From assembly GCA_018813065.1 (NCBI GenBank), contig JAHJCH010000354.1:1-58965 (forward strand): a stretch of 58,965 nucleotides of DNA, given 5' to 3'. Each line of letters starts with the position of its first letter. The stretch's first letter is position 1. The notes beneath the pieces were generated by a model. It was given only the letters and a program-made list of their open reading frames with translations, searched no databases and was not told where the DNA came from. This DNA is from Myxococcota bacterium. GTDB lineage: Bacteria; Myxococcota_A; Bradymonadia; UBA7976; UBA1532. The position numbers and the translations under genes are program-made. Positions 1 through 58,965 of the stretch are shown here, piece by piece.

Positions 1-242
1 CACCCCCCTGCCCATTGAAGAGGGCATTAAGACTCCCTTTGGCAGCATATGCATATGGGCGCGTTGTCCTCGGTTACACCCCCCTGCCCATTGAAGAGGG
101 CATTAAGACGTTGGCCTTGGCGGCCTCGTGAGCGCAACCACAATGTTACACCCCCCTGCCCATTGAAGAGGGCATTAAGACCATCTCATATATCCCCGCC
201 CAGTGGGCGGTACCCGTGAGTTACACCCCCCTGCCCATTGAA
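1..242. CRISPR. CRISPR array end: 37-bp repeat GTTACACCCCCCTGCCCATTGAAGAGGGCATTAAGAC, three spacers, last repeat truncated
   Basis: Repeat copies at 1-33 (cut by window edge), 73-109, 145-181 and 220-242 (partial). Spacers 34-72 (39 bp), 110-144 (35 bp), 182-219 (38 bp) are unrelated to each other. Repeat contains TGCCC...GGGCA stem. Confidence 0.95.
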
Positions 243-326
243 AAGGCTTATCGGTTGAGTGAACCGATAAAGTTCGAGACCTGCCCTTCCTCAGCCGAAA
301 AGGCGACCCAAGATGCACGTCATGGT
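243..326 (+). repeat. 84-bp direct repeat, copy 1
   Basis: aaggcttatcggttgagtgaaccgataaagttcgag...cacgtcatggt; contains perfect palindrome TTATCGGTT-gagtg-AACCGATAA. Confidence 0.9.
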
Positions 327-457
327 ATAAAAATGCCGCGACGTGCATTCAAAATGGGCTTTTCATCGAAATGAGAGCAAAGAAATCCCTTTGCTTCATC
401 AAGGAAGCTCAAAAAAACACATCATGCTTTAAGAATTAGATTCTAGCGCAAACGACC

Positions 458-1243
458 TCAACACAAGAGAATGTCGGACAAAGCAAAAGGTGTATTCATC
501 GCAGAGAGATTAAGAAAAGCAGCTCTAAGATGAATCGCAATCGCATTAAACGTCGAGCTAATCTGAAGGAAATGCTTTCTCCGATGTATACGCTCACCGT
601 TATGCGACTTGAGAACCGAAAAGACACGCTCCGTGCATGTACGCTCACTATAAAGCGCTTTAAATTTTTGATGATCACGATCAATTTCAAGATTAAGTCG
701 AGGGTCATCATTGAGAGGAAGATATACAACCGGACCCATTTTTGAGTTTGGATCACACAGCGAATGATTTGGACACTCCTCCGGATAACATCTCATTTTA
801 TGCCTACCATTTTCTCGGCCTGGGCGCTTTACAGGACAGCAATAAACAACCCTCTCTGTCCTGCGATTTGCTCCATGAAAACGCATAGGTATGCCCGCCG
901 GACAAAGTGGACGTCCTTTGTCGTCACGAGGAACACCATTCACATCAATCGGAGTTCGATTGTGTGGGTTTAATGGTATGATTGGATGTGCGCCAATTTT
1001 TCTAATAAAGCGATATATCCCGATTGCATCATATCCAGCATCTGCAATGATCGCATGAATGCGTTTATGCGTATCGCTTGCCTCAATTGTTCGATAGAGT
1101 CTACTGATGAGGTCAGGCATCATCACAGAATCGTGCTGATTTGCAGTACCGGCTGTGATGTAAAGAGGCAAATCAAATTTTTGATCTTTCCCTTGAACAT
1201 AACAAGCCACCGCATTAATTCTATACCCAAATACATATCTATC
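458..1243 (-). pseudogene. DDE transposase (IS1182/IS4-like), N-terminally truncated
   Basis: C-terminal transposase motifs (ADAGYDA, CPVKRPGRENGRHKMRCYPEECPNHSLCDPNSKMGPVVY, YSERTCTERVFSVLKSHNGERIHRR). The reading frame (DRYVFGYRINAVACYVQG) runs back into direct repeat copy 2, with no N-terminal half present. Confidence 0.8.
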
Positions 1244-1327
1244 AAGGCTTATCGGTTGAGTGAGTCGATAAAGTTCGAGGCCTGCCCTTCCTCAGCCGAA
1301 AAGGCGACCCAAGATGCACGTCATGGT
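1244..1327 (+). repeat. 84-bp direct repeat, copy 2
   Basis: Same sequence as 243-326 apart from 3 substitutions, two of which break the palindrome. Confidence 0.9.
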
Positions 1328-1379
1328 CGCGTTGAACCATAACAGGAAATCCACTGACCTCATACCGTCCAGGCTTCAC

Positions 1380-2396
1380 ATGACAGACATCAATAAACTG
1401 CTGACCGACATTCGAGACTTTCTGCACATCGAAGAGCCCTCCGAGCGGGAGTGCAGCGCCCTCTATAAAAAGCTGGAGCGTAACCTAGAGCACCAGGATA
1501 TCTGGCTCCCCAGGTTCCGAGAGCACGCACGCTGGAGCCAGGAGCCCCTGGTCTGGTCTCATATCGAAGGCATGGGTCCAGGGATGCTCCCTGGGGATGT
1601 GTACGGCCCCTCCAGCGTTAAGATAGAGGAGTATGCGAAGGTTTTTCCCGAAGGTTCAGTCAAGATCCTGCTGCGAGGAGGCAAGGACCCCAGTATCAAC
1701 ACCTGCGCGGCCCCATCCGCGCTGGTCAGACGCTGTGTTCATCTGTGCATCGACCACCCGGAGTGGAGCCACGACGCGGGACAGGATGGGCAGTACTCGG
1801 GCAGCTCCGACATCCTTGAGATCTTCGATGGCGCGCTCAAAGGCCTCAAGGGCCAACTCCAGAGCCTGCACTCCTTCACCTTCAAGGCCGCGCAGTACAG
1901 TTCCCTGTCCTCCACAGACACAGACCCGCCAGCCTACAATGTGCAGACCAGTCTGTGGCCCAATGACTATGGTCGCAAGGGCGGCTTTGACAAGCTCAAG
2001 CGCCTGATCGAGAAGCGGCACTCACTGCGGCGGCTGACGCTGTCCAACAAGAGCCCGCTGTCCGAGGCTCACTACCGCACTGGGCGCATCAGACCCTATT
2101 GCGCCTGGCTCCCGAGGTGCTCCTGGTGGCCACAGCTGGAGGCGCTGGATCTGCACCAAAACCTGCTCAAGGATGGGGATCTGGCGTGGCTGTTTTCAGC
2201 GCCCATGCCCGCGCTGACCACGCTGAGCCTGCGCAAGAACAAGCTCATGGACCAGGCCCTGATGCACCTGACGCGCGAAGGCGCCTTCCCGGCGCTGGAG
2301 TCCCTGGATCTCCGCGAGACCCAGATCACCGCTCAGGCCGCCCAGGCCCTGCGCGAGAGCCCACAGCTACCAAGGCTGACCAGCGTCCTGATCTAG
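1380..2396 (+). CDS. Leucine-rich repeat domain protein
   Basis: ORF 1314-2396, likely start ATG 1380 (MTDINKLLTDIRDF); LRR units LEALDLHQNLLKDGDLAWLF, LTTLSLRKNKLMDQALMHL, LESLDLRETQITAQAAQAL. Confidence 0.75.
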   Translation: MTDINKLLTDIRDFLHIEEPSERECSALYKKLERNLEHQDIWLPRFREHARWSQEPLVWSHIEGMGPGMLPGDVYGPSSVKIEEYAKVFPEGSVKILLRGGKDPSINTCAAPSALVRRCVHLCIDHPEWSHDAGQDGQYSGSSDILEIFDGALKGLKGQLQSLHSFTFKAAQYSSLSSTDTDPPAYNVQTSLWPNDYGRKGGFDKLKRLIEKRHSLRRLTLSNKSPLSEAHYRTGRIRPYCAWLPRCSWWPQLEALDLHQNLLKDGDLAWLFSAPMPALTTLSLRKNKLMDQALMHLTREGAFPALESLDLRETQITAQAAQALRESPQLPRLTSVLI

Positions 2397-2478
2397 ATGC
2401 TTGTCCGGCCTCCGGGGCGGCTGGATCAGGTGGCACGGCCCCGCAGGTTTTGTTGATAAGCCTTGCCCTCTCCGCGCG

Positions 2479-3033
2479 ATGTCGCAGAATCGCGCGAAAT
2501 CAAAGAAAACACGAGGCATCGTGATCCACAACATCTTGACCTGGCCCGATCCTGGGCTGCGACGACACGCCGCGCCCGTCTCCGCCTTCGATGCGCACCT
2601 GCGCGCCCTCGTCGATGATCTCTTTGAGACCATGTACGCCACCCAAGGCATCGGCATCGCCGCCCCGCAGATCGGCGTCTCACTGCGCGTCGTCGTCATC
2701 GATTGCGGGGAGCCCGATGGCCCAATCGCGCTCGTCAACCCCGAGATCGTCGCCGTCAGCGAGGAGATCATCTCCTTCGGCGAAGGCTGCCTCTCCCTCC
2801 CCGATGTCTTCGCTGAGGTGGATCGCTACGCCGCCATCGAGGTGCGCTATCAAGACCTCAACGGCGCACCACAACAACGCGTCGCTGAGGATCTCCTCGC
2901 TGTCTGCGTTCAGCATGAGCTTGATCACCTCAACGGTATGGTGTTCATCGATCGCCTCGGTCGCCTTGAGCGCTTGATGGTGATGTCCAACTATCAGGGC
3001 GATGGAGAGGCGGTCCTCGATGCAGCCACGTGA
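2479..3033 (+). CDS. def: Peptide deformylase
   Basis: GIGIAAPQIG, EGCLSLP and QHELDHLNG motifs; start ATG 2479 or GTG 2521. Confidence 0.95.
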   Translation: MSQNRAKSKKTRGIVIHNILTWPDPGLRRHAAPVSAFDAHLRALVDDLFETMYATQGIGIAAPQIGVSLRVVVIDCGEPDGPIALVNPEIVAVSEEIISFGEGCLSLPDVFAEVDRYAAIEVRYQDLNGAPQQRVAEDLLAVCVQHELDHLNGMVFIDRLGRLERLMVMSNYQGDGEAVLDAAT

Positions 3034-3967
3034 TCTTCGTGTCCTCTTTATGGGCACCCCCGAGTTCGCGCAACCCACCCTGGCGCGCGTCGCGGGCATG
3101 GGCTGTCAGCTCGTCGGCGTCGTCAGTCAGCCCGCGCGCGGACAAGGCCGAGGCCGTAAGGTCGTTCAGACCCCCGTGGGCGCTTGGGCTGAGGCCCACG
3201 GCGCGCCCCTGTTTCAGTGGCCTCGCCTAAATCATGAGAGTTATCAAACCCTTAAGGCCCTGGCGCCGGATCTCTGCGTCGTCGTCGCGTATGGCAAGAT
3301 CCTGCCCCAACGCTATCTTGATCTGCCCCCCCACGGCTGCCTCAACGGTCACGCCAGCGTCCTGCCCGCCCTGCGCGGCGCCGCGCCAATTCAATGGTCG
3401 GTGATTCACGGGCATCGCGAGGCGGGCGTCAGCGTGATGCGCATGGATAAGGGGATGGACACCGGTGATGTCGGCCTGATCTTGCGCACACCCATCGATC
3501 CTGATGAGACCGCCGGCGCGCTGCATGATCGCCTCAAGCACGTCGCCGCTGATGCGATGGAGGCGGCGATCCTGCGCCTCTGTCAAGGGGCGCTTCACTT
3601 TACGCCTCAAGATCATACCCAGGCGACCACGGCGCCTATGCTGCGTAAGGAGGATGGCCGCGTGGATTGGTCCGCAGATGCCCGCGCGGTTCATGATCTC
3701 GTGCGCGGCGTGTCGCCTTGGCCGGGCGCTTGGGTGCCCGAGGGCGACGGGGCTTTGAAGATCCACGCCACGCGGGTCAGTGATGAGGGCGAGGGGCTGC
3801 CCGGCGCGCCCGGAGAGATCATCGGCGTCGAGGCGGACGGCCCCCGCGTGCGCTGCGGTCGCGGCGCGGTGGTCCTGACTCAGCTTCAGCGGCCCGGGCG
3901 TAAGATCACCACCGGCGCAGGCTATCTCTGCGGGCTGCGTGGCTGGGAGGGGGCGCGCTTTGAGTAA
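3023..3967 (+). CDS. fmt: Methionyl-tRNA formyltransferase
   Basis: VLFMGTPEFAQPTL, NGHASVLPALRGAAPIQWSVIHG; overlaps the end of def. Confidence 0.95.
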   Translation, partial: QPRDLRVLFMGTPEFAQPTLARVAGMGCQLVGVVSQPARGQGRGRKVVQTPVGAWAEAHGAPLFQWPRLNHESYQTLKALAPDLCVVVAYGKILPQRYLDLPPHGCLNGHASVLPALRGAAPIQWSVIHGHREAGVSVMRMDKGMDTGDVGLILRTPIDPDETAGALHDRLKHVAADAMEAAILRLCQGALHFTPQDHTQATTAPMLRKEDGRVDWSADARAVHDLVRGVSPWPGAWVPEGDGALKIHATRVSDEGEGLPGAPGEIIGVEADGPRVRCGRGAVVLTQLQRPGRKITTGAGYLCGLRGWEGARFE

Positions 3968-5288
3968 GCCAATCCTGACCGGTCGTGAGGTGGCCCTCAT
4001 CGCCTTGACCCGGCTTGAGGACGGCGGGGCCTTTATCCAACGCGTCATCGACGCCGAGACGGCCAAGGCGGGCTTAGATCCCCGTGAGCGCGGCTTCGTG
4101 CGCGCCTTGGTGATGGGCGTCGCCCGCGCCCGCACCCGCCTGGAGTTTAGCCTGGAGCGCCACCTCAAGAAGGGCCTCAAGAGCACCAATCCAGCCCTGC
4201 GGCGGATCATGCTGATGGCCCTCTATCAGATCCTGTTTATGGATAAGGTGCCCGATCGCGCGGCGGTTCACTCCGCCGTGCAGTTGGCGAAGGCCAAGGC
4301 CGGGGAGGGCGGGGGCCGCTTGGTCAATGGGGTGCTGCGCGGCTTCTTGCGCCAAGGCGAGGCGCTGCCCGAGGGCGACAATGACGCGGCGTGGGCCGTG
4401 CGCTTGAGCCAGCCCGAGTGGCTGGTGACCACGCGGCGGCAGCGGCTGGGGCAGGCAGGCATGGTGGCCCGCGCCGAGGCCGAGAATCAGCCCGCGCCGC
4501 TGACCCTCAGGCCCGATGATCCAGGCCTCAACCGCGAGGCGCTCATGGGCCTCTTGCGCTTGGAGGGCGGCGCGGCGGAGCTGGGCCGCTATAGCCCTCA
4601 CGCGCTGCACCTCACCGAGCACCCCGGCCCCTTCACCGGCACCAGCTTCACGGCGGGGCTGTGGAAGGCTCAGGATGAGGCGGCGCAGCTGGTCGTGCGC
4701 CTGCTCGATCCCCAGCCCGGTGAGGATGTCTGGGATGTCTGCGCCGCCCCTGGAGGTAAGACGCGCTATATCAGCCGGCTGATGGGGGGGCGCGGGCGCC
4801 TTTTGGCCTCCGATAGCCACGCCAAGCGCGTCAGCCGGATGCGGCGCGCCCTGGAGGATCTGCCCGTCGAATCGCGCATCTATGACGCCAAGTCGCCCCT
4901 GGATGAGCGGTTCGATCGTGTCCTCATCGACGCCCCCTGCTCAGGGCTCGGCGTTATCCGACGCCACCCCGAGATCCGCTGGCGTCGCGATCCCTTCGAT
5001 CTGCGCGCCAGCGCCGAGGCTCAGCTTCAGATCCTCTCCGCCGCCTCGGGCAGCGTGAAGGTGGACGGCGTGCTCGTCTACAGCGTGTGTACCGACACGG
5101 AGGAGGAGGGCTGGGGGGTCCTCAAGCGGTTCTTGGCGGCGCGCCCCGAGTTTGTTTTGGATGATCTGCCCACGATCCAGGGCATCGACTGGGCGGGGGT
5201 GTGCGGCCCCGATGGGGTGATGGAGACGAGCCCGGAGCGCCACGGGATGGATGGCTTCTTCGCGGCGCGCTTAAGGAGGTTGGCGTGA
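3960..5288 (+). CDS. rsmB: 16S rRNA (cytosine-967-C5)-methyltransferase
   Basis: N-terminal NusB-like region, [33 protein letters not shown]; probable TTG start at 3960. Confidence 0.9.
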
Positions 5289-5959
5289 ACACATCCCCAA
5301 TCAAGATCGCGCCCTCGATCCTCTCGGCGGACTTTGGTCGGCTGGCGGAGGAGGTGGCCGCCGTCACGGCGGCGGGGGCGGACTGGATTCACCTTGATGT
5401 GATGGACGGTCACTTCGTGCCCAACCTCACCTTCGGGCCAGCGATCGTCAAGGCCATCCGAGGGGCCAGCGCCCTGCCCTTCGACGCGCACCTGATGATC
5501 GCGCGGCCTGATGACTTTATCGACGCGTTCCGCGCGGCGGGCGCCGACAGCATCACGGTCCACGCGGAGTCCACGCCGCACCTCCATCGCAGCCTGAGCC
5601 GGGTGCGCGCCTCAGGGGCGCGGGTGGGCGTCTCGCTCAACCCACATACGCCGCTGAGCGCCTTGGAGTATGTGCTCGATGAGGTCGATCTGGTGCTCTT
5701 GATGACGGTCAACCCCGGCTTCGGGGGGCAGTCGTTTATCCAGGCCGTGCGCCCCAAGATCCGCGCGCTGCGTGAGATGATCTCGCGGCGTCATTTGAGC
5801 GTTGACATCCAGGTAGACGGTGGAGTAAAACCCGCCAACGTTGATCAGGTCATCGGCGATGGCGCCAATGTCTTGGTCGCGGGCTCGGCGGTCTTCGGTC
5901 AACCTGATTATCAGGTGGCCATCCAAACCCTCCGAGGTTCAACACCTGTCGGGGTGTAG
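5285..5959 (+). CDS. rpe: Ribulose-phosphate 3-epimerase
   Basis: [49 protein letters not shown] start; stop codon lies inside tRNA-Pro. Confidence 0.95.
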
Positions 5960-6026
5960 CGCAGTCTGGTAGCGCACTTGCTTCGGGAGCAAGGGGTCGG
6001 AGGTTCAAATCCTCTCACCCCGACCA
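5950..6026 (+). tRNA. tRNA-Pro (anticodon CGG), CCA encoded
   Basis: Acceptor CGGGGTG/CACCCCG, anticodon arm CTTGC-TTCGGGA-GCAAG, T-arm with GGTTCAAATCC, 3' ACCA. Confidence 0.93.
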
Positions 6027-6060
6027 AGCCAGGATCGATAAGATCCTGGCTTTTTTTTTG
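6027..6060 (+). terminator. Rho-independent terminator after tRNA-Pro
   Basis: AGCCAGGATC-gataa-GATCCTGGCT followed by T-run. Confidence 0.92.
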
Positions 6061-6184
6061 ATCTGTCTTCAAGACACCCCATCCCTGGCCCTTTACGGTT
6101 GATCTCTCCCCCATGATCGGCTAAACCGCTGCGTCCACGTCCGCTGAACGACGGCTTGGCGGACCACTGTGAAGGAGTTTTATT

Positions 6185-6454
6185 ATGCCGTTCGATGCTG
6201 ACATCAAGGCCGAGATCGTCGCCCAGTATAAGCGTGGTGAGAATGACACGGGCTCACCCGAGGTGCAGGTCGCGCTGTTATCGCACCGCATCCGCTACCT
6301 CACCACGCACCTTCAAGCGCACAAGCATGACTTCGCCACGCGCCGTGGCCTCAAGAAGCTCATTGGTCAGCGTCAGCGCCTCCTGCGCTACCTCAAAGAC
6401 AATGACTTCAACCGTTACCGCGATCTGATCCAATCATTAGGGCTGCGTCGGTAA
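6185..6454 (+). CDS. rpsO: 30S ribosomal protein S15
   Basis: [37 protein letters not shown]...[24 protein letters not shown]. Confidence 0.97.
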
Positions 6455-6466
6455 TTCATTCGCTGT

Positions 6467-6495
6467 GAGGCGCCCTCGGGCGCCTCTTTTTTTTT
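6467..6495 (+). terminator. Rho-independent terminator after rpsO
   Basis: GAGGCGCCctcGGGCGCCTC followed by a T-run. Confidence 0.9.
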
Positions 6496-6535
6496 CTGCT
6501 TCACTGAATCCCACGCATGACGGCCTCAGTGTCTG

Positions 6536-6576
6536 ACCCGCGCGCCTCGGCCCACCCTGGATCGGGGCGCGCGGGT
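6536..6576 (+). promoter_or_regulatory. 15-bp stem-loop between rpsO terminator and pnp
   Basis: ACCCGCGCGCCTCGG / TCGGGGCGCGCGGGT pair over 15 positions (two G-U), 11-nt loop; no T-run follows. Confidence 0.6.
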
Positions 6577-6646
6577 GAGGGACGGAGGCCACGGCGGTTC
6601 AGCGGAGCCCAAGGGCCACCCACCCTGGCCCCATCGTAAGGGCTTT

Positions 6647-8767
6647 ATGTTTAATCAAAGCTTCACCTCCCCCCTGACCGTTCAAGCCCCCTTCGGCCAC
6701 AGCCCCATCAGCCTGGAGACGGGGAAGATGGCCCGCCAAGCGGGCGGCGCCGTCGTCGTCCGTCAAGGCGAGACGGTCGTCCTCGTGACCGTCACCGGCA
6801 GCCACACCGCCCGCCCCGGCGTCGATTTCCTGCCCTTGACCTGCGACTACATCGAGAAGAAGTACGCGGCGGGCAAGATCCCCGGCGGCTACTTCAAGCG
6901 CGAGAGCCGCCCCGACACCTGGGAGATCCTCAAGGCCCGCCTCATCGACCGCCCCATGCGCCCCCTCTTCCCCAAGGGCTGGCGCAAAGAGGTCCAGATC
7001 ATCGCCACCGTGCTCTCTTATGATCACGTCCATGATCCAGGCGTCTGCGCCATGGTCGGCGCCTCGGCGGCGACGGGCATCAGCGACATCCCCTTCGATG
7101 GCCCCATGGCGGGCTGCTGCGTGGCCCTCATCGACGGCGAGTTTAAGATCAACCCCCCGCTGGCGACCTTGTCCGAGGCCAAGCTGCATCTGATCGTGGC
7201 CGCCACCGAGGACGCCGTGACCATGGTCGAGGGCGAGGGCAAGGAGGCCAGCGAGGAGGAGATGATCGAGGCGATCATCGCCGCGCATGAGGCCATGAAG
7301 CCCATCATCGCCCTTCAGCGCCAGATGATCGCTTCGGTGGGCAAGGCCAAGCAGCTCGTCGAGGCCGAGGAGATCGACGTGGCGCTGTTTGAGCGCGTGC
7401 TCGATCTCTCCATCGACGGCCTCGCCGGCGCGCTGACCATCCCTGGCAAGCATGAGCGCCACGACGCCATCTCTGAGGCCAAGCGCGCCACGGTGGACGC
7501 CCTCCTCGCCGCTGATCCTGCGTTGGAGCAGCGGATCCCTGAGATCAAGGGCTACTTCTACAAGATCGAGCGCGAGATCGTGCGCTCGCTGATCGTCGAG
7601 GATGGCCTGCGCCTGGACGGGCGCGGCCTCACCGATGTCCGCCCCATCGCCTGCGACGTGGGCGTGTTGCCACGCACGCACGGCTCAGCGCTGTTTACGC
7701 GTGGCGAGACGCAGGCCTTGGCGACGGTGACCCTGGGTGGCCGTCGGGAGGAGATGCGCATCGACAACCTCGATGGCGACACCTTCCAGCCGTTCATGCT
7801 CCACTACAACTTCCCCCCCTTCTGTACGGGCGAGGCCAAGTTCCTGCGTGGCACCAGCCGCCGCGAGATCGGCCATGGCACGCTGGCTCAGCGCGGTGTC
7901 GCCTCCCTGCTGCCTGCCCACGATGACTTCGCCTACACCATCCGCATCGTCAGCGAGGTCTTGGAGTCCAACGGCTCCTCCTCCATGGCCACCGTCTGCG
8001 CCAGCTCCATGGCCCTGATGAGCGCCGGCGTGCCCATCAAGAAGGACGTGGCGGGCATCGCCATGGGCCTCATCCAAGAGGACGACAAGATCGCCGTCCT
8101 CTCCGACATCCTCGGCGATGAGGATCACCTCGGCGACATGGACTTCAAGGTCGTCGGCACCGAGGACGGCATCAACGCGTTGCAGATGGACATCAAGGTC
8201 AAGGGCCTCAGCCGGGCGATCTTGCGCAAGGCGCTGTCCCAGGCCAAGGCGGGCCGCCTGCACATCCTCGGCGAGATGCGCAAGGCCATCACCCAGCCTG
8301 CGGATGATCTGTCCCGCTACGCCCCGCGCGCGCTGGTCACCTACGTCAAGCCCGATCGCATCCGTGACATCATTGGCCCTGGCGGCAAGACGATCCGTGG
8401 CATCTCTGAGCAGACGGGCTGCTCCATTGACGTCGATGACACCGGCAAGGTGACCATCTTCAGCCCTGACATGGAGGCGGCCAAGCAAGCCGAGAAGCTG
8501 ATCCACAACCTCACAGAGGAGGCCGAGGTCGGCAAGATCTACATGGGCACAGTCCAGAAGATCATGGACTTCGGCGCCTTCGTCGAGATCCTCCCTGGCA
8601 CCGACGGGCTCGTACACATCTCTGAGCTGGCCGAGGGCCGGGTCGCGCGCGTCGAGGACGTGCTTGAGGAGGGCCAGGAGATCGCCGTCAAGTGCATCGG
8701 CGTCGATCGCAACGGCAAGATCCGCCTCTCGCGCCGCGAGGCGATCAGCGAAGGCTTCAAGCTCTAA
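6647..8767 (+). CDS. pnp: Polyribonucleotide nucleotidyltransferase (PNPase)
   Basis: Two RNase PH repeats, KH motif [19 protein letters not shown]-terminal S1 domain; ATG 6647. Confidence 0.97.
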
Positions 8768-8769
8768 AC

Positions 8770-9213
8770 ATGCGCATCCGCCGCTACCCCTCTGCGGAGG
8801 CGCCCTCGCCGCTGCCGCGCCCGCGCTACATGACCGCGGGCGCGGCGGGCTTGGACATGGCTGCTGCGGTGCGTGTGCCTTTGGAGATCCCGCCAGGGGG
8901 GCGAGCCAGCGTGCCCTTGGGCTTCTCTGTGGAGATCCCCGCCGGGCATGAAGGGCAGCTGCGTGCGCGTTCGGGCCGCGCGCTGCGCGAGGGGCTGACG
9001 ACCCTCAACGGCGTGGGCACCATCGATCCTGACTATCGAGGGGAGCTGCATGTCCTGCTCATCAACTTGGGGGACGCGCCGGTGACCATCGAGCGTGGTG
9101 AGCGCGTGGCCCAGCTGGTCATCAGCCCCATCACCCGCCTCAAGATCGAGGAGGTCTTGGGCCTCAGCGAGACGCCGCGCGGCGATGGCGGCCTGGGTCA
9201 CACAGGCGATTAG
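8770..9213 (+). CDS. dut: dUTP diphosphatase
   Basis: AGLDMAA, RSGRALREGLTTLNGVGTIDPDYRGEL, RVAQLVI, GDGGLGHTGD. Confidence 0.95.
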   Translation: MRIRRYPSAEAPSPLPRPRYMTAGAAGLDMAAAVRVPLEIPPGGRASVPLGFSVEIPAGHEGQLRARSGRALREGLTTLNGVGTIDPDYRGELHVLLINLGDAPVTIERGERVAQLVISPITRLKIEEVLGLSETPRGDGGLGHTGD

Positions 9214-9698
9214 ATCACATACGTCGTCACCTTGACCAAGAGCCCGATCTCTGGCCAGAGATGCGCGTCGCCCTCTGAGTAAAACACGTTGATCCGGGTA
9301 TAAGGCTCGACGTACAGCGAGCGAAAAGGACCGGAGAAGGCATTATCACCGAAGGGAAAGCCCGCGAAGATATGCCCGACTGGCCCTGACTTCTCCCCGT
9401 TGAAGAGATAACCCGCCCCGCCGCCCATATTAAACATCATCCAGAAGGTAAACTCAGCCTGCGCGCCCCAATAAGACTCATCATCTACGCTGATCTGCTT
9501 GAGGTTGAGGGAGCTGGTGAAGAGATCATGACTATGAGAGATATCGAGGTTCCAAGAAGAGGCATGCGCTTGTGCATAGATATAGGCGAAGCTCGGCCCA
9601 ACCCCAATGTCATGATCTGGCAGCTTAATCTGCCAGCCTCCAGAGGCCAGCGCGAGGCTTGGCAGCAGCGTCATCAACAGGCTTGGCATCAAGCTCAT
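9210..9698 (-). CDS. Putative exported/outer-membrane beta-barrel-like protein
   Basis: Signal-like N-terminus MSLMPSLLMTLLPSLALASG; Gly/aromatic-rich remainder; annotated ORF extends upstream but M32 fits better. Confidence 0.55.
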   Translation of the reverse strand: MSLMPSLLMTLLPSLALASGGWQIKLPDHDIGVGPSFAYIYAQAHASSWNLDISHSHDLFTSSLNLKQISVDDESYWGAQAEFTFWMMFNMGGGAGYLFNGEKSGPVGHIFAGFPFGDNAFSGPFRSLYVEPYTRINVFYSEGDAHLWPEIGLLVKVTTYVI

Positions 9699-9844
9699 CC
9701 TCTGCGCCGATGGTGGCGCGTATCCGCGAGAGCGTAGCACGCATTGGTTTGGGCGAACCGACAAGGTTCGTCCGAACGGGGTGCGCAGCAACTGTAGTTT
9801 TGATACAAACCCGATCTTTTGGATTTTAGCCGCCGGAGAGATCC

Positions 9845-12133
9845 ATGCTCACGCCCGCGCAGCGCGCCATGATTGAGGCGGAGGAGGCCCTGCTCCTCCA
9901 TGTCCAGACCGCCCTCGCCAAGCAGGCCACCGCGCGCTCATCGCGCGGCAACCTTGATCAAGACCTCGTGGCGCTGCGCGATCAGATCGCGGAAGAGCGG
10001 GCCGAGGATCACGCCATGCTCGTTGAGCATATGATGCGCCTCGCCGCGCTGCGCAAGACGCAAGATCGCCCCCTCGATCTCCCTGTTGAACCTCACAACC
10101 CCTACTTCGCCCACCTCCAACTTGAGGACACCCACCAGGGCGCGGCGCGCGTGCGCGACATCCTCATTGGCAAGCGCGCCTTTATCGACAATCGGCTTGG
10201 TGTGCAGATCGTGGACTGGCGCAACGCCCCCATCAGCCGCGTCTTTTACTGCTATGGCGAGGGGGAGGCCTATGAGGAGCGCTTCGCCGAGGTGACGCAG
10301 GCGGGGCGCGTGGTGGCGCGGCGCACGTTGACGATCGAGGAGGGCGCGCTGCGGCGCATCCGCAGCGGCGAGGCGCTCTTAGTCAAGCGCGACGGCGACT
10401 GGACGCTCAATGATCTAGAGCACAGCCGCCTCGCTGGGGGGGTTGGCAAGGCCACACGCGCGCCCGAGCGCAGCCTCGGCGGCAAGCCCGATCAGCGGCT
10501 CCCTGAGATCACCGCCCTCATCGATCCTGAGCAGTTCAACGTCATCAGCAGCCCCCGCTCGGGCCTGGTGATCATCCGCGGCGGCGCGGGCACGGGCAAG
10601 ACCACCATCGCGCTGCACCGCGTCGCCTACCTGCACTTTGAAGATCCCGCCCGCTTCTCTGGGGATCGTGTGTTGGTGATCACCCCTGGCGACGCGCTGC
10701 GCCGCTATGTGGCCCGCGTGCTGCCCGCCCTTGATGTGCGCGGCGTACCCATCGCCACCTTCCCTGACTGGGCGCACACCACCCTCAAGCGCGTCTTGCC
10801 CGAGCTGCGCAAGCGCCCGCTGACCGATGAGACGCCCAGCGGCGCCCAGCGCCTCAAGCGCCACCCCGCCTTCCTCCAGATATTGGAGCAGGCGGTCCGC
10901 GACGAGGCCCGCGCCTTCGATGAGGCCATGGAGGAGGCGGGCGGCGCGCCGCTGCTGGAGGCCTGGGTGCGGCGGCGTAACCTCGCGCCTGTCCAGCGTG
11001 TGCAGGCGATCCGTCGCTGGCTGGAGGGGCCGATCCGCAAGCAGCTGGCGGCGCGGATGCTGGAGATCCAACGCCTCCTGCGCAGCGCCGAGGAGCTGCT
11101 GGGGGATGTCTTTGAGACCTGGTCGGGCATACTGACGGATCGCGTCCACCTCGCTGGCGCTTTGGCGCAGGCGGGCGTCACTTATTACGAATGGGAGCTG
11201 GATCAGCTGGTGAGCGTGGTGGCGCAGCAGGCCGATGAGCCCCCCGACTTTCGCCACCTCGACGCGGATCGACGCCAAGGGATCGACGGCCGCGCGTTGG
11301 ACGAGGGCGAGCTACAAGGGCGCTTGGACGTGGACGATCTGGCCATGCTCCTGCGGCTGGTGCAGCTCAAACATGGCCGCTTGATATCAGGCTCCAAGCC
11401 CATCAGCTATGAGCACGTCGTCGTCGATGAGGCGCAGGACCTCTCGCCGCTGAGCCTCAAGGTGCTCATCGACGCGGCCACGCCGGGCAGCCCTGTGACC
11501 TTGGCCGGGGACACAGCGCAGCGCGTGGTGCTCGACAACGGCTTTGCCTCATGGAGCGAGCTGATCAGCGTGCTGAAGATCAAAGCCCATATCCTGCCGC
11601 CGTTGGCGATCAGCTATCGCTCCACGCAGCAGGTGATGCAGCTGGCGCGGCACGCCTTGGGGGATCTCGCCACCGAGGGGGCGCCGCGTGACGCGCGGGA
11701 GGGCGCGCCGGTGGAGCTGATGCGCTTTGAGGACGAGGGGGAGGCGGTCCTCTTCCTCGCCGACGCCCTGCGCAGCCTGCGCCAGCGGGAGCGCCGCGCC
11801 ACGGTGGCGCTCGTGGCGCGCACGCCGATGATGGCCGATCTGTACTACGAGGGGCTCAAGCGCGCCGAGATCTCCAGCCTGCGCCGCGTCCGCGATCAAG
11901 AGTTTGAGTTCACGCCGGGGATTGATCTGACGGATGTCTATCAGATCAAGGGCTTGGAGTATGACTACGTGGTGATCCTCGACGCGACGGCGGCGGCCTA
12001 CCCGGAGACGGTGGAGGCGCGGCACCTCTTCCACGTCGCGGCGACCCGCGCGGCGCATCAGCTGTGGCTCATCGCCGCCGGGGCGCCCTCCCCGCTCTTG
12101 CCGCCGGCGTTGGTCGAGGCGGCCTCACGCTGA
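9845..12133 (+). CDS. HelD-like superfamily 1 helicase
   Basis: N-terminal coiled coil, PYFAHLQ, GGAGTGKTTIALHRVAYL, VDEAQDLSPLSL, LTDVYQIKGLEYDYVVILDA. Confidence 0.85.
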   Translation: MLTPAQRAMIEAEEALLLHVQTALAKQATARSSRGNLDQDLVALRDQIAEERAEDHAMLVEHMMRLAALRKTQDRPLDLPVEPHNPYFAHLQLEDTHQGAARVRDILIGKRAFIDNRLGVQIVDWRNAPISRVFYCYGEGEAYEERFAEVTQAGRVVARRTLTIEEGALRRIRSGEALLVKRDGDWTLNDLEHSRLAGGVGKATRAPERSLGGKPDQRLPEITALIDPEQFNVISSPRSGLVIIRGGAGTGKTTIALHRVAYLHFEDPARFSGDRVLVITPGDALRRYVARVLPALDVRGVPIATFPDWAHTTLKRVLPELRKRPLTDETPSGAQRLKRHPAFLQILEQAVRDEARAFDEAMEEAGGAPLLEAWVRRRNLAPVQRVQAIRRWLEGPIRKQLAARMLEIQRLLRSAEELLGDVFETWSGILTDRVHLAGALAQAGVTYYEWELDQLVSVVAQQADEPPDFRHLDADRRQGIDGRALDEGELQGRLDVDDLAMLLRLVQLKHGRLISGSKPISYEHVVVDEAQDLSPLSLKVLIDAATPGSPVTLAGDTAQRVVLDNGFASWSELISVLKIKAHILPPLAISYRSTQQVMQLARHALGDLATEGAPRDAREGAPVELMRFEDEGEAVLFLADALRSLRQRERRATVALVARTPMMADLYYEGLKRAEISSLRRVRDQEFEFTPGIDLTDVYQIKGLEYDYVVILDATAAAYPETVEARHLFHVAATRAAHQLWLIAAGAPSPLLPPALVEAASR

Positions 12134-12141
12134 GCGCAGGG

Positions 12142-12426
12142 TTAAGGCTCGGGCTGGACCTCGGGCTCGGGCTTGACCTCAGGCTCGGGCTGGGCCTCGG
12201 GCTCGGGCTGGGCCTCGGGCTCGGGCTTGACCTCAGGCTTGACCTCGGGCTCAGGCTTGACCTCGGGCTTGACCTCGGGCTTCTTCTCCTTGATCTGCTC
12301 GCTGAAGAGGCCACGCCGGGGCGCCGAGGGCTCCTCATCGGGGCTGGTCTGCATGTAGAAATACCAGCCACCGAGGGCGAGGGCGAGGGCCGCGCCGCAG
12401 GCGGCGATGATGTTGACGGGCTTCAT
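12142..12426 (-). CDS. Short membrane-anchored Pro-Glu-Val-Lys repeat protein
   Basis: One N-terminal TM segment then (KPEVKPEPEVQPEPEA)-type repeats to the C-terminus. Confidence 0.55.
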   Translation of the reverse strand: MKPVNIIAACGAALALALGGWYFYMQTSPDEEPSAPRRGLFSEQIKEKKPEVKPEVKPEPEVKPEVKPEPEAQPEPEAQPEPEVKPEPEVQPEP

Positions 12427-12540
12427 ATAAGCGCCTCCCTGAGATCTGCTTTGGCTTTTGTAGCGCGTCGGGGAGGGCCTGACTAGGCTTAGACCGCGTG
12501 GCGGGTGCGTGCGCGTGAGATTGCGCTGCTGACGGCGGCC

Positions 12541-13923
12541 TTAGGCTTTGCCCAAGACCTCAAGCACATCATCGACGCCGGTGAACTTCATGCGCGGCGT
12601 GCCGCGTCGGCGCCCACGACGCGTCTCCAGCTCATCAAGGGCCTTCCAATCCGAGAAGGTGATCTGACCGCTGTTGCGCCTCTCCAAGAGCCCCTTGATC
12701 TCATCGAGGGGTGGCAGCGCGCGATGAGGCAGCCCTTGAAGATCCGCCTTCATCAGCTCGACGACCTCGGCGGAGGCCTTACGGTGGAGGCCGATCTGGC
12801 CCTGAGGGCCGGTCTTGGCCCAGCCCACGACGTACATATCACCGACGAACTGCGCCCCCTCGACGACGCGGCCCTCTTGATTGGCGATGGTCCGCCGTTG
12901 AAGGTCAAAGGGCACGCCCTCGATGGGCTGACCCTGGAAGCCGATGGCCGTGATCATCATCTGCGCGTCGATGATCTCCGTCTCGCCGGTCAGCTCAACA
13001 TCCAAGCGCTCGCCTTTATCGACGTTGCGCGTCTTCTCCACGCGCAGGCCCTTGATGCAGTTCTCCTCATCGATGAGGACCTCGCGCGCGTCGCGGAAGA
13101 AGCGAAACTCCACCACCCGCGCCGTGTCGCCGTCCTGGCGCGCCGCCCAGCCCTCGAAGAGCTGGAGGTTCTTCTTGGTGGCGGGGTTATGCGTGCGCGC
13201 CATAAAGGCCTCGGTGACTTCATCGAGGACCAGATCGGCGGGATCGATCTGGATGGCCACGTCGCCGAGCTTGCCCATCTCGCCCAGCTCGCGGGGCGTG
13301 TAGGCCACCTGCGCGGGGCCTTGACGGCCCAGGACGATGACGCGCTTGATCGTGCTCAGCTCCAAGATATCGAGGGCGTGCTCGGCGATATCGGTGCCCA
13401 GCAGATCCTCGAACTTATGCGCCAGCATCCGGGTGACATCGCCGGAGACGTTGCCGTTGCCGACGACGACGACCGTCTCGACCTCGTTGAGATCGAACTT
13501 GAAGTGACGGTAGTCGGGGTGACCGTTATACCAGCCGACGAAGACGCGGGAGGGGGCGCAGCGGACGGCGCCCTCATTGGGGATCCCCAGGCGACGATCG
13601 CCCTCATTACCCACCGCGAACACGATCTGATCGTAGCGCGCGCGCAGCTCAGCGACGCTGATGTCCTTGCCCACCTCGACGTTGCCGAAGAAGCGAAAGC
13701 GATCGACCTCGACGGCCTTCTCATAGATCCGCGTGATCTGCTTAACGGACTGGTGATCGGGCGCCACCCCGCTGCGGACAAGGCCATAGGGCGTGGGGAG
13801 GCGCTCAAACATATCAACATAGGTCTCGATGTCGCTCTTGAGCAGCGCCTCGGCGGCGAAGAAGCCGGCGGGGCCCGATCCCACAATCGCCACGCGCAGT
13901 GGCCGATCTATTCCTGGTTGCAT
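12541..13923 (-). CDS. FAD-dependent ferredoxin-NADP+ reductase, adrenodoxin reductase/FprA type
   Basis: VAIVGSGPAGFFAAEALL, PTPYGLVRSGVAPDH, VVGNGNVSGDVTRML, YVVGWAKTGPQGQIG. Confidence 0.88.
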   Translation of the reverse strand: MQPGIDRPLRVAIVGSGPAGFFAAEALLKSDIETYVDMFERLPTPYGLVRSGVAPDHQSVKQITRIYEKAVEVDRFRFFGNVEVGKDISVAELRARYDQIVFAVGNEGDRRLGIPNEGAVRCAPSRVFVGWYNGHPDYRHFKFDLNEVETVVVVGNGNVSGDVTRMLAHKFEDLLGTDIAEHALDILELSTIKRVIVLGRQGPAQVAYTPRELGEMGKLGDVAIQIDPADLVLDEVTEAFMARTHNPATKKNLQLFEGWAARQDGDTARVVEFRFFRDAREVLIDEENCIKGLRVEKTRNVDKGERLDVELTGETEIIDAQMMITAIGFQGQPIEGVPFDLQRRTIANQEGRVVEGAQFVGDMYVVGWAKTGPQGQIGLHRKASAEVVELMKADLQGLPHRALPPLDEIKGLLERRNSGQITFSDWKALDELETRRGRRRGTPRMKFTGVDDVLEVLGKA

Positions 13924-14117
13924 ACACCCCTCTTCGTCTCTTGAAGCGGCCCTGAAATAAAGCAATTTGCGAGCAAAGGCAAACCGCGTGTTGCACTATG
14001 GATGCGCCAGCGCGGCTTTCGTCTCCGCCGCGCATCCAAACTTGGCGGGGCCTGCGCCGCCGCCGTGACCGAAGATGATCCGCAGCCCTGGATTCTCTCC
14101 TGAAAGGAGCGTCACCG

Positions 14118-14609
14118 ATGCACCGCGCGCGTAAGTCTGCGCTGGACCGCCTCAAGGCGAGCGAAGCGCGAGCCGTCTTAACCCGCCTCCTCTCCCTCTA
14201 CCCCGATCTGATCAGCGCCGCCGAGCGCGCCGCCGAGGAGCTGCTGGCCGAGGTCGATCACCTCAGCGTCGCCGACCGGGTCGTTCGCGCGCTCAAGCCG
14301 CTGGGGGGCGGCGATGAGGCCACGCGCTGGCGGGCCATCGAGGCGGCCTTATCGCCCTTTATGGAGGACGCCCAGCGCCGACGTGATCTGAGCCTGAGGG
14401 AGCCCGCCGAGGAGATCGAGCAGGGGATCTTGCTGGGGCTCTACCGCCTCAAGGACGATCGCGAGGGGCCGATGCGAGGCGCGCCGACCTTAGCGCGGGA
14501 GTTGGCGGAGTGGGTGGTCGAGCGTGGACAAGAGCGGGGGGCGACGCCGCCCTCTGAGGGCTTCCTCAAGGGCCGCACGCCGGAGTGGGCGGGGCTCCTG
14601 GGCGGCTAA
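14118..14609 (+). CDS. Hypothetical protein, alpha-helical
   Basis: Intact 163-aa ORF with upstream GAAAGGAG; no domain recognised. Confidence 0.6.
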   Translation: MHRARKSALDRLKASEARAVLTRLLSLYPDLISAAERAAEELLAEVDHLSVADRVVRALKPLGGGDEATRWRAIEAALSPFMEDAQRRRDLSLREPAEEIEQGILLGLYRLKDDREGPMRGAPTLARELAEWVVERGQERGATPPSEGFLKGRTPEWAGLLGG

Positions 14610-14624
14610 GCCGTCTCAGTCATT

Positions 14625-15593
14625 TCAGTCGAGGGGCGGCGTCTCCACGCCCTGACTGAGCAAGACCTTCTGCCCGACCAGCTTTTGAATCCCGTCGATC
14701 CGCTGCGTGACCTCCAAGACACCCAGGTACTTCCCCTCGCGATCGCGCACGGGGAAGTAGCGGATCAGCACCTTACGGCCCATAAAATCGATCCAGAAAT
14801 CGGCGTTCTCCAGGGTGCCCTCGCGAAAGCCCTTGACGATCTCCATCACGCGGTCAACGCTGCGCTCGGGGTGGCATTTTTGGACCTTGCGACCCACGAC
14901 AGAGCGCGTACGGGCGAAGATTTTCTCCTTATCGAGGCGGTTGAAGTAGGCGAGGGTGTTCTTGTCATCGACGAACGTCACCTCGACGGGCAGCGCCTCC
15001 ATCAAGGCATCGATCTGCGCATAGCTGAGGCGCTCGATCAAGCGCAGGCGCGCGCCGCCCTCCAGCTCATCGACCATGGCCTGAAAGTGCCCCCAGGCGT
15101 CCTCGCCGTAGCTCTCGGCGTTGAGGCGCTCAAAGCCCACCAAGAGCGCCGCGCCGTCCTCCTCGGAGATGACCCGCCGCCCCATCAGATAGAGGACGTC
15201 GTTCTCCTTCCAGATGTGCTCAGCGCGCACGCGCAGATAGTCCTTACCTGCCTGAATCAGCGCCGCGCGGGTGGCCGCGTCGCCTTGACCCAGCTCCATT
15301 TGGATGCGCGTCAGCAGCGCCCGCTCGGTCTGATGCTCGGCCAACATCACGGCGATGGGGCCGCCGTGGCGGGGGATGCCGCGCGACTCCATGAGGGGGA
15401 AGAGGAGCTGCTCCTCTTTCTGGTTGTGCAGCTTATCGCCGAACTCCAAGAGGAAATCGACGGCGCGGGCCAGGCGCGTGGCGTCCTCCTGATGGGCCGT
15501 CGCCTTGCCCAGCTCATCCTCCAAGACGGCCATCGCCCGCTCGATCAGCTCATGCTCGGCGACGAGGTAGGTATCCCAGCGTGTGTGCTCCAT
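14625..15593 (-). CDS. Hemerythrin-like (HHE) plus PAS/DUF438-type protein
   Basis: HELIERAMAVLEDELG...HNQKEEQLLFPLMESRGIPRHGGPIAVMLAEH; C-terminal PAS VTFVDDKNTLAYFNRLDKEKIFARTRSVVGRKVQKCHPERSVDRV. Confidence 0.8.
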   Translation of the reverse strand: MEHTRWDTYLVAEHELIERAMAVLEDELGKATAHQEDATRLARAVDFLLEFGDKLHNQKEEQLLFPLMESRGIPRHGGPIAVMLAEHQTERALLTRIQMELGQGDAATRAALIQAGKDYLRVRAEHIWKENDVLYLMGRRVISEEDGAALLVGFERLNAESYGEDAWGHFQAMVDELEGGARLRLIERLSYAQIDALMEALPVEVTFVDDKNTLAYFNRLDKEKIFARTRSVVGRKVQKCHPERSVDRVMEIVKGFREGTLENADFWIDFMGRKVLIRYFPVRDREGKYLGVLEVTQRIDGIQKLVGQKVLLSQGVETPPLD

Positions 15594-15729
15594 GAGGGCT
15601 CCTTCTTGATTCAGCGCCCAGAGGATAGCCCTGGGCTGTGGCGGATCGTTGATCTGGCTCAAAGCCGCGCAAAAAAATCCCCCGCGACGCGGCGAGGGGA
15701 TGTCCGAGGGGGGGCGTTGAGGAGGAGAG

Positions 15730-16737
15730 ATGAACACGCCGCGAGATCACCACGCCCTCACCCCGCCGCTGATCGGCGACTCTTCAGCGATGATCGAATT
15801 GAGGTCACGCATCCTCCGCTATGGCCGCGCCCAAGGCGCGATCCTGCTCCAAGGCGAGACGGGCTCGGGCAAGGAGCTGTGCGCGCGTCACCTCCACGAA
15901 GCGGCGGGCCGCGAGGGGCGCTTTATCCCCGTCAACTGTGGCGCGCTGCCTCGGGAGCTGATCGAAGCGGAGCTGTTCGGCGCCGAGGAGGGCGCCTTCA
16001 CGGGCGCCAAGGCCCGCGAGGGGCTGATCAGCGCCGCCGACGGCGGCGCGCTGTTCCTTGATGAGATCGGCGAGCTGCCGCTGAGCGCCCAAGCGGTGCT
16101 CCTGCGCGCCTTGGAGTCGGGCGAGGTCTGGCCGGTGGGGGGGCGAGCGCCCAAGCGTGTGCGATTTCGGCTGATCAGCGCCACGCACAGGGATCTCAAT
16201 GAGATGGTCAAGGCGCGGCGCTTCCGCGCGGATCTCTTTCACCGCATCTCGACGCTGATCATCCACATCCCGCCGCTGCGCGCGCGGCGAGAGGACATCC
16301 CCGATCTGGCCCGCGCGTTGATCGGCGACGCCTTTGAGCGCTTCAACCCTCGGGCGCGCAGCGCCTTACAAGCGCGGCCTTGGCCGGGCAACGTCCGTGA
16401 GCTGCACAACGCGCTCTTGAGGGGCTTAGCGGAGAGCGACAGCGACATCTCAGGGCGTCACCTCGCGCCGCCGCTCATCGAGGCGCCGACGCGCGTCGAG
16501 GTGGCGGCGCCTCGTGTCCAGGCGCGGCGTTGTCGCCCGCTCAACGAGGTCTTAACCGAGCATGTCTTGGGGGCGGTTGAGCGCTTCGAGGGCAACGTCC
16601 GCGCGGCGGCGAGGGCCCTCGACGTCAGCCCAGGCACGATCTATCGCTACTTGAGCTTGGATGGGCGCTCAGAGGGGCAGGTCAACGGGCAAGTCAACGG
16701 GCGGGTCAACGGGCAGATCAACAACACACGCCATTAA
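15730..16737 (+). CDS. Sigma-54-dependent transcriptional activator (AAA+ plus Fis-type HTH)
   Basis: GETGSGKELCARHLHEAAGR, FGAEEGAFTGAK, DGGALFLDEIGELP; C-terminal HTH NVRAAARALDVSPGTIYRYL. Confidence 0.92.
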   Translation: MNTPRDHHALTPPLIGDSSAMIELRSRILRYGRAQGAILLQGETGSGKELCARHLHEAAGREGRFIPVNCGALPRELIEAELFGAEEGAFTGAKAREGLISAADGGALFLDEIGELPLSAQAVLLRALESGEVWPVGGRAPKRVRFRLISATHRDLNEMVKARRFRADLFHRISTLIIHIPPLRARREDIPDLARALIGDAFERFNPRARSALQARPWPGNVRELHNALLRGLAESDSDISGRHLAPPLIEAPTRVEVAAPRVQARRCRPLNEVLTEHVLGAVERFEGNVRAAARALDVSPGTIYRYLSLDGRSEGQVNGQVNGRVNGQINNTRH

Positions 16738-16851
16738 GACCGCCGAGGCCGTACGCCTCAGCGCCCCAGCGCTCAAAAAATCGCCCACCGTTGTCCGCCG
16801 CCGCCCCCACCAAGACGTCTCTTTGCTCGAAGCAAACACAGGGAACGACCC

Positions 16852-19800
16852 ATGACCACCCTTGAGACCCTCCGACTTGAGCGGCTCGTCTTTGATCTCC
16901 AGCAAAACAGCGAGAGGTGGCGCCCCGACTTTGACAAGCGCCTCCCCAAAGGGGCCAGCGTCGAGGCGCAGCTTGATCGCCTCCTGCTCGCCTTGGGCCA
17001 GGGCTGCTTGATCACCAACGTGGCGACAGCGCAAAGCAAGGGGAAGCCGCGCTGGCGCGTGCGCCCTGCGGCGGTCATCGAGGGGCTCAATGAGGAGGGG
17101 CTGTCACCAGAGTTGGTGGTTTATGAGGTTCATGGCGCGCTGGCCATCAGCTACATCAAGTGGCTGCGGCGCTTTCCGCCTCGCAAATCAGAGACGCGCT
17201 TGGAGGGCGAGGTTTATCGTCGTGATCGCTCGGGCGTGGGCATGGTCAATGAGGATCTGGCGCGCTTGCGGGCCTTGCCGCCGCGTCTGCTCAAGCAAAA
17301 CGCGCGCGTGGCGCAGTGGCTCAACTTCGTGGCTTGGTTTGATCGGCTGGTGACGGCGAATCGGAAGGTCTGGGCGTATCAATCATGTGAGGTGATGGCC
17401 GTTGAGGCCGCCAAAGAAGCCAAAAACACCACAAAAGACGCCGCAAAAGAAGACAAAGACGCCGCAAAAGACGCCGCAAAAGACGCCGCAAAAGAAGACA
17501 AAGAGGCCGCAAAAGAGGCCGCAAAAGAGGCCGCAAAAGAGGCCGCAAAGCCCCTCCTGATCTTCACCTTCAACAGCCCCTTGCCTGCGGGCGTCGATGG
17601 CGGGGTCGTTGAGTTGGGGGGCAAGGGCCACCTTCGCATAGGCGGCGGTAAATGGCAGAAGGAAGGCAAGGGCGGGCGCCTGATCTTCTCGCGTGGGGCG
17701 GTGGCCAGTAAGGATAGGGCGCGCCTCGAAAACATCCCCCCAACGGGCCAACTCTTGGAGGACATCTCGGGCGATCTGGCCATCATCCGCAGCCAACGCG
17801 ACGCGCTGCAAAGCTTGGCCGAAGATGAGAGCTTTCATCCTGGGCTCGCTGAGGTGCTGCTGGGTGAAGCTCAAGCCTTGGAGACGCCCATCGCCGCGCA
17901 AGTGCAGCGGTTTGAGGACGAACTCAAGCGCAGCGGCTATCGCCTGACGGACGATCAACGCCGCGCGGCGGCGCTGGCCCTGGCGGGCGCCCCCTTGACC
18001 CTGATCCAAGGCCCTCCGGGCACGGGCAAGACGACCACCATCGCGGCCATCATCGCGGCGGCGACGCGGATGGGGCTGCGGGTGCTCCTGGCCTCGCAGA
18101 CGAACCTCGCCGTGGACAATGTGTTGGAGCGCCTCCCCCCAGATCCGGCGATTCGCCCCGCGCGCTTCGCCAGCGAGGACGCGCATGTCTCCGAGGCGGT
18201 GCAGGCCCTCGACGCCAAGGATGTGATTGAGAAACACTGGCTGCCCAAGGTCAAGGGCGCGGCGCTGGAGGTGGAGGCGCGCGAGGCCAAGGACGCGGCG
18301 GCCCTTGAAGAGACGGCGCGGCGCGAGGCGGCGCGGGCCGAGATTGGGCAGCGCGCCGATCAACAACGCGTGGCCTTGGAGGCAGAGTCGGCGCGGCTCA
18401 AGGCCGCCCATGACGCGCGCCGCGTGGCGCAGATCGCGGTTGAGCAAGCAAAGGCGCCTTTAAGCAGAGCGCAGGCGCAGACGGCGGCGGCGGCGGGGCT
18501 GCGCGCCGAGCCCCCGCGTGGGCATTGGCAGGGCTGGGCGGGGCTGGATGAGGTGCAAGCGTGCTTGACGCAGCACGGCGCGACGCCGCCTGACCTGGCG
18601 CGCGTGTTCGTGACGATTGAGGCGGAGCCGATCTTGGCGGGCCTGCGCGCGCATTGCCAGACGCAGGGCGCCCCCGTACTCGACGCCGAGGTGCAGGCGC
18701 TCCAGGCGCAGCGGTTGGCGTTGATGATCGACTTCAGCGACGCGGCGATCGCCGAGATGGCGCGCTTGGGGCGCGAGATCCAGCGACTTCAAGCGAAGCA
18801 AACCGAGTCGGGTTGGGCGCAGGCCACGCGCGCGCTGCGGGGCTTGGCCGAGGATCTCGGCGACACGCCCGCCCTGCGGCGGCTGATGGGGGCCTTGGCG
18901 CCCACGCCCGAGCTGTTGGATGAGATTGAGGCGCTGGCGGCGGCGTTGGCCTCGCTGCGGGCGCGTCGAGCGGAGTTAGGTCGGGCGTTGCGGGCGGCGG
19001 CGCAGGTCGCTTCGGCGCGCTTGGTCGAGGAGACGCGCGGGCTGGAGTGGGCGATGGCGCGGGCGCAGCGCGACACCCAAGAGACAGAAGCGCGGCTGCG
19101 GGCGTGTGAGGATCGGCTGACTCAAGGCCGCGCGGCGTTGACGCGCTTGGTCGAGGGCTGGCGCGCGGTCGGTGGTCAGGGCGAGCCCAGCGGGGCGGCG
19201 GCGCAGGCGCAGGCGCGCGATGACTTGACGCGGGCTCAGGAGGAGGCCGAGTTGGCGCGGCTGCGGCGTTGGATGGCGATCCGCGCCCGCTACATCAAGG
19301 CCCTGGATGAGCCCCCCGCCACGAGCCTCCGTGAGCGGTACTTGGCCACGATCAACGTCATCGGCGCCACCTGCTACATGGCCCATAAGATCGCGGCGGG
19401 GAAGCATAAGAACATCGAGGGCGATCTGGTCGATGGCGGCTTTGACTTGGTGATCATCGACGAGGTGAGCAAGGCCACCGTGCCTGAGATCGTGCAGCCC
19501 GCGCGCTTGGCCAAGCGGCTCGTCTTGGTGGGTGATCCCAATCAGCTCCCGCCCCTCTTTCGTCACCGTGAGTCCAGCTACGCGGAGCTGATCGCCGAGG
19601 GCGCCGTCACCGAGGAGGACTTCGCGCATTATCGGGAGCTAGTGACGGCGGGGCGCTTCGCCGAGCTGTTTCAAGAGGCCCCCGAGGCGATCAAGGCGCG
19701 CTTGACCACGCAGTTCCGCGCTCATCCGCAGATCATGGCGGCGACCAACGTCTTCTATCATGGCAAGCTGGAGGCGGGGCCGGGCACGACGCACAAGAAC

Positions 19801-20601
19801 CACGGGCTTCAACTCCCCGATGATCGCGGCGGCCTCTTCCTAGAGCCGCATCAGCACCTCCTCTGGGTGGACTCGACGTTCAACGCCGAGGCGCAGCGCG
19901 AGTTTGAGTCGCAAGAGGGCAGCTCCAAGTCCAATCGCCAAGAGGCCGAGCAGGTCGTGCGCGCGCTGGGGCGCTTGGCCGAGGGGCTCAAGGCGCAGGG
20001 GCTGACCGGCGAGACGCAGACGCAGCAGGCCAAGAAGGCGACGCAGGTTGAAGCGCTCTTGGCCCAGTTGGCGCCTCAGCTCGACGCCGAGACGCGCGCG
20101 CGGTGCCTGCGCGATGGGCGTTTGGAGATCAACGGGCGGGTGGTCAAGGAGGCGACGCTGCGCGTGGAGGCGGGCGATAACGCCACGCTGACGCTGAAGC
20201 GCGAGGTGGCCATCATCACGCTCTATGGCGCGCAGATTCGGCGCATCCGTGGCTTGATCGAGCAGGGGCAGCGCGCGGGGACGCTGGATCTCTCGGCGGT
20301 GGGGCTGCGCATCAACAGCGTGGATCGCTTCCAGGGGGCGGAGGCGCCCATTGTGCTCGTCAGCATGGTGCGTGCGCCCCAGCGCCGTGGCCCCTTGGGC
20401 GACTTTGCCCGCGACTTCCGCCGCATCAACGTGGCGCTCTCCCGCGCCTGTGATCTGCTGATCGTCTTTGGCAACCGCGACGCGCTCAAGCCCACCGAGG
20501 TGATGATCCCCACCCCCGAGAATGAGGATCGCCGCACCTTAGCCTACGCCCGCGTGATGGAGATCGCCGATCAGTTCGGGGGCCGCCGCCAAGCCTGCTG
20601 A
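16852..20601 (+). CDS. Large superfamily 1 (DNA2/NAM7/UPF1-like) helicase, 1249 aa
   Basis: IQGPPGTGKTTTIAAI, ASQTNLAVDNVLERL, DLVIIDEVSKATVPEI, LVGDPNQLPPL, LTTQFRAHPQI, INSVDRFQGAEAPIVLVSMVR, RRINVALSRA; coiled coil inserted between motifs. Confidence 0.9.
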   Translation: MTTLETLRLERLVFDLQQNSERWRPDFDKRLPKGASVEAQLDRLLLALGQGCLITNVATAQSKGKPRWRVRPAAVIEGLNEEGLSPELVVYEVHGALAISYIKWLRRFPPRKSETRLEGEVYRRDRSGVGMVNEDLARLRALPPRLLKQNARVAQWLNFVAWFDRLVTANRKVWAYQSCEVMAVEAAKEAKNTTKDAAKEDKDAAKDAAKDAAKEDKEAAKEAAKEAAKEAAKPLLIFTFNSPLPAGVDGGVVELGGKGHLRIGGGKWQKEGKGGRLIFSRGAVASKDRARLENIPPTGQLLEDISGDLAIIRSQRDALQSLAEDESFHPGLAEVLLGEAQALETPIAAQVQRFEDELKRSGYRLTDDQRRAAALALAGAPLTLIQGPPGTGKTTTIAAIIAAATRMGLRVLLASQTNLAVDNVLERLPPDPAIRPARFASEDAHVSEAVQALDAKDVIEKHWLPKVKGAALEVEAREAKDAAALEETARREAARAEIGQRADQQRVALEAESARLKAAHDARRVAQIAVEQAKAPLSRAQAQTAAAAGLRAEPPRGHWQGWAGLDEVQACLTQHGATPPDLARVFVTIEAEPILAGLRAHCQTQGAPVLDAEVQALQAQRLALMIDFSDAAIAEMARLGREIQRLQAKQTESGWAQATRALRGLAEDLGDTPALRRLMGALAPTPELLDEIEALAAALASLRARRAELGRALRAAAQVASARLVEETRGLEWAMARAQRDTQETEARLRACEDRLTQGRAALTRLVEGWRAVGGQGEPSGAAAQAQARDDLTRAQEEAELARLRRWMAIRARYIKALDEPPATSLRERYLATINVIGATCYMAHKIAAGKHKNIEGDLVDGGFDLVIIDEVSKATVPEIVQPARLAKRLVLVGDPNQLPPLFRHRESSYAELIAEGAVTEEDFAHYRELVTAGRFAELFQEAPEAIKARLTTQFRAHPQIMAATNVFYHGKLEAGPGTTHKNHGLQLPDDRGGLFLEPHQHLLWVDSTFNAEAQREFESQEGSSKSNRQEAEQVVRALGRLAEGLKAQGLTGETQTQQAKKATQVEALLAQLAPQLDAETRARCLRDGRLEINGRVVKEATLRVEAGDNATLTLKREVAIITLYGAQIRRIRGLIEQGQRAGTLDLSAVGLRINSVDRFQGAEAPIVLVSMVRAPQRRGPLGDFARDFRRINVALSRACDLLIVFGNRDALKPTEVMIPTPENEDRRTLAYARVMEIADQFGGRRQAC

Positions 20602-20672
20602 GGGCGCGGGCGAAAAAACATCGCCCGCCCTGTCCGCCGTGCCCACCTCATCGCGTCTCTAAGCCTGCCCCC

Positions 20673-22922
20673 ATGCCATGGAGTCATCCGTTGTCTATCG
20701 CCGCGCAGTTTACGATCGCATGTTCATGGCCCATCGAGCACATCAAGGCGCAAGTTGCCGTGGCTCGGCGCCGCCCTCTGGATGCCCTTGAGATTGGGAT
20801 CACTGCGGCCTTGCGCGCCTTTGGCGAGGCGGTCAGCGCCGAGGAGATCACGGCAGGCTTGGGCCTCAATGATGTCGCCTTGGTGCGTCGCGTCTGCAAA
20901 GAGCTGGTCGCCGAGCAGATCGCCGAGGTGTTGGATGGCTCATCGCCCCGTTGGCGGCTGCACGCTGGGGCGGTGGCGGTCTTGGAGCAAGGCTTTCGCC
21001 CGAGCCTGCCGCAGACCGAGGGGCTGGAGGTCTTCATCGACGCAGCGACGCGCCTCGACACGCCCTGGAGCGGCGATGATCTCGGCGCGCCCTCTCGCCC
21101 CATCATTGAGCCTGAGCTTGTCGAGCCATCCCGGCAGTTGGAGGCGGCGCGGCTGGCCAAGCACGCGCCCCGCGCGGATGACGAGCGGCTGGATGTGTTG
21201 GGGCATCAGATCACCGCACAATATATCGCTTGGCGGCCTGTGCAGTTGACGCTGCGCGCGGTGGATGGCGCGCTGGAGGTGCATCACATCGAGCCCGATC
21301 ATGGGCGCGTGGCCTGGCTGCGGGCGCGCGGCGTGGCCTCGGCGGCGCTGACGGGGTTGGCGCAGCGGCACGCGTGGGTTTCGCAGACGCCGCGCCGCGT
21401 CGCGGGGCTGCCGCCGATTGAGCCCTTCGCGCTGGAGGCGACACACGCGGGCAAGAAGCAGGGCAAGGGGCAGAGCCAGAAGCAGGGCCAAGCCTCGGCG
21501 ATCACGGATTACCTCAAGGGCGCGCGGCGCGTCTTGGCGCACGGGGACTGGTCAGCGGCGCCGGGCGTGGCCCAGGCGTTGACGCAGGCAGCGGGGCGCG
21601 GGGCGCGCGTGCTTTGGGTGGGTGAGGCGCAGGGCGCGCAGGGCGTGGCGGTGGCGGCGGCGCGCGGGGATCTCCCCCTGGCGCTGATCGTCGATGGCGC
21701 AAAGGGCGTGATCATCGAGGACTATGAGGCGCCGACCTCGTGGGGCGCGCGCGTGACGGTCCGCGCCGTGGCCGCGCTTGAAGCTGAGGCGGTGGCGGAT
21801 GCACACGCGGCGCTCTTGAACGGGGTGGGGCGCGCCGCGCGTGATGCCTTGAGCGCCGAGGCGCAGGCCAAGGGCGACATCGACGCGCTGATCACCCTGG
21901 CGTGCTTTGGCTTATTGACGCCCTCGGCGGTCTATCAGGCGCTGATGCGCGCCGAGACGCTCAGCGATCTTGATCGCCTGCGCCACCTCGACGTGATGCG
22001 CCGCGCGGGCGCCTTTGAGGGCCTTGACGCGGGGTTTGAGAAGCTCTGGTTCAAGGCATTTGAGGCTTCAACGGAGGAGACGCGCGGCGCGCTCTGGGTG
22101 GTGATGAACGCCGACACGCTGACCGCGACGCTGCGGCGCGTGAGCCTGAAAGACACCGACGCGCTCCTTGATCTCTTGGGCAAGGCGCCGCGCTTGAGCT
22201 TTGAGGTCGAGAAGCAGGCGCTCAAGGCGTGGCTGCGGCAGCACATCCGTCGGGGTCAACCGCAATGGAAGGCGCTCTTGGCGGCCCTCGCGTCGCACGC
22301 CGATGACGCCGACCGCGCTTGGGCCAAGGCCCTCTGTCAATCCCCGCCCTTAAACGCGCATCTCCCCGGCTGGCTGGAGGTCCACCAAGGCTTAAACGCC
22401 CTGGATCATAGGCTGCCGCATCAGCCTTGGGCGCAGGCGCTGCTTGAGACGTATTCGGTGGGTGAAGACATCCTCCTTCAATGCGCACGCTGGGTGGATG
22501 CCGTTGAGCCCGAGGCGTTCAGACGCTTGTCGGTCTATCTTAATGAGAAATTAAGCGAGCGTTTGCAGAGCCAAGGCGCACCTCTCTTCATCCATGAGAA
22601 TCTTGATCCATTGCTGCAAACCGGGCTGTCCAACCTGGTCATTGATTGGGCACGACGCGCGTTGCCTCAAAATCCACAACAGTTGAGCGTGCTCTTCGAT
22701 GGTTTTGAGAAATTAAATTATATCTTTGTGTCATCGCCCAAGCTCAAGGCGCGCCTCGCGCGCGAGATGGTCGGCAAATGCGCCTGTGAGCTGCCAAGAG
22801 AGGGGCCTGTGTACGCTGAGCTTCAAGGCTGGGCGCAGCGGCTCGGCTTTGAGCTGACGGCGCTCGTCTCTGGCCCAAAGCAACCACAGTCAAAGAAGAA
22901 GAACCGTAAAGGGGGGAAGTGA
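20673..22922 (+). CDS. Uncharacterised 749-aa protein, winged-helix-like N-terminus
   Basis: Intact ORF between cluster genes; N-terminal PLDALEIGITAALRAFGEAVSAEEITAGLGLNDVALVRRVCKELVAEQ reads as wHTH-like; rest unrecognised. Confidence 0.7.
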   Translation: MPWSHPLSIAAQFTIACSWPIEHIKAQVAVARRRPLDALEIGITAALRAFGEAVSAEEITAGLGLNDVALVRRVCKELVAEQIAEVLDGSSPRWRLHAGAVAVLEQGFRPSLPQTEGLEVFIDAATRLDTPWSGDDLGAPSRPIIEPELVEPSRQLEAARLAKHAPRADDERLDVLGHQITAQYIAWRPVQLTLRAVDGALEVHHIEPDHGRVAWLRARGVASAALTGLAQRHAWVSQTPRRVAGLPPIEPFALEATHAGKKQGKGQSQKQGQASAITDYLKGARRVLAHGDWSAAPGVAQALTQAAGRGARVLWVGEAQGAQGVAVAAARGDLPLALIVDGAKGVIIEDYEAPTSWGARVTVRAVAALEAEAVADAHAALLNGVGRAARDALSAEAQAKGDIDALITLACFGLLTPSAVYQALMRAETLSDLDRLRHLDVMRRAGAFEGLDAGFEKLWFKAFEASTEETRGALWVVMNADTLTATLRRVSLKDTDALLDLLGKAPRLSFEVEKQALKAWLRQHIRRGQPQWKALLAALASHADDADRAWAKALCQSPPLNAHLPGWLEVHQGLNALDHRLPHQPWAQALLETYSVGEDILLQCARWVDAVEPEAFRRLSVYLNEKLSERLQSQGAPLFIHENLDPLLQTGLSNLVIDWARRALPQNPQQLSVLFDGFEKLNYIFVSSPKLKARLAREMVGKCACELPREGPVYAELQGWAQRLGFELTALVSGPKQPQSKKKNRKGGK

Positions 22923-23902
22923 TGAGCAATTATGGAACATACCAGGTCGAGCTTGAGCGCCAGCGCCAAGAGCAGCTGCGGATTCAGCAGCTCAGCGGTC
23001 AGCTCAACGCGCAGATGGAGCAGGCGCGGCTGGCCTTGGGGGCGGTGCTGGCGCCGGAGGTCGAGGCGCGGTTGAAAGCGCAGCGCGCCCAACTGTTGGC
23101 TCAGCTGCCCAAGGCGATGCAGACATGGGAGACACGCGCGGTGATCATCGCGGGGTTAGAGAAGGCGGTGGCGCAGGCGCAGGCGGTGGCCGGGCAGTGG
23201 CAACGCGCGGTCGTGCAGGCCAAGGCGGAGATCGAGGCGGAGGCCCGCGCCAAGGCCGAGGCGGAGGCTTTGGCGAAGGCAGAGGCAGAGGCTTTGGCCA
23301 AGGCCGAGGCGGAGGCCCGCGCCAAGGCCGAGGCGGAGGCGGAGATCGAGGCGGTCGCGCCGCGCTTGGCGGTGATGCAGTCGCCCTTGAGCGCCACAGC
23401 GGCTGAGCAGGCCAAGCTGGCGCAGGCGGCGCTTGAGCGTGGGCGCGCGGCGGCGGCGGTGGGGGATGTGGCGGGCGCGGTCGCGGCGGCGGCGGCGATT
23501 GAGGCGGCGGCCACGGCCTTTGACGCGGCGGAGCAGCAAGAGATGGTGCGGCGTGAGACGGTGACGGGCCTCGTCAAGATCCTCAGCAGCATGGGCTTTA
23601 TCGCCGCGCGCCCCAAGCGCCGCGCGGAGGATGATGTCGTGATCTTGGAGGGGCAGCTGCCCAGCGGCCGCCGAGCGCGCTTCGAGGTGGAGGCCTCGGG
23701 TGTCTTGAGCTTCGATCTCAATGGCTATCCCGGCCGCGATTGTAAGGCGGATCTCGATCATGTCAGCGCGGAGATGACCCAACGCTTCGGCGTGCAGCTC
23801 AAGCCGTTGCAGTTCAACTGGAGCAACCCTGATCGCGATCTCAAGGAGGCGCGCTCTACGCCGCAGGGCGGCGGGGCGCAGCGAGGGGAGCGGCTGCCAT
23901 GA
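22922..23902 (+). CDS. Coiled-coil protein with small conserved-looking C-terminal domain
   Basis: ATG overlaps upstream TGA; Ala/Glu/Lys heptads; C-terminal VLSFDLNGYPGRDCKADLDHVSAEMTQRFGVQ, weakly DUF2997-like. Confidence 0.75.
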   Translation: MSNYGTYQVELERQRQEQLRIQQLSGQLNAQMEQARLALGAVLAPEVEARLKAQRAQLLAQLPKAMQTWETRAVIIAGLEKAVAQAQAVAGQWQRAVVQAKAEIEAEARAKAEAEALAKAEAEALAKAEAEARAKAEAEAEIEAVAPRLAVMQSPLSATAAEQAKLAQAALERGRAAAAVGDVAGAVAAAAAIEAAATAFDAAEQQEMVRRETVTGLVKILSSMGFIAARPKRRAEDDVVILEGQLPSGRRARFEVEASGVLSFDLNGYPGRDCKADLDHVSAEMTQRFGVQLKPLQFNWSNPDRDLKEARSTPQGGGAQRGERLP

Positions 23903-25776
23903 GCGGGCGTCACTTAGAGCTGGAGATGTTGCAGCGGGCGGCCTTGCACCGCCGCGCGGTCATCTTGGACGGGCACATCGCGGATCTGATGGCGACAGAT
24001 GGCATCGCCGAGGCGCAGCGTTGGGCGCGCGCGGAGGGCTCGATCAGCGTGGCGCGCTGGGTGAGCCGCGCGATCTTGGCCGCCTCGCCCGCGTATGAGT
24101 GCGCGGTGATCATCGGCCCAGATGGCCGCCTGGAGTTTGATGATCCGCAGCATCGGCAACGCTTCGCCACGCTGTACTTCGGCGCCACTGTTGAGCTGAT
24201 GGGTGAGAATGGAGGTGGGGATGCTTATGGCAGCTACGGGGACTTCGCCCAGGAGCTGCCCCAGACGCTGCGCCCCGATGAGGTCATGGGCCTGATCGAG
24301 CGCTTCGCGCAGGCTGGGCGCGGGGGCTTCGTGGCCGTCTTTGACTTCGCCCATCTTCAAGTAAGCGATCCCAGCCGCCTGCAAGGGGAGGATCGCGCCT
24401 GGGCGCTGGCCTTCTCTCGCGCGGTGGCGGCGGAGCCCCACGCGGCCTCGGAGGGCGCCACCGCGCCGTTTATGGTGCTCTTGGCGCGGAGCCTGCGCGG
24501 CCTGCCGCCGGTGGTCTATCAAAACGATCCGCGCGTGCAGCTGATCCACCTCGGCGCGCCCAACCGCGAGGCGCGTCAACGCTTCTTCGAGGCCCACCTC
24601 GAAGCGCTGCGCCTGCGCCCTTTGGCGCCCCGCCCCGGTGATCGCCGCTCGGATCGCGCGCGCTTGATTGAGGTGATGGTTGATCTCACCGAGGGCTTGA
24701 TGCGGGTGGATCTGCGCCAGATCGTCGATCTCTCGCAGCGCATGACGGACGCCTTGCCGCCGCAGCGGCTGATGAACCTCTATCGCTATGGGGATCAGCG
24801 CTCGCCTTGGGAGGAGCTGGACGCCGATAAAGTGCGTGGCATCGACGCGGCGCTTCAAGCGCGGGTCTTTGGACAAGACACGGCGGTGGCCCACCTCGGC
24901 AACATGGTGCGTCGGGCTTACCTGGGCCTCTCGGGCTTGCAGCACTCGGCGCAGAGCGCCAGCCCCAAGGGGCGCTTGTTCTTCGCCGGGCCAACGGGCG
25001 TGGGCAAAACAGAGCTGGCGAAAGCGCTGGCCGAGTTCCTCTTCGGCGATGAGCGAGCCTGCCTGCGCTTTGATATGAGCGAGTACAACCACGAGCACAG
25101 CGATCAGCGGCTCGTCGGCGCGCCGCCGGGGTATGTGGGCTTTGAGGAGGGCGGGCAGCTGACCAACGCGGTGCGGGCGCGGCCCTTCTCTGTGCTCCTC
25201 TTTGATGAGATCGAGAAAGCGCATGGGCGCATCCTCGATAAGTTCCTGCAAATCCTGGAAGACGGGCGCTTGACGGACGGGCGCGGCGAGACGGCGTGGT
25301 TTGGCGAGACGGTGATCATCTTCACCAGCAACCTCGGGGCGGCGGAGATGCCCGAGGGCTTGGATGAGGCCGCGCGTCAGGCACACTTTCGCCGGGCCGT
25401 TGAGCGTCACTTTGTGACGGAACTGAAGCGCCCTGAGCTGCTCAATCGCTTGGGTGAAAACATCTTGGCGTTCGCGCCGGTGACCGACGCAGAAGTGCGC
25501 GGGCAGCTCTTGGAGCGCAAGCTGGAGCCGGTGGCGGCCCACCTCTCGGAGCGCTTCGGCGTGGGGCTGCTCATCGACGCGGAGGCCAAGCGGTTTATCC
25601 TGCGTCAAGCGCGCTTGGAGCACGGCGGGCGTGGCTTGCTCAACGCCATCGAGCGCGTCTTGCTCAGCGGCTTAGCCGATTACCTCTTCGATCATGAGCA
25701 TCAGCTGATGTCGGGGCGGCGGATTCATGTGGGCGCCTCCGAGGCGGGCCTACGCTTTGAGCTGAGGGGCGCCTGA
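23899..25776 (+). CDS. AAA+ ATPase: P-loop-less N-terminal ATPase-like half plus ClpA/ClpB D2-type C-terminal half
   Basis: FFAGPTGVGKTELAKALAEFLFG, FDMSEYNHEHSDQRLVGAPPGYVGFEEGGQLTNAVR, LLFDEIEKAH, FTSNLGAAEM. N-terminal half has no Walker A. Confidence 0.9.
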   Translation: MSGRHLELEMLQRAALHRRAVILDGHIADLMATDGIAEAQRWARAEGSISVARWVSRAILAASPAYECAVIIGPDGRLEFDDPQHRQRFATLYFGATVELMGENGGGDAYGSYGDFAQELPQTLRPDEVMGLIERFAQAGRGGFVAVFDFAHLQVSDPSRLQGEDRAWALAFSRAVAAEPHAASEGATAPFMVLLARSLRGLPPVVYQNDPRVQLIHLGAPNREARQRFFEAHLEALRLRPLAPRPGDRRSDRARLIEVMVDLTEGLMRVDLRQIVDLSQRMTDALPPQRLMNLYRYGDQRSPWEELDADKVRGIDAALQARVFGQDTAVAHLGNMVRRAYLGLSGLQHSAQSASPKGRLFFAGPTGVGKTELAKALAEFLFGDERACLRFDMSEYNHEHSDQRLVGAPPGYVGFEEGGQLTNAVRARPFSVLLFDEIEKAHGRILDKFLQILEDGRLTDGRGETAWFGETVIIFTSNLGAAEMPEGLDEAARQAHFRRAVERHFVTELKRPELLNRLGENILAFAPVTDAEVRGQLLERKLEPVAAHLSERFGVGLLIDAEAKRFILRQARLEHGGRGLLNAIERVLLSGLADYLFDHEHQLMSGRRIHVGASEAGLRFELRGA

Positions 25777-26375
25777 TGTCACTGGCCCTGAACCTGGCGG
25801 CGGCGTGGCCTCGCACAGAGGCCAACGGCCCTGGCCTGCGCGCGGCGGTCTGGGTACAGGGCTGCACGCTGCGCTGCCCTGGCTGCTTTAACGCCCATAC
25901 CCATCCCCATGAGGCGCGTCAGCTCGTCGATCCCGAGGCGCTGGCGCGGTCGCTGTTGACCGATTCCGAGGTGCGCGGCCTGACGATCTTGGGCGGTGAG
26001 CCTTTTGAGCAAGCGGCGGCGTGCGCGGTCTTGGCCGAGGCGGCGAAGGCGTTGAGCAAGGATGTCATGGTCTACTCGGGCTATGAGTATGAGCGCCTGC
26101 GCGACTGTGGAGATCCGGCCATCTCGCGGCTCTTGGCCGCGACTGATTTGCTGTGCTGTGGGCCATTTATTCAAGCGCAGCTGATCGAGGGCCAGGGCTG
26201 GCGAGGCAGCGCCAACCAGCGCCTCATCCTGCTAAACCCGGCGTTTGATGTGGGGCCTGAGGTGAACGAGGTGCCCCTTGTGGAGCTGCGCTTGGTGGGA
26301 CAGTCTTTGGACTGGACCGGCCCGCTGCGTGGCCCCGATTGGCGCTGGCTGCGGGAGTTGGCGGCGCGGCGATGA
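25776..26375 (+). CDS. Small radical SAM / 4Fe-4S single-cluster protein (NrdG/activase-like)
   Basis: VWVQGCTLRCPGCFNAHTH (CxxxCxxC), LTILGGEPFEQ, MVYSGYEYERL. Confidence 0.88.
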   Translation: MSLALNLAAAWPRTEANGPGLRAAVWVQGCTLRCPGCFNAHTHPHEARQLVDPEALARSLLTDSEVRGLTILGGEPFEQAAACAVLAEAAKALSKDVMVYSGYEYERLRDCGDPAISRLLAATDLLCCGPFIQAQLIEGQGWRGSANQRLILLNPAFDVGPEVNEVPLVELRLVGQSLDWTGPLRGPDWRWLRELAARR

Positions 26376-26425
26376 CGAAACGCGGGCTTCAAATGAGGTG
26401 GAGTGGGCGAGCGAGGCGGCCAGCC

Positions 26426-27145
26426 TCAGCGCGCGCGAGAGGCGCGCGCCACCTGATTGATCTGCTCGACCGTACCTGCCAGCGCCTCGAAGACCGCGCC
26501 GCCCTCTTGCTGCGGATCGAAGTACACCCCAGCGATGTAACCCACCAAGCAATGCATCGCGTCGCGTTGAGCGCGGCGCGCGTCGCGGAGAGAGAGGGAC
26601 GACGCATCTTGCTGCTGCTTGATCAGCTGCGCTTGCATCTGCGAAGCGGCGAGCAGCTCAGTGTGTGCTTCGTGGAGCGCGGCGTGGACACGAACGAACG
26701 CCGCGCCCATCTGCGCGACCTCATCAGGGTTCATGGTATCCAGCGCGATTTTAACCGTCGTCAAGAGATCATGCGCCGAAGCGCGCGCCATCCTCCGCTG
26801 ATCCGCGTTAAAGAGCTGATCTAACCACGCACTCATAATCGGAAACAGTGGGTCTTGCTCAGACAGCGGCTCATGCATACTCGTCAAGATCTTGTATACG
26901 TTGAAGAAGATCGTCTTGAGCTTCATCTGTTGATCAAAGATTTTGATCTGCGCCGCCTGATCATGGTTTTGCTGTGTACGCCTCAGCTGATCCGCTTGAT
27001 GCTCCGTGTTGGCGATCAGGCTATCGAGTCGCGGGTCTTGGATGTTGAGCTTCTCGATCTGGGCCTTCAGCATCCGTGTGAGTGTGAGGGTCTGCGTCCA
27101 CGTGAACACATAGAGGGTCAGCAGTTGCTTCAACGAGGTGCGCAT
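26426..27145 (-). CDS. Hypothetical alpha-helical protein
   Basis: MRTSLKQLLTLYVFTWTQTLTLTRMLKAQIEKLNIQDPRL...; convergent with radical SAM gene; start at M70 of listed ORF. Confidence 0.65.
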   Translation of the reverse strand: MRTSLKQLLTLYVFTWTQTLTLTRMLKAQIEKLNIQDPRLDSLIANTEHQADQLRRTQQNHDQAAQIKIFDQQMKLKTIFFNVYKILTSMHEPLSEQDPLFPIMSAWLDQLFNADQRRMARASAHDLLTTVKIALDTMNPDEVAQMGAAFVRVHAALHEAHTELLAASQMQAQLIKQQQDASSLSLRDARRAQRDAMHCLVGYIAGVYFDPQQEGGAVFEALAGTVEQINQVARASRAR

Positions 27146-27546
27146 CAGGGAGTCTCCTCCGTTGTGGAGCCCAATGAACCGACGCACCCCAGAAAAGTTC
27201 CCTAAAAAAAACACACCCCGTTTTTTTTTGCGCTTGGCCCCGATGATCACACGCTGGGGTAGCTGGCCCCCACGTGCTCCGGCAGTCGCGCAGATGATGG
27301 ACCTCAAGCGCCGTGAGCTGCACCTGCTGGGTGGCCTGGCCGCACGCGTCACAGCGCGCCGCCTATCAGGCGTGGCCTCAAGCGTTCAACCTCACCCTCT
27401 GCGCTCCCGTCGCGATAACCCCTGATAATCAATAAGCTCGTGGAAAAGCCAAGGTGGCTAAATGAGAAGGGGAGGCGCACATTTTCTGCCTCAACAGCGA
27501 CTCCAAATTGAGTGCGTGATTGATGAGCGCGCCGTGGTCAGAGTGC

Positions 27547-27886
27547 AAGCGCGCTGCTCTCCCGAGTTTTGGGCAAAACTCAAAACTCAAGCGCGTTGCA
27601 CACCCGCGTTTTGGGCAAAAACTCAAAACCCAAGCGCGTTGCTCTCCAAAGTTTTGGGCAAAACTCAAAACCCAAGCGCGCTGCTCTCCAAAGTTTTGGG
27701 CAAAACTCAAAAACCCAAGCGCGCTGTTCTCCCAAGTTTTGGGCAAAACTCAAAACCCAAGCGCGTTGCTCTCCCGCGTTTTGGACAAAAATTAAAACCC
27801 AAGCGCGTTGCGTGCCCGCGTTTTGGGCAAAAATTCCAAACCCAAGCGCGTTGCGTGCCCGCGCTTTGGGCAAAACTCAAAGCGCG
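27547..27886. repeat. Eight tandem ~42-43-bp repeats with internal inverted repeat
   Basis: AAGCGCG starts at 27547, 27589, 27632, 27674, 27717, 27759, 27801, 27844 (periods 42/43/42/43/42/42/43); core AGTTTTG-GG-CAAAACT. Confidence 0.95.
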
Positions 27887-27963
27887 GCGGCCAGGACATA
27901 AAGCCGAAAATGAAGAGATGAATTAACAGGGCTGCCGCTGAGCTTGGCGATGAAGAGAGGACT

Positions 27964-28542
27964 TCACGCCCCGCGAGGCCTGTCCCCCGAGATCATCTCA
28001 GAGACGATCCCACGCTGGCCGCGCTGCTCGCCCGCGAAGACCCCGATGATGTGCGCGGCGGCAAAGGCAACGACGCCCCAAGCCAATTGCTCATGCGCCC
28101 CCTTGATTCCCCCCATGACCGCCTTGGACAATCCCAGGCTGGAGGCGAAGTAGAGCGTTAGGCCGCTGAGCGCCATCACCGCCAAGATCCCATAGACCAC
28201 CACGTAGACACGGCGCACCCAGACCATATGAGGATCATCGCTGGCGCCGCCGCCGTCGCCGCCCCGCAGGTGCATCACAAGCCGCCATAGCAGAAGCGCG
28301 CTGAAGGCAAAGCCCAGGGCGTAGTGCCACCACCACATCGGCGCCCGCACGGCCTTGGCTAATGCGCTGGCCTGATCATCGGTAATCGTGATGTTAAGCG
28401 CAGCCAGCTTCGCAGAGAGGATCTGCGCGTTCGTTCGCCAGCTGAGGAAGGTCTTGCGCAGGAAGAATGTTCCCAGTAATCCGAATAATACAAGGGCGTG
28501 TAGCCAGTGCCACGCTCTAAGCTGTAAGGGGTATTTTTTCAT
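27964..28542 (-). CDS. Cytochrome b561/Ni-hydrogenase-type membrane cytochrome b
   Basis: MKKYPLQLRAWHWLHALVLFGLLGTFF, WWWHYALGFAFSALLLWRLVMH, hydrophobic helices with paired His. Confidence 0.75.
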   Translation of the reverse strand: MKKYPLQLRAWHWLHALVLFGLLGTFFLRKTFLSWRTNAQILSAKLAALNITITDDQASALAKAVRAPMWWWHYALGFAFSALLLWRLVMHLRGGDGGGASDDPHMVWVRRVYVVVYGILAVMALSGLTLYFASSLGLSKAVMGGIKGAHEQLAWGVVAFAAAHIIGVFAGEQRGQRGIVSEMISGDRPRGA

Positions 28543-28946
28543 GATAATGATGATTCCTTATTCTTAAGCCCATATATCCACGATTCCATCACGCTGGTGA
28601 GTGCATCGACGGGCGGCTCCATAAACGTCAAGAAGAAGCGATCGCCCATATCCGCGACGCCAATGCTGCGCGGGCGCACAGCGAGCGCTCTCGGGTCAAG
28701 GAGCTTGGGGCCAAAACAAAAAACAACCAGCTTGGCGCCTTTGATCTCCGGGATAATTACGCCATCTTCAAGCTGTTCGGTGTGAGCGTAATGATCAAAT
28801 AGTCCAATATAGGCGCCTTTAGGGTGGTGTTTGACTTTGTTGATAAAGTAATCACAGATTTCATTTAGATTGTCGTGGTTTGTTTCTGTTTTAAGGATTT
28901 CAATTGTCCGAATTGGATATTTATCCATAAATATACTTTGGTTCAT
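28539..28946 (-). CDS. Hypothetical protein, coupled to cytochrome b gene
   Basis: 135-aa ORF (MNQSIFMDKYPIRTIEILKTETNHDNLNEICDYFINKVKHHPKG...) overlapping the downstream start; possibly DUF6858-like. Confidence 0.65.
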   Translation of the reverse strand: MNQSIFMDKYPIRTIEILKTETNHDNLNEICDYFINKVKHHPKGAYIGLFDHYAHTEQLEDGVIIPEIKGAKLVVFCFGPKLLDPRALAVRPRSIGVADMGDRFFLTFMEPPVDALTSVMESWIYGLKNKESSLS

Positions 28947-29193
28947 GGCTCAGTCCCCTTTTCTTTGGCTTTATGTTTGTTTATCGCGATGGATTTATTG
29001 ATTTTTATCGTTCTGTGCATCGACGCGCCGTGATCAGCCGCCAAGTTAAGGATATAAGTCAAGAAATGCAATCAAGTTCTTCGCCCCATGCCGCCAAGGC
29101 GGCCTTCGATGTCGCGCGCCCCATGTTCGGAATCGTTGATTCAACGCCGCCCTCGCCCTACCATGCCGCGACGCGTCATCGATGAGGGTCGTT

Positions 29194-30990
29194 ATGCAAT
29201 TTATCACCGAGCTTAAGCGCACCCACTCCGCAGGCCAGCTGCGCGGCGTGGACGCGGGTAAAGAGGTCGTCTTGATGGGCTGGGTCAAGGCCCGCCGCGA
29301 GCACGGCGGCGCCACCTTCGTCGATCTGCGCGATCGCGATGGCTTCACCCAGCTGCGCTTTGACCAAAGCCTTAACGCCGATCTCTATGAGCAGGCCAAG
29401 CAGATCCGCCCCGAGTTCGTCATCGCGGTTCAAGGGCGCGTCGAGAGCCGCGGTGAGATGATCAACCCCGAGATGGCCACAGGGGAGATCGAGGTCGTGG
29501 TGCAGCGGCTGGAGATCTTTAACGCCGCTAAGACCCCCCCTTTCCAGATCCGCGATGACGTAGAGGTCAATGAGGATCTGCGCCTGCGTTATCGCTTCCT
29601 CGATCTGCGCCGCGATGGGATGCAGGCCATCCTCAAGACGCGCTCTCAGACCAACCGCGCGGTGCGTGAGCACCTCTTGGATCATGGCTTCTTGGAGCTT
29701 GAGACGCCGATCTTGACCAAGGCGACGCCCGAGGGCGCGCGGGATTATCTCGTCCCCAGCCGCATCCACGCTGGCAGCTTCTACGCCCTGCCCCAGAGCC
29801 CCCAGCTGTTTAAGCAGCTCTTTATGGTGGCGGGTTATGAGCGTTATTTTCAGATCTGCAAGTGCTTCCGCGATGAGGATCTGCGCGCGGATCGTCAGCC
29901 CGAGTTTACGCAGATCGACATCGAGATGTCCTTTGTCGAGCCCGAGGACATCTACGCGATGGTCGAGGGGATGCTTAAGCGCATCTTTAAAGAGGTCAAG
30001 GGCCTCGATATCGACACGCCCTTTAAGCGTTATACCTATGATGAGGCGATGGCGCGCTACGGCAGCGATAAGCCGGATCTGCGCTTTGGCTTAGAGCTTC
30101 AAGATGTCTCCGATGTGGTCGCTGAGTGTGGCTTCAGCGTCTTCACCGGCGCCATCCAAAGCGGCGGTCAGGTCAAGGCCCTGCGCCTCCCCGGCGGCGG
30201 CGATCTCTCTCGCGGGCAGATCGATAAGCTGGCGGATGTGGTCAAGATCTATGGCGCTAAGGGCCTGGCGTGGATGCGCAAGAAGGCCGATGGCAGCTGG
30301 CAATCGCCCTTCGCTAAGCAGCTCAGCGAGGCGGAGCGCGCGGCGATTGAGGCGCGGCTGGGGATCGAGGCCGAGGACGTGGCCTTCTTCGTCGCTGATA
30401 AGCCCAGCGTCGTCGCCGCCAGCCTCGGCGCGCTGCGCCTCAAGCTCGGTCAACAGCTGGGGCTGATCGACAAGGACGCGTACGCCTTCTGCTGGGTGAC
30501 CGACTTCCCCTCCTTTGAGTACGACGAGGAGGCCAAGCGCTGGGTGGCGATCCATCACCCCTTCACCTCGCCGCGCCGCGCCGATATCTCCTTGATGGAG
30601 ACTGATCCCGGCGCGGTCTATGCCCAGGCGTATGACGTGGTGCTCAACGGCTATGAGCTGGGCGGCGGCAGCATCCGTATCCATGAGGAGGCGGTGCAGT
30701 CCAAGGTCTTCGAGCTGCTGGGCCTCTCTAAAGAGGAGAGCCGCGCCAAGTTCGGCTTCCTCCTCGACGCCCTGAGCTATGGCACGCCCCCCCACGGCGG
30801 GATCGCCCTGGGGATGGACCGCCTGATCATGCTCCTGACAGGCACCGACAACATCCGCGACGTCATCGCCTTCCCCAAGACCCTCAAGGCGAGCTGCGCG
30901 ATGACCAATGCCCCGTCGAGCGTGGATCAGCTCCAGCTCGATGAGGTCCACATCGCGCTCAAGCGCGCCTCGACGCCGGTTGAGGCGTAA
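29194..30990 (+). CDS. aspS: Aspartyl-tRNA synthetase
   Basis: GWVKARREHGGATFVDLRDRDG, FLDLRRDGMQ, YFQICKCFRDEDLRADRQPEFTQIDIEMSF, GIALGMDRLIMLLTG. Confidence 0.97.
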   Translation: MQFITELKRTHSAGQLRGVDAGKEVVLMGWVKARREHGGATFVDLRDRDGFTQLRFDQSLNADLYEQAKQIRPEFVIAVQGRVESRGEMINPEMATGEIEVVVQRLEIFNAAKTPPFQIRDDVEVNEDLRLRYRFLDLRRDGMQAILKTRSQTNRAVREHLLDHGFLELETPILTKATPEGARDYLVPSRIHAGSFYALPQSPQLFKQLFMVAGYERYFQICKCFRDEDLRADRQPEFTQIDIEMSFVEPEDIYAMVEGMLKRIFKEVKGLDIDTPFKRYTYDEAMARYGSDKPDLRFGLELQDVSDVVAECGFSVFTGAIQSGGQVKALRLPGGGDLSRGQIDKLADVVKIYGAKGLAWMRKKADGSWQSPFAKQLSEAERAAIEARLGIEAEDVAFFVADKPSVVAASLGALRLKLGQQLGLIDKDAYAFCWVTDFPSFEYDEEAKRWVAIHHPFTSPRRADISLMETDPGAVYAQAYDVVLNGYELGGGSIRIHEEAVQSKVFELLGLSKEESRAKFGFLLDALSYGTPPHGGIALGMDRLIMLLTGTDNIRDVIAFPKTLKASCAMTNAPSSVDQLQLDEVHIALKRASTPVEA

Positions 30991-31042
30991 GCCGAGCCGC
31001 CTCCATACGCTGCCATAGACCTGGGCCTTTCCAGGAGCGAAT

Positions 31043-32671
31043 ATGCAACAACGAGAGTTGGATCTGATCGTCATTGGCGGTGGCGTCAATGGCGTCGGTG
31101 TCGCCCGAGATGCCGCCCGTCGAGGGCTGCGCGTCGGGCTCTTTGAGCGCGGCGATCTCGGCGCGGGCACCAGCGGCGCCTCCAGCGGGATGATCCACGG
31201 CGGCATCCGCTATCTGGAGACAGACCGCGCCACCACGCATAAGTCCTGCCTTGATTCGGGCTATATCCAGCAGATCGCCCCTCACCTCCTCTTCCGCATC
31301 CCGGTGATCTTCCCCCTGCTGAGCTGGATGCCACGGGGGCGGATCTTAAATGAGCTGGCCTTTGTTTATTTCCAGGCCTATGACCGCTTTCAGCCCCTCA
31401 AGCGCGGCAAGCGCGCGGCGAAGCTGACGCGCGAGGAGGTCCTGCGGCTGGAGCCCGGCGTCCACCCCGACGTGACCGGGGGCGTCAGCACCGATGAGTG
31501 GGGGATCGATGTCTTTCGCCTCTGCCTGCTCAACGCCCTCGATGCTCAAGCGCATGGCGCGGAGATCCACCTTTATCATCAGGTCGAGGGGCTCTTGCGT
31601 GATCCCAGCGGGCGCGTGCTGGGTGTGCGCGTGCGCGATCTCAAGACCGGCACTGTTGATGAGCGCCGCGCGCGGATCGTGTTTAACGCGGCGGGGCCTT
31701 GGGCGGATAAGGTGGCGGGCTTGGCCGGGGCGAGGGTGCCGATGCGCCCTGGCAAGGGGATTCACCTTGTGTTGGATCGGCGGATCGTCAACTACGCCCT
31801 GTTGGCCTCCGCCGCCGATGGTCGCCAGGTCTTCTTGGAGCCCTACGGGCAAGAGACGTGGATCGGCACCACCGACACGGACTTCTACGGCGATCCCGGC
31901 GAGGTGGTGGCCCATCACGATGAGGTGATGTATCTGCTGGAGGCCATCGAGACGGTCTTCCCCGCCATCCGTCAGCATCGTATCGTGCGCGCCTTCGCCG
32001 GGGTGCGCCCCACGCTGCGTAAGTACGGCCCCGCGCCCGACGCTCTCAGTCGCCGTCATGAGGTCTTTGATCACAGCGGCGAGGGCGCGCCGGGGCTGAT
32101 GAGCATGGGCGGCGGCAAGCTGGCGGCTTATCGTCTGATGGCCGAGGAGGCCACCGACGCCATCCTCAAGGGGCTCAACCGCAGCGTCGGTGAGCGCAGC
32201 ACGCACACCGCGCCCTTGCCCGGCGGTGAGTCCACGCCCGACGTCGCCGATGTCGCCACCCGCGCGGGCATCGCGCCTTATACCGCCGCGCGGCTGATCC
32301 ACCGCCACGGCGCGCGCGTGGAGGCCATCGTCGAGCGCGTGGCGCGCGACCCGGAGTCGAGGCAGATCGTCTGTCAATGTGAGCCGGTCATTGAAGCCGA
32401 GATCGAGCATGCCTTGGCGCATGAGCGTGTCTCTACGCTGGAGGATCTCCGCCGCCGCACGCGCTGCGGTGGGGGGGCCTGCCAAGGGGTTCGTTGCGCT
32501 CACCGCGCCGCGCGGCTCATCGCCCGCCACGAAGGCGCCGATGAGGGGCGCGTCATCGATCTGCTGGCGGACTTCGCTCAGGCTCGTTGGAGGGAGCAAG
32601 CGCCGGTGGCGGGGCATCAAAACTTGCCTCATCTGGAGCGCTTTCGTTGGCGATTTAAAGGGTTCTTATGA
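31043..32671 (+). CDS. glpA: Anaerobic glycerol-3-phosphate dehydrogenase, subunit A-like
   Basis: LIVIGGGVNGVGVARDAARRGL, GASSGMIHGGIRYLE; C-terminal CQC...CGGGACQGVRC Fe-S region. Confidence 0.88.
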   Translation: MQQRELDLIVIGGGVNGVGVARDAARRGLRVGLFERGDLGAGTSGASSGMIHGGIRYLETDRATTHKSCLDSGYIQQIAPHLLFRIPVIFPLLSWMPRGRILNELAFVYFQAYDRFQPLKRGKRAAKLTREEVLRLEPGVHPDVTGGVSTDEWGIDVFRLCLLNALDAQAHGAEIHLYHQVEGLLRDPSGRVLGVRVRDLKTGTVDERRARIVFNAAGPWADKVAGLAGARVPMRPGKGIHLVLDRRIVNYALLASAADGRQVFLEPYGQETWIGTTDTDFYGDPGEVVAHHDEVMYLLEAIETVFPAIRQHRIVRAFAGVRPTLRKYGPAPDALSRRHEVFDHSGEGAPGLMSMGGGKLAAYRLMAEEATDAILKGLNRSVGERSTHTAPLPGGESTPDVADVATRAGIAPYTAARLIHRHGARVEAIVERVARDPESRQIVCQCEPVIEAEIEHALAHERVSTLEDLRRRTRCGGGACQGVRCAHRAARLIARHEGADEGRVIDLLADFAQARWREQAPVAGHQNLPHLERFRWRFKGFL

Positions 32672-33753
32672 AGGTCACGGTCATCGGCGGTGGGCTCGCT
32701 GGATCTATGGCGGCGGCGCGGCTGGCTGCCTCTGGGCGTTGTCAGGTGACGCTCTATCCGGGGCGGCCCGGCTCTACGGCCTTGCACTCCGGGGGCTGGT
32801 ACTTCGGCTTCGAGCGCCTCAAGGGCGAGGGCGCCTTGGCGCGGGCTGAGGCCGCCTTCGCTTGCCTCAAGCGGGGGCTGGCAGAGCTGGAGATCGAGGC
32901 GGGGCCGTTTCGGCTCTATGACGAGGATGGCTTTCAACAGAAGGTGGACGCGGCGGCGCGGACACACCGAGGCGCGCTGAGCGAGGCGACGCCGGTGCTG
33001 TGCCTGCGTGGGCGAGGGCGTGACTTTGCGCGGGCCACAGGGCGGCCTCGCTTAGAGGTCAACTGGCCGCCTTCGGATGATCAAGATCGCTCATCAGCCT
33101 TCCTCGCCCGTCAGCTTGATCGGCCTGAGGCGCGGGGGCCACTCCTGGAGGCCATCAAGGCCAGCCCGCTGCGAGGCCAAGGGCTGCTGTGTCCGCCAAT
33201 CCTGGGCGTGCAGGCCGCCGCGCAGGTCCACGCGGCGCTTGAGGAGGCCGCAGGTGGCCCGGTGGTGGAGGCCCTCGCCGACACGCCCTCCGCGCCTGGC
33301 TTGCGGCTGACGCGGGCGCTCAGCCGCTGGGTGATCCGCGCCGGTGTGCAGATCAGCGCCACGCCTTTCTTCGAGGTGGGCCAGCGCGACATCGCCTCGC
33401 GCTTTGATGAGGTGTTTCAAGCCGACGCGGTGATCCTGGCCACAGGGGGTTATCTCGGCGGCGGGCTGACCAGCCAACGGCCTGTGCGTGAGGCGGTGTT
33501 TGATCTCGACTTGACGCCACAGCCGGATGATCCCATCCGCGCGGCGGGGGCGAGGGGCGCTGGTCCGCTCTTCGAGGTGGGGGTGTTCGTCGATGAGGCG
33601 CTGCGCCCCTGCGATCCTTCTGGGCGGGCGCATCATCCTCGGCTCTATGCGGTGGGCGATGTCATCGGCGGGCCTGGGCCATTGGGGGCCTCGGCCCGCA
33701 GTGGCCGGGCGATCTTGACGGCCTATGCGGTGTCAGAGGCGCTCTTGGCATGA
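32668..33753 (+). CDS. glpB: Glycerol-3-phosphate dehydrogenase subunit B-like flavoprotein
   Basis: VTVIGGGLAGSMAAARLAASG, AVILATGGYLGGGL, LYAVGDVIGGPGPLG; overlaps glpA stop. Confidence 0.8.
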   Translation: MKVTVIGGGLAGSMAAARLAASGRCQVTLYPGRPGSTALHSGGWYFGFERLKGEGALARAEAAFACLKRGLAELEIEAGPFRLYDEDGFQQKVDAAARTHRGALSEATPVLCLRGRGRDFARATGRPRLEVNWPPSDDQDRSSAFLARQLDRPEARGPLLEAIKASPLRGQGLLCPPILGVQAAAQVHAALEEAAGGPVVEALADTPSAPGLRLTRALSRWVIRAGVQISATPFFEVGQRDIASRFDEVFQADAVILATGGYLGGGLTSQRPVREAVFDLDLTPQPDDPIRAAGARGAGPLFEVGVFVDEALRPCDPSGRAHHPRLYAVGDVIGGPGPLGASARSGRAILTAYAVSEALLA

Positions 33754-33781
33754 TCACCCACTCGTTAAAGCGACACATGCG

Positions 33782-34186
33782 ATGAATTGGAAGCACATCT
33801 ACAGCTATGCCCACCTGATCTTGGCCTTTTGGCTGCGGCAACTGCGGCGCATCTATCGCCCAGGCGATAACGGCGGCGCGGCGCGCTTCCTGGAGAACTA
33901 CGCCCCCGAGGGCATGGCGCCGCTGAGCCTGGAGGCGGAGGCGGCGCTCCAGCGGGCGGGCCGCTGCATCCACTGTGGGCTCTGTGAGGCCACTCATGAT
34001 GATCCCCTGGTGGTCTGGATCGATCACAGCCGCGCCTTGGCGCACCGCGCCCACCTCGACGCCGCCCGCCCCTCGGGGCCTCAAGCAGAGGGCTTCCTCT
34101 GCCCCATGGGCCTCGATCCCAGCGAGCTGGCGCTGATCCTGGCGCCCATGCCGATGACGCTCATCGCGCCTGGCAGTGACCATTGA
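33782..34186 (+). CDS. Small Fe-S protein following glpAB
   Basis: CIHCGLC motif with distal CP (FLCPMGLDP); 134 aa. Confidence 0.65.
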   Translation: MNWKHIYSYAHLILAFWLRQLRRIYRPGDNGGAARFLENYAPEGMAPLSLEAEAALQRAGRCIHCGLCEATHDDPLVVWIDHSRALAHRAHLDAARPSGPQAEGFLCPMGLDPSELALILAPMPMTLIAPGSDH

Positions 34187-34949
34187 GGTGATCGTCGAGG
34201 GGCAGCGTCGCGCGCGTGGAGACGCCCTCAAGCAGCTCGGGGCGGATCGCCTTGATAAAGTGATCCCCCAGCTCGCGGGGATACCACTCGAAGAGGGGGT
34301 TGAGCGCCAAGGTGTCGCCCTCGCGCTTCACCCAGCGTGGGTGGGCCAGGGCGCGGCGCGCCAAGGCGTCGAGCTGGGCCGTCAACGTCGCCTCCTCCAG
34401 CGCCTCGCGCAGCATCATCGGCGCGCTGACGCTGCCCTTTGACAGCGCCAGGCGGATCGCGGGGTGGAGGTGGGCCAGGGCGCTGATCTGCTCATCGGCC
34501 AAGGCGCTGAGCGTTGTTTCTTCTTCGCCCATCAAGAAGGACACGCGGTAGAAGAACCCGTCGAAGGGGTACAGATCCGCGACGCGCGCCAAGGGGCAGC
34601 GTTGGCGCAGCTCGGCGAGGAGGAAGGCGTTGTAGGCGTTGATGTAATAGGCCAGCCGCGCCGCCTCGGTCTTAAAGCGGTGCGGCGCGCTCTTGGGGCT
34701 GGCGGCGCGCAGCTGCCCCAGGTAGCGATCCAGCGCCTCGGGGTGCGCCCGCAGCGCCCCATAGTCCACGTCGCCGGCTTCATCGACGATGCCCTTGAGC
34801 GCCTCGGTGAGCTGGGCGTGGCTGAAGCCCTTGCCCTCTGGGGGCACCGGCGCGGGGCGCGGCCCCTCGACCCCGCCAGGGCGCAGGAGAAAGAGGCCAA
34901 CCGCGAGCAGGCTGGCGAGGCCAATGAGCCAGAGTGACTTGAGGTGCAT
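34161..34949 (-). CDS. DUF547 domain protein, exported
   Basis: N-terminal hydrophobic segment; AYYINAYNAFLLAEL, LSKGSVSAPMM, FEWYPRELG. Confidence 0.75.
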   Translation of the reverse strand: MHLKSLWLIGLASLLAVGLFLLRPGGVEGPRPAPVPPEGKGFSHAQLTEALKGIVDEAGDVDYGALRAHPEALDRYLGQLRAASPKSAPHRFKTEAARLAYYINAYNAFLLAELRQRCPLARVADLYPFDGFFYRVSFLMGEEETTLSALADEQISALAHLHPAIRLALSKGSVSAPMMLREALEEATLTAQLDALARRALAHPRWVKREGDTLALNPLFEWYPRELGDHFIKAIRPELLEGVSTRATLPLDDHLNGHCQAR

Positions 34950-35020
34950 GGCGCCTCTCGGCTGGGTGTGTTGGGGCGAATCTATCGGCCCTCAGGGCGA
35001 AAGACGAGGGGGACGCGCCC

Positions 35021-35626
35021 TTAGGTGGGCAGGAGGGCGCCGACGCCGCGCCCATCGAGGATGTCACGCACTTGCAGCCGCGCGCGATGCAGCCGTGACT
35101 TGATCGCCGAGATCGACAGCCCCGAGCGCGCCTGGATCTGCCGCAAGTCCAAGCCGTCGAGCACCCAGAAGTTGAGGATGTCTTTGTACTTGGGCGGCAA
35201 GGCCTCGATGGCCTCCTCGATGGCCTCGGTCAGCTGAAGCGCCATGGCCGCTTGATCGGGCTCGCCCGAGCTGAGCCGCCCCTGTAGGAGCGTCGCCTCA
35301 GGGGGCAGGATCTCCGGCGCCTCCTCCAGCGCGCTGAGGCGGCGGCGCTTGCGGCTGCGCAGGTGCATCCGAATGCAGTTGGCCCCCACCTGGTAGAGCC
35401 AGGCGCTAAAGCGCGCCTCGCCCCGATAGGTCTCCAGCCGCGTAAAGGCGCGCAGGAGCGTCTCTTGGGCGACATCCTCGGCCTCATCCAGATCCCCCAC
35501 CGCGCGCGCCGCCCGCCAGTAAATCTGCTCGCGGTAGGGCTCCACCAGCGCTCTGAAGGCCCGCCCCGAGCCCGCCTTGGCCTCGGCTAAGAGCTGGGCC
35601 TCTCTCTCTTGGGATATGTGCATCAA
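35021..35626 (-). CDS. ECF-type RNA polymerase sigma factor
   Basis: DLDEAEDVAQETLLRAFTRLETYRGEARFSAWLYQVGANCIRMHLRSRKRR; region 4 LPPKYKDILNFWVLDGLDLRQIQARSGLSISAIKSRLHRAR. Confidence 0.92.
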   Translation of the reverse strand: MMHISQEREAQLLAEAKAGSGRAFRALVEPYREQIYWRAARAVGDLDEAEDVAQETLLRAFTRLETYRGEARFSAWLYQVGANCIRMHLRSRKRRRLSALEEAPEILPPEATLLQGRLSSGEPDQAAMALQLTEAIEEAIEALPPKYKDILNFWVLDGLDLRQIQARSGLSISAIKSRLHRARLQVRDILDGRGVGALLPT

Positions 35627-35793
35627 ATGGCTCCGGTGGATGGTGCTGGTCAGGCAACGGCGGATCGGTTAGATCCTCTCTCTCGAATACGGCCGAACGA
35701 GGGCGCCGGCGTCTCCATTCCGCGCCGCCTGCTTTTCCGACTGGGCCGCTCTAAAACCATCGCGCGCGCGTGAAATAGGACCCAAGGCGCCCC

Positions 35794-37128
35794 ATGTCAC
35801 TCCCTCAACGCACCCAGACGCTCATCATCGGCGCGGGCCTCGCAGGCCTCTCCACCGCGCTCCACCTCGACGGCGAGGCCCTCCTCCTCGATGGCCTCGA
35901 TCGCGTCGGCGGCGCGGCGCGCAGCGAGCGCTTTGAGGGCTTTACCTTTGATCTGACAGGGCACTGGCTCCACCTGCGTGATCCGCAAATCCGCGCGCTG
36001 ATCCTCGGCCTGCTGGGGCCGGATCATTTCGTTGAGATCGAGCGCAAGAGCCGCATCTGGTCCCACGGGGTCTACACGCGCTATCCCTTCCAGTCCAACC
36101 TTCATGGCCTGCCACCAGCGGTGATCAAGGCCTGCGTGATGGGCGCCATTGAGGCCAGGGGCGGGCGCGGCGAGGGCGTGGCCGAGCGCGGCGAGGGCGT
36201 GGCCGAGCCCGAGGGCTTCGCCGATTGGATTCGGTTCTACTTCGGCGAGGGCATCGCCGAGCACTTTATGATCCCCTACAACGCCCGGCTCTGGGGCGTC
36301 GCCGCCGAGGAGATCACCAGCCGCTGGTGTCAGCGCTTCGTGCCCCGCCCCAATCTGGAGCAGATCATCGCTGGCGCCGTGGGCTGTCACGCCGAGGGCG
36401 AGGGCTATAACGCGCGCTTTCTCTACCCCAAGGTGGGCGGCATCCAGAGCGTGCCCGAGGCCCTCGCCGACGCCGTAGGCCGCGCCCATATCCACCTCAA
36501 CACGCCGGTGACGCGGGTGGATCTCAAGGCGCGCTTCGTGGAGACGGCCAGCGGTCAGCGCGTGTACTTTGAGCGCCTGGTCAACACCGCGCCGTTGACG
36601 CGCTTCATCGATCTGCTCGCCGAGGCCCCCGCCGAGGTCCGCGCCGCCCGCGCCAAGCTGCGCGCCGCCGACACGGTTTACTTCAACGTGGGCGTGCGCG
36701 GCGCCTTGGGCCAGGATGACCATTGGATCTATGTGCCCGAGGCGTCCTGGCCGATGTACCGCGTCGGCGCCTTCAGCAACGCCCTGCCGGCCATGGCGCC
36801 CGAGGGCCACAGCTCGCTCTATGTGGAGCTGGCGGATCGCGACACCCCGCCTGAGGCGCTGGCGGGGCGGGTCAAGGCGGGCTTAGCCGCCATGGGGCTG
36901 TGTCAGCCTGAGCGAGTGCTGTTTATGCAGGCCCGCCGTATCCCAGAGGCCTATGTCATCTACGACTTTGACTATCACGCCAGCCGCGCGCTCATCCATG
37001 AGTGGCTTAACCATCAAGGGCTCTTGAGTATCGGTCGCTACGGCGATTGGAACTATTCTTCGATGGAAGACGCGCTCATCAACGGGCGCGACGCTGCGGC
37101 GCGTCTATCAGGAGGAGGTGAGGCGTGA
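35794..37128 (+). CDS. FAD-dependent amine-oxidase/UDP-galactopyranose mutase-like protein
   Basis: [41 protein letters not shown]. Confidence 0.82.
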
Positions 37129-37841
37129 CGCCCACTGTCTCAATCGTCATCCCGGTCTATAACGAAGAGTCGATCCTTGAAGCGTCCATTGAGGAGCTGA
37201 TTCATAAGCTAGAGGGCTTGGACTTTAGCTATGAGATCCTCATCGCGGAGAACGGCTCCAAGGATCGCACCATCGAGCTGGCCGAGGGCCTCGCCGCGCG
37301 CTACCCGCAGGTGAGCACCTTCTCCGCCAGCGAGGCCAACTATGGCAGGGCGCTGCGTGAGGGCATCCTCAAGGCGCGCGGCGAGTATGTCATCTGCGAC
37401 GAGATTGACCTCTGCGACGTGGACTTCTATCGCCTCGCCCTCGGCGCGCTGCGCTCAGGCACGGGCGTAGACTTCGTCGTCGGCAGCAAGCAGGCGCGCG
37501 GCGCCCATGACAACCGCCCCATCTATCGCCGCGCCGCCACCCGCGTGCTCAACGGTATGTTGCGGATCGCCGTGGGCTTTCGGGGCACCGACACCCACGG
37601 GCTCAAGGCGTTTCGGCGTGAGGCCTTGCTGGACGTGGTCAATGAGTGCGTCGTCGATCGCGATATGTTCGCCAGCGAGCTGGTCGTCCGCGTCCACCGC
37701 ACGGATCTGCGCTGGCTGGAGGTGCCCATCGACCTGGAGGAGAAGCGCCCCCCGTCGGTACACCTCTTTAAGCGGGTGCCGCACGTGCTCAAGAGCATCG
37801 CCAGGCTGACCTTGATCATCCGCGCGGGGAGAGATTTCTGA
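37125..37841 (+). CDS. Glycosyltransferase family 2
   Basis: [40 protein letters not shown]. Confidence 0.9.
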
Positions 37842-37864
37842 ACAAAAAAACAGCCAGCGTCGGC

Positions 37865-38749
37865 GTGGACGTCGATGGGCTCAAGCACTACTACCTGATC
37901 CACGGCCTCGATCCCGCTGAGGCCACAGAGGCGGCGTGGACCCTGGGGGTGCCTCGCTTCTTGGCGCTGTTCGCCGAGGTCGGCCTCCCCGCCACCTTCT
38001 ACTGCGTGGCGGAGGACGCCATCGAGCACGCCGCGCGGATGCGTGAGATCGTCGCGGCGGGCCATGAGATCGGCAACCACACCTGGCACCACCGCTATGA
38101 CCTGAGCCTGCTCGATGAGCACAGCCAGCGGATCGAGATCGGCTGCGGTAAGGATCGGCTGGAGCAGGCCTGCGGCGCGGCGGTGGTGGGCTTCCGCGCG
38201 CCGGGCTATCACACCAACGCCCAGATTCAGCGGCTGCTGATGGAGACGGGGCACCGCTACGAGAGCAGCGCTTTCCCCTGCGCGCCCTACCACCTCGCCA
38301 AGGCGGGCGTGATGGGCTTGATGCGCCTACGCGGCAAGCGCAGCCGCAGCATCCTGGGCGATCCGCGCGTCCTTATGGCCCCGCGCGCGCCCTACACCGC
38401 CGCGCTGGCCGATCCCTACCGCGCCGCCCGCGCCGGTGAGCCCGAGGGGCTGCGCCACTACCCCATCAGCGTCGCCCTCGGCGCCCCGCTCATCGGCACG
38501 GCCTTCACCGCGCTGGGCCAGCGCGGCGCCTTAGCCGCCCTCAAGGTGGGCCTCAAGCGCCATCCGCACCTCACCTTGGAGTTCCACGCCGTGGATCTGC
38601 TTGGCCTCGAAGATGGGCTCGATCCGGCCCTCATCGCCCAGCCCGATCTGCGCGTCTTTACGCGCAAGAAGCGGGCGATTTTCCACGCGCTCCTGACGCA
38701 CCTGAAAGCCGAAGCGCGGATCGCGCGCCTCGACGCCCTGGTTGAATGA
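37865..38749 (+). CDS. Polysaccharide deacetylase
   Basis: VDVDG, ATFYCVAEDAIEHAARMREIVAAGHEIGNHTWHH, GFRAPGYHT. Confidence 0.87.
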   Translation: MDVDGLKHYYLIHGLDPAEATEAAWTLGVPRFLALFAEVGLPATFYCVAEDAIEHAARMREIVAAGHEIGNHTWHHRYDLSLLDEHSQRIEIGCGKDRLEQACGAAVVGFRAPGYHTNAQIQRLLMETGHRYESSAFPCAPYHLAKAGVMGLMRLRGKRSRSILGDPRVLMAPRAPYTAALADPYRAARAGEPEGLRHYPISVALGAPLIGTAFTALGQRGALAALKVGLKRHPHLTLEFHAVDLLGLEDGLDPALIAQPDLRVFTRKKRAIFHALLTHLKAEARIARLDALVE

Positions 38750-40440
38750 TCGCCCACGCCCTGCTGCTGCTCGCCCTGCTCGCCCAGCCCGCCCCAGCGC
38801 CTGATCTCACAGGCTTGACCGTCCCCGCCACGCTCAACGGCCCTGTACGCGAGTTCATTGCCTTCTTCCAAGGGCGCGCCCGCCCCTTCTACGCCCGCGC
38901 TTTGGCCCGCCTGGGCCGCTATCGGGGGCTGATGGTGCCCATCCTCCAAGCCGAGGGCGTCCCTGAGGAGCTGGTCTTCCTGTGCATGATCGAGAGCGGC
39001 TACACCGCCGACGCTGTCTCCCACGCCTCCGCCGTGGGGCCATGGCAGTTTATGCGCGCGACGGGGCTGGCGGAGGGGCTGGAGCAGGATGAGTGGGTGG
39101 ATGAGCGGCGCGACTTCGAGAAGGCCACGCGGGCGGCGGCCCAGCACCTGCGCGGCCTCTACGATCGCTTCGGGAACTGGCCGCTGGCCATGGCCGCCTA
39201 TAACGCAGGGGTCGGCAACGTCTCACGGGCGATCACGCGGGCCAACCACAATGACTTTTGGCGCCTCGCCGCCGAGGGCGAGCTGCCCGGCGAGGCCACC
39301 CGCTATGTCCCCAAGATCATGGCGGCGATGGTCATCGCCACGGACCCCGCTCGCTACGGCTTCAGCGATGTCATCCCCCAAGCGCCGCTGGAGATCGAGG
39401 TCATCGCCGCGCCGCCGCAGCTGGATCTTCACGCCCTCGCCAAGCAGATCAAGCTCGATCCTGCGGCGCTGACGGATCTCAACCCGGAGCTGCGGCGCGC
39501 TTTTACCCCGCCCGAGCGTCAAGACTACCCGCTGCGGGTGCCCAGGGCCCACGCTGAGGCCGCGCGCGCGGCGCTGAGCGCCGCCGTCAAGCCCACGACC
39601 CTCCTCAAGCGCAAGATCCGCTACGGCGAGTCCCTCGACGACATCGCCCGCGCCCACGGGATGCGCCGCGCCACGCTGGAGCGGCTCAACGAGGGCCTGG
39701 AGCGGCTCAAGCCGGGCCAAGAGATCTTGGTCTTCAGCCGCGCCCGCCCCGATCCAGACAATCAGCTGGTCATCGCCGCGCGGCCCACGCTGGACATCGC
39801 CATCGAGGGGCGTACGCTGGCCTACTTCCCCATCCGCTCGCCGCGCCCGCTCTCAGAGGTGGCCGCCGCGTTTGGGATCTCGGCGGGGCAGATCGCGCTG
39901 TGGAATGAGCTTGATCCCCAAGCGCTGTTGCAGCGGGGCATGGCGTTGAGGCTCTATCTGCCGCCCAACTTCCCCCACGATGACTACCTCCTGCTCAGCG
40001 CCGAGCAGGTCACCTTGGTGGAGCCGGGCAGCGACGGCGAGGCCCGCAGCAAGCGGGCGGCGAAGCGAGGACGGGGCGCCCATGTGCGGATCGTCCGCCA
40101 CACCGTCGCCTTGGGCGACAACCTCTGGAAGATCGCCAAGCGCTACGGCGTGACGGTCAGCGCCATCCGCGCGGAGAACGGGCTCAATCGAAGCGGGGGC
40201 TTGGTGGTGGGCGCCGCGCTCAAGATCCCCCAGCCCGCGCGCGCCCGGCCCAAGGGCCAAGCCAGGGCGCGCAAGCCCAAGCCCAACGCGCGGGGGCGCA
40301 AGCGCTACACGATCCGCAAGGGCGACACCCTCGCCAAGATCGCCGAGCGGTTTGGGGTCGAGGTCAAGGCGATCCAGCGGCGCAACGGGATGGGGCGCAA
40401 GAGCCGGCTCATGCCAGGGCAGACGATCGTGATCCCCTAG
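38746..40440 (+). CDS. Lytic transglycosylase with LysM repeats (MltD-like)
   Basis: [47 protein letters not shown]; several LysM units, e.g. [29 protein letters not shown]. Confidence 0.93.
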
Positions 40441-41648
40441 CCATCGGGCAAGCCGCAGAGGGGCCAGACGATGGCGGCGCAGTCAACGGCGTGGAGGCCC
40501 TCGACGCTGAGCGACGCGCAGGCCCCCGCCGTCGTCGGCTCCCCCTCGGCCCAGTCGGCGGCGGACACGGCCTGACCGTCCGCCCAGCGCCAAGCATCGA
40601 CGCCTGTCCGCCGCGCCGAGGTCCACAGCCGCGCGTCTGGGGGCAAGCGCGCGCTGGCCGTCTCGGCGGCGCGCCGTGAGGCGACGTGCATCGGCGCTTG
40701 GCGGGGGCCATCACAGGCCGCCGCGTCGGCCCTCAGGCGCGTGGCGCAGACCTGCCACCAGGCCCCCTCCAGCGGACCCAAGGGCTGACAAGGCTCGCAG
40801 AAGTAATAAGGCGACTGGGTGAGCGGGTCCCAGGCGTTGGGCACGGCGGCCCGCAGGGTCCCCAGCGGGCACAGCGGCCCACGCAGCGCGCGGCAGAGGT
40901 GATCGGGGCCGAAGGCGACGCAGGCCAAGCCCTGCGCGCAAGGCTTGGCCGGGCCGCAGGCCTCCCCCGTCTGGGCGCCATCGATAAAGGCAGGCCCGCA
41001 GGTGGCGTACTCCAGCCCGTTAAACAGCCGACAGCTCATCCCCTCGGGGCAGTCATCCCCCCCCGGCGCGCAGGGCAACAAGCAGAGGCCGATATCGGCG
41101 CGATCGGGGAGCCGCGCCAGGCAGCGCGCTTGATCGCTGAAGGGGTGACGACAGACCTCGTGGCGGCCATCCTTGAGCACCCGCAGGCTCTTGGGGCAGG
41201 GATCGCAGGCGTCGCCCTCGCCGTCACCGTCGGCGTCTGCCTGGCTGCGGTTGATCGTCGAGGGGCAGTTATCGCGGAAGTTGAGGATGCCATCGCCATC
41301 CTCATCCTCGCGCGCGGGGAAGCTCAGCGCCTCGACGGGGCTCAGCTGCTCGGCGCAGGCCGCCTCATAAGGATCTTGTGTATCGCAGAAGCGCAGGCAG
41401 CGGCTGACGCCAAAGAGGTTGACGCAGCCCAGGCCCGCCGCGCAGACCCCAGGCCCATCGCAGGCGGCGCCCTCGGGCAAGGCGACGGTCAGCGCATAGC
41501 AGCGCGGCGTGCCCGCCTCATCTACGGCGCAGGCCCGCCCCGCCTCACAGCCCGTGTTCGAGGCGGGCTCACAGCGGCGCGTCACGCTCGTCTCCCCGCA
41601 GGCCAACGGCCAGAGGAGGAGCAAGGACATGGTCAGGGGGCTTCTCAT
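40437..41648 (-). CDS. Cys-rich secreted lipoprotein with TSP3-like Ca-binding repeat
   Basis: [11 protein letters not shown] lipobox; [39 protein letters not shown]; many spaced Cys. Confidence 0.75.
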
Positions 41649-41703
41649 GATCGAGGCGGAGGATGCACAATCGCCCGCCACGACGACAAGGTTTTCAGCC
41701 CCC

Positions 41704-42846
41704 ATGCCTGGTGATCTCTTCGCCTACATCCGCGCCGAGGCCCTGGCCCTTGGCTTTGATCTCTGCGGCTTCACCCCGCTGGATGATCCCGCGCTTGAGA
41801 TCTCCGCCGCGCGCTTGACGAGCTGGATCGAGGCGGGGATGCATGGGGACATGGGCTGGATGACGGAGACGGCGGCGCTGCGGGCAGATCCTCGACGCTT
41901 GGCGCCTTGGGCGGTCGGCGCCGTGGCGCTGTGGCGGGCTTTCCCCGCCCCGCCTGCCTCGTCGCCGTCGAGCCCCCAACGCCCCCGAGGTCGGGTGGCG
42001 CGCTACGCCGCCCAGCGGGACTACCACAACGTGCTGGGCAAGGCGCTCAAGAAGCTACGCCAACGGATGCTCAGCTTTGATCCGAGCCTCCAAGCCCGGA
42101 TCAGCGTTGACAGCGGCCCTGTCCCCGAGCGGACCCTCGCTTATATGGCGGGCCTGGGCTTCTTTGGGCGCTCCACGATGCTGATCAACCCGCGGCTGGG
42201 CACCTATGGGGCCTTGGCGGTGATCTTGATCAACCGCCGCCCGCCGCCCGCCGTGCCCGAGCCCAACCGCTGCGGGCGTTGCACCGCCTGCGTGGACGCC
42301 TGCCCCACCCAGGCCATCTCCGCGCGGGGCGTCGATGCGCGCCGTTGCATCAGCTACTGGACCATCGAGCACCGCGCGCCCTACCCCGAGGGCGTCGCCG
42401 AGCGCCTGGGCGATTGGATCTTTGGCTGCGATGTCTGCCAAGCCGTGTGCCCGTGGAACCGCCGCGCGTCTGCGGCTGATCCTGTGGCTGATCCTGCGCC
42501 TTGGCGCCCACGGCCTGAGCTGGCGGCGCCGGATCTCGTGTCATGGCTGACGGTGGAGACAGAGGCGCTGCATGAGGCGGCGCGGGGGACGCCGCTGCGC
42601 CGCGCGGGGGGGCTGTGGCTGCGTCGCGCCGCCTGCGTGGCCCTCGCCAACCTGGGTGTGACCGCCGCGCGGCCCGCCTTGGCGGCTTTGGCGGCGCGGG
42701 CGGATGAAGATCCACGCCTGCGCGCGGCGGCGGCGTGGGCAGCGCTGCGGCTCAGCGCGCTAGAGCGCCCACAGCCCCACGCTGATGCCCAAGAGCAAGA
42801 GCCCGCCAGCGAGGAGCCACAGCCCCCGCCCTCGGCGCGGCGGTGA
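41704..42846 (+). CDS. queG: Epoxyqueuosine reductase
   Basis: [47 protein letters not shown]-terminal HEAT-like region. Confidence 0.93.
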
Positions 42847-44265
42847 CCAGCCCAGATCCACCTCCAGCGGCCCCTCCGCCAGCCCGCCGATCCCCTGAAG
42901 GTTGACCTCCACCTCATCCTCGCCGAGGGGGAAGCTGCTGACGCCCAGCCGCGCCAACTCCTCGGGGGTGTAGAGCACCGACATCAAGCCCCGCGTCCGC
43001 TGCGGGCTGAGGTTGATCCCCTCTTGGCGCAAGAAACCCTCAAGCTCCGCCAGCAGCTCCCCCGTGCTCTGATAGCGCCGCTGAAGCGGCTTGGCCAAGG
43101 CCTGCTGATGAATCCGCTCCAGGCCAGCGGGGACGCCAGGGATGCGCTCGGAGAGAGGCGGCGGCGTCTCCTCGCGGATGGCGTGCAGCGTGGCGAAGAG
43201 GTTATCGCGCAGGAAGGGGTTACGCCCTGTGATCAAGGTGTCGAGCAGGATGCCAAAGGCGAAGAGATCCGTGCGCGCGTCCACATCGCGCCCCTCCGCC
43301 TGCTCAGGGCTCATCGCGTGATGCGTGCCGATCAGCATCCCGCTGCCTGGGATCTCATTCCCCGCCCGTGAGATCCCAAAATCCACCAGCTTGACGACGC
43401 CGTTGACGGAGACGAGCACGTTGCTGGGGTTGATATCGCGGTGGATGATCTTCAGGGGGCGGCCCTCAAAGTCCGTGGCGCTGTGGGCGCCGTGGAGCCC
43501 GTCGGCCACGGCGCGGAGGATCTGAAGCGCGATCTCCATGGGCAGGCGCGCGGCGAGGCTGCGGCGCGCCGCGTCGATGAGATCATGCTCCACCCAGAGC
43601 GTATAGATCCCATGCCCCCGCCCCTCTTGATCAAAGCCGCGCTGCGCCGGAGCGCGCTTGGCCGGCTCGGGGCGGGCGCGGGCCTCCTCGGGGGCGATGA
43701 TCAAGGTGCGCAGCAGCTCTGGATGGGTCGCCTGAACCGATTGAATGAGCCCCGCCCGCCCTTGACCCGCCAAGCCATCGCTGATGATCAGCAGATCCAC
43801 CGCGCCCTCCATGGAGCGGACCTCCACCTCCACCGGATCAGCCGCGCAGAGGCACTCCACCTTGAGCCCCGCCGCCTCCAGCTTGAGCCGGATCGACGCG
43901 CGCGCGGCTTGATCCTCATGGGCGATGAGCACCCGGCGGGTGCGCCGCTGAGCGGCTTTAAGGAGGCGGCCCAGATCTACGCCGGGGAGGTACTCCATGG
44001 CGATATAGGCCTGGTCCTCCAAGATGCCCACCTCGTGGATCTCGATGATGTGTCCATGGTGAAGGTGGGCGGCGAGGCGGGCTTCATCGAGGAGCAGCTG
44101 GATAAACTCCGGCTTCTCGGCGAGCTGGGGGAGGATGCGCTTGATGGCGAGGTGGCGGGCGAAGCCGTCCACGCCGTGCTTGCGCGCGAGGTAGATCTCG
44201 GCGGTGCCGCCGACGGCGATGCGGCGCAGGAGCGTATAAGGCCCAAAGCGCGCGGGGAGCTTCAT
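42760..44265 (-). CDS. Ser/Thr protein kinase with receiver-like domain inserted in the catalytic domain; C-terminal TM
   Basis: YTLLRRIAVGGTAEIYLARK, AIKRILPQL, IIHRDINPSNVLV, VKLVDFGISRAG; insertion RVLIAHEDQAARASIRLKLEAAGL...DLLIISDGLAGQGR...LIIAPEE. Confidence 0.9.
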   Translation of the reverse strand: MKLPARFGPYTLLRRIAVGGTAEIYLARKHGVDGFARHLAIKRILPQLAEKPEFIQLLLDEARLAAHLHHGHIIEIHEVGILEDQAYIAMEYLPGVDLGRLLKAAQRRTRRVLIAHEDQAARASIRLKLEAAGLKVECLCAADPVEVEVRSMEGAVDLLIISDGLAGQGRAGLIQSVQATHPELLRTLIIAPEEARARPEPAKRAPAQRGFDQEGRGHGIYTLWVEHDLIDAARRSLAARLPMEIALQILRAVADGLHGAHSATDFEGRPLKIIHRDINPSNVLVSVNGVVKLVDFGISRAGNEIPGSGMLIGTHHAMSPEQAEGRDVDARTDLFAFGILLDTLITGRNPFLRDNLFATLHAIREETPPPLSERIPGVPAGLERIHQQALAKPLQRRYQSTGELLAELEGFLRQEGINLSPQRTRGLMSVLYTPEELARLGVSSFPLGEDEVEVNLQGIGGLAEGPLEVDLGWSPPRRGRGLWLLAGGLLLLGISVGLWAL

Positions 44266-44612
44266 GGGGTGGCGCTGTCGATGCTCGGGGCGCTGTCTTG
44301 AGAGGGCGCGGCGTCGAGGGGCCCTTGGTCGATGAGGGCGCCGCTGTCAGGCGTGGCGTCAGGCGCGGCGGCGTCAGGCGTGGCGTCAGGCGTGGCGGCA
44401 TCAGGCGCGGCATCAGGCGTGGCATCAGGCGCGGCATCAGGCATCCCAGCGTCATCATGAACCGCAGCATCCGCGCGCGTATCCACCTCAACGCAGGTGC
44501 GCGCCAAGCACACCTCGCCTCGAAAGCAATCCTGCGAGGTCGCGCAGCCACGCCCAGGCAGCTCGGGCTGGCAGCCGCAGAGGAGGAGCAGGGCCAACAT
44601 CACACGGCTCAA
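44262..44612 (-). CDS. Small lipoprotein with Asp/Ala/Thr/Pro repeat linker
   Basis: VMLALLLLCGCQPELPGRGCATSQDCFRGEVCLARTC; DATPDAAPDAATPDATPDAAAPDATPD. Confidence 0.7.
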   Translation of the reverse strand: MSRVMLALLLLCGCQPELPGRGCATSQDCFRGEVCLARTCVEVDTRADAAVHDDAGMPDAAPDATPDAAPDAATPDATPDAAAPDATPDSGALIDQGPLDAAPSQDSAPSIDSATP

Positions 44613-45307
44613 AACTGACCCCCCACGCGCAGGCTCTGACCGTCCGCGCCGAGCCCCCAGGTGAAGCCAGGCGCAGGCTCACCCGCGCTCAGCGGGCTAT
44701 CGCTGGCGAAGTAGAGCAGGGCCGCGCCGCCGAGGAGGAGCGCGCCCGCCGCGCCGAAGGAGAGGTTGCTATAAAACGCGTAGCCGTCGGCGTCCTCGAC
44801 CAAGGCCAGCTGATCGGCGCGGGCGTAGAGGGCCTTGTCCAGCCCCCGCGCCGTGGCCGCCTTATCATTGGCGCTGATGCCATAGAGGACCCCCAGCCCC
44901 GCCGCGACGCCGCCGAGGCCCATCAGCCCATAGCTCGTCATCGCCAGGGAGAAGCCTGGCCCTGTGTGTACGACCTTGATCTTCGGCTCAGCGTGTGTGG
45001 CGGCCTTGACGGGCGGCGCGGCCAGCACGCTGACCACCGTGACCTGCCCGGCCTTGATCTCAAACGCGCGGGACTCCACGGCGGCCCCCTCAGGGCGCGC
45101 CTCCAAGGTATGCGGGCCTGGGGTGAGGGCCCAAGGCGCGTTGAAGGGGCTCTCGCCGATGCGCTCGCCGTCGAGGAAGAGCGCCACGCCCGCCACGCCC
45201 GCCTTGATCTGCAAGGTGCCCATCTCCGCCTCTGCGGCGCGCGCGGGGAGGGAGGAGAGGTGGGTTAAGCACAGCAGGATCAGCGAGCCCCACCGGGTCA
45301 GAGCCAT
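44609..45307 (-). CDS. PEGA domain protein, exported
   Basis: Signal peptide; LQIKAGVAGVALFLDGERIGESPFNAPWALTPGPHTLEARPEG. Confidence 0.8.
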   Translation of the reverse strand: MALTRWGSLILLCLTHLSSLPARAAEAEMGTLQIKAGVAGVALFLDGERIGESPFNAPWALTPGPHTLEARPEGAAVESRAFEIKAGQVTVVSVLAAPPVKAATHAEPKIKVVHTGPGFSLAMTSYGLMGLGGVAAGLGVLYGISANDKAATARGLDKALYARADQLALVEDADGYAFYSNLSFGAAGALLLGGAALLYFASDSPLSAGEPAPGFTWGLGADGQSLRVGGQF

Positions 45308-45361
45308 CAGGCGTCTCCAAAAGATCGTTCTTGGCTGGTTTATCAGAGCGCCCTTTGCGCT

Positions 45362-47041
45362 TCAACGGCGTCGCCACCGGCCCCAGAGATATAACCCCAG
45401 GGTCAAGAGGAGGCAAAAATAGGCGAAGGCCTCACCGATCAGCTGATAGAGCGTCTGAGATTGCAGCAGGGGGGCGGACCACAGCAGCGTCTCCGCCCCG
45501 GTCGGGCGAGTCTGCTTGATCAGGCGCCCGTTGGCATCGATGAAGGCGCTGACCCCGGTCAGGGTGGGCCGCGCCATCGCCAAGCGATGCTCGATGGCGC
45601 GCGGCATGGCCAAGATCAAGTGCAGATAACGCTCGGCGGTCTGCCCAAACCAATCATCATTGGTCATATTGATGATTAAATGTGGACTTTGACCGGAAAA
45701 GGAGCGCATAAAACTTGAAAGGATGCCCTCATAACAAATTGAGACGGCCAAACGCACAGGTTCACCCCAACGTGTCGTCTCCATCACCTTCACCTCAGTC
45801 CCAGCCTCTAGATTGCCGGCAGTCGGGATATACTTATAAATCCAAGGGAAATACTCTACGAAGGGGATATACTCACCAAAAACCAGCGGCTTCACCTTGT
45901 CATAGCGGCCCAAGACCGCGCCATCCTCGGCCAACAACCAAGCGGAGTTATAGGGATTAAAGGGCGCGTCGCCTTCCCAGCGTGGTGTTGCGCGTGGCTC
46001 AAGGCTCGTGCCGCCGAAGATGAGTGGGGTCTTAAAGCCACGGATCGGCGCGGCGCGCTCCGAGATCGGCGTGGGCTTGATGATATCTTGGCGATAATCC
46101 TTCACCAGCGCGGCCTTAGAGGGGGCGACGTGGCGGGCGTGCCGTGGGATCGCCTCAAAGCGATAAGCGCTCTCAGACCAGAGGATCAGCTCCGCGCCCT
46201 CCGCCTCTGCCTGAGCGGAGAGGCGTTGCAGCTTGAGGAGATGATTTTGGATATTCTCCTCGGGCTCCTTTTGAAAGATCCCCACATCCGCCTCAACGAT
46301 CCCCAAGCGCAGCTTCGGCGCGTCTGCCATGCGGCGGTCGATCTGATACATCCGGGCGCCGCCATAGAGGAAGACGACGGCGAGCATCACGGCGGTCACC
46401 TTGGTGGCGCGCATGGGGGGGCGGCGACCCTCCAGCTTGGCGCGGACCCAGAGATAGAGCACGGCGTTGACGCGATAGATCAGGAAGGTCACGGCGGGCA
46501 CACCCAGCAGATCGACGACCTGCATCACCAAGGGGAAGCTCGCTTGGCTATTGCCCATATAAGCGGGGAAGATCCGGGGGACGGCGATCTCCACGGCCAC
46601 CATCGCCAGGGGCGCCGCCCACTCTAGGGGCACGCGGGTGGTGTTGACGATGCGGTTGACGAGGAAGGCCCACAAGGCCCACAGGACGCCCATCCAAGCG
46701 CCGTGAAGGATCATCAACAGCCAGGCGATGGGTGAGGGCAGGTGACCGAAGGTCTCAAGCATCTCAGCCAGCCAGTGATAGCCGCCGACGTTGATCAGGG
46801 TCCCGGCCAACCAGCCCCAATAGAAGGCGGCCTTAGGCGCCTTGTCGCGCAGCACCCACAGCAAGGGGACGTGGCTGAACCAGATGAGATAGAAGAGGTC
46901 CACCTCGGGGGCGAAGGCGGTGGGGAAGGCGGTAAAGGTCAGGATCGCGGAGAGGCTGACGAGGAGGAGATCGAGGAGGGCGCGGCGCGTGAGGCGTCGG
47001 CGGCGGCGTGGTGGCGAGGCGTGGCGTTGAGGGCGGCTCAT
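45362..47041 (-). CDS. lnt: Apolipoprotein N-acyltransferase
   Basis: Multi-TM N-terminus; nitrilase-type ELILWSESAYRFE, VSICYEGILSSFMRSF, NMTNDDWFGQTAERYLHLILAMPRAIEHRLAMAR. Confidence 0.92.
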   Translation of the reverse strand: MSRPQRHASPPRRRRRLTRRALLDLLLVSLSAILTFTAFPTAFAPEVDLFYLIWFSHVPLLWVLRDKAPKAAFYWGWLAGTLINVGGYHWLAEMLETFGHLPSPIAWLLMILHGAWMGVLWALWAFLVNRIVNTTRVPLEWAAPLAMVAVEIAVPRIFPAYMGNSQASFPLVMQVVDLLGVPAVTFLIYRVNAVLYLWVRAKLEGRRPPMRATKVTAVMLAVVFLYGGARMYQIDRRMADAPKLRLGIVEADVGIFQKEPEENIQNHLLKLQRLSAQAEAEGAELILWSESAYRFEAIPRHARHVAPSKAALVKDYRQDIIKPTPISERAAPIRGFKTPLIFGGTSLEPRATPRWEGDAPFNPYNSAWLLAEDGAVLGRYDKVKPLVFGEYIPFVEYFPWIYKYIPTAGNLEAGTEVKVMETTRWGEPVRLAVSICYEGILSSFMRSFSGQSPHLIINMTNDDWFGQTAERYLHLILAMPRAIEHRLAMARPTLTGVSAFIDANGRLIKQTRPTGAETLLWSAPLLQSQTLYQLIGEAFAYFCLLLTLGLYLWGRWRRR

Positions 47042-47177
47042 CTTGCTCTAGCGGGTGAACAGGGAGGGGCGGGATCCTAGCCGCGCGATGCGGGGCGCGC
47101 AATCCTCGCCGCAGCAGAGCCGGCGGACCAAGTGGCACCCGCCTGCTCCTGAGGGGATGACACCCTGAGGATCGCCT

Positions 47178-50100
47178 CTATGGCCTCTGAGCGGACGACG
47201 CGCTGCGCTGAGCGTCTGGGATGATCTGCAACCTCTCCTCCTCCGCCTCTTGGAGATCGGCAACCCGCAAGTACACTTTGCGCTCAACGCGCGTGTTGAC
47301 CTGCACATCGGCGTGAAGCTGCCCAAAAGGATCACGCACCGTGCGGATGAAGGGCGCTTGTTCGCTTAAATCAGATCGCAGGTTCCCCACGAGGTACAGG
47401 TAATAGCGCCCCCGCAGCGACGGATCTCCCGCGCTCTTCCACTCATTCCATGTACACGCCTGTCGCCGCGCCGCGATCCCCGAGGACTTCAGCTCGACGG
47501 CGCGATCCAGGCGTCCTGATGCGTCGAGGGACAACAAATCAAAGCCCGGCCACGCTTCGCTGACGCCGCGCAGCTCACGCTCAAAGACGCCGCGCAGCGC
47601 GCCCCAAGCGGCTTTGATGTGGTCTGGGTGTGATACATCAAACACGCGCCCCCCTCCCGCGCGCGCCAAGCGTGCCTGCTCAAAGGACATCGCCACAGAC
47701 ATCCCCAACTGATCCAACGCAGTGAGATCGGTCCTGTGCGTCGCGTATCCATGAGTCCCGCCCTCGCGCATTTGCACGCTCGCGGCGCCCTCCACCGTGT
47801 GCTGCGCTGAAGGGGACATGATCCGCACGGGGCAGCCCAGGACGCTCAAGGACGCTGCGGGCCAAAGGGGATGGCATGGCGCTTCTGGGGTGTCCGCAGG
47901 CGTTGGGGCAAGGGCTTGCGCCGGGGATGCTTGAGGGGAAGGCGAGGTGAGGGGCGCTGGCCCCGCCGTCTTGGGCGCGGGCGCGGGCTCAACCCACAGA
48001 TCGTCATCCCCATGCAAGCGACGCTGATACTCTTCGAGATCCGCAGACGCGCCCGCGCGCCGCAAGATCCGCAGACGCGCCGCCTCATCGCGCGCCTTGA
48101 TCAGCGTCAGGAACGACTCATAACGAGGCGCCCCAAAGAGGACAGCCAGGGCCTCAGCGAGCCGCTCAGCGTCTTCCTCAACGGGCGGCCAAGCCTGCGA
48201 ACTCCAGCGCACGAAGGCGTGGCTTGGATGATCGCGATCGACGTACACACCGACGGGCACGTTCGCCGCGCCGATGAGCTGTCCGTCGAGCTTCGTCGTC
48301 AACATCAGCGCCTTTACGGGCTCAACGCCCTGCAGGAACGCGGCGAGCCTATGCGCGTCTAAGCTCGCCTGGCGCTCCTCTTGACGCTCCACGCCCAAGC
48401 GCGCCAAGAGCGCGGGTCCACACGCCTCAATGGCCTTACGGAAAAGATCAAGCTCCGCGCCGAGGAGAGCGGGCGCTTCTGGCGTTGGCGATCGCTCAAG
48501 AGCAGCCTCCAAGAGTCGCACGCCAAAGCAGGCTTGGAGAGGCTTCTTCGCGTGGGCGTCCCCTTCAAGGATAAAGATGGGCACGTCGAATCCCTCACCT
48601 GCCCCACGCTGCTCGGCGAAGAACACCTGGTGCGCGGGCCGCCAGACGAGATTCTCCCCAAAGAGCGTTGGCAGGCGCGCCTCAGCGCGCTTGACCTCGG
48701 GTTGGTGCCCCACCAGCAGCTCCATCAAGTGACGACACCCTGTAGACAAGAGACGACGGGCCGCGCGTACGTCGGGCGCGTTTTGCGACACGATCTCCAA
48801 CTGCCTCAACCACACCTCAGCGTCATCCAGCGTAAAGGTCGAGGGTGTCAGCTCCGCGCGGACGCCGAGGCGCGCGGCGAAGCCGCTGGGATCGTCGATC
48901 TCCAAGACAGGCAGCAGCGGCCCCGTCTGCTTAAAGCGACGATCCAGCTCCCGACTCGGGCGCCAAGCCTGTGAGGCGCGACGTGGCCCGTGCTTAGTGG
49001 GGCAGAAGGCGGCCTCCTTGAGTCGCCACAGCCAGAGGTTATCGCAGAGCGACACCGTCTCATTGGTGTAGGCGCGCGGGGGCTTGCGCCTGCCCGGCGA
49101 GTGCCCCTTGGTCAACGCGACGACCGCGCGCGCCACCGGCTGAAGGCTGGGCCAATGCGCTTGGAGGTGTTGATACAGCGCGCGCCCAACCCCGCCTTGT
49201 GCGTCCGCAGCGGCGGCGGCGAGGAGCACATCGAGGTGCTCTAGGTGATGTATGCCATAGAGCCACCGACGGCGCTCGTGTAGGTCCTTGATCGCCTTGG
49301 CATCGAGGCTGTCGATGAGCGTCGCGCGCCACGCATCCCACACCGCGTCGGGGAGCGCCTGAAAGATCCAGCCGCGTGGCTTGATGAAGCCCTCCGTACG
49401 CAGCCAGCCCGTGTTGTGGTCCTCAACGTCTTGGAAGTGGACCGCGCGGAGGTGGGCGTTGACGCCCAACCAAGAGAAGAACGTCCGCCAACGCTCGCGC
49501 TCATCCGCAGGCAGCGCGGCGTCCTCATCCTCGTCTAAGCCGACCTCATCGACGTCGAGGGTCTCCTCATCCGTGGCTTGCGCCTGATCGTCCAGCGACG
49601 CGTACCGCGCCAGGTAGCCGGAGAAGGCCGTCGGCCCCAGGATAAAAGGGACATCCGGCGAAGGCTGACCGGCCTCTTGGCACGCGCGCAACAAGACCTC
49701 GACCGACTGATCCCCGATCCAGTCCTCGCCAAAGTACGCGCGATAGGCCGCGACCCACTGCACCCCGCCATCGGGGGCACGGCAGGGCACCTCCAAGCGC
49801 GCGAGGGCGAAGAGCGCCCGCTGATTGCCCAGGCGCTCAAAGGGCAGCCGCTCCCCTTGTCCTGTCTTCCCCGAGAGCTGACAGACCGCTGCGAGCTGCG
49901 CGATGTCGTGAAACCGCGCGCGTTGATGTGCCTGATCCCAGGCCATGCTGGGTAAGACGCTGGCGCGCATCACCTCGGGGAACTTGAAATCTTGGAGCCC
50001 AAACAGCCCCTGCCAAGCCACCATCTCCGCCTTAAGTGTCTCTTGTCGCTCTTGGCGGCTCAGCTTGCCCCAGCACACCGCCTGACTGAGAAAACAAAGC

Positions 50101-51872
50101 CCCGGCAGCGGCACCTCACCGCGCAAAAACTGAGGCGGATAAAAGGCCGCGCGATCCCCCACGGCCTCGCGATGACATGTCCTGTCCTCGCGCACATCGA
50201 CGGGCATCAGCGGCAGCGCGCGCACCTCAGCGACGAAGGCCGCTTGCTCCGAGGCCACATAGCCCGCCCAAAGGCGCTCAAGGAGCTGAAGGATCGGATC
50301 AACAACCACCATGCGCTGAAGATCCTCCACTGCGCGGCTCCGCGTTGGATCAGCAGCGGCGAGAGTTTGAGCGGCCTCAACGGGTGAGAGAACCGCCGCG
50401 CCGTGATCAGCCAACACGCGCGCCTCATCGAGGGCGCACCACGCTGCGGCGGGGAAGGCGCGCCGCGCGTGCGTGGCGTTGACGGGGAGCACTGTACGCA
50501 ACGCCTCGCCGATGTCGGGGCGCAGTGGGGGGAGCACGATCACCTGTGGCGCCAACAGCGCGCCGACCTCAGAGGGGACAAACGGGTACACCGCGATGGC
50601 GGCCCGGATCGCTTGATAGATCACCTCGGCCAATGGACCTTGAACCAGGCGATCCCGTGCCAGGAGCATCAACGCTTTCTTGGCGTCCAAGGCCAAGAGC
50701 GCGGGGAACAGCACCTCCACGAAAAGCCGCGCCGCCGCCCGCACCAGGAAGGCGTTATAGTCTGGGGCGCACTGCCCCTCGGTCTCTGGCACCACGCGGA
50801 CATGTTGACGCGACAGCCCCGAGGCGAACGCGCCATTGATCAAGAAGCCATAAGGCGTGCGTTCAGCCGTTGGCAAGAAGACGTGCAGCAAGGCGTCCTT
50901 GATCGGCGTAGAAGCGTCGGCCTCAACGCGCGCGGCGACGCTGACCTCGGTGATGTGTACGTCGGCCCAGGCCATGCCCTCCAACCCACCTCGGTGCGCG
51001 CCGATCTCGATGTCCCCGTCGTGCGCGACAAGATATGTCTTATGCACTGTGGAGTCTGCGTGTTGCGCCTCAAGGCGCACGCGGTACAGCCCACGCGTGC
51101 TCATAGACGTGACCCTTGACCACGGCTCGACCTCAGCATGAGTCACCCGCCGAGCGCGCACGATCAACCACGCCCGCGAGACCTCACCGATCACGATCTC
51201 AACCGCCTCTAGTTGCTTAAGGAAGAGGAGCGTCGTCTCGGGGAGGCCCTCAAGCCCTCGCTTTATCTCCGTGTAGCGCTCATGGGCATCCTCTACAGAG
51301 AAGGGGAAGAAGAAGGCGGTGGTCATGCCCAGCGCGCGCAGCTCGGCCCAGCGTGGGTGAGGCGCCTTCATCGGCCAAGGGAGCCGCATCAGCGGGGCGT
51401 ATCTTTGCTGGGTGAACCCCGCAGCCTTGAGGGCACCAAGGCTGCGGGCCTCATCGAAGCAGAAGGCATAGGAGCATGAATAGATCTCAGGCGCGCGGCT
51501 GATCTCAAGGACAGACTTAAAGCCCATGCCTTTGTGCCCGATGCTCGCGCGCCGCTTGGCGCCCTCCACCTCGCCCACCGCCTGCTTGGTCGAGGCGCTG
51601 ATCCCACAGATGCCTCGAACATCATCCTCGCTCAACGCGCGGCCGGAATTGGCGAACCACAGCCCCTCGGCGTGCAGCTCGATCCTCAGCCTGGCGGGCG
51701 CGCCAGGCGCGCTGGCATCATCCGCATTCTGGATCAGCTCATAGAGCAGCCGACCTCGGTAATTACGCGCGATCTCATCCTCTTGGCCGATGTCCTCCCT
51801 CAACCGTTGACTGCTGGTCCGATAGATATTGAGGTTCTCCGCGCGGATCTTCTCGAAGAGTGTGTCTTCCAT
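47178..51872 (-). CDS. Giant GHKL (sacsin-type HATPase) protein with DUF3883-like C-terminal domain
   Basis: LLYELIQNADDAS, LWFANSGRALSEDDVRGICGISASTK, RASIGHKGMGFKSVLEI; C-terminal GFDLLSLDASGRLDRAVELKSSG. Start at M23 of listed ORF. Confidence 0.85.
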   Translation of the reverse strand: MEDTLFEKIRAENLNIYRTSSQRLREDIGQEDEIARNYRGRLLYELIQNADDASAPGAPARLRIELHAEGLWFANSGRALSEDDVRGICGISASTKQAVGEVEGAKRRASIGHKGMGFKSVLEISRAPEIYSCSYAFCFDEARSLGALKAAGFTQQRYAPLMRLPWPMKAPHPRWAELRALGMTTAFFFPFSVEDAHERYTEIKRGLEGLPETTLLFLKQLEAVEIVIGEVSRAWLIVRARRVTHAEVEPWSRVTSMSTRGLYRVRLEAQHADSTVHKTYLVAHDGDIEIGAHRGGLEGMAWADVHITEVSVAARVEADASTPIKDALLHVFLPTAERTPYGFLINGAFASGLSRQHVRVVPETEGQCAPDYNAFLVRAAARLFVEVLFPALLALDAKKALMLLARDRLVQGPLAEVIYQAIRAAIAVYPFVPSEVGALLAPQVIVLPPLRPDIGEALRTVLPVNATHARRAFPAAAWCALDEARVLADHGAAVLSPVEAAQTLAAADPTRSRAVEDLQRMVVVDPILQLLERLWAGYVASEQAAFVAEVRALPLMPVDVREDRTCHREAVGDRAAFYPPQFLRGEVPLPGLCFLSQAVCWGKLSRQERQETLKAEMVAWQGLFGLQDFKFPEVMRASVLPSMAWDQAHQRARFHDIAQLAAVCQLSGKTGQGERLPFERLGNQRALFALARLEVPCRAPDGGVQWVAAYRAYFGEDWIGDQSVEVLLRACQEAGQPSPDVPFILGPTAFSGYLARYASLDDQAQATDEETLDVDEVGLDEDEDAALPADERERWRTFFSWLGVNAHLRAVHFQDVEDHNTGWLRTEGFIKPRGWIFQALPDAVWDAWRATLIDSLDAKAIKDLHERRRWLYGIHHLEHLDVLLAAAAADAQGGVGRALYQHLQAHWPSLQPVARAVVALTKGHSPGRRKPPRAYTNETVSLCDNLWLWRLKEAAFCPTKHGPRRASQAWRPSRELDRRFKQTGPLLPVLEIDDPSGFAARLGVRAELTPSTFTLDDAEVWLRQLEIVSQNAPDVRAARRLLSTGCRHLMELLVGHQPEVKRAEARLPTLFGENLVWRPAHQVFFAEQRGAGEGFDVPIFILEGDAHAKKPLQACFGVRLLEAALERSPTPEAPALLGAELDLFRKAIEACGPALLARLGVERQEERQASLDAHRLAAFLQGVEPVKALMLTTKLDGQLIGAANVPVGVYVDRDHPSHAFVRWSSQAWPPVEEDAERLAEALAVLFGAPRYESFLTLIKARDEAARLRILRRAGASADLEEYQRRLHGDDDLWVEPAPAPKTAGPAPLTSPSPQASPAQALAPTPADTPEAPCHPLWPAASLSVLGCPVRIMSPSAQHTVEGAASVQMREGGTHGYATHRTDLTALDQLGMSVAMSFEQARLARAGGGRVFDVSHPDHIKAAWGALRGVFERELRGVSEAWPGFDLLSLDASGRLDRAVELKSSGIAARRQACTWNEWKSAGDPSLRGRYYLYLVGNLRSDLSEQAPFIRTVRDPFGQLHADVQVNTRVERKVYLRVADLQEAEEERLQIIPDAQRSASSAQRP

Positions 51873-51955
51873 GCTCTGCCCCTTCGCGACATGAGAGTGT
51901 TGTTCGCCGTTGTCGCCGAATACGACATCACGCTTCAAAGATCAAAGGAGCACGT

Positions 51956-51993
51956 GGGTGCCACCTGCTCAGTGGGGTGCCACCTGCTCAGTG
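51956..51993. repeat. 19-bp direct tandem repeat (x2) upstream of GHKL/DUF3883 gene
   Basis: GGGTGCCACCTGCTCAGTG twice in perfect tandem. Confidence 0.95.
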
Positions 51994-52028
51994 GCTCAGG
52001 GGGCGCCTGCGCGCCTTTGGATTGAGCC

Positions 52029-53033
52029 TCAGCGCCTCATGTACGCCTTGAGCTCCTCGATCGCGGGGGTCAGCCGTGTGGTGAGGATCTCCCTCAGCTT
52101 AGGGTTGTCTCGTCGCTGATCGAGCCAAGAGAGGATCATCAGCCTCCGCACCATCATAAAGTCCTCGATGACGTCCACCTGCGCCTGTGGGAAGGGGCGC
52201 ACGCCGCGATAGCCCTGCAACCACGCCTGGAGAAGCTCGGCCCTCTCGGGCGCGCGCCAATCGTGTTGGAGGCAGACGCAGGCGTCATAGGCGTGCCACG
52301 AGAAGGCGGCGTCATCGAAGTCGATCGCGCGCGCGACGCCCCCCTTCATCAGCACGTTGCCGGTGTGGAGATCGGCGTGGACGAGCCCGAAGCGATCTGG
52401 CCCCTTGCCGAAGGCGACGAGCTTCTGTTGGAGCGCGTCGGCGGCCTCGGTGACGAGGCGCCGTTGAGGGGGCGTCAGGGCCTCGATCTGGCGCGGATCG
52501 CCCCAGATGGCTTCGGCGCCCAAGAGCCCCTCCTCGTCGAGGCGGTGTCGCGTGAAGCCCTCGGGCGGGGTCCACGCTGCGGCGTGCGCGTGGAGCCGCG
52601 CGCAGAGCGCCCCGATGGCGTGGAAGTCGCTCTGCGTGCGGCGCTTTTTCTGGAATCGCGCACCATCAATCCACTCAAACAACACCACGTGGCGCGGCTC
52701 GGGGACCCCCTCGACGGTGATCGTCTGGACGCGCTCACCGTCGAGGCCGACGCGGGGGCGTGGGACGTGGAGATCGGTGTCTCGCGCGAGGGCGTCCAGC
52801 CAGTCCATCTCGGATCGGATGTTGGCCTCGGGTTGGTAGCCGGGCCGGTGGACGCGGATGACGTAGCGCCCGGTGGGGGCGCGCGCCTCGAAGGTGGTGT
52901 TCTCACCGTGGAAGAGCAGCCTCGGGCGCGAGGCGTCGGTGAGGCCGAACCGCGCCAGGGCCTCTCGCGCCATCGCGCCGAGGCGCCGGGCTTGGCCTCT
53001 GTATGTCAACTCAAGGTAGGGCTTTCGGGGCAT
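52029..53033 (-). CDS. Aminoglycoside phosphotransferase/SrkA-like kinase
   Basis: RLLFHGENTTFEARAPTGRYVIRVHRPGY, FGLVHADLHTGNVLMKGGVARAIDFDDAAFSWHAYD. Confidence 0.87.
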   Translation of the reverse strand: MPRKPYLELTYRGQARRLGAMAREALARFGLTDASRPRLLFHGENTTFEARAPTGRYVIRVHRPGYQPEANIRSEMDWLDALARDTDLHVPRPRVGLDGERVQTITVEGVPEPRHVVLFEWIDGARFQKKRRTQSDFHAIGALCARLHAHAAAWTPPEGFTRHRLDEEGLLGAEAIWGDPRQIEALTPPQRRLVTEAADALQQKLVAFGKGPDRFGLVHADLHTGNVLMKGGVARAIDFDDAAFSWHAYDACVCLQHDWRAPERAELLQAWLQGYRGVRPFPQAQVDVIEDFMMVRRLMILSWLDQRRDNPKLREILTTRLTPAIEELKAYMRR

Positions 53034-53229
53034 CGGGGGGGCTCCGGGGAGGTCTCTCGCGGCGAGCCTACTCTGCACGGTGGTCGTCATACAGGGTCAC
53101 GGCGTGTCAGATCAGGGGCCGTCATCGCGATGGCCGGGAGGACATCGTGAGCGCCAACCGGAGCACGCGGTTGACACCTTCCACCTGGCGCTGTGACCCT
53201 CCTGGTGGACTCCAATAAGGTCTCTTGCG

Positions 53230-55284
53230 TCAGGGGCGCCACCTCAAGATGGCGCCCCCCTCACCCACGACCCAGAAGGCGCTCGTCGAGCCACCCCAGA
53301 CATCATGGAGATCGTTGCGAGTCCCCGACTCGATCTGCGGTGACCACACCCCAAAGCGCCGCCCACGCAGCAACCCCACCTCCCCCGACGCCCACGCGGT
53401 GCCCTTGGCAGACACCCAGATGCCCCTGAAGCGCCCCCCTCGGTACACCTCACGCCACTCCGCGCCGTCCCAGCGCCTCACGTCCCCCTCGCCCGCCGCG
53501 TAGACCTCGTCGATGGAGAGGCCGTGGAGGCCGTAGGTGCCCCCCGAGGCCCCCGCGAGCCGCGCCCACTCGCCGTCGAGGACGTGCGCGAGGGTGCCCC
53601 CGTCGGTGCCTAACCAGAGATCCCCCCACGAGGCGCCCCATAGCGAGGCGCCGCCCGCCAAGATGAAGCCCGCCTCGGCTTCGGTCCACGCCTCCCCATC
53701 CCAGCGCCAGAGCGCGCGCTCCGTGAGCATCCAAGCGTCATCAAGGGAGACCCCCCACGCGTCGACCGCGCCCTCGGGGCGCTCCCCTTCGAAGGGCCGC
53801 CAGGCTTCACCATCGAAGTGGAGGAGCGCGCCCCCGCCGACCCAGATGTCTTGTGGGCTCGAGCCCCAGATCGCGCGCAGCGATGGGGCCCCCTCCACCT
53901 CGACGGCGCTCCATCGCTGCCCCTCGCGCCGCAGCAGCGCGCCCCCGTCACCGACCGCCCAGGCCGCCTCGTCGTCGAACCCCCAGATCCCACGGAGCGT
54001 CCCTCCTCTGGCCGCGTCGTGGCTGATCTCTTCGAGGGCGCCTCTACGGGCTCGGAGGATCGCGCCGCGCGCGCCCACGAGCCAGACATCGCCGCTGGGG
54101 AGCGCCCCCGCCCCCGAGAGCCACGCGGCGCCTTGCTCCGCGGCGCGGAGGGTGGACCACGCCTCGGTGCCCGCGTCGTAGCGCGCGACGACCCCCCTGC
54201 TCCCCACGGCGATCGCGCTGCCATCGGGGGTGACCTCGACGCCTGACAGCTCGAGCCCCGAGTCCGATCGCTCTGCGAGCCACGCCCCCCCGTCGAACCT
54301 CCAAGCGACGCCATCCCGCCCCACGGTGATCACGTGATCCGGGGCGCTCCCCGCGATCCCCGTCAGCATGAACCCGCCGAGACCATCACTCTGACCGTGA
54401 TCGTGGAGCGACCACGCCTCGCCGTCGAAGTGGGCGATGAACCAACGGGTGACGCAGGGGCTGCAGGTGTCGATGCCGCCGACGGCCCAGACATCATCGG
54501 GGCCCGAGCCCCAGATGTCGTGGACGGTGCCCCGTCCAGGGAAGGGCACGGGGGTCCAGGTCTCTCCGTCGAAGCGACGCATCGCGCCCTCATCGCCCCC
54601 CACCCAGATGTTGTTGGGGTCGCTGCCCCAGATCGCGCGGAGGGCCTCGGCGAAGCTCTCGCCCGCCTGGCCGCTCCACGAGGCGCCATCGTAGTGGAGC
54701 AGCGCCCCGCCCGCGCCGCTCACCCAGACGTCATCGGGGCCGCTGCCCCAGATCCCGAAGAGGTGCTCTCGGGAGCCCGTGTCGAGGGCGCTCCACGCCT
54801 CCCCATCCCACCGCAGCACAGTCCCCACGTCCCCGACCGCCCACACGTCATCGTCGGCGAAGGCGTGGATCCCGGAGAGCCAATTACCCTGCGGGAGCGG
54901 GTTCTCCCAACACCAGCCGTCCACGCTACAGATCCCCTCGGCGGTGCAGCCTGGATCGTCAGCGTCTACGGCGCCGTCGCAGTCGTTGTCGAGGCCATCG
55001 AAGCACCTCGCGGTGCCCTCGAAGGCGAAGGGGTGGATCTCGGCGGAGGTGTCGTCGCAGTCACCGCCGCCGCTGCAGGAGGCGTCAGTGAAGCCATCCC
55101 CGTCCGCGTCCTCGTCGCATGGCAGGCAATCCTCGTCGGCGTCGTCGACGAGGCCGTCGCAGTCATCATCTTGGCCGTTGTCGCTGGCTGTGGAGGTGTC
55201 ACCCATGTGCTCTTTTGAGCTTTGATGTTTATGTTTGATTGGCTCCTGGCCAGTGGACGAGGCCCGCACCTCATCAACCAGCAA
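53230..55284 (-). CDS. MopE-type metal-binding motif plus beta-propeller-like repeat protein
   Basis: DGQDDDCDGLVDDADEDC-type repeats; repeated SGPDDVWAVG...LLHFDGEAW units. No N-terminal signal peptide visible. Confidence 0.8.
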   Translation of the reverse strand: MLVDEVRASSTGQEPIKHKHQSSKEHMGDTSTASDNGQDDDCDGLVDDADEDCLPCDEDADGDGFTDASCSGGGDCDDTSAEIHPFAFEGTARCFDGLDNDCDGAVDADDPGCTAEGICSVDGWCWENPLPQGNWLSGIHAFADDDVWAVGDVGTVLRWDGEAWSALDTGSREHLFGIWGSGPDDVWVSGAGGALLHYDGASWSGQAGESFAEALRAIWGSDPNNIWVGGDEGAMRRFDGETWTPVPFPGRGTVHDIWGSGPDDVWAVGGIDTCSPCVTRWFIAHFDGEAWSLHDHGQSDGLGGFMLTGIAGSAPDHVITVGRDGVAWRFDGGAWLAERSDSGLELSGVEVTPDGSAIAVGSRGVVARYDAGTEAWSTLRAAEQGAAWLSGAGALPSGDVWLVGARGAILRARRGALEEISHDAARGGTLRGIWGFDDEAAWAVGDGGALLRREGQRWSAVEVEGAPSLRAIWGSSPQDIWVGGGALLHFDGEAWRPFEGERPEGAVDAWGVSLDDAWMLTERALWRWDGEAWTEAEAGFILAGGASLWGASWGDLWLGTDGGTLAHVLDGEWARLAGASGGTYGLHGLSIDEVYAAGEGDVRRWDGAEWREVYRGGRFRGIWVSAKGTAWASGEVGLLRGRRFGVWSPQIESGTRNDLHDVWGGSTSAFWVVGEGGAILRWRP

Positions 55285-55387
55285 TCACGGTGACCGAGAC
55301 CCTCCTTTGGGCAAAGCCCACAAGGATCTAGCGCCGCGCCTCCAGAGCGGTTAGGTCTGGGGTCTTTAAGACGCCCACAAAGAAGCC

Positions 55388-56245
55388 ATGCGCTCGCTCA
55401 TCGCCCCGACCCTCCTCCTCAACGCCTCGCTGCTGCTCGCCTGCGGCGCGGCCGCCCCTCAAGCCCAAAGTCGAGAGGTGAAGCTCACCCTCGATGGCGC
55501 GCGCTTTCAAGATCCCGCCGCCTTGGAGGCCTATTGGGCCAAGATCCGCGAGGTGGCCGCCTCTGAGGGCCTGGAGATCAAGGGCGCCGCCCAACCCTTT
55601 AAGATCCAGCGCCGCAGCGTGGCCTTTATCGACACCGCCGACGGCGCCCTGCGCCGCGCGGGCTATGCGCTGCGCCGCCGAGTTCAGTACGACGCGGGCG
55701 GCGCCCTCAAGGCCAAGGCCGAATATACCCTCAAGCGGCGCGGCGCGGCGCTGGCAGAGGTCATCGCCGCCCCCTTGGAGGCCGAGGGCCAGGCCAAGAC
55801 CAAGATCGAAGAGGATGTCATCTGGGTCGAGGGGGCCGCTCAGGTCGTCTATAGCCGCAGCGTTAAGGCCAAGACCAAGCGCCGACCCCCCATGACCCTC
55901 ATGGGCTTCGCCGCGCTCTTTCCCAGCCTGAGCCAGATGGCCTTGCCCCCCCAGACGCCCTTGCAGATCGTGCGCGATCGCTTTATCGAGGAGATCAAGA
56001 TCACCCCCGGCACCCTGCGCCTTAAAAACGGGCAGCGCGCGCCGCTGAGTTTGAGCGTTTGGCGCCTCCAAGGCGGGGGAGCCACGCCGATCATCGCCGA
56101 GATCTCCTTTGATCACCCGCTCGACACCGACGCCGAGGCCAGCCGCGCCTCGGGGCTGGCCTTCCTCAAGGCCCTTTATGCTGCCTCAGAGGGCTGGAGA
56201 TCCGTCGGTGAAACCAAGACCATGCGCGTTTATGATGCAGATTGA
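55388..56245 (+). CDS. Lipoprotein with CYTH-like domain
   Basis: Lipobox LLLACG; SREVKLTLDG, FIDTADGALRRAGYALRRRVQYDAGG...KAEYTLKRR. Confidence 0.65.
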   Translation: MRSLIAPTLLLNASLLLACGAAAPQAQSREVKLTLDGARFQDPAALEAYWAKIREVAASEGLEIKGAAQPFKIQRRSVAFIDTADGALRRAGYALRRRVQYDAGGALKAKAEYTLKRRGAALAEVIAAPLEAEGQAKTKIEEDVIWVEGAAQVVYSRSVKAKTKRRPPMTLMGFAALFPSLSQMALPPQTPLQIVRDRFIEEIKITPGTLRLKNGQRAPLSLSVWRLQGGGATPIIAEISFDHPLDTDAEASRASGLAFLKALYAASEGWRSVGETKTMRVYDAD

Positions 56246-56260
56246 GGAATAGGCTGATTT

Positions 56261-57352
56261 ATGTTTAGGTTCATCTCTCTTTTGTTGCCCCTCATCATCG
56301 CTTTTCCCGCCCTTGGCGCCTTTAAGATAGAGGATGATGCGGGCGAGATCGAGGTCAGCGGTCGTGTTCAAGCCGGATATAACTACCGGTTTTTACAAGA
56401 TGATGATGAGGATCAAAGCAAAAATCGCGTTCGCTTTAAGCAGGCGCGTTTTGGGGTCAAGGGCGATCTTTATGATGACTATACAATTGACCTGGAGTTT
56501 GACCTCGTTGGTCATGGTGGTTATCCCAAACCGACTTCGATTTGGACCGAGTGGCGCCCCAACTCGCGCTTCTCTGCCCGGATCGGGCAGTTTAAAACCC
56601 CGCTCTCCGCGCATCGCCTCGTCAGCGGCCGCGATCTGCTCTTTATCAACCGCCCGCGCGTGGCCGATGACCTGGTGCCAGGCCGCGATATCGGCGCGCA
56701 GATCGATCTGAAGCTCAAGCTCGGCGAGGCGGGGCGCGTGGTGGCGCAGCTCGGCGCCTTTAATCATCAGGGCGCCAACACCACCGAGGACGACGCCAAG
56801 GGTACCCCGCTGCTGATCGGGCGCTTGGAGCTGAGCCCCTGGGGCGCGCTCAAGGGCGGCGAGGGCGGCGTGGGGCCGCGCCGCTTGGCGCTGCGCCTGG
56901 GGCTGTCGGCGGGCTGGTCCGATGATGCCTCTGGCGGCGGCGCCGATGAACCGTTGCTTGATCCGCTGCACAGCATCAACGGTCAAAAGGCCATCTACAG
57001 CGCCGATCTGGCCCTCAAGGTCGCGGGGTTGTTCTTTTCGGCGGAGCTGACCTCCGCGCGCTACGCCCCCGATGAGGGCGCCGCCTACTTCGCGGCGGGC
57101 TACCTCGTTCAGCTCAGCTATTACATTCAGGCGATTCACCTAGAGCCCGCCCTGCGCTTCGATGATCTCAACCCCTCCGATGCCGTGGCGGGGGATCGCG
57201 AGCGCACGCTGACGATGGGGCTTAACCTTTATCCCAACGGGCGGCATGAGCTGAAGATGATGCTCGACTATACCCATCACCTCGCGGATGGGGGCGATGA
57301 GGCTTGGCGCGAGGATGAGGTGATGCTGCTGTGTCAGCTCGCCTTTCGTTGA
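56261..57352 (+). CDS. Porin, phosphate-selective porin O/P-like
   Basis: Signal peptide; FKQARFGVKGDLYDDYTIDLEFDL, FSARIGQFKTPLSAHRLVSGRDLLFINRP; alternating beta pattern. Confidence 0.8.
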   Translation: MFRFISLLLPLIIAFPALGAFKIEDDAGEIEVSGRVQAGYNYRFLQDDDEDQSKNRVRFKQARFGVKGDLYDDYTIDLEFDLVGHGGYPKPTSIWTEWRPNSRFSARIGQFKTPLSAHRLVSGRDLLFINRPRVADDLVPGRDIGAQIDLKLKLGEAGRVVAQLGAFNHQGANTTEDDAKGTPLLIGRLELSPWGALKGGEGGVGPRRLALRLGLSAGWSDDASGGGADEPLLDPLHSINGQKAIYSADLALKVAGLFFSAELTSARYAPDEGAAYFAAGYLVQLSYYIQAIHLEPALRFDDLNPSDAVAGDRERTLTMGLNLYPNGRHELKMMLDYTHHLADGGDEAWREDEVMLLCQLAFR

Positions 57353-57392
57353 TCCCTTTCGTTGATCAGAGAGTCACGATCAGAGAGTCACG

Positions 57393-58928
57393 ATGACACA
57401 CACGCAAGCTGATCTCCTCGATATGAGCCAGATTAAGCTCTCGGATATCCGCCCCAAGAAGCGGACGACCACCGAGCGCTGGTTGAAATATCTGGGTTTT
57501 CCCCTGGGCATCGCCGCCTTCTTGGCGATCTATTATATGAGCCCCATCGAAGGGCTGACTTTTGCCGGTCAGGTCTGCCTTGGCGCCTTCGCCCTGGCCT
57601 TGATCTGGTGGACGACCGAGCCCATCCCCACGCATGTCACTTCGCTGATCCTCATCGCCACCTTGGTGCTCTTCCACGGCTGGGGGGAGAAGGAGGCGCT
57701 GGGTGTGCTGGGGATGAATGTCATTTGGCTCAATATCATGGCTTTTATCCTCAGCTCTATGTTGGTGAAGACCAACCTGGCGCGGCGGCTGTCGCTGTGG
57801 CTGATGGTGGCCTTTGGCAAGAGCGCCTCGCGGATGTTGTTCGCTTTCCTGCTCTTGCAGCTCTTCCTCGCCGCCCTGATCCCCGCCACCGCCGCCCGCG
57901 CGGTGATGACATTGCCGATCATGATGGTGGTCGCCGCCATCTATGGCTCAACGCCCGATAAGCCCGGCAACTTTGGCCGCGCGCTGTTTCTGCACAACCT
58001 CCACGGCATCAACACCGGCTCGGCGGCCTATATCACCGGCAGCACCGCCAACCTGATCGCCGCCGCCTTTATCCTCAGCATGGCCGGGGAGGAGATCTTC
58101 TATACGGATTGGCTCTTCGCCAATATGCCCATCGTCGCCTTGGCCCTGCTGGCCTCTTGGTGGGGCAGCCATAAGCTGATCTTTCGCCTTAAGCCCGAGG
58201 AGCGCGCCCCTCAGCTGGAGGGCGGCCTGGCCCGATTGCGCGCCGAGCGCGATAAGCTGGGGCCGTTGCGCGCCGATGAGTACCGCACCATCGCCATTTT
58301 TGCCCTCGTCCTGTTTTTGTGGATGACCGACAAGCTCCATACGCAGTGGTTCGGCTTTCAGATCAGCGCCGTGATGGCCGCCGCCCTCGGCGCCATCATC
58401 GCCTTGCTGCCCCGCGTCGGCGTCATCAACTGGAACGAGGCCGATATCCCCTGGCACCTGATGATTTTTTCCTGCGGCGCCTACGCCGGGGGGCTCTCTC
58501 TGCGCGACAGCGGCGCGGCGCGGGTGATGGTGGGCAAGGTCTTTGAGGGTTTGGGCATCACCGCCGAGTTCGGCTTCTGGCGGGTCTATGTGATCATCAT
58601 CCTCCTCAATATGTTTTCGCATATGGTCTTCACCTCAAAGACCATGCGCACCCTGATCTTCATCCCCTTCGTCATCACCGTGGCCCAAACCCTGGGTTAT
58701 CCGCCCCTGGCCCTCGCTTTGCCCGCCGCTTTTACGATTGATTGGGTTAATACGGTGCCGATCAACGCCAAGCCCAACGTGATCCTCTTTACTACCGGTC
58801 AGTATTCCGTGATCGACAGCCTCAAGGCGGGCCTCTATATCACGGTGATCGGCAGTATTCTTTATATTATCGCTGGCTTTACCTGGTTCCGTTGGCTCGG
58901 GATCATGGACGGTGTGGAGGGCTTATGA
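57393..58928 (+). CDS. SLC13/DASS-family anion or dicarboxylate transporter
   Basis: Polytopic; LIWWTTEPIPTHVTSLILIATLVLF, MAFILSSMLVKTNLARRLSLWLM, INTGSAAYITGSTANLIAAAFI. Confidence 0.85.
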   Translation: MTHTQADLLDMSQIKLSDIRPKKRTTTERWLKYLGFPLGIAAFLAIYYMSPIEGLTFAGQVCLGAFALALIWWTTEPIPTHVTSLILIATLVLFHGWGEKEALGVLGMNVIWLNIMAFILSSMLVKTNLARRLSLWLMVAFGKSASRMLFAFLLLQLFLAALIPATAARAVMTLPIMMVVAAIYGSTPDKPGNFGRALFLHNLHGINTGSAAYITGSTANLIAAAFILSMAGEEIFYTDWLFANMPIVALALLASWWGSHKLIFRLKPEERAPQLEGGLARLRAERDKLGPLRADEYRTIAIFALVLFLWMTDKLHTQWFGFQISAVMAAALGAIIALLPRVGVINWNEADIPWHLMIFSCGAYAGGLSLRDSGAARVMVGKVFEGLGITAEFGFWRVYVIIILLNMFSHMVFTSKTMRTLIFIPFVITVAQTLGYPPLALALPAAFTIDWVNTVPINAKPNVILFTTGQYSVIDSLKAGLYITVIGSILYIIAGFTWFRWLGIMDGVEGL

Positions 58929-58965
58929 TGCTCAACGCGCTCTTGGTCTTGGCGCTGGGCGCGCC

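Follow-up and report, generated by a model that had tools for sequence, protein, structure and literature searches.

The window, that is, the entire 58,965-nucleotide stretch of DNA analyzed here, encompasses a reverse-strand gene for a Hanks-type Ser/Thr kinase that is preceded by genes for a small lipoprotein, a PEGA-like protein and the apolipoprotein N-acyltransferase Lnt (Table 1). The kinase is a single unbroken protein that matches the Pfam family PF00069 in two stretches flanking a gap (3.6e-26) and contains the complete set of Hanks-type motifs, namely, the VAIK Lys (K42), the αC Glu (E61), HRD (H275-R276-D277), the catalytic-loop Asn (N282) and DFG (D295-F296-G297). Given that all these residues are invariant in nine sequences, the window protein and the eight full-length orthologs described below, the kinase is probably catalytically active.

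Table 1 Features of the nested kinase and of the genes upstream of it (residue numbers refer to the kinase).
Feature	Position in the window	Strand	Basis or comment
Hanks-type Ser/Thr kinase with nested pseudo-receiver	42760..44265	-	501 aa, single open frame
Kinase N-lobe, hinge and helix αD, residues 1-108	43942..44265	-	alignments with orthologs and insert-free kinases
Nested pseudo-receiver, residues about 109-239	43549..43941	-	profile match, hhalign, AlphaFold, Foldseek
S162-D163	43777..43782	-	S162, phospho-Asp column; D163, acceptor-plus-one
About 20 extra low-complexity residues, β4-β5 linker, window copy only	43624..43683	-	predicted disordered, low pLDDT
Remaining kinase C-lobe, αE onward, with HRD and DFG, residues 240-431	42973..43548	-	Pfam, ortholog alignment
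C-terminal transmembrane helix, putative tail anchor, residues 481-501	42763..42825	-	hydropathy peak 2.03
Small Cys-rich lipoprotein with Ala/Asp-rich tail	44262..44612	-	overlaps kinase start by 4 bases
Secreted PEGA-like protein	44609..45307	-	overlaps lipoprotein gene by 4 bases
Apolipoprotein N-acyltransferase Lnt	45362..47041	-	Pfam LNT_N 2.2e-23; upstream neighbor

A C-terminal hydropathy peak similar to that of the window protein (1.7–2.6) is found in five of the eight full-length orthologs and is absent in those of genomes G002, G007 and G009, such that a terminal transmembrane helix is present in six of the nine full-length proteins. The closest solved kinase structures to the full-length model identified by Foldseek are those of Mycobacterium tuberculosis PknB, with which the window kinase has the catalytic motifs in common; compared with PknB-type Hanks kinases, however, it contains the nested domain, lacks PASTA repeats and appears to be tail-anchored, with almost no extracytoplasmic part. 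The C-terminal tails of the kinases in the window and in loci L051, L054, L056 and L057 share an acidic motif resembling E-V/I-D/E-V-D/N-L (for example, EIDVDLDDLDD or EVEVNL), which might be a docking motif; the tails are otherwise unalignable.

In the window, as in each of the eight loci with a full-length ortholog, the gene immediately preceding that of the kinase encodes the lipoprotein with the motif C-x-P-x-x-PGR-x-C..DCF..E.C. Its Ala/Asp/Pro-rich low-complexity tail differs greatly in length among the relatives, and the protein belongs to no Pfam family. The PEGA-like neighbor, in which PEGA was recognized by eye and yields no Pfam hit, is kept in eight orthologous loci, and lnt in seven. 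A search for an insert-free sister locus detected Lnt, but not the rest of the operon, in G001 and in three genomes of a sister family, and yielded no Lnt match in G003. Given that sister groups thus encode Lnt but lack the other three genes, the kinase is, on gene order, part of a family-specific, envelope-linked gene cluster. The contig of G010 includes Lnt, the PEGA-like gene and the lipoprotein gene but ends just past them, so that the kinase of this genome is unassembled rather than shown to be absent.

Several other genes around the nested kinases were noted. In the window, the listed coordinates of a queG-like open reading frame (41509-42846, forward strand) place its last 87 bases (42760-42846) over the end of the kinase gene, which runs toward it. 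A 1586-residue protein encoded at 47178-51938 on the reverse strand is TmtA-like (PADLOC anti-phage defense models, 1.3e-54, mainly residues 26-410); the best match spans part of the model, and the protein may be a divergent member. In G002, the gene directly downstream of the nested kinase encodes a PilZ domain (L051, 6822-7487, forward strand; 6.8e-26), a possible link to c-di-GMP; in G008 and G012, the downstream gene is dnaK-like, not PilZ.

A receiver homolog nested in the kinase domain

The insert comprises about 130 residues between helix αD (...DLGRLLKAAQ) and helix αE (PMEIALQILRAVADGLHGAHS), which in the full-length AlphaFold model span residues 98-107 and 243-261, respectively. In six close kinases of the host genome, just a few residues separate αD and αE (for example, DLLALHNHFRRT-KSLM-PTHLVAYVAARVAEGLDYAH), which identifies the site as the αD-αE loop. 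The insertion thus lies within the kinase domain, as proposed in the earlier note, but one helix past the hinge and not at the hinge itself, as that note had it. By alignment with the insert-free kinases, the position is that of a kinase insert domain, the αD-αE loop being the place of the "kinase insert" of receptor tyrosine kinases (PMC8662651). The other kinases found by scanning the host contigs appear to lack the insert, judging by match length in the search coordinates (about 265–290 codons for those hits that cover both lobes). The full-length model was built from nine sequences, and its N-lobe is poor (pLDDT <50) because the alignment is shallow; Foldseek searches with this model retrieve ordinary kinases.

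Single-sequence searches of Pfam and NCBIfam failed to detect any significant receiver family in the insert. The response regulator receiver family PF00072 does not match the window protein and matches one of the nine inserts at E 0.17, short of the cut-off, and the Pfam scan of the nine inserts (threshold E 1) lists none of the small pseudo-receiver families named in PMC12632262 (PF06490, PF21155, PF21194, PF21695, PF21714 and PF22368). Detection of the receiver required a profile built from the nine inserts. In the PDB, the best match of the profile is the HupR receiver (6.4e-5 and 8.8e-5), followed by an NtrX-type receiver (0.004); receivers account for 34 of the 41 chains retrieved at E up to 10, just the first two of these being below 0.001. 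When the profile was compared by hhalign with 23 receivers of the host genome, the two aligned end to end over 110 columns (96.4% probability, score 57), whereas 60 column-shuffled controls reached at most 3.4% and a score of 19, and the reversed profile 0.3%.

The AlphaFold model of the insert is an α/β receiver fold with the order β1-α1-β2-α2-β3-α3-β4-(loop)-β5-α5 and pLDDT mostly above 90, rather than a disordered loop, with the exception of the extra residues of the window copy, where the β4-β5 linker consists of 31 amino acids compared with 11 in the eight orthologs. The predicted elements are β1 (110-115), α1 (119-131), β2 (136-141), α2 (144-151), β3 (158-162), α3 (about 170-180), β4 (186-190), β5 (222-225) and α5 (229-237); there is no α4, for which the 11-residue linker of the orthologs leaves no room. 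The best eight Foldseek matches in the PDB are all receivers (CheY4, CckA, HupR and others), with E values of 1.5e-4 to 9e-4 and TM scores of 0.54–0.65 of the query. An alternative is that the insert is some other α/β domain, for example, a VWA or Rossmann-like one, given the lack of a significant single-sequence receiver match and the fact that the best single-sequence Pfam match is a weak one to VWA_CoxE (E 0.015). The predominance of receivers among both the profile matches and the top structural matches, together with the end-to-end hhalign alignment, renders this exceedingly unlikely. Profile comparisons and structural models concur in showing that the insert is a receiver homolog with a predicted receiver fold nested in a Ser/Thr kinase, in accord with the original reading of the region between the lobes.

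Conservation of the insert and loss of the phosphorylation residues

Homologs with the same insertion, a search for which the earlier note had suggested, do exist: full-length orthologs with the insert at exactly the same place are present in eight further genomes of this family, and a ninth ortholog is cut by a contig end. Together with the window, the insert-bearing orthologs represent seven genera. Their inserts are 114–119 residues long, that is, about 115, and the identity of the orthologs is 31–40% in the insert and 50–56% over the whole protein. No other genome among 57 of the class and a 377-genome sample of the phylum yielded a full-length match to a profile combining the flanks and the insert (E thresholds 1e-15 and 1e-18, respectively); the class search returned only three partial C-terminal matches. 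The window assembly is fragmented (361 contigs), so that a chimera or a frameshift might be suspected as the source of the nested architecture. The probability of such an artifact is negligible, given the single open frame, the synteny and the identical architecture in eight other genomes, and an assembly chimera is ruled out by the orthologs.

In a phylogenetic tree of the kinase domain constructed with the insert left out, the nested kinases cluster together (support 99/99; recovered in 100% of the 200 bootstrap trees), so that a single insertion event is enough. In within-genus pairs, dN/dS is about 0.28–0.37 for the insert, compared with 0.07–0.24 for the N-lobe and 0.21–0.28 for the C-lobe; these estimates show the insert to be under purifying selection and faster-evolving than the kinase lobes.

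The domain was originally regarded as a phosphoacceptor that would couple two-component and Hanks-type signaling, with an acidic pair following β1 and D163 as the acceptor. The alignment of the nine sequences does not bear this out. The acidic pair column contains H116/E117 in the window protein and DD in none of the nine. D163 occupies the acceptor-plus-one position and is Asp in the window protein only; the acceptor column itself contains S in the window protein and E (three), A (one) or D (four) in the other eight. The column of the switch Thr (I190 in the window protein) is occupied by I, L, V, M or P, never Thr, and no Lys is found in the Lys column (about E226), although variation in the β5-α5 loop makes the exact placement of this column uncertain. 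Thus, of the conserved receiver residues, none of the nine proteins retains the DD pair, T or K, and five lack the acceptor D. By the definition of PMC12632262 (a receiver homolog lacking the catalytic residues), the insert is, on sequence, a pseudo-receiver.

That the nested domain is nevertheless a working receiver, Asp-phosphorylated by a histidine kinase and thereby switching the Ser/Thr kinase, would be compatible with the receiver fold predicted by AlphaFold and recognized by Foldseek and with the Asp retained in the acceptor column in G006, G007, G008 and G012, and some phosphorylation may persist when DD, T or K is lost (PMC12632262). We consider it very improbable, however, given the substitutions described above, the missing α4, the highly variable pocket loops and the fact that no histidine kinase was found among the neighboring genes examined. 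The phospho-pocket loops rank among the most variable parts of the insert, and the entropy is 1.81 bits in the former pocket compared with 1.09 bits at the strand N-termini. The lowest variability is observed in β1 with its R-x-R-R entry and in HPELL-R before β4. The invariant residues R108, R110, R111, G154, D157, H181, P182, E183 and R186 lie on or just before the strand starts, on the side where the chain arrives from the kinase. Such a conserved base combined with a drifting pocket is, as far as the alignment goes, the opposite of the pattern that a working receiver would require.

The insert could also be a passive spacer, that is, a receiver relic that merely folds without disturbing the kinase and has no regulatory role, as its evolution faster than that of the lobes would suggest. 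Conservation sits at fold positions of ordinary receivers (D-L at β3, HPE before β4), and given that the HPE and DL motifs are common in such receivers, it may reflect a folding need rather than an interface. A passive spacer nevertheless appears unlikely: the domain is kept in all orthologs found, across the seven genera and at near-constant length except for the window copy, dN/dS is well below 1, and the basic R-x-R-R entry is invariant in the orthologs and is not seen in the 23 ordinary receivers of the host.

A candidate regulatory module and its known counterparts

Our preferred interpretation, which we hold to be somewhat more likely than not, is that a receiver was captured once in the family ancestor and now serves as a phosphorylation-independent docking or allosteric module of a membrane-tethered kinase. 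Under this scenario, in the common ancestor of one uncultured family, a single event would have placed a receiver in the αD-αE loop of an apparently active, membrane-tethered Hanks-type kinase; both the phosphorelay chemistry and helix α4 would then have disappeared from the receiver, which became a fixed part of the kinase. We infer that the receiver packs against the kinase through its conserved base, at the point of chain entry and exit, and that the module, a docking or allosteric element next to the hinge and αD, does not depend on Asp phosphorylation for its action. It might recruit a partner or a substrate, or lock the state of the kinase until a partner or ligand binds, in the manner of the ShkA and CikA pseudo-receivers in histidine kinases. 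Because the lipoprotein and the PEGA-like protein are co-encoded, the gene cluster suggests that the input to the kinase concerns the cell envelope. More tentatively, and with somewhat less than even likelihood in our estimation, the folded pseudo-receiver in the αD-αE loop could directly gate a bacterial Ser/Thr kinase by partner or ligand binding, under the control of an envelope lipoprotein system.

Known pseudo-receivers are arranged in tandem with DNA-binding or histidine-kinase parts. The domain described here resembles the bacterial pseudo-receivers reviewed in PMC12632262 in combining the receiver fold with the absence of catalytic residues and in its expected phosphorylation-independent action, but differs in being nested in a Ser/Thr kinase, lacking α4 and being missed by PF00072; the main text of that review does not mention 'insert', 'Hanks' or 'threonine kinase'. 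Known pseudo-receivers act through protein contact or ligand binding, and in both ShkA and CikA the pseudo-receiver is a cis-acting inhibitor of the kinase that carries it, the one in ShkA inhibiting autophosphorylation until a ligand acts (PMC12632262). These resemble the present case in that a pseudo-receiver is joined in cis to a kinase, but ShkA and CikA are histidine kinases in which the domain is not nested, and ShkA binds c-di-GMP at α4β5α5 (PMC12632262), whereas the window insert has no α4. The fungal protein Rim15 likewise combines a protein kinase with a receiver, in which the phospho-Asp is replaced by Glu, Ala or Gly in Ascomycota and α4 is modified and mostly shortened rather than lost outright; this receiver is C-terminal, not nested, and the kinase belongs to the eukaryotic Greatwall family (PMC8510515).

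Receiver-kinase fusions are usually strings of domains, and the inserts of receptor tyrosine kinases are known as docking and phosphorylation segments, not as a folded receiver. The kinase insert domain of these enzymes (the DE insert) is likewise a fast-evolving insertion in the αD-αE loop, and the families are not detectably similar there (PMC8662651). Literature searches, of incomplete coverage, returned no published case of a Ser/Thr kinase with a receiver nested in it, in line with the initial impression that this is not a standard architecture, and a survey of prokaryotic kinase domains mentions neither 'receiver' nor 'inserted' (PMC1262709).

In the window protein, a receiver has been built into the catalytic domain itself and retained while its chemistry was lost, in a form invisible to single-sequence Pfam searches. 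The activation mechanisms of bacterial pseudo-receivers have been called a mystery (2025 review, PMC12632262), and the nested kinase is a compact test of how a pseudo-receiver works in bacteria. The case shows a route by which two-component parts may become fixed regulatory pieces of Hanks kinases and, if gating by the pseudo-receiver proves true, it would represent a bacterial equivalent of the kinase insert domain, derived from a building block of two-component signaling.
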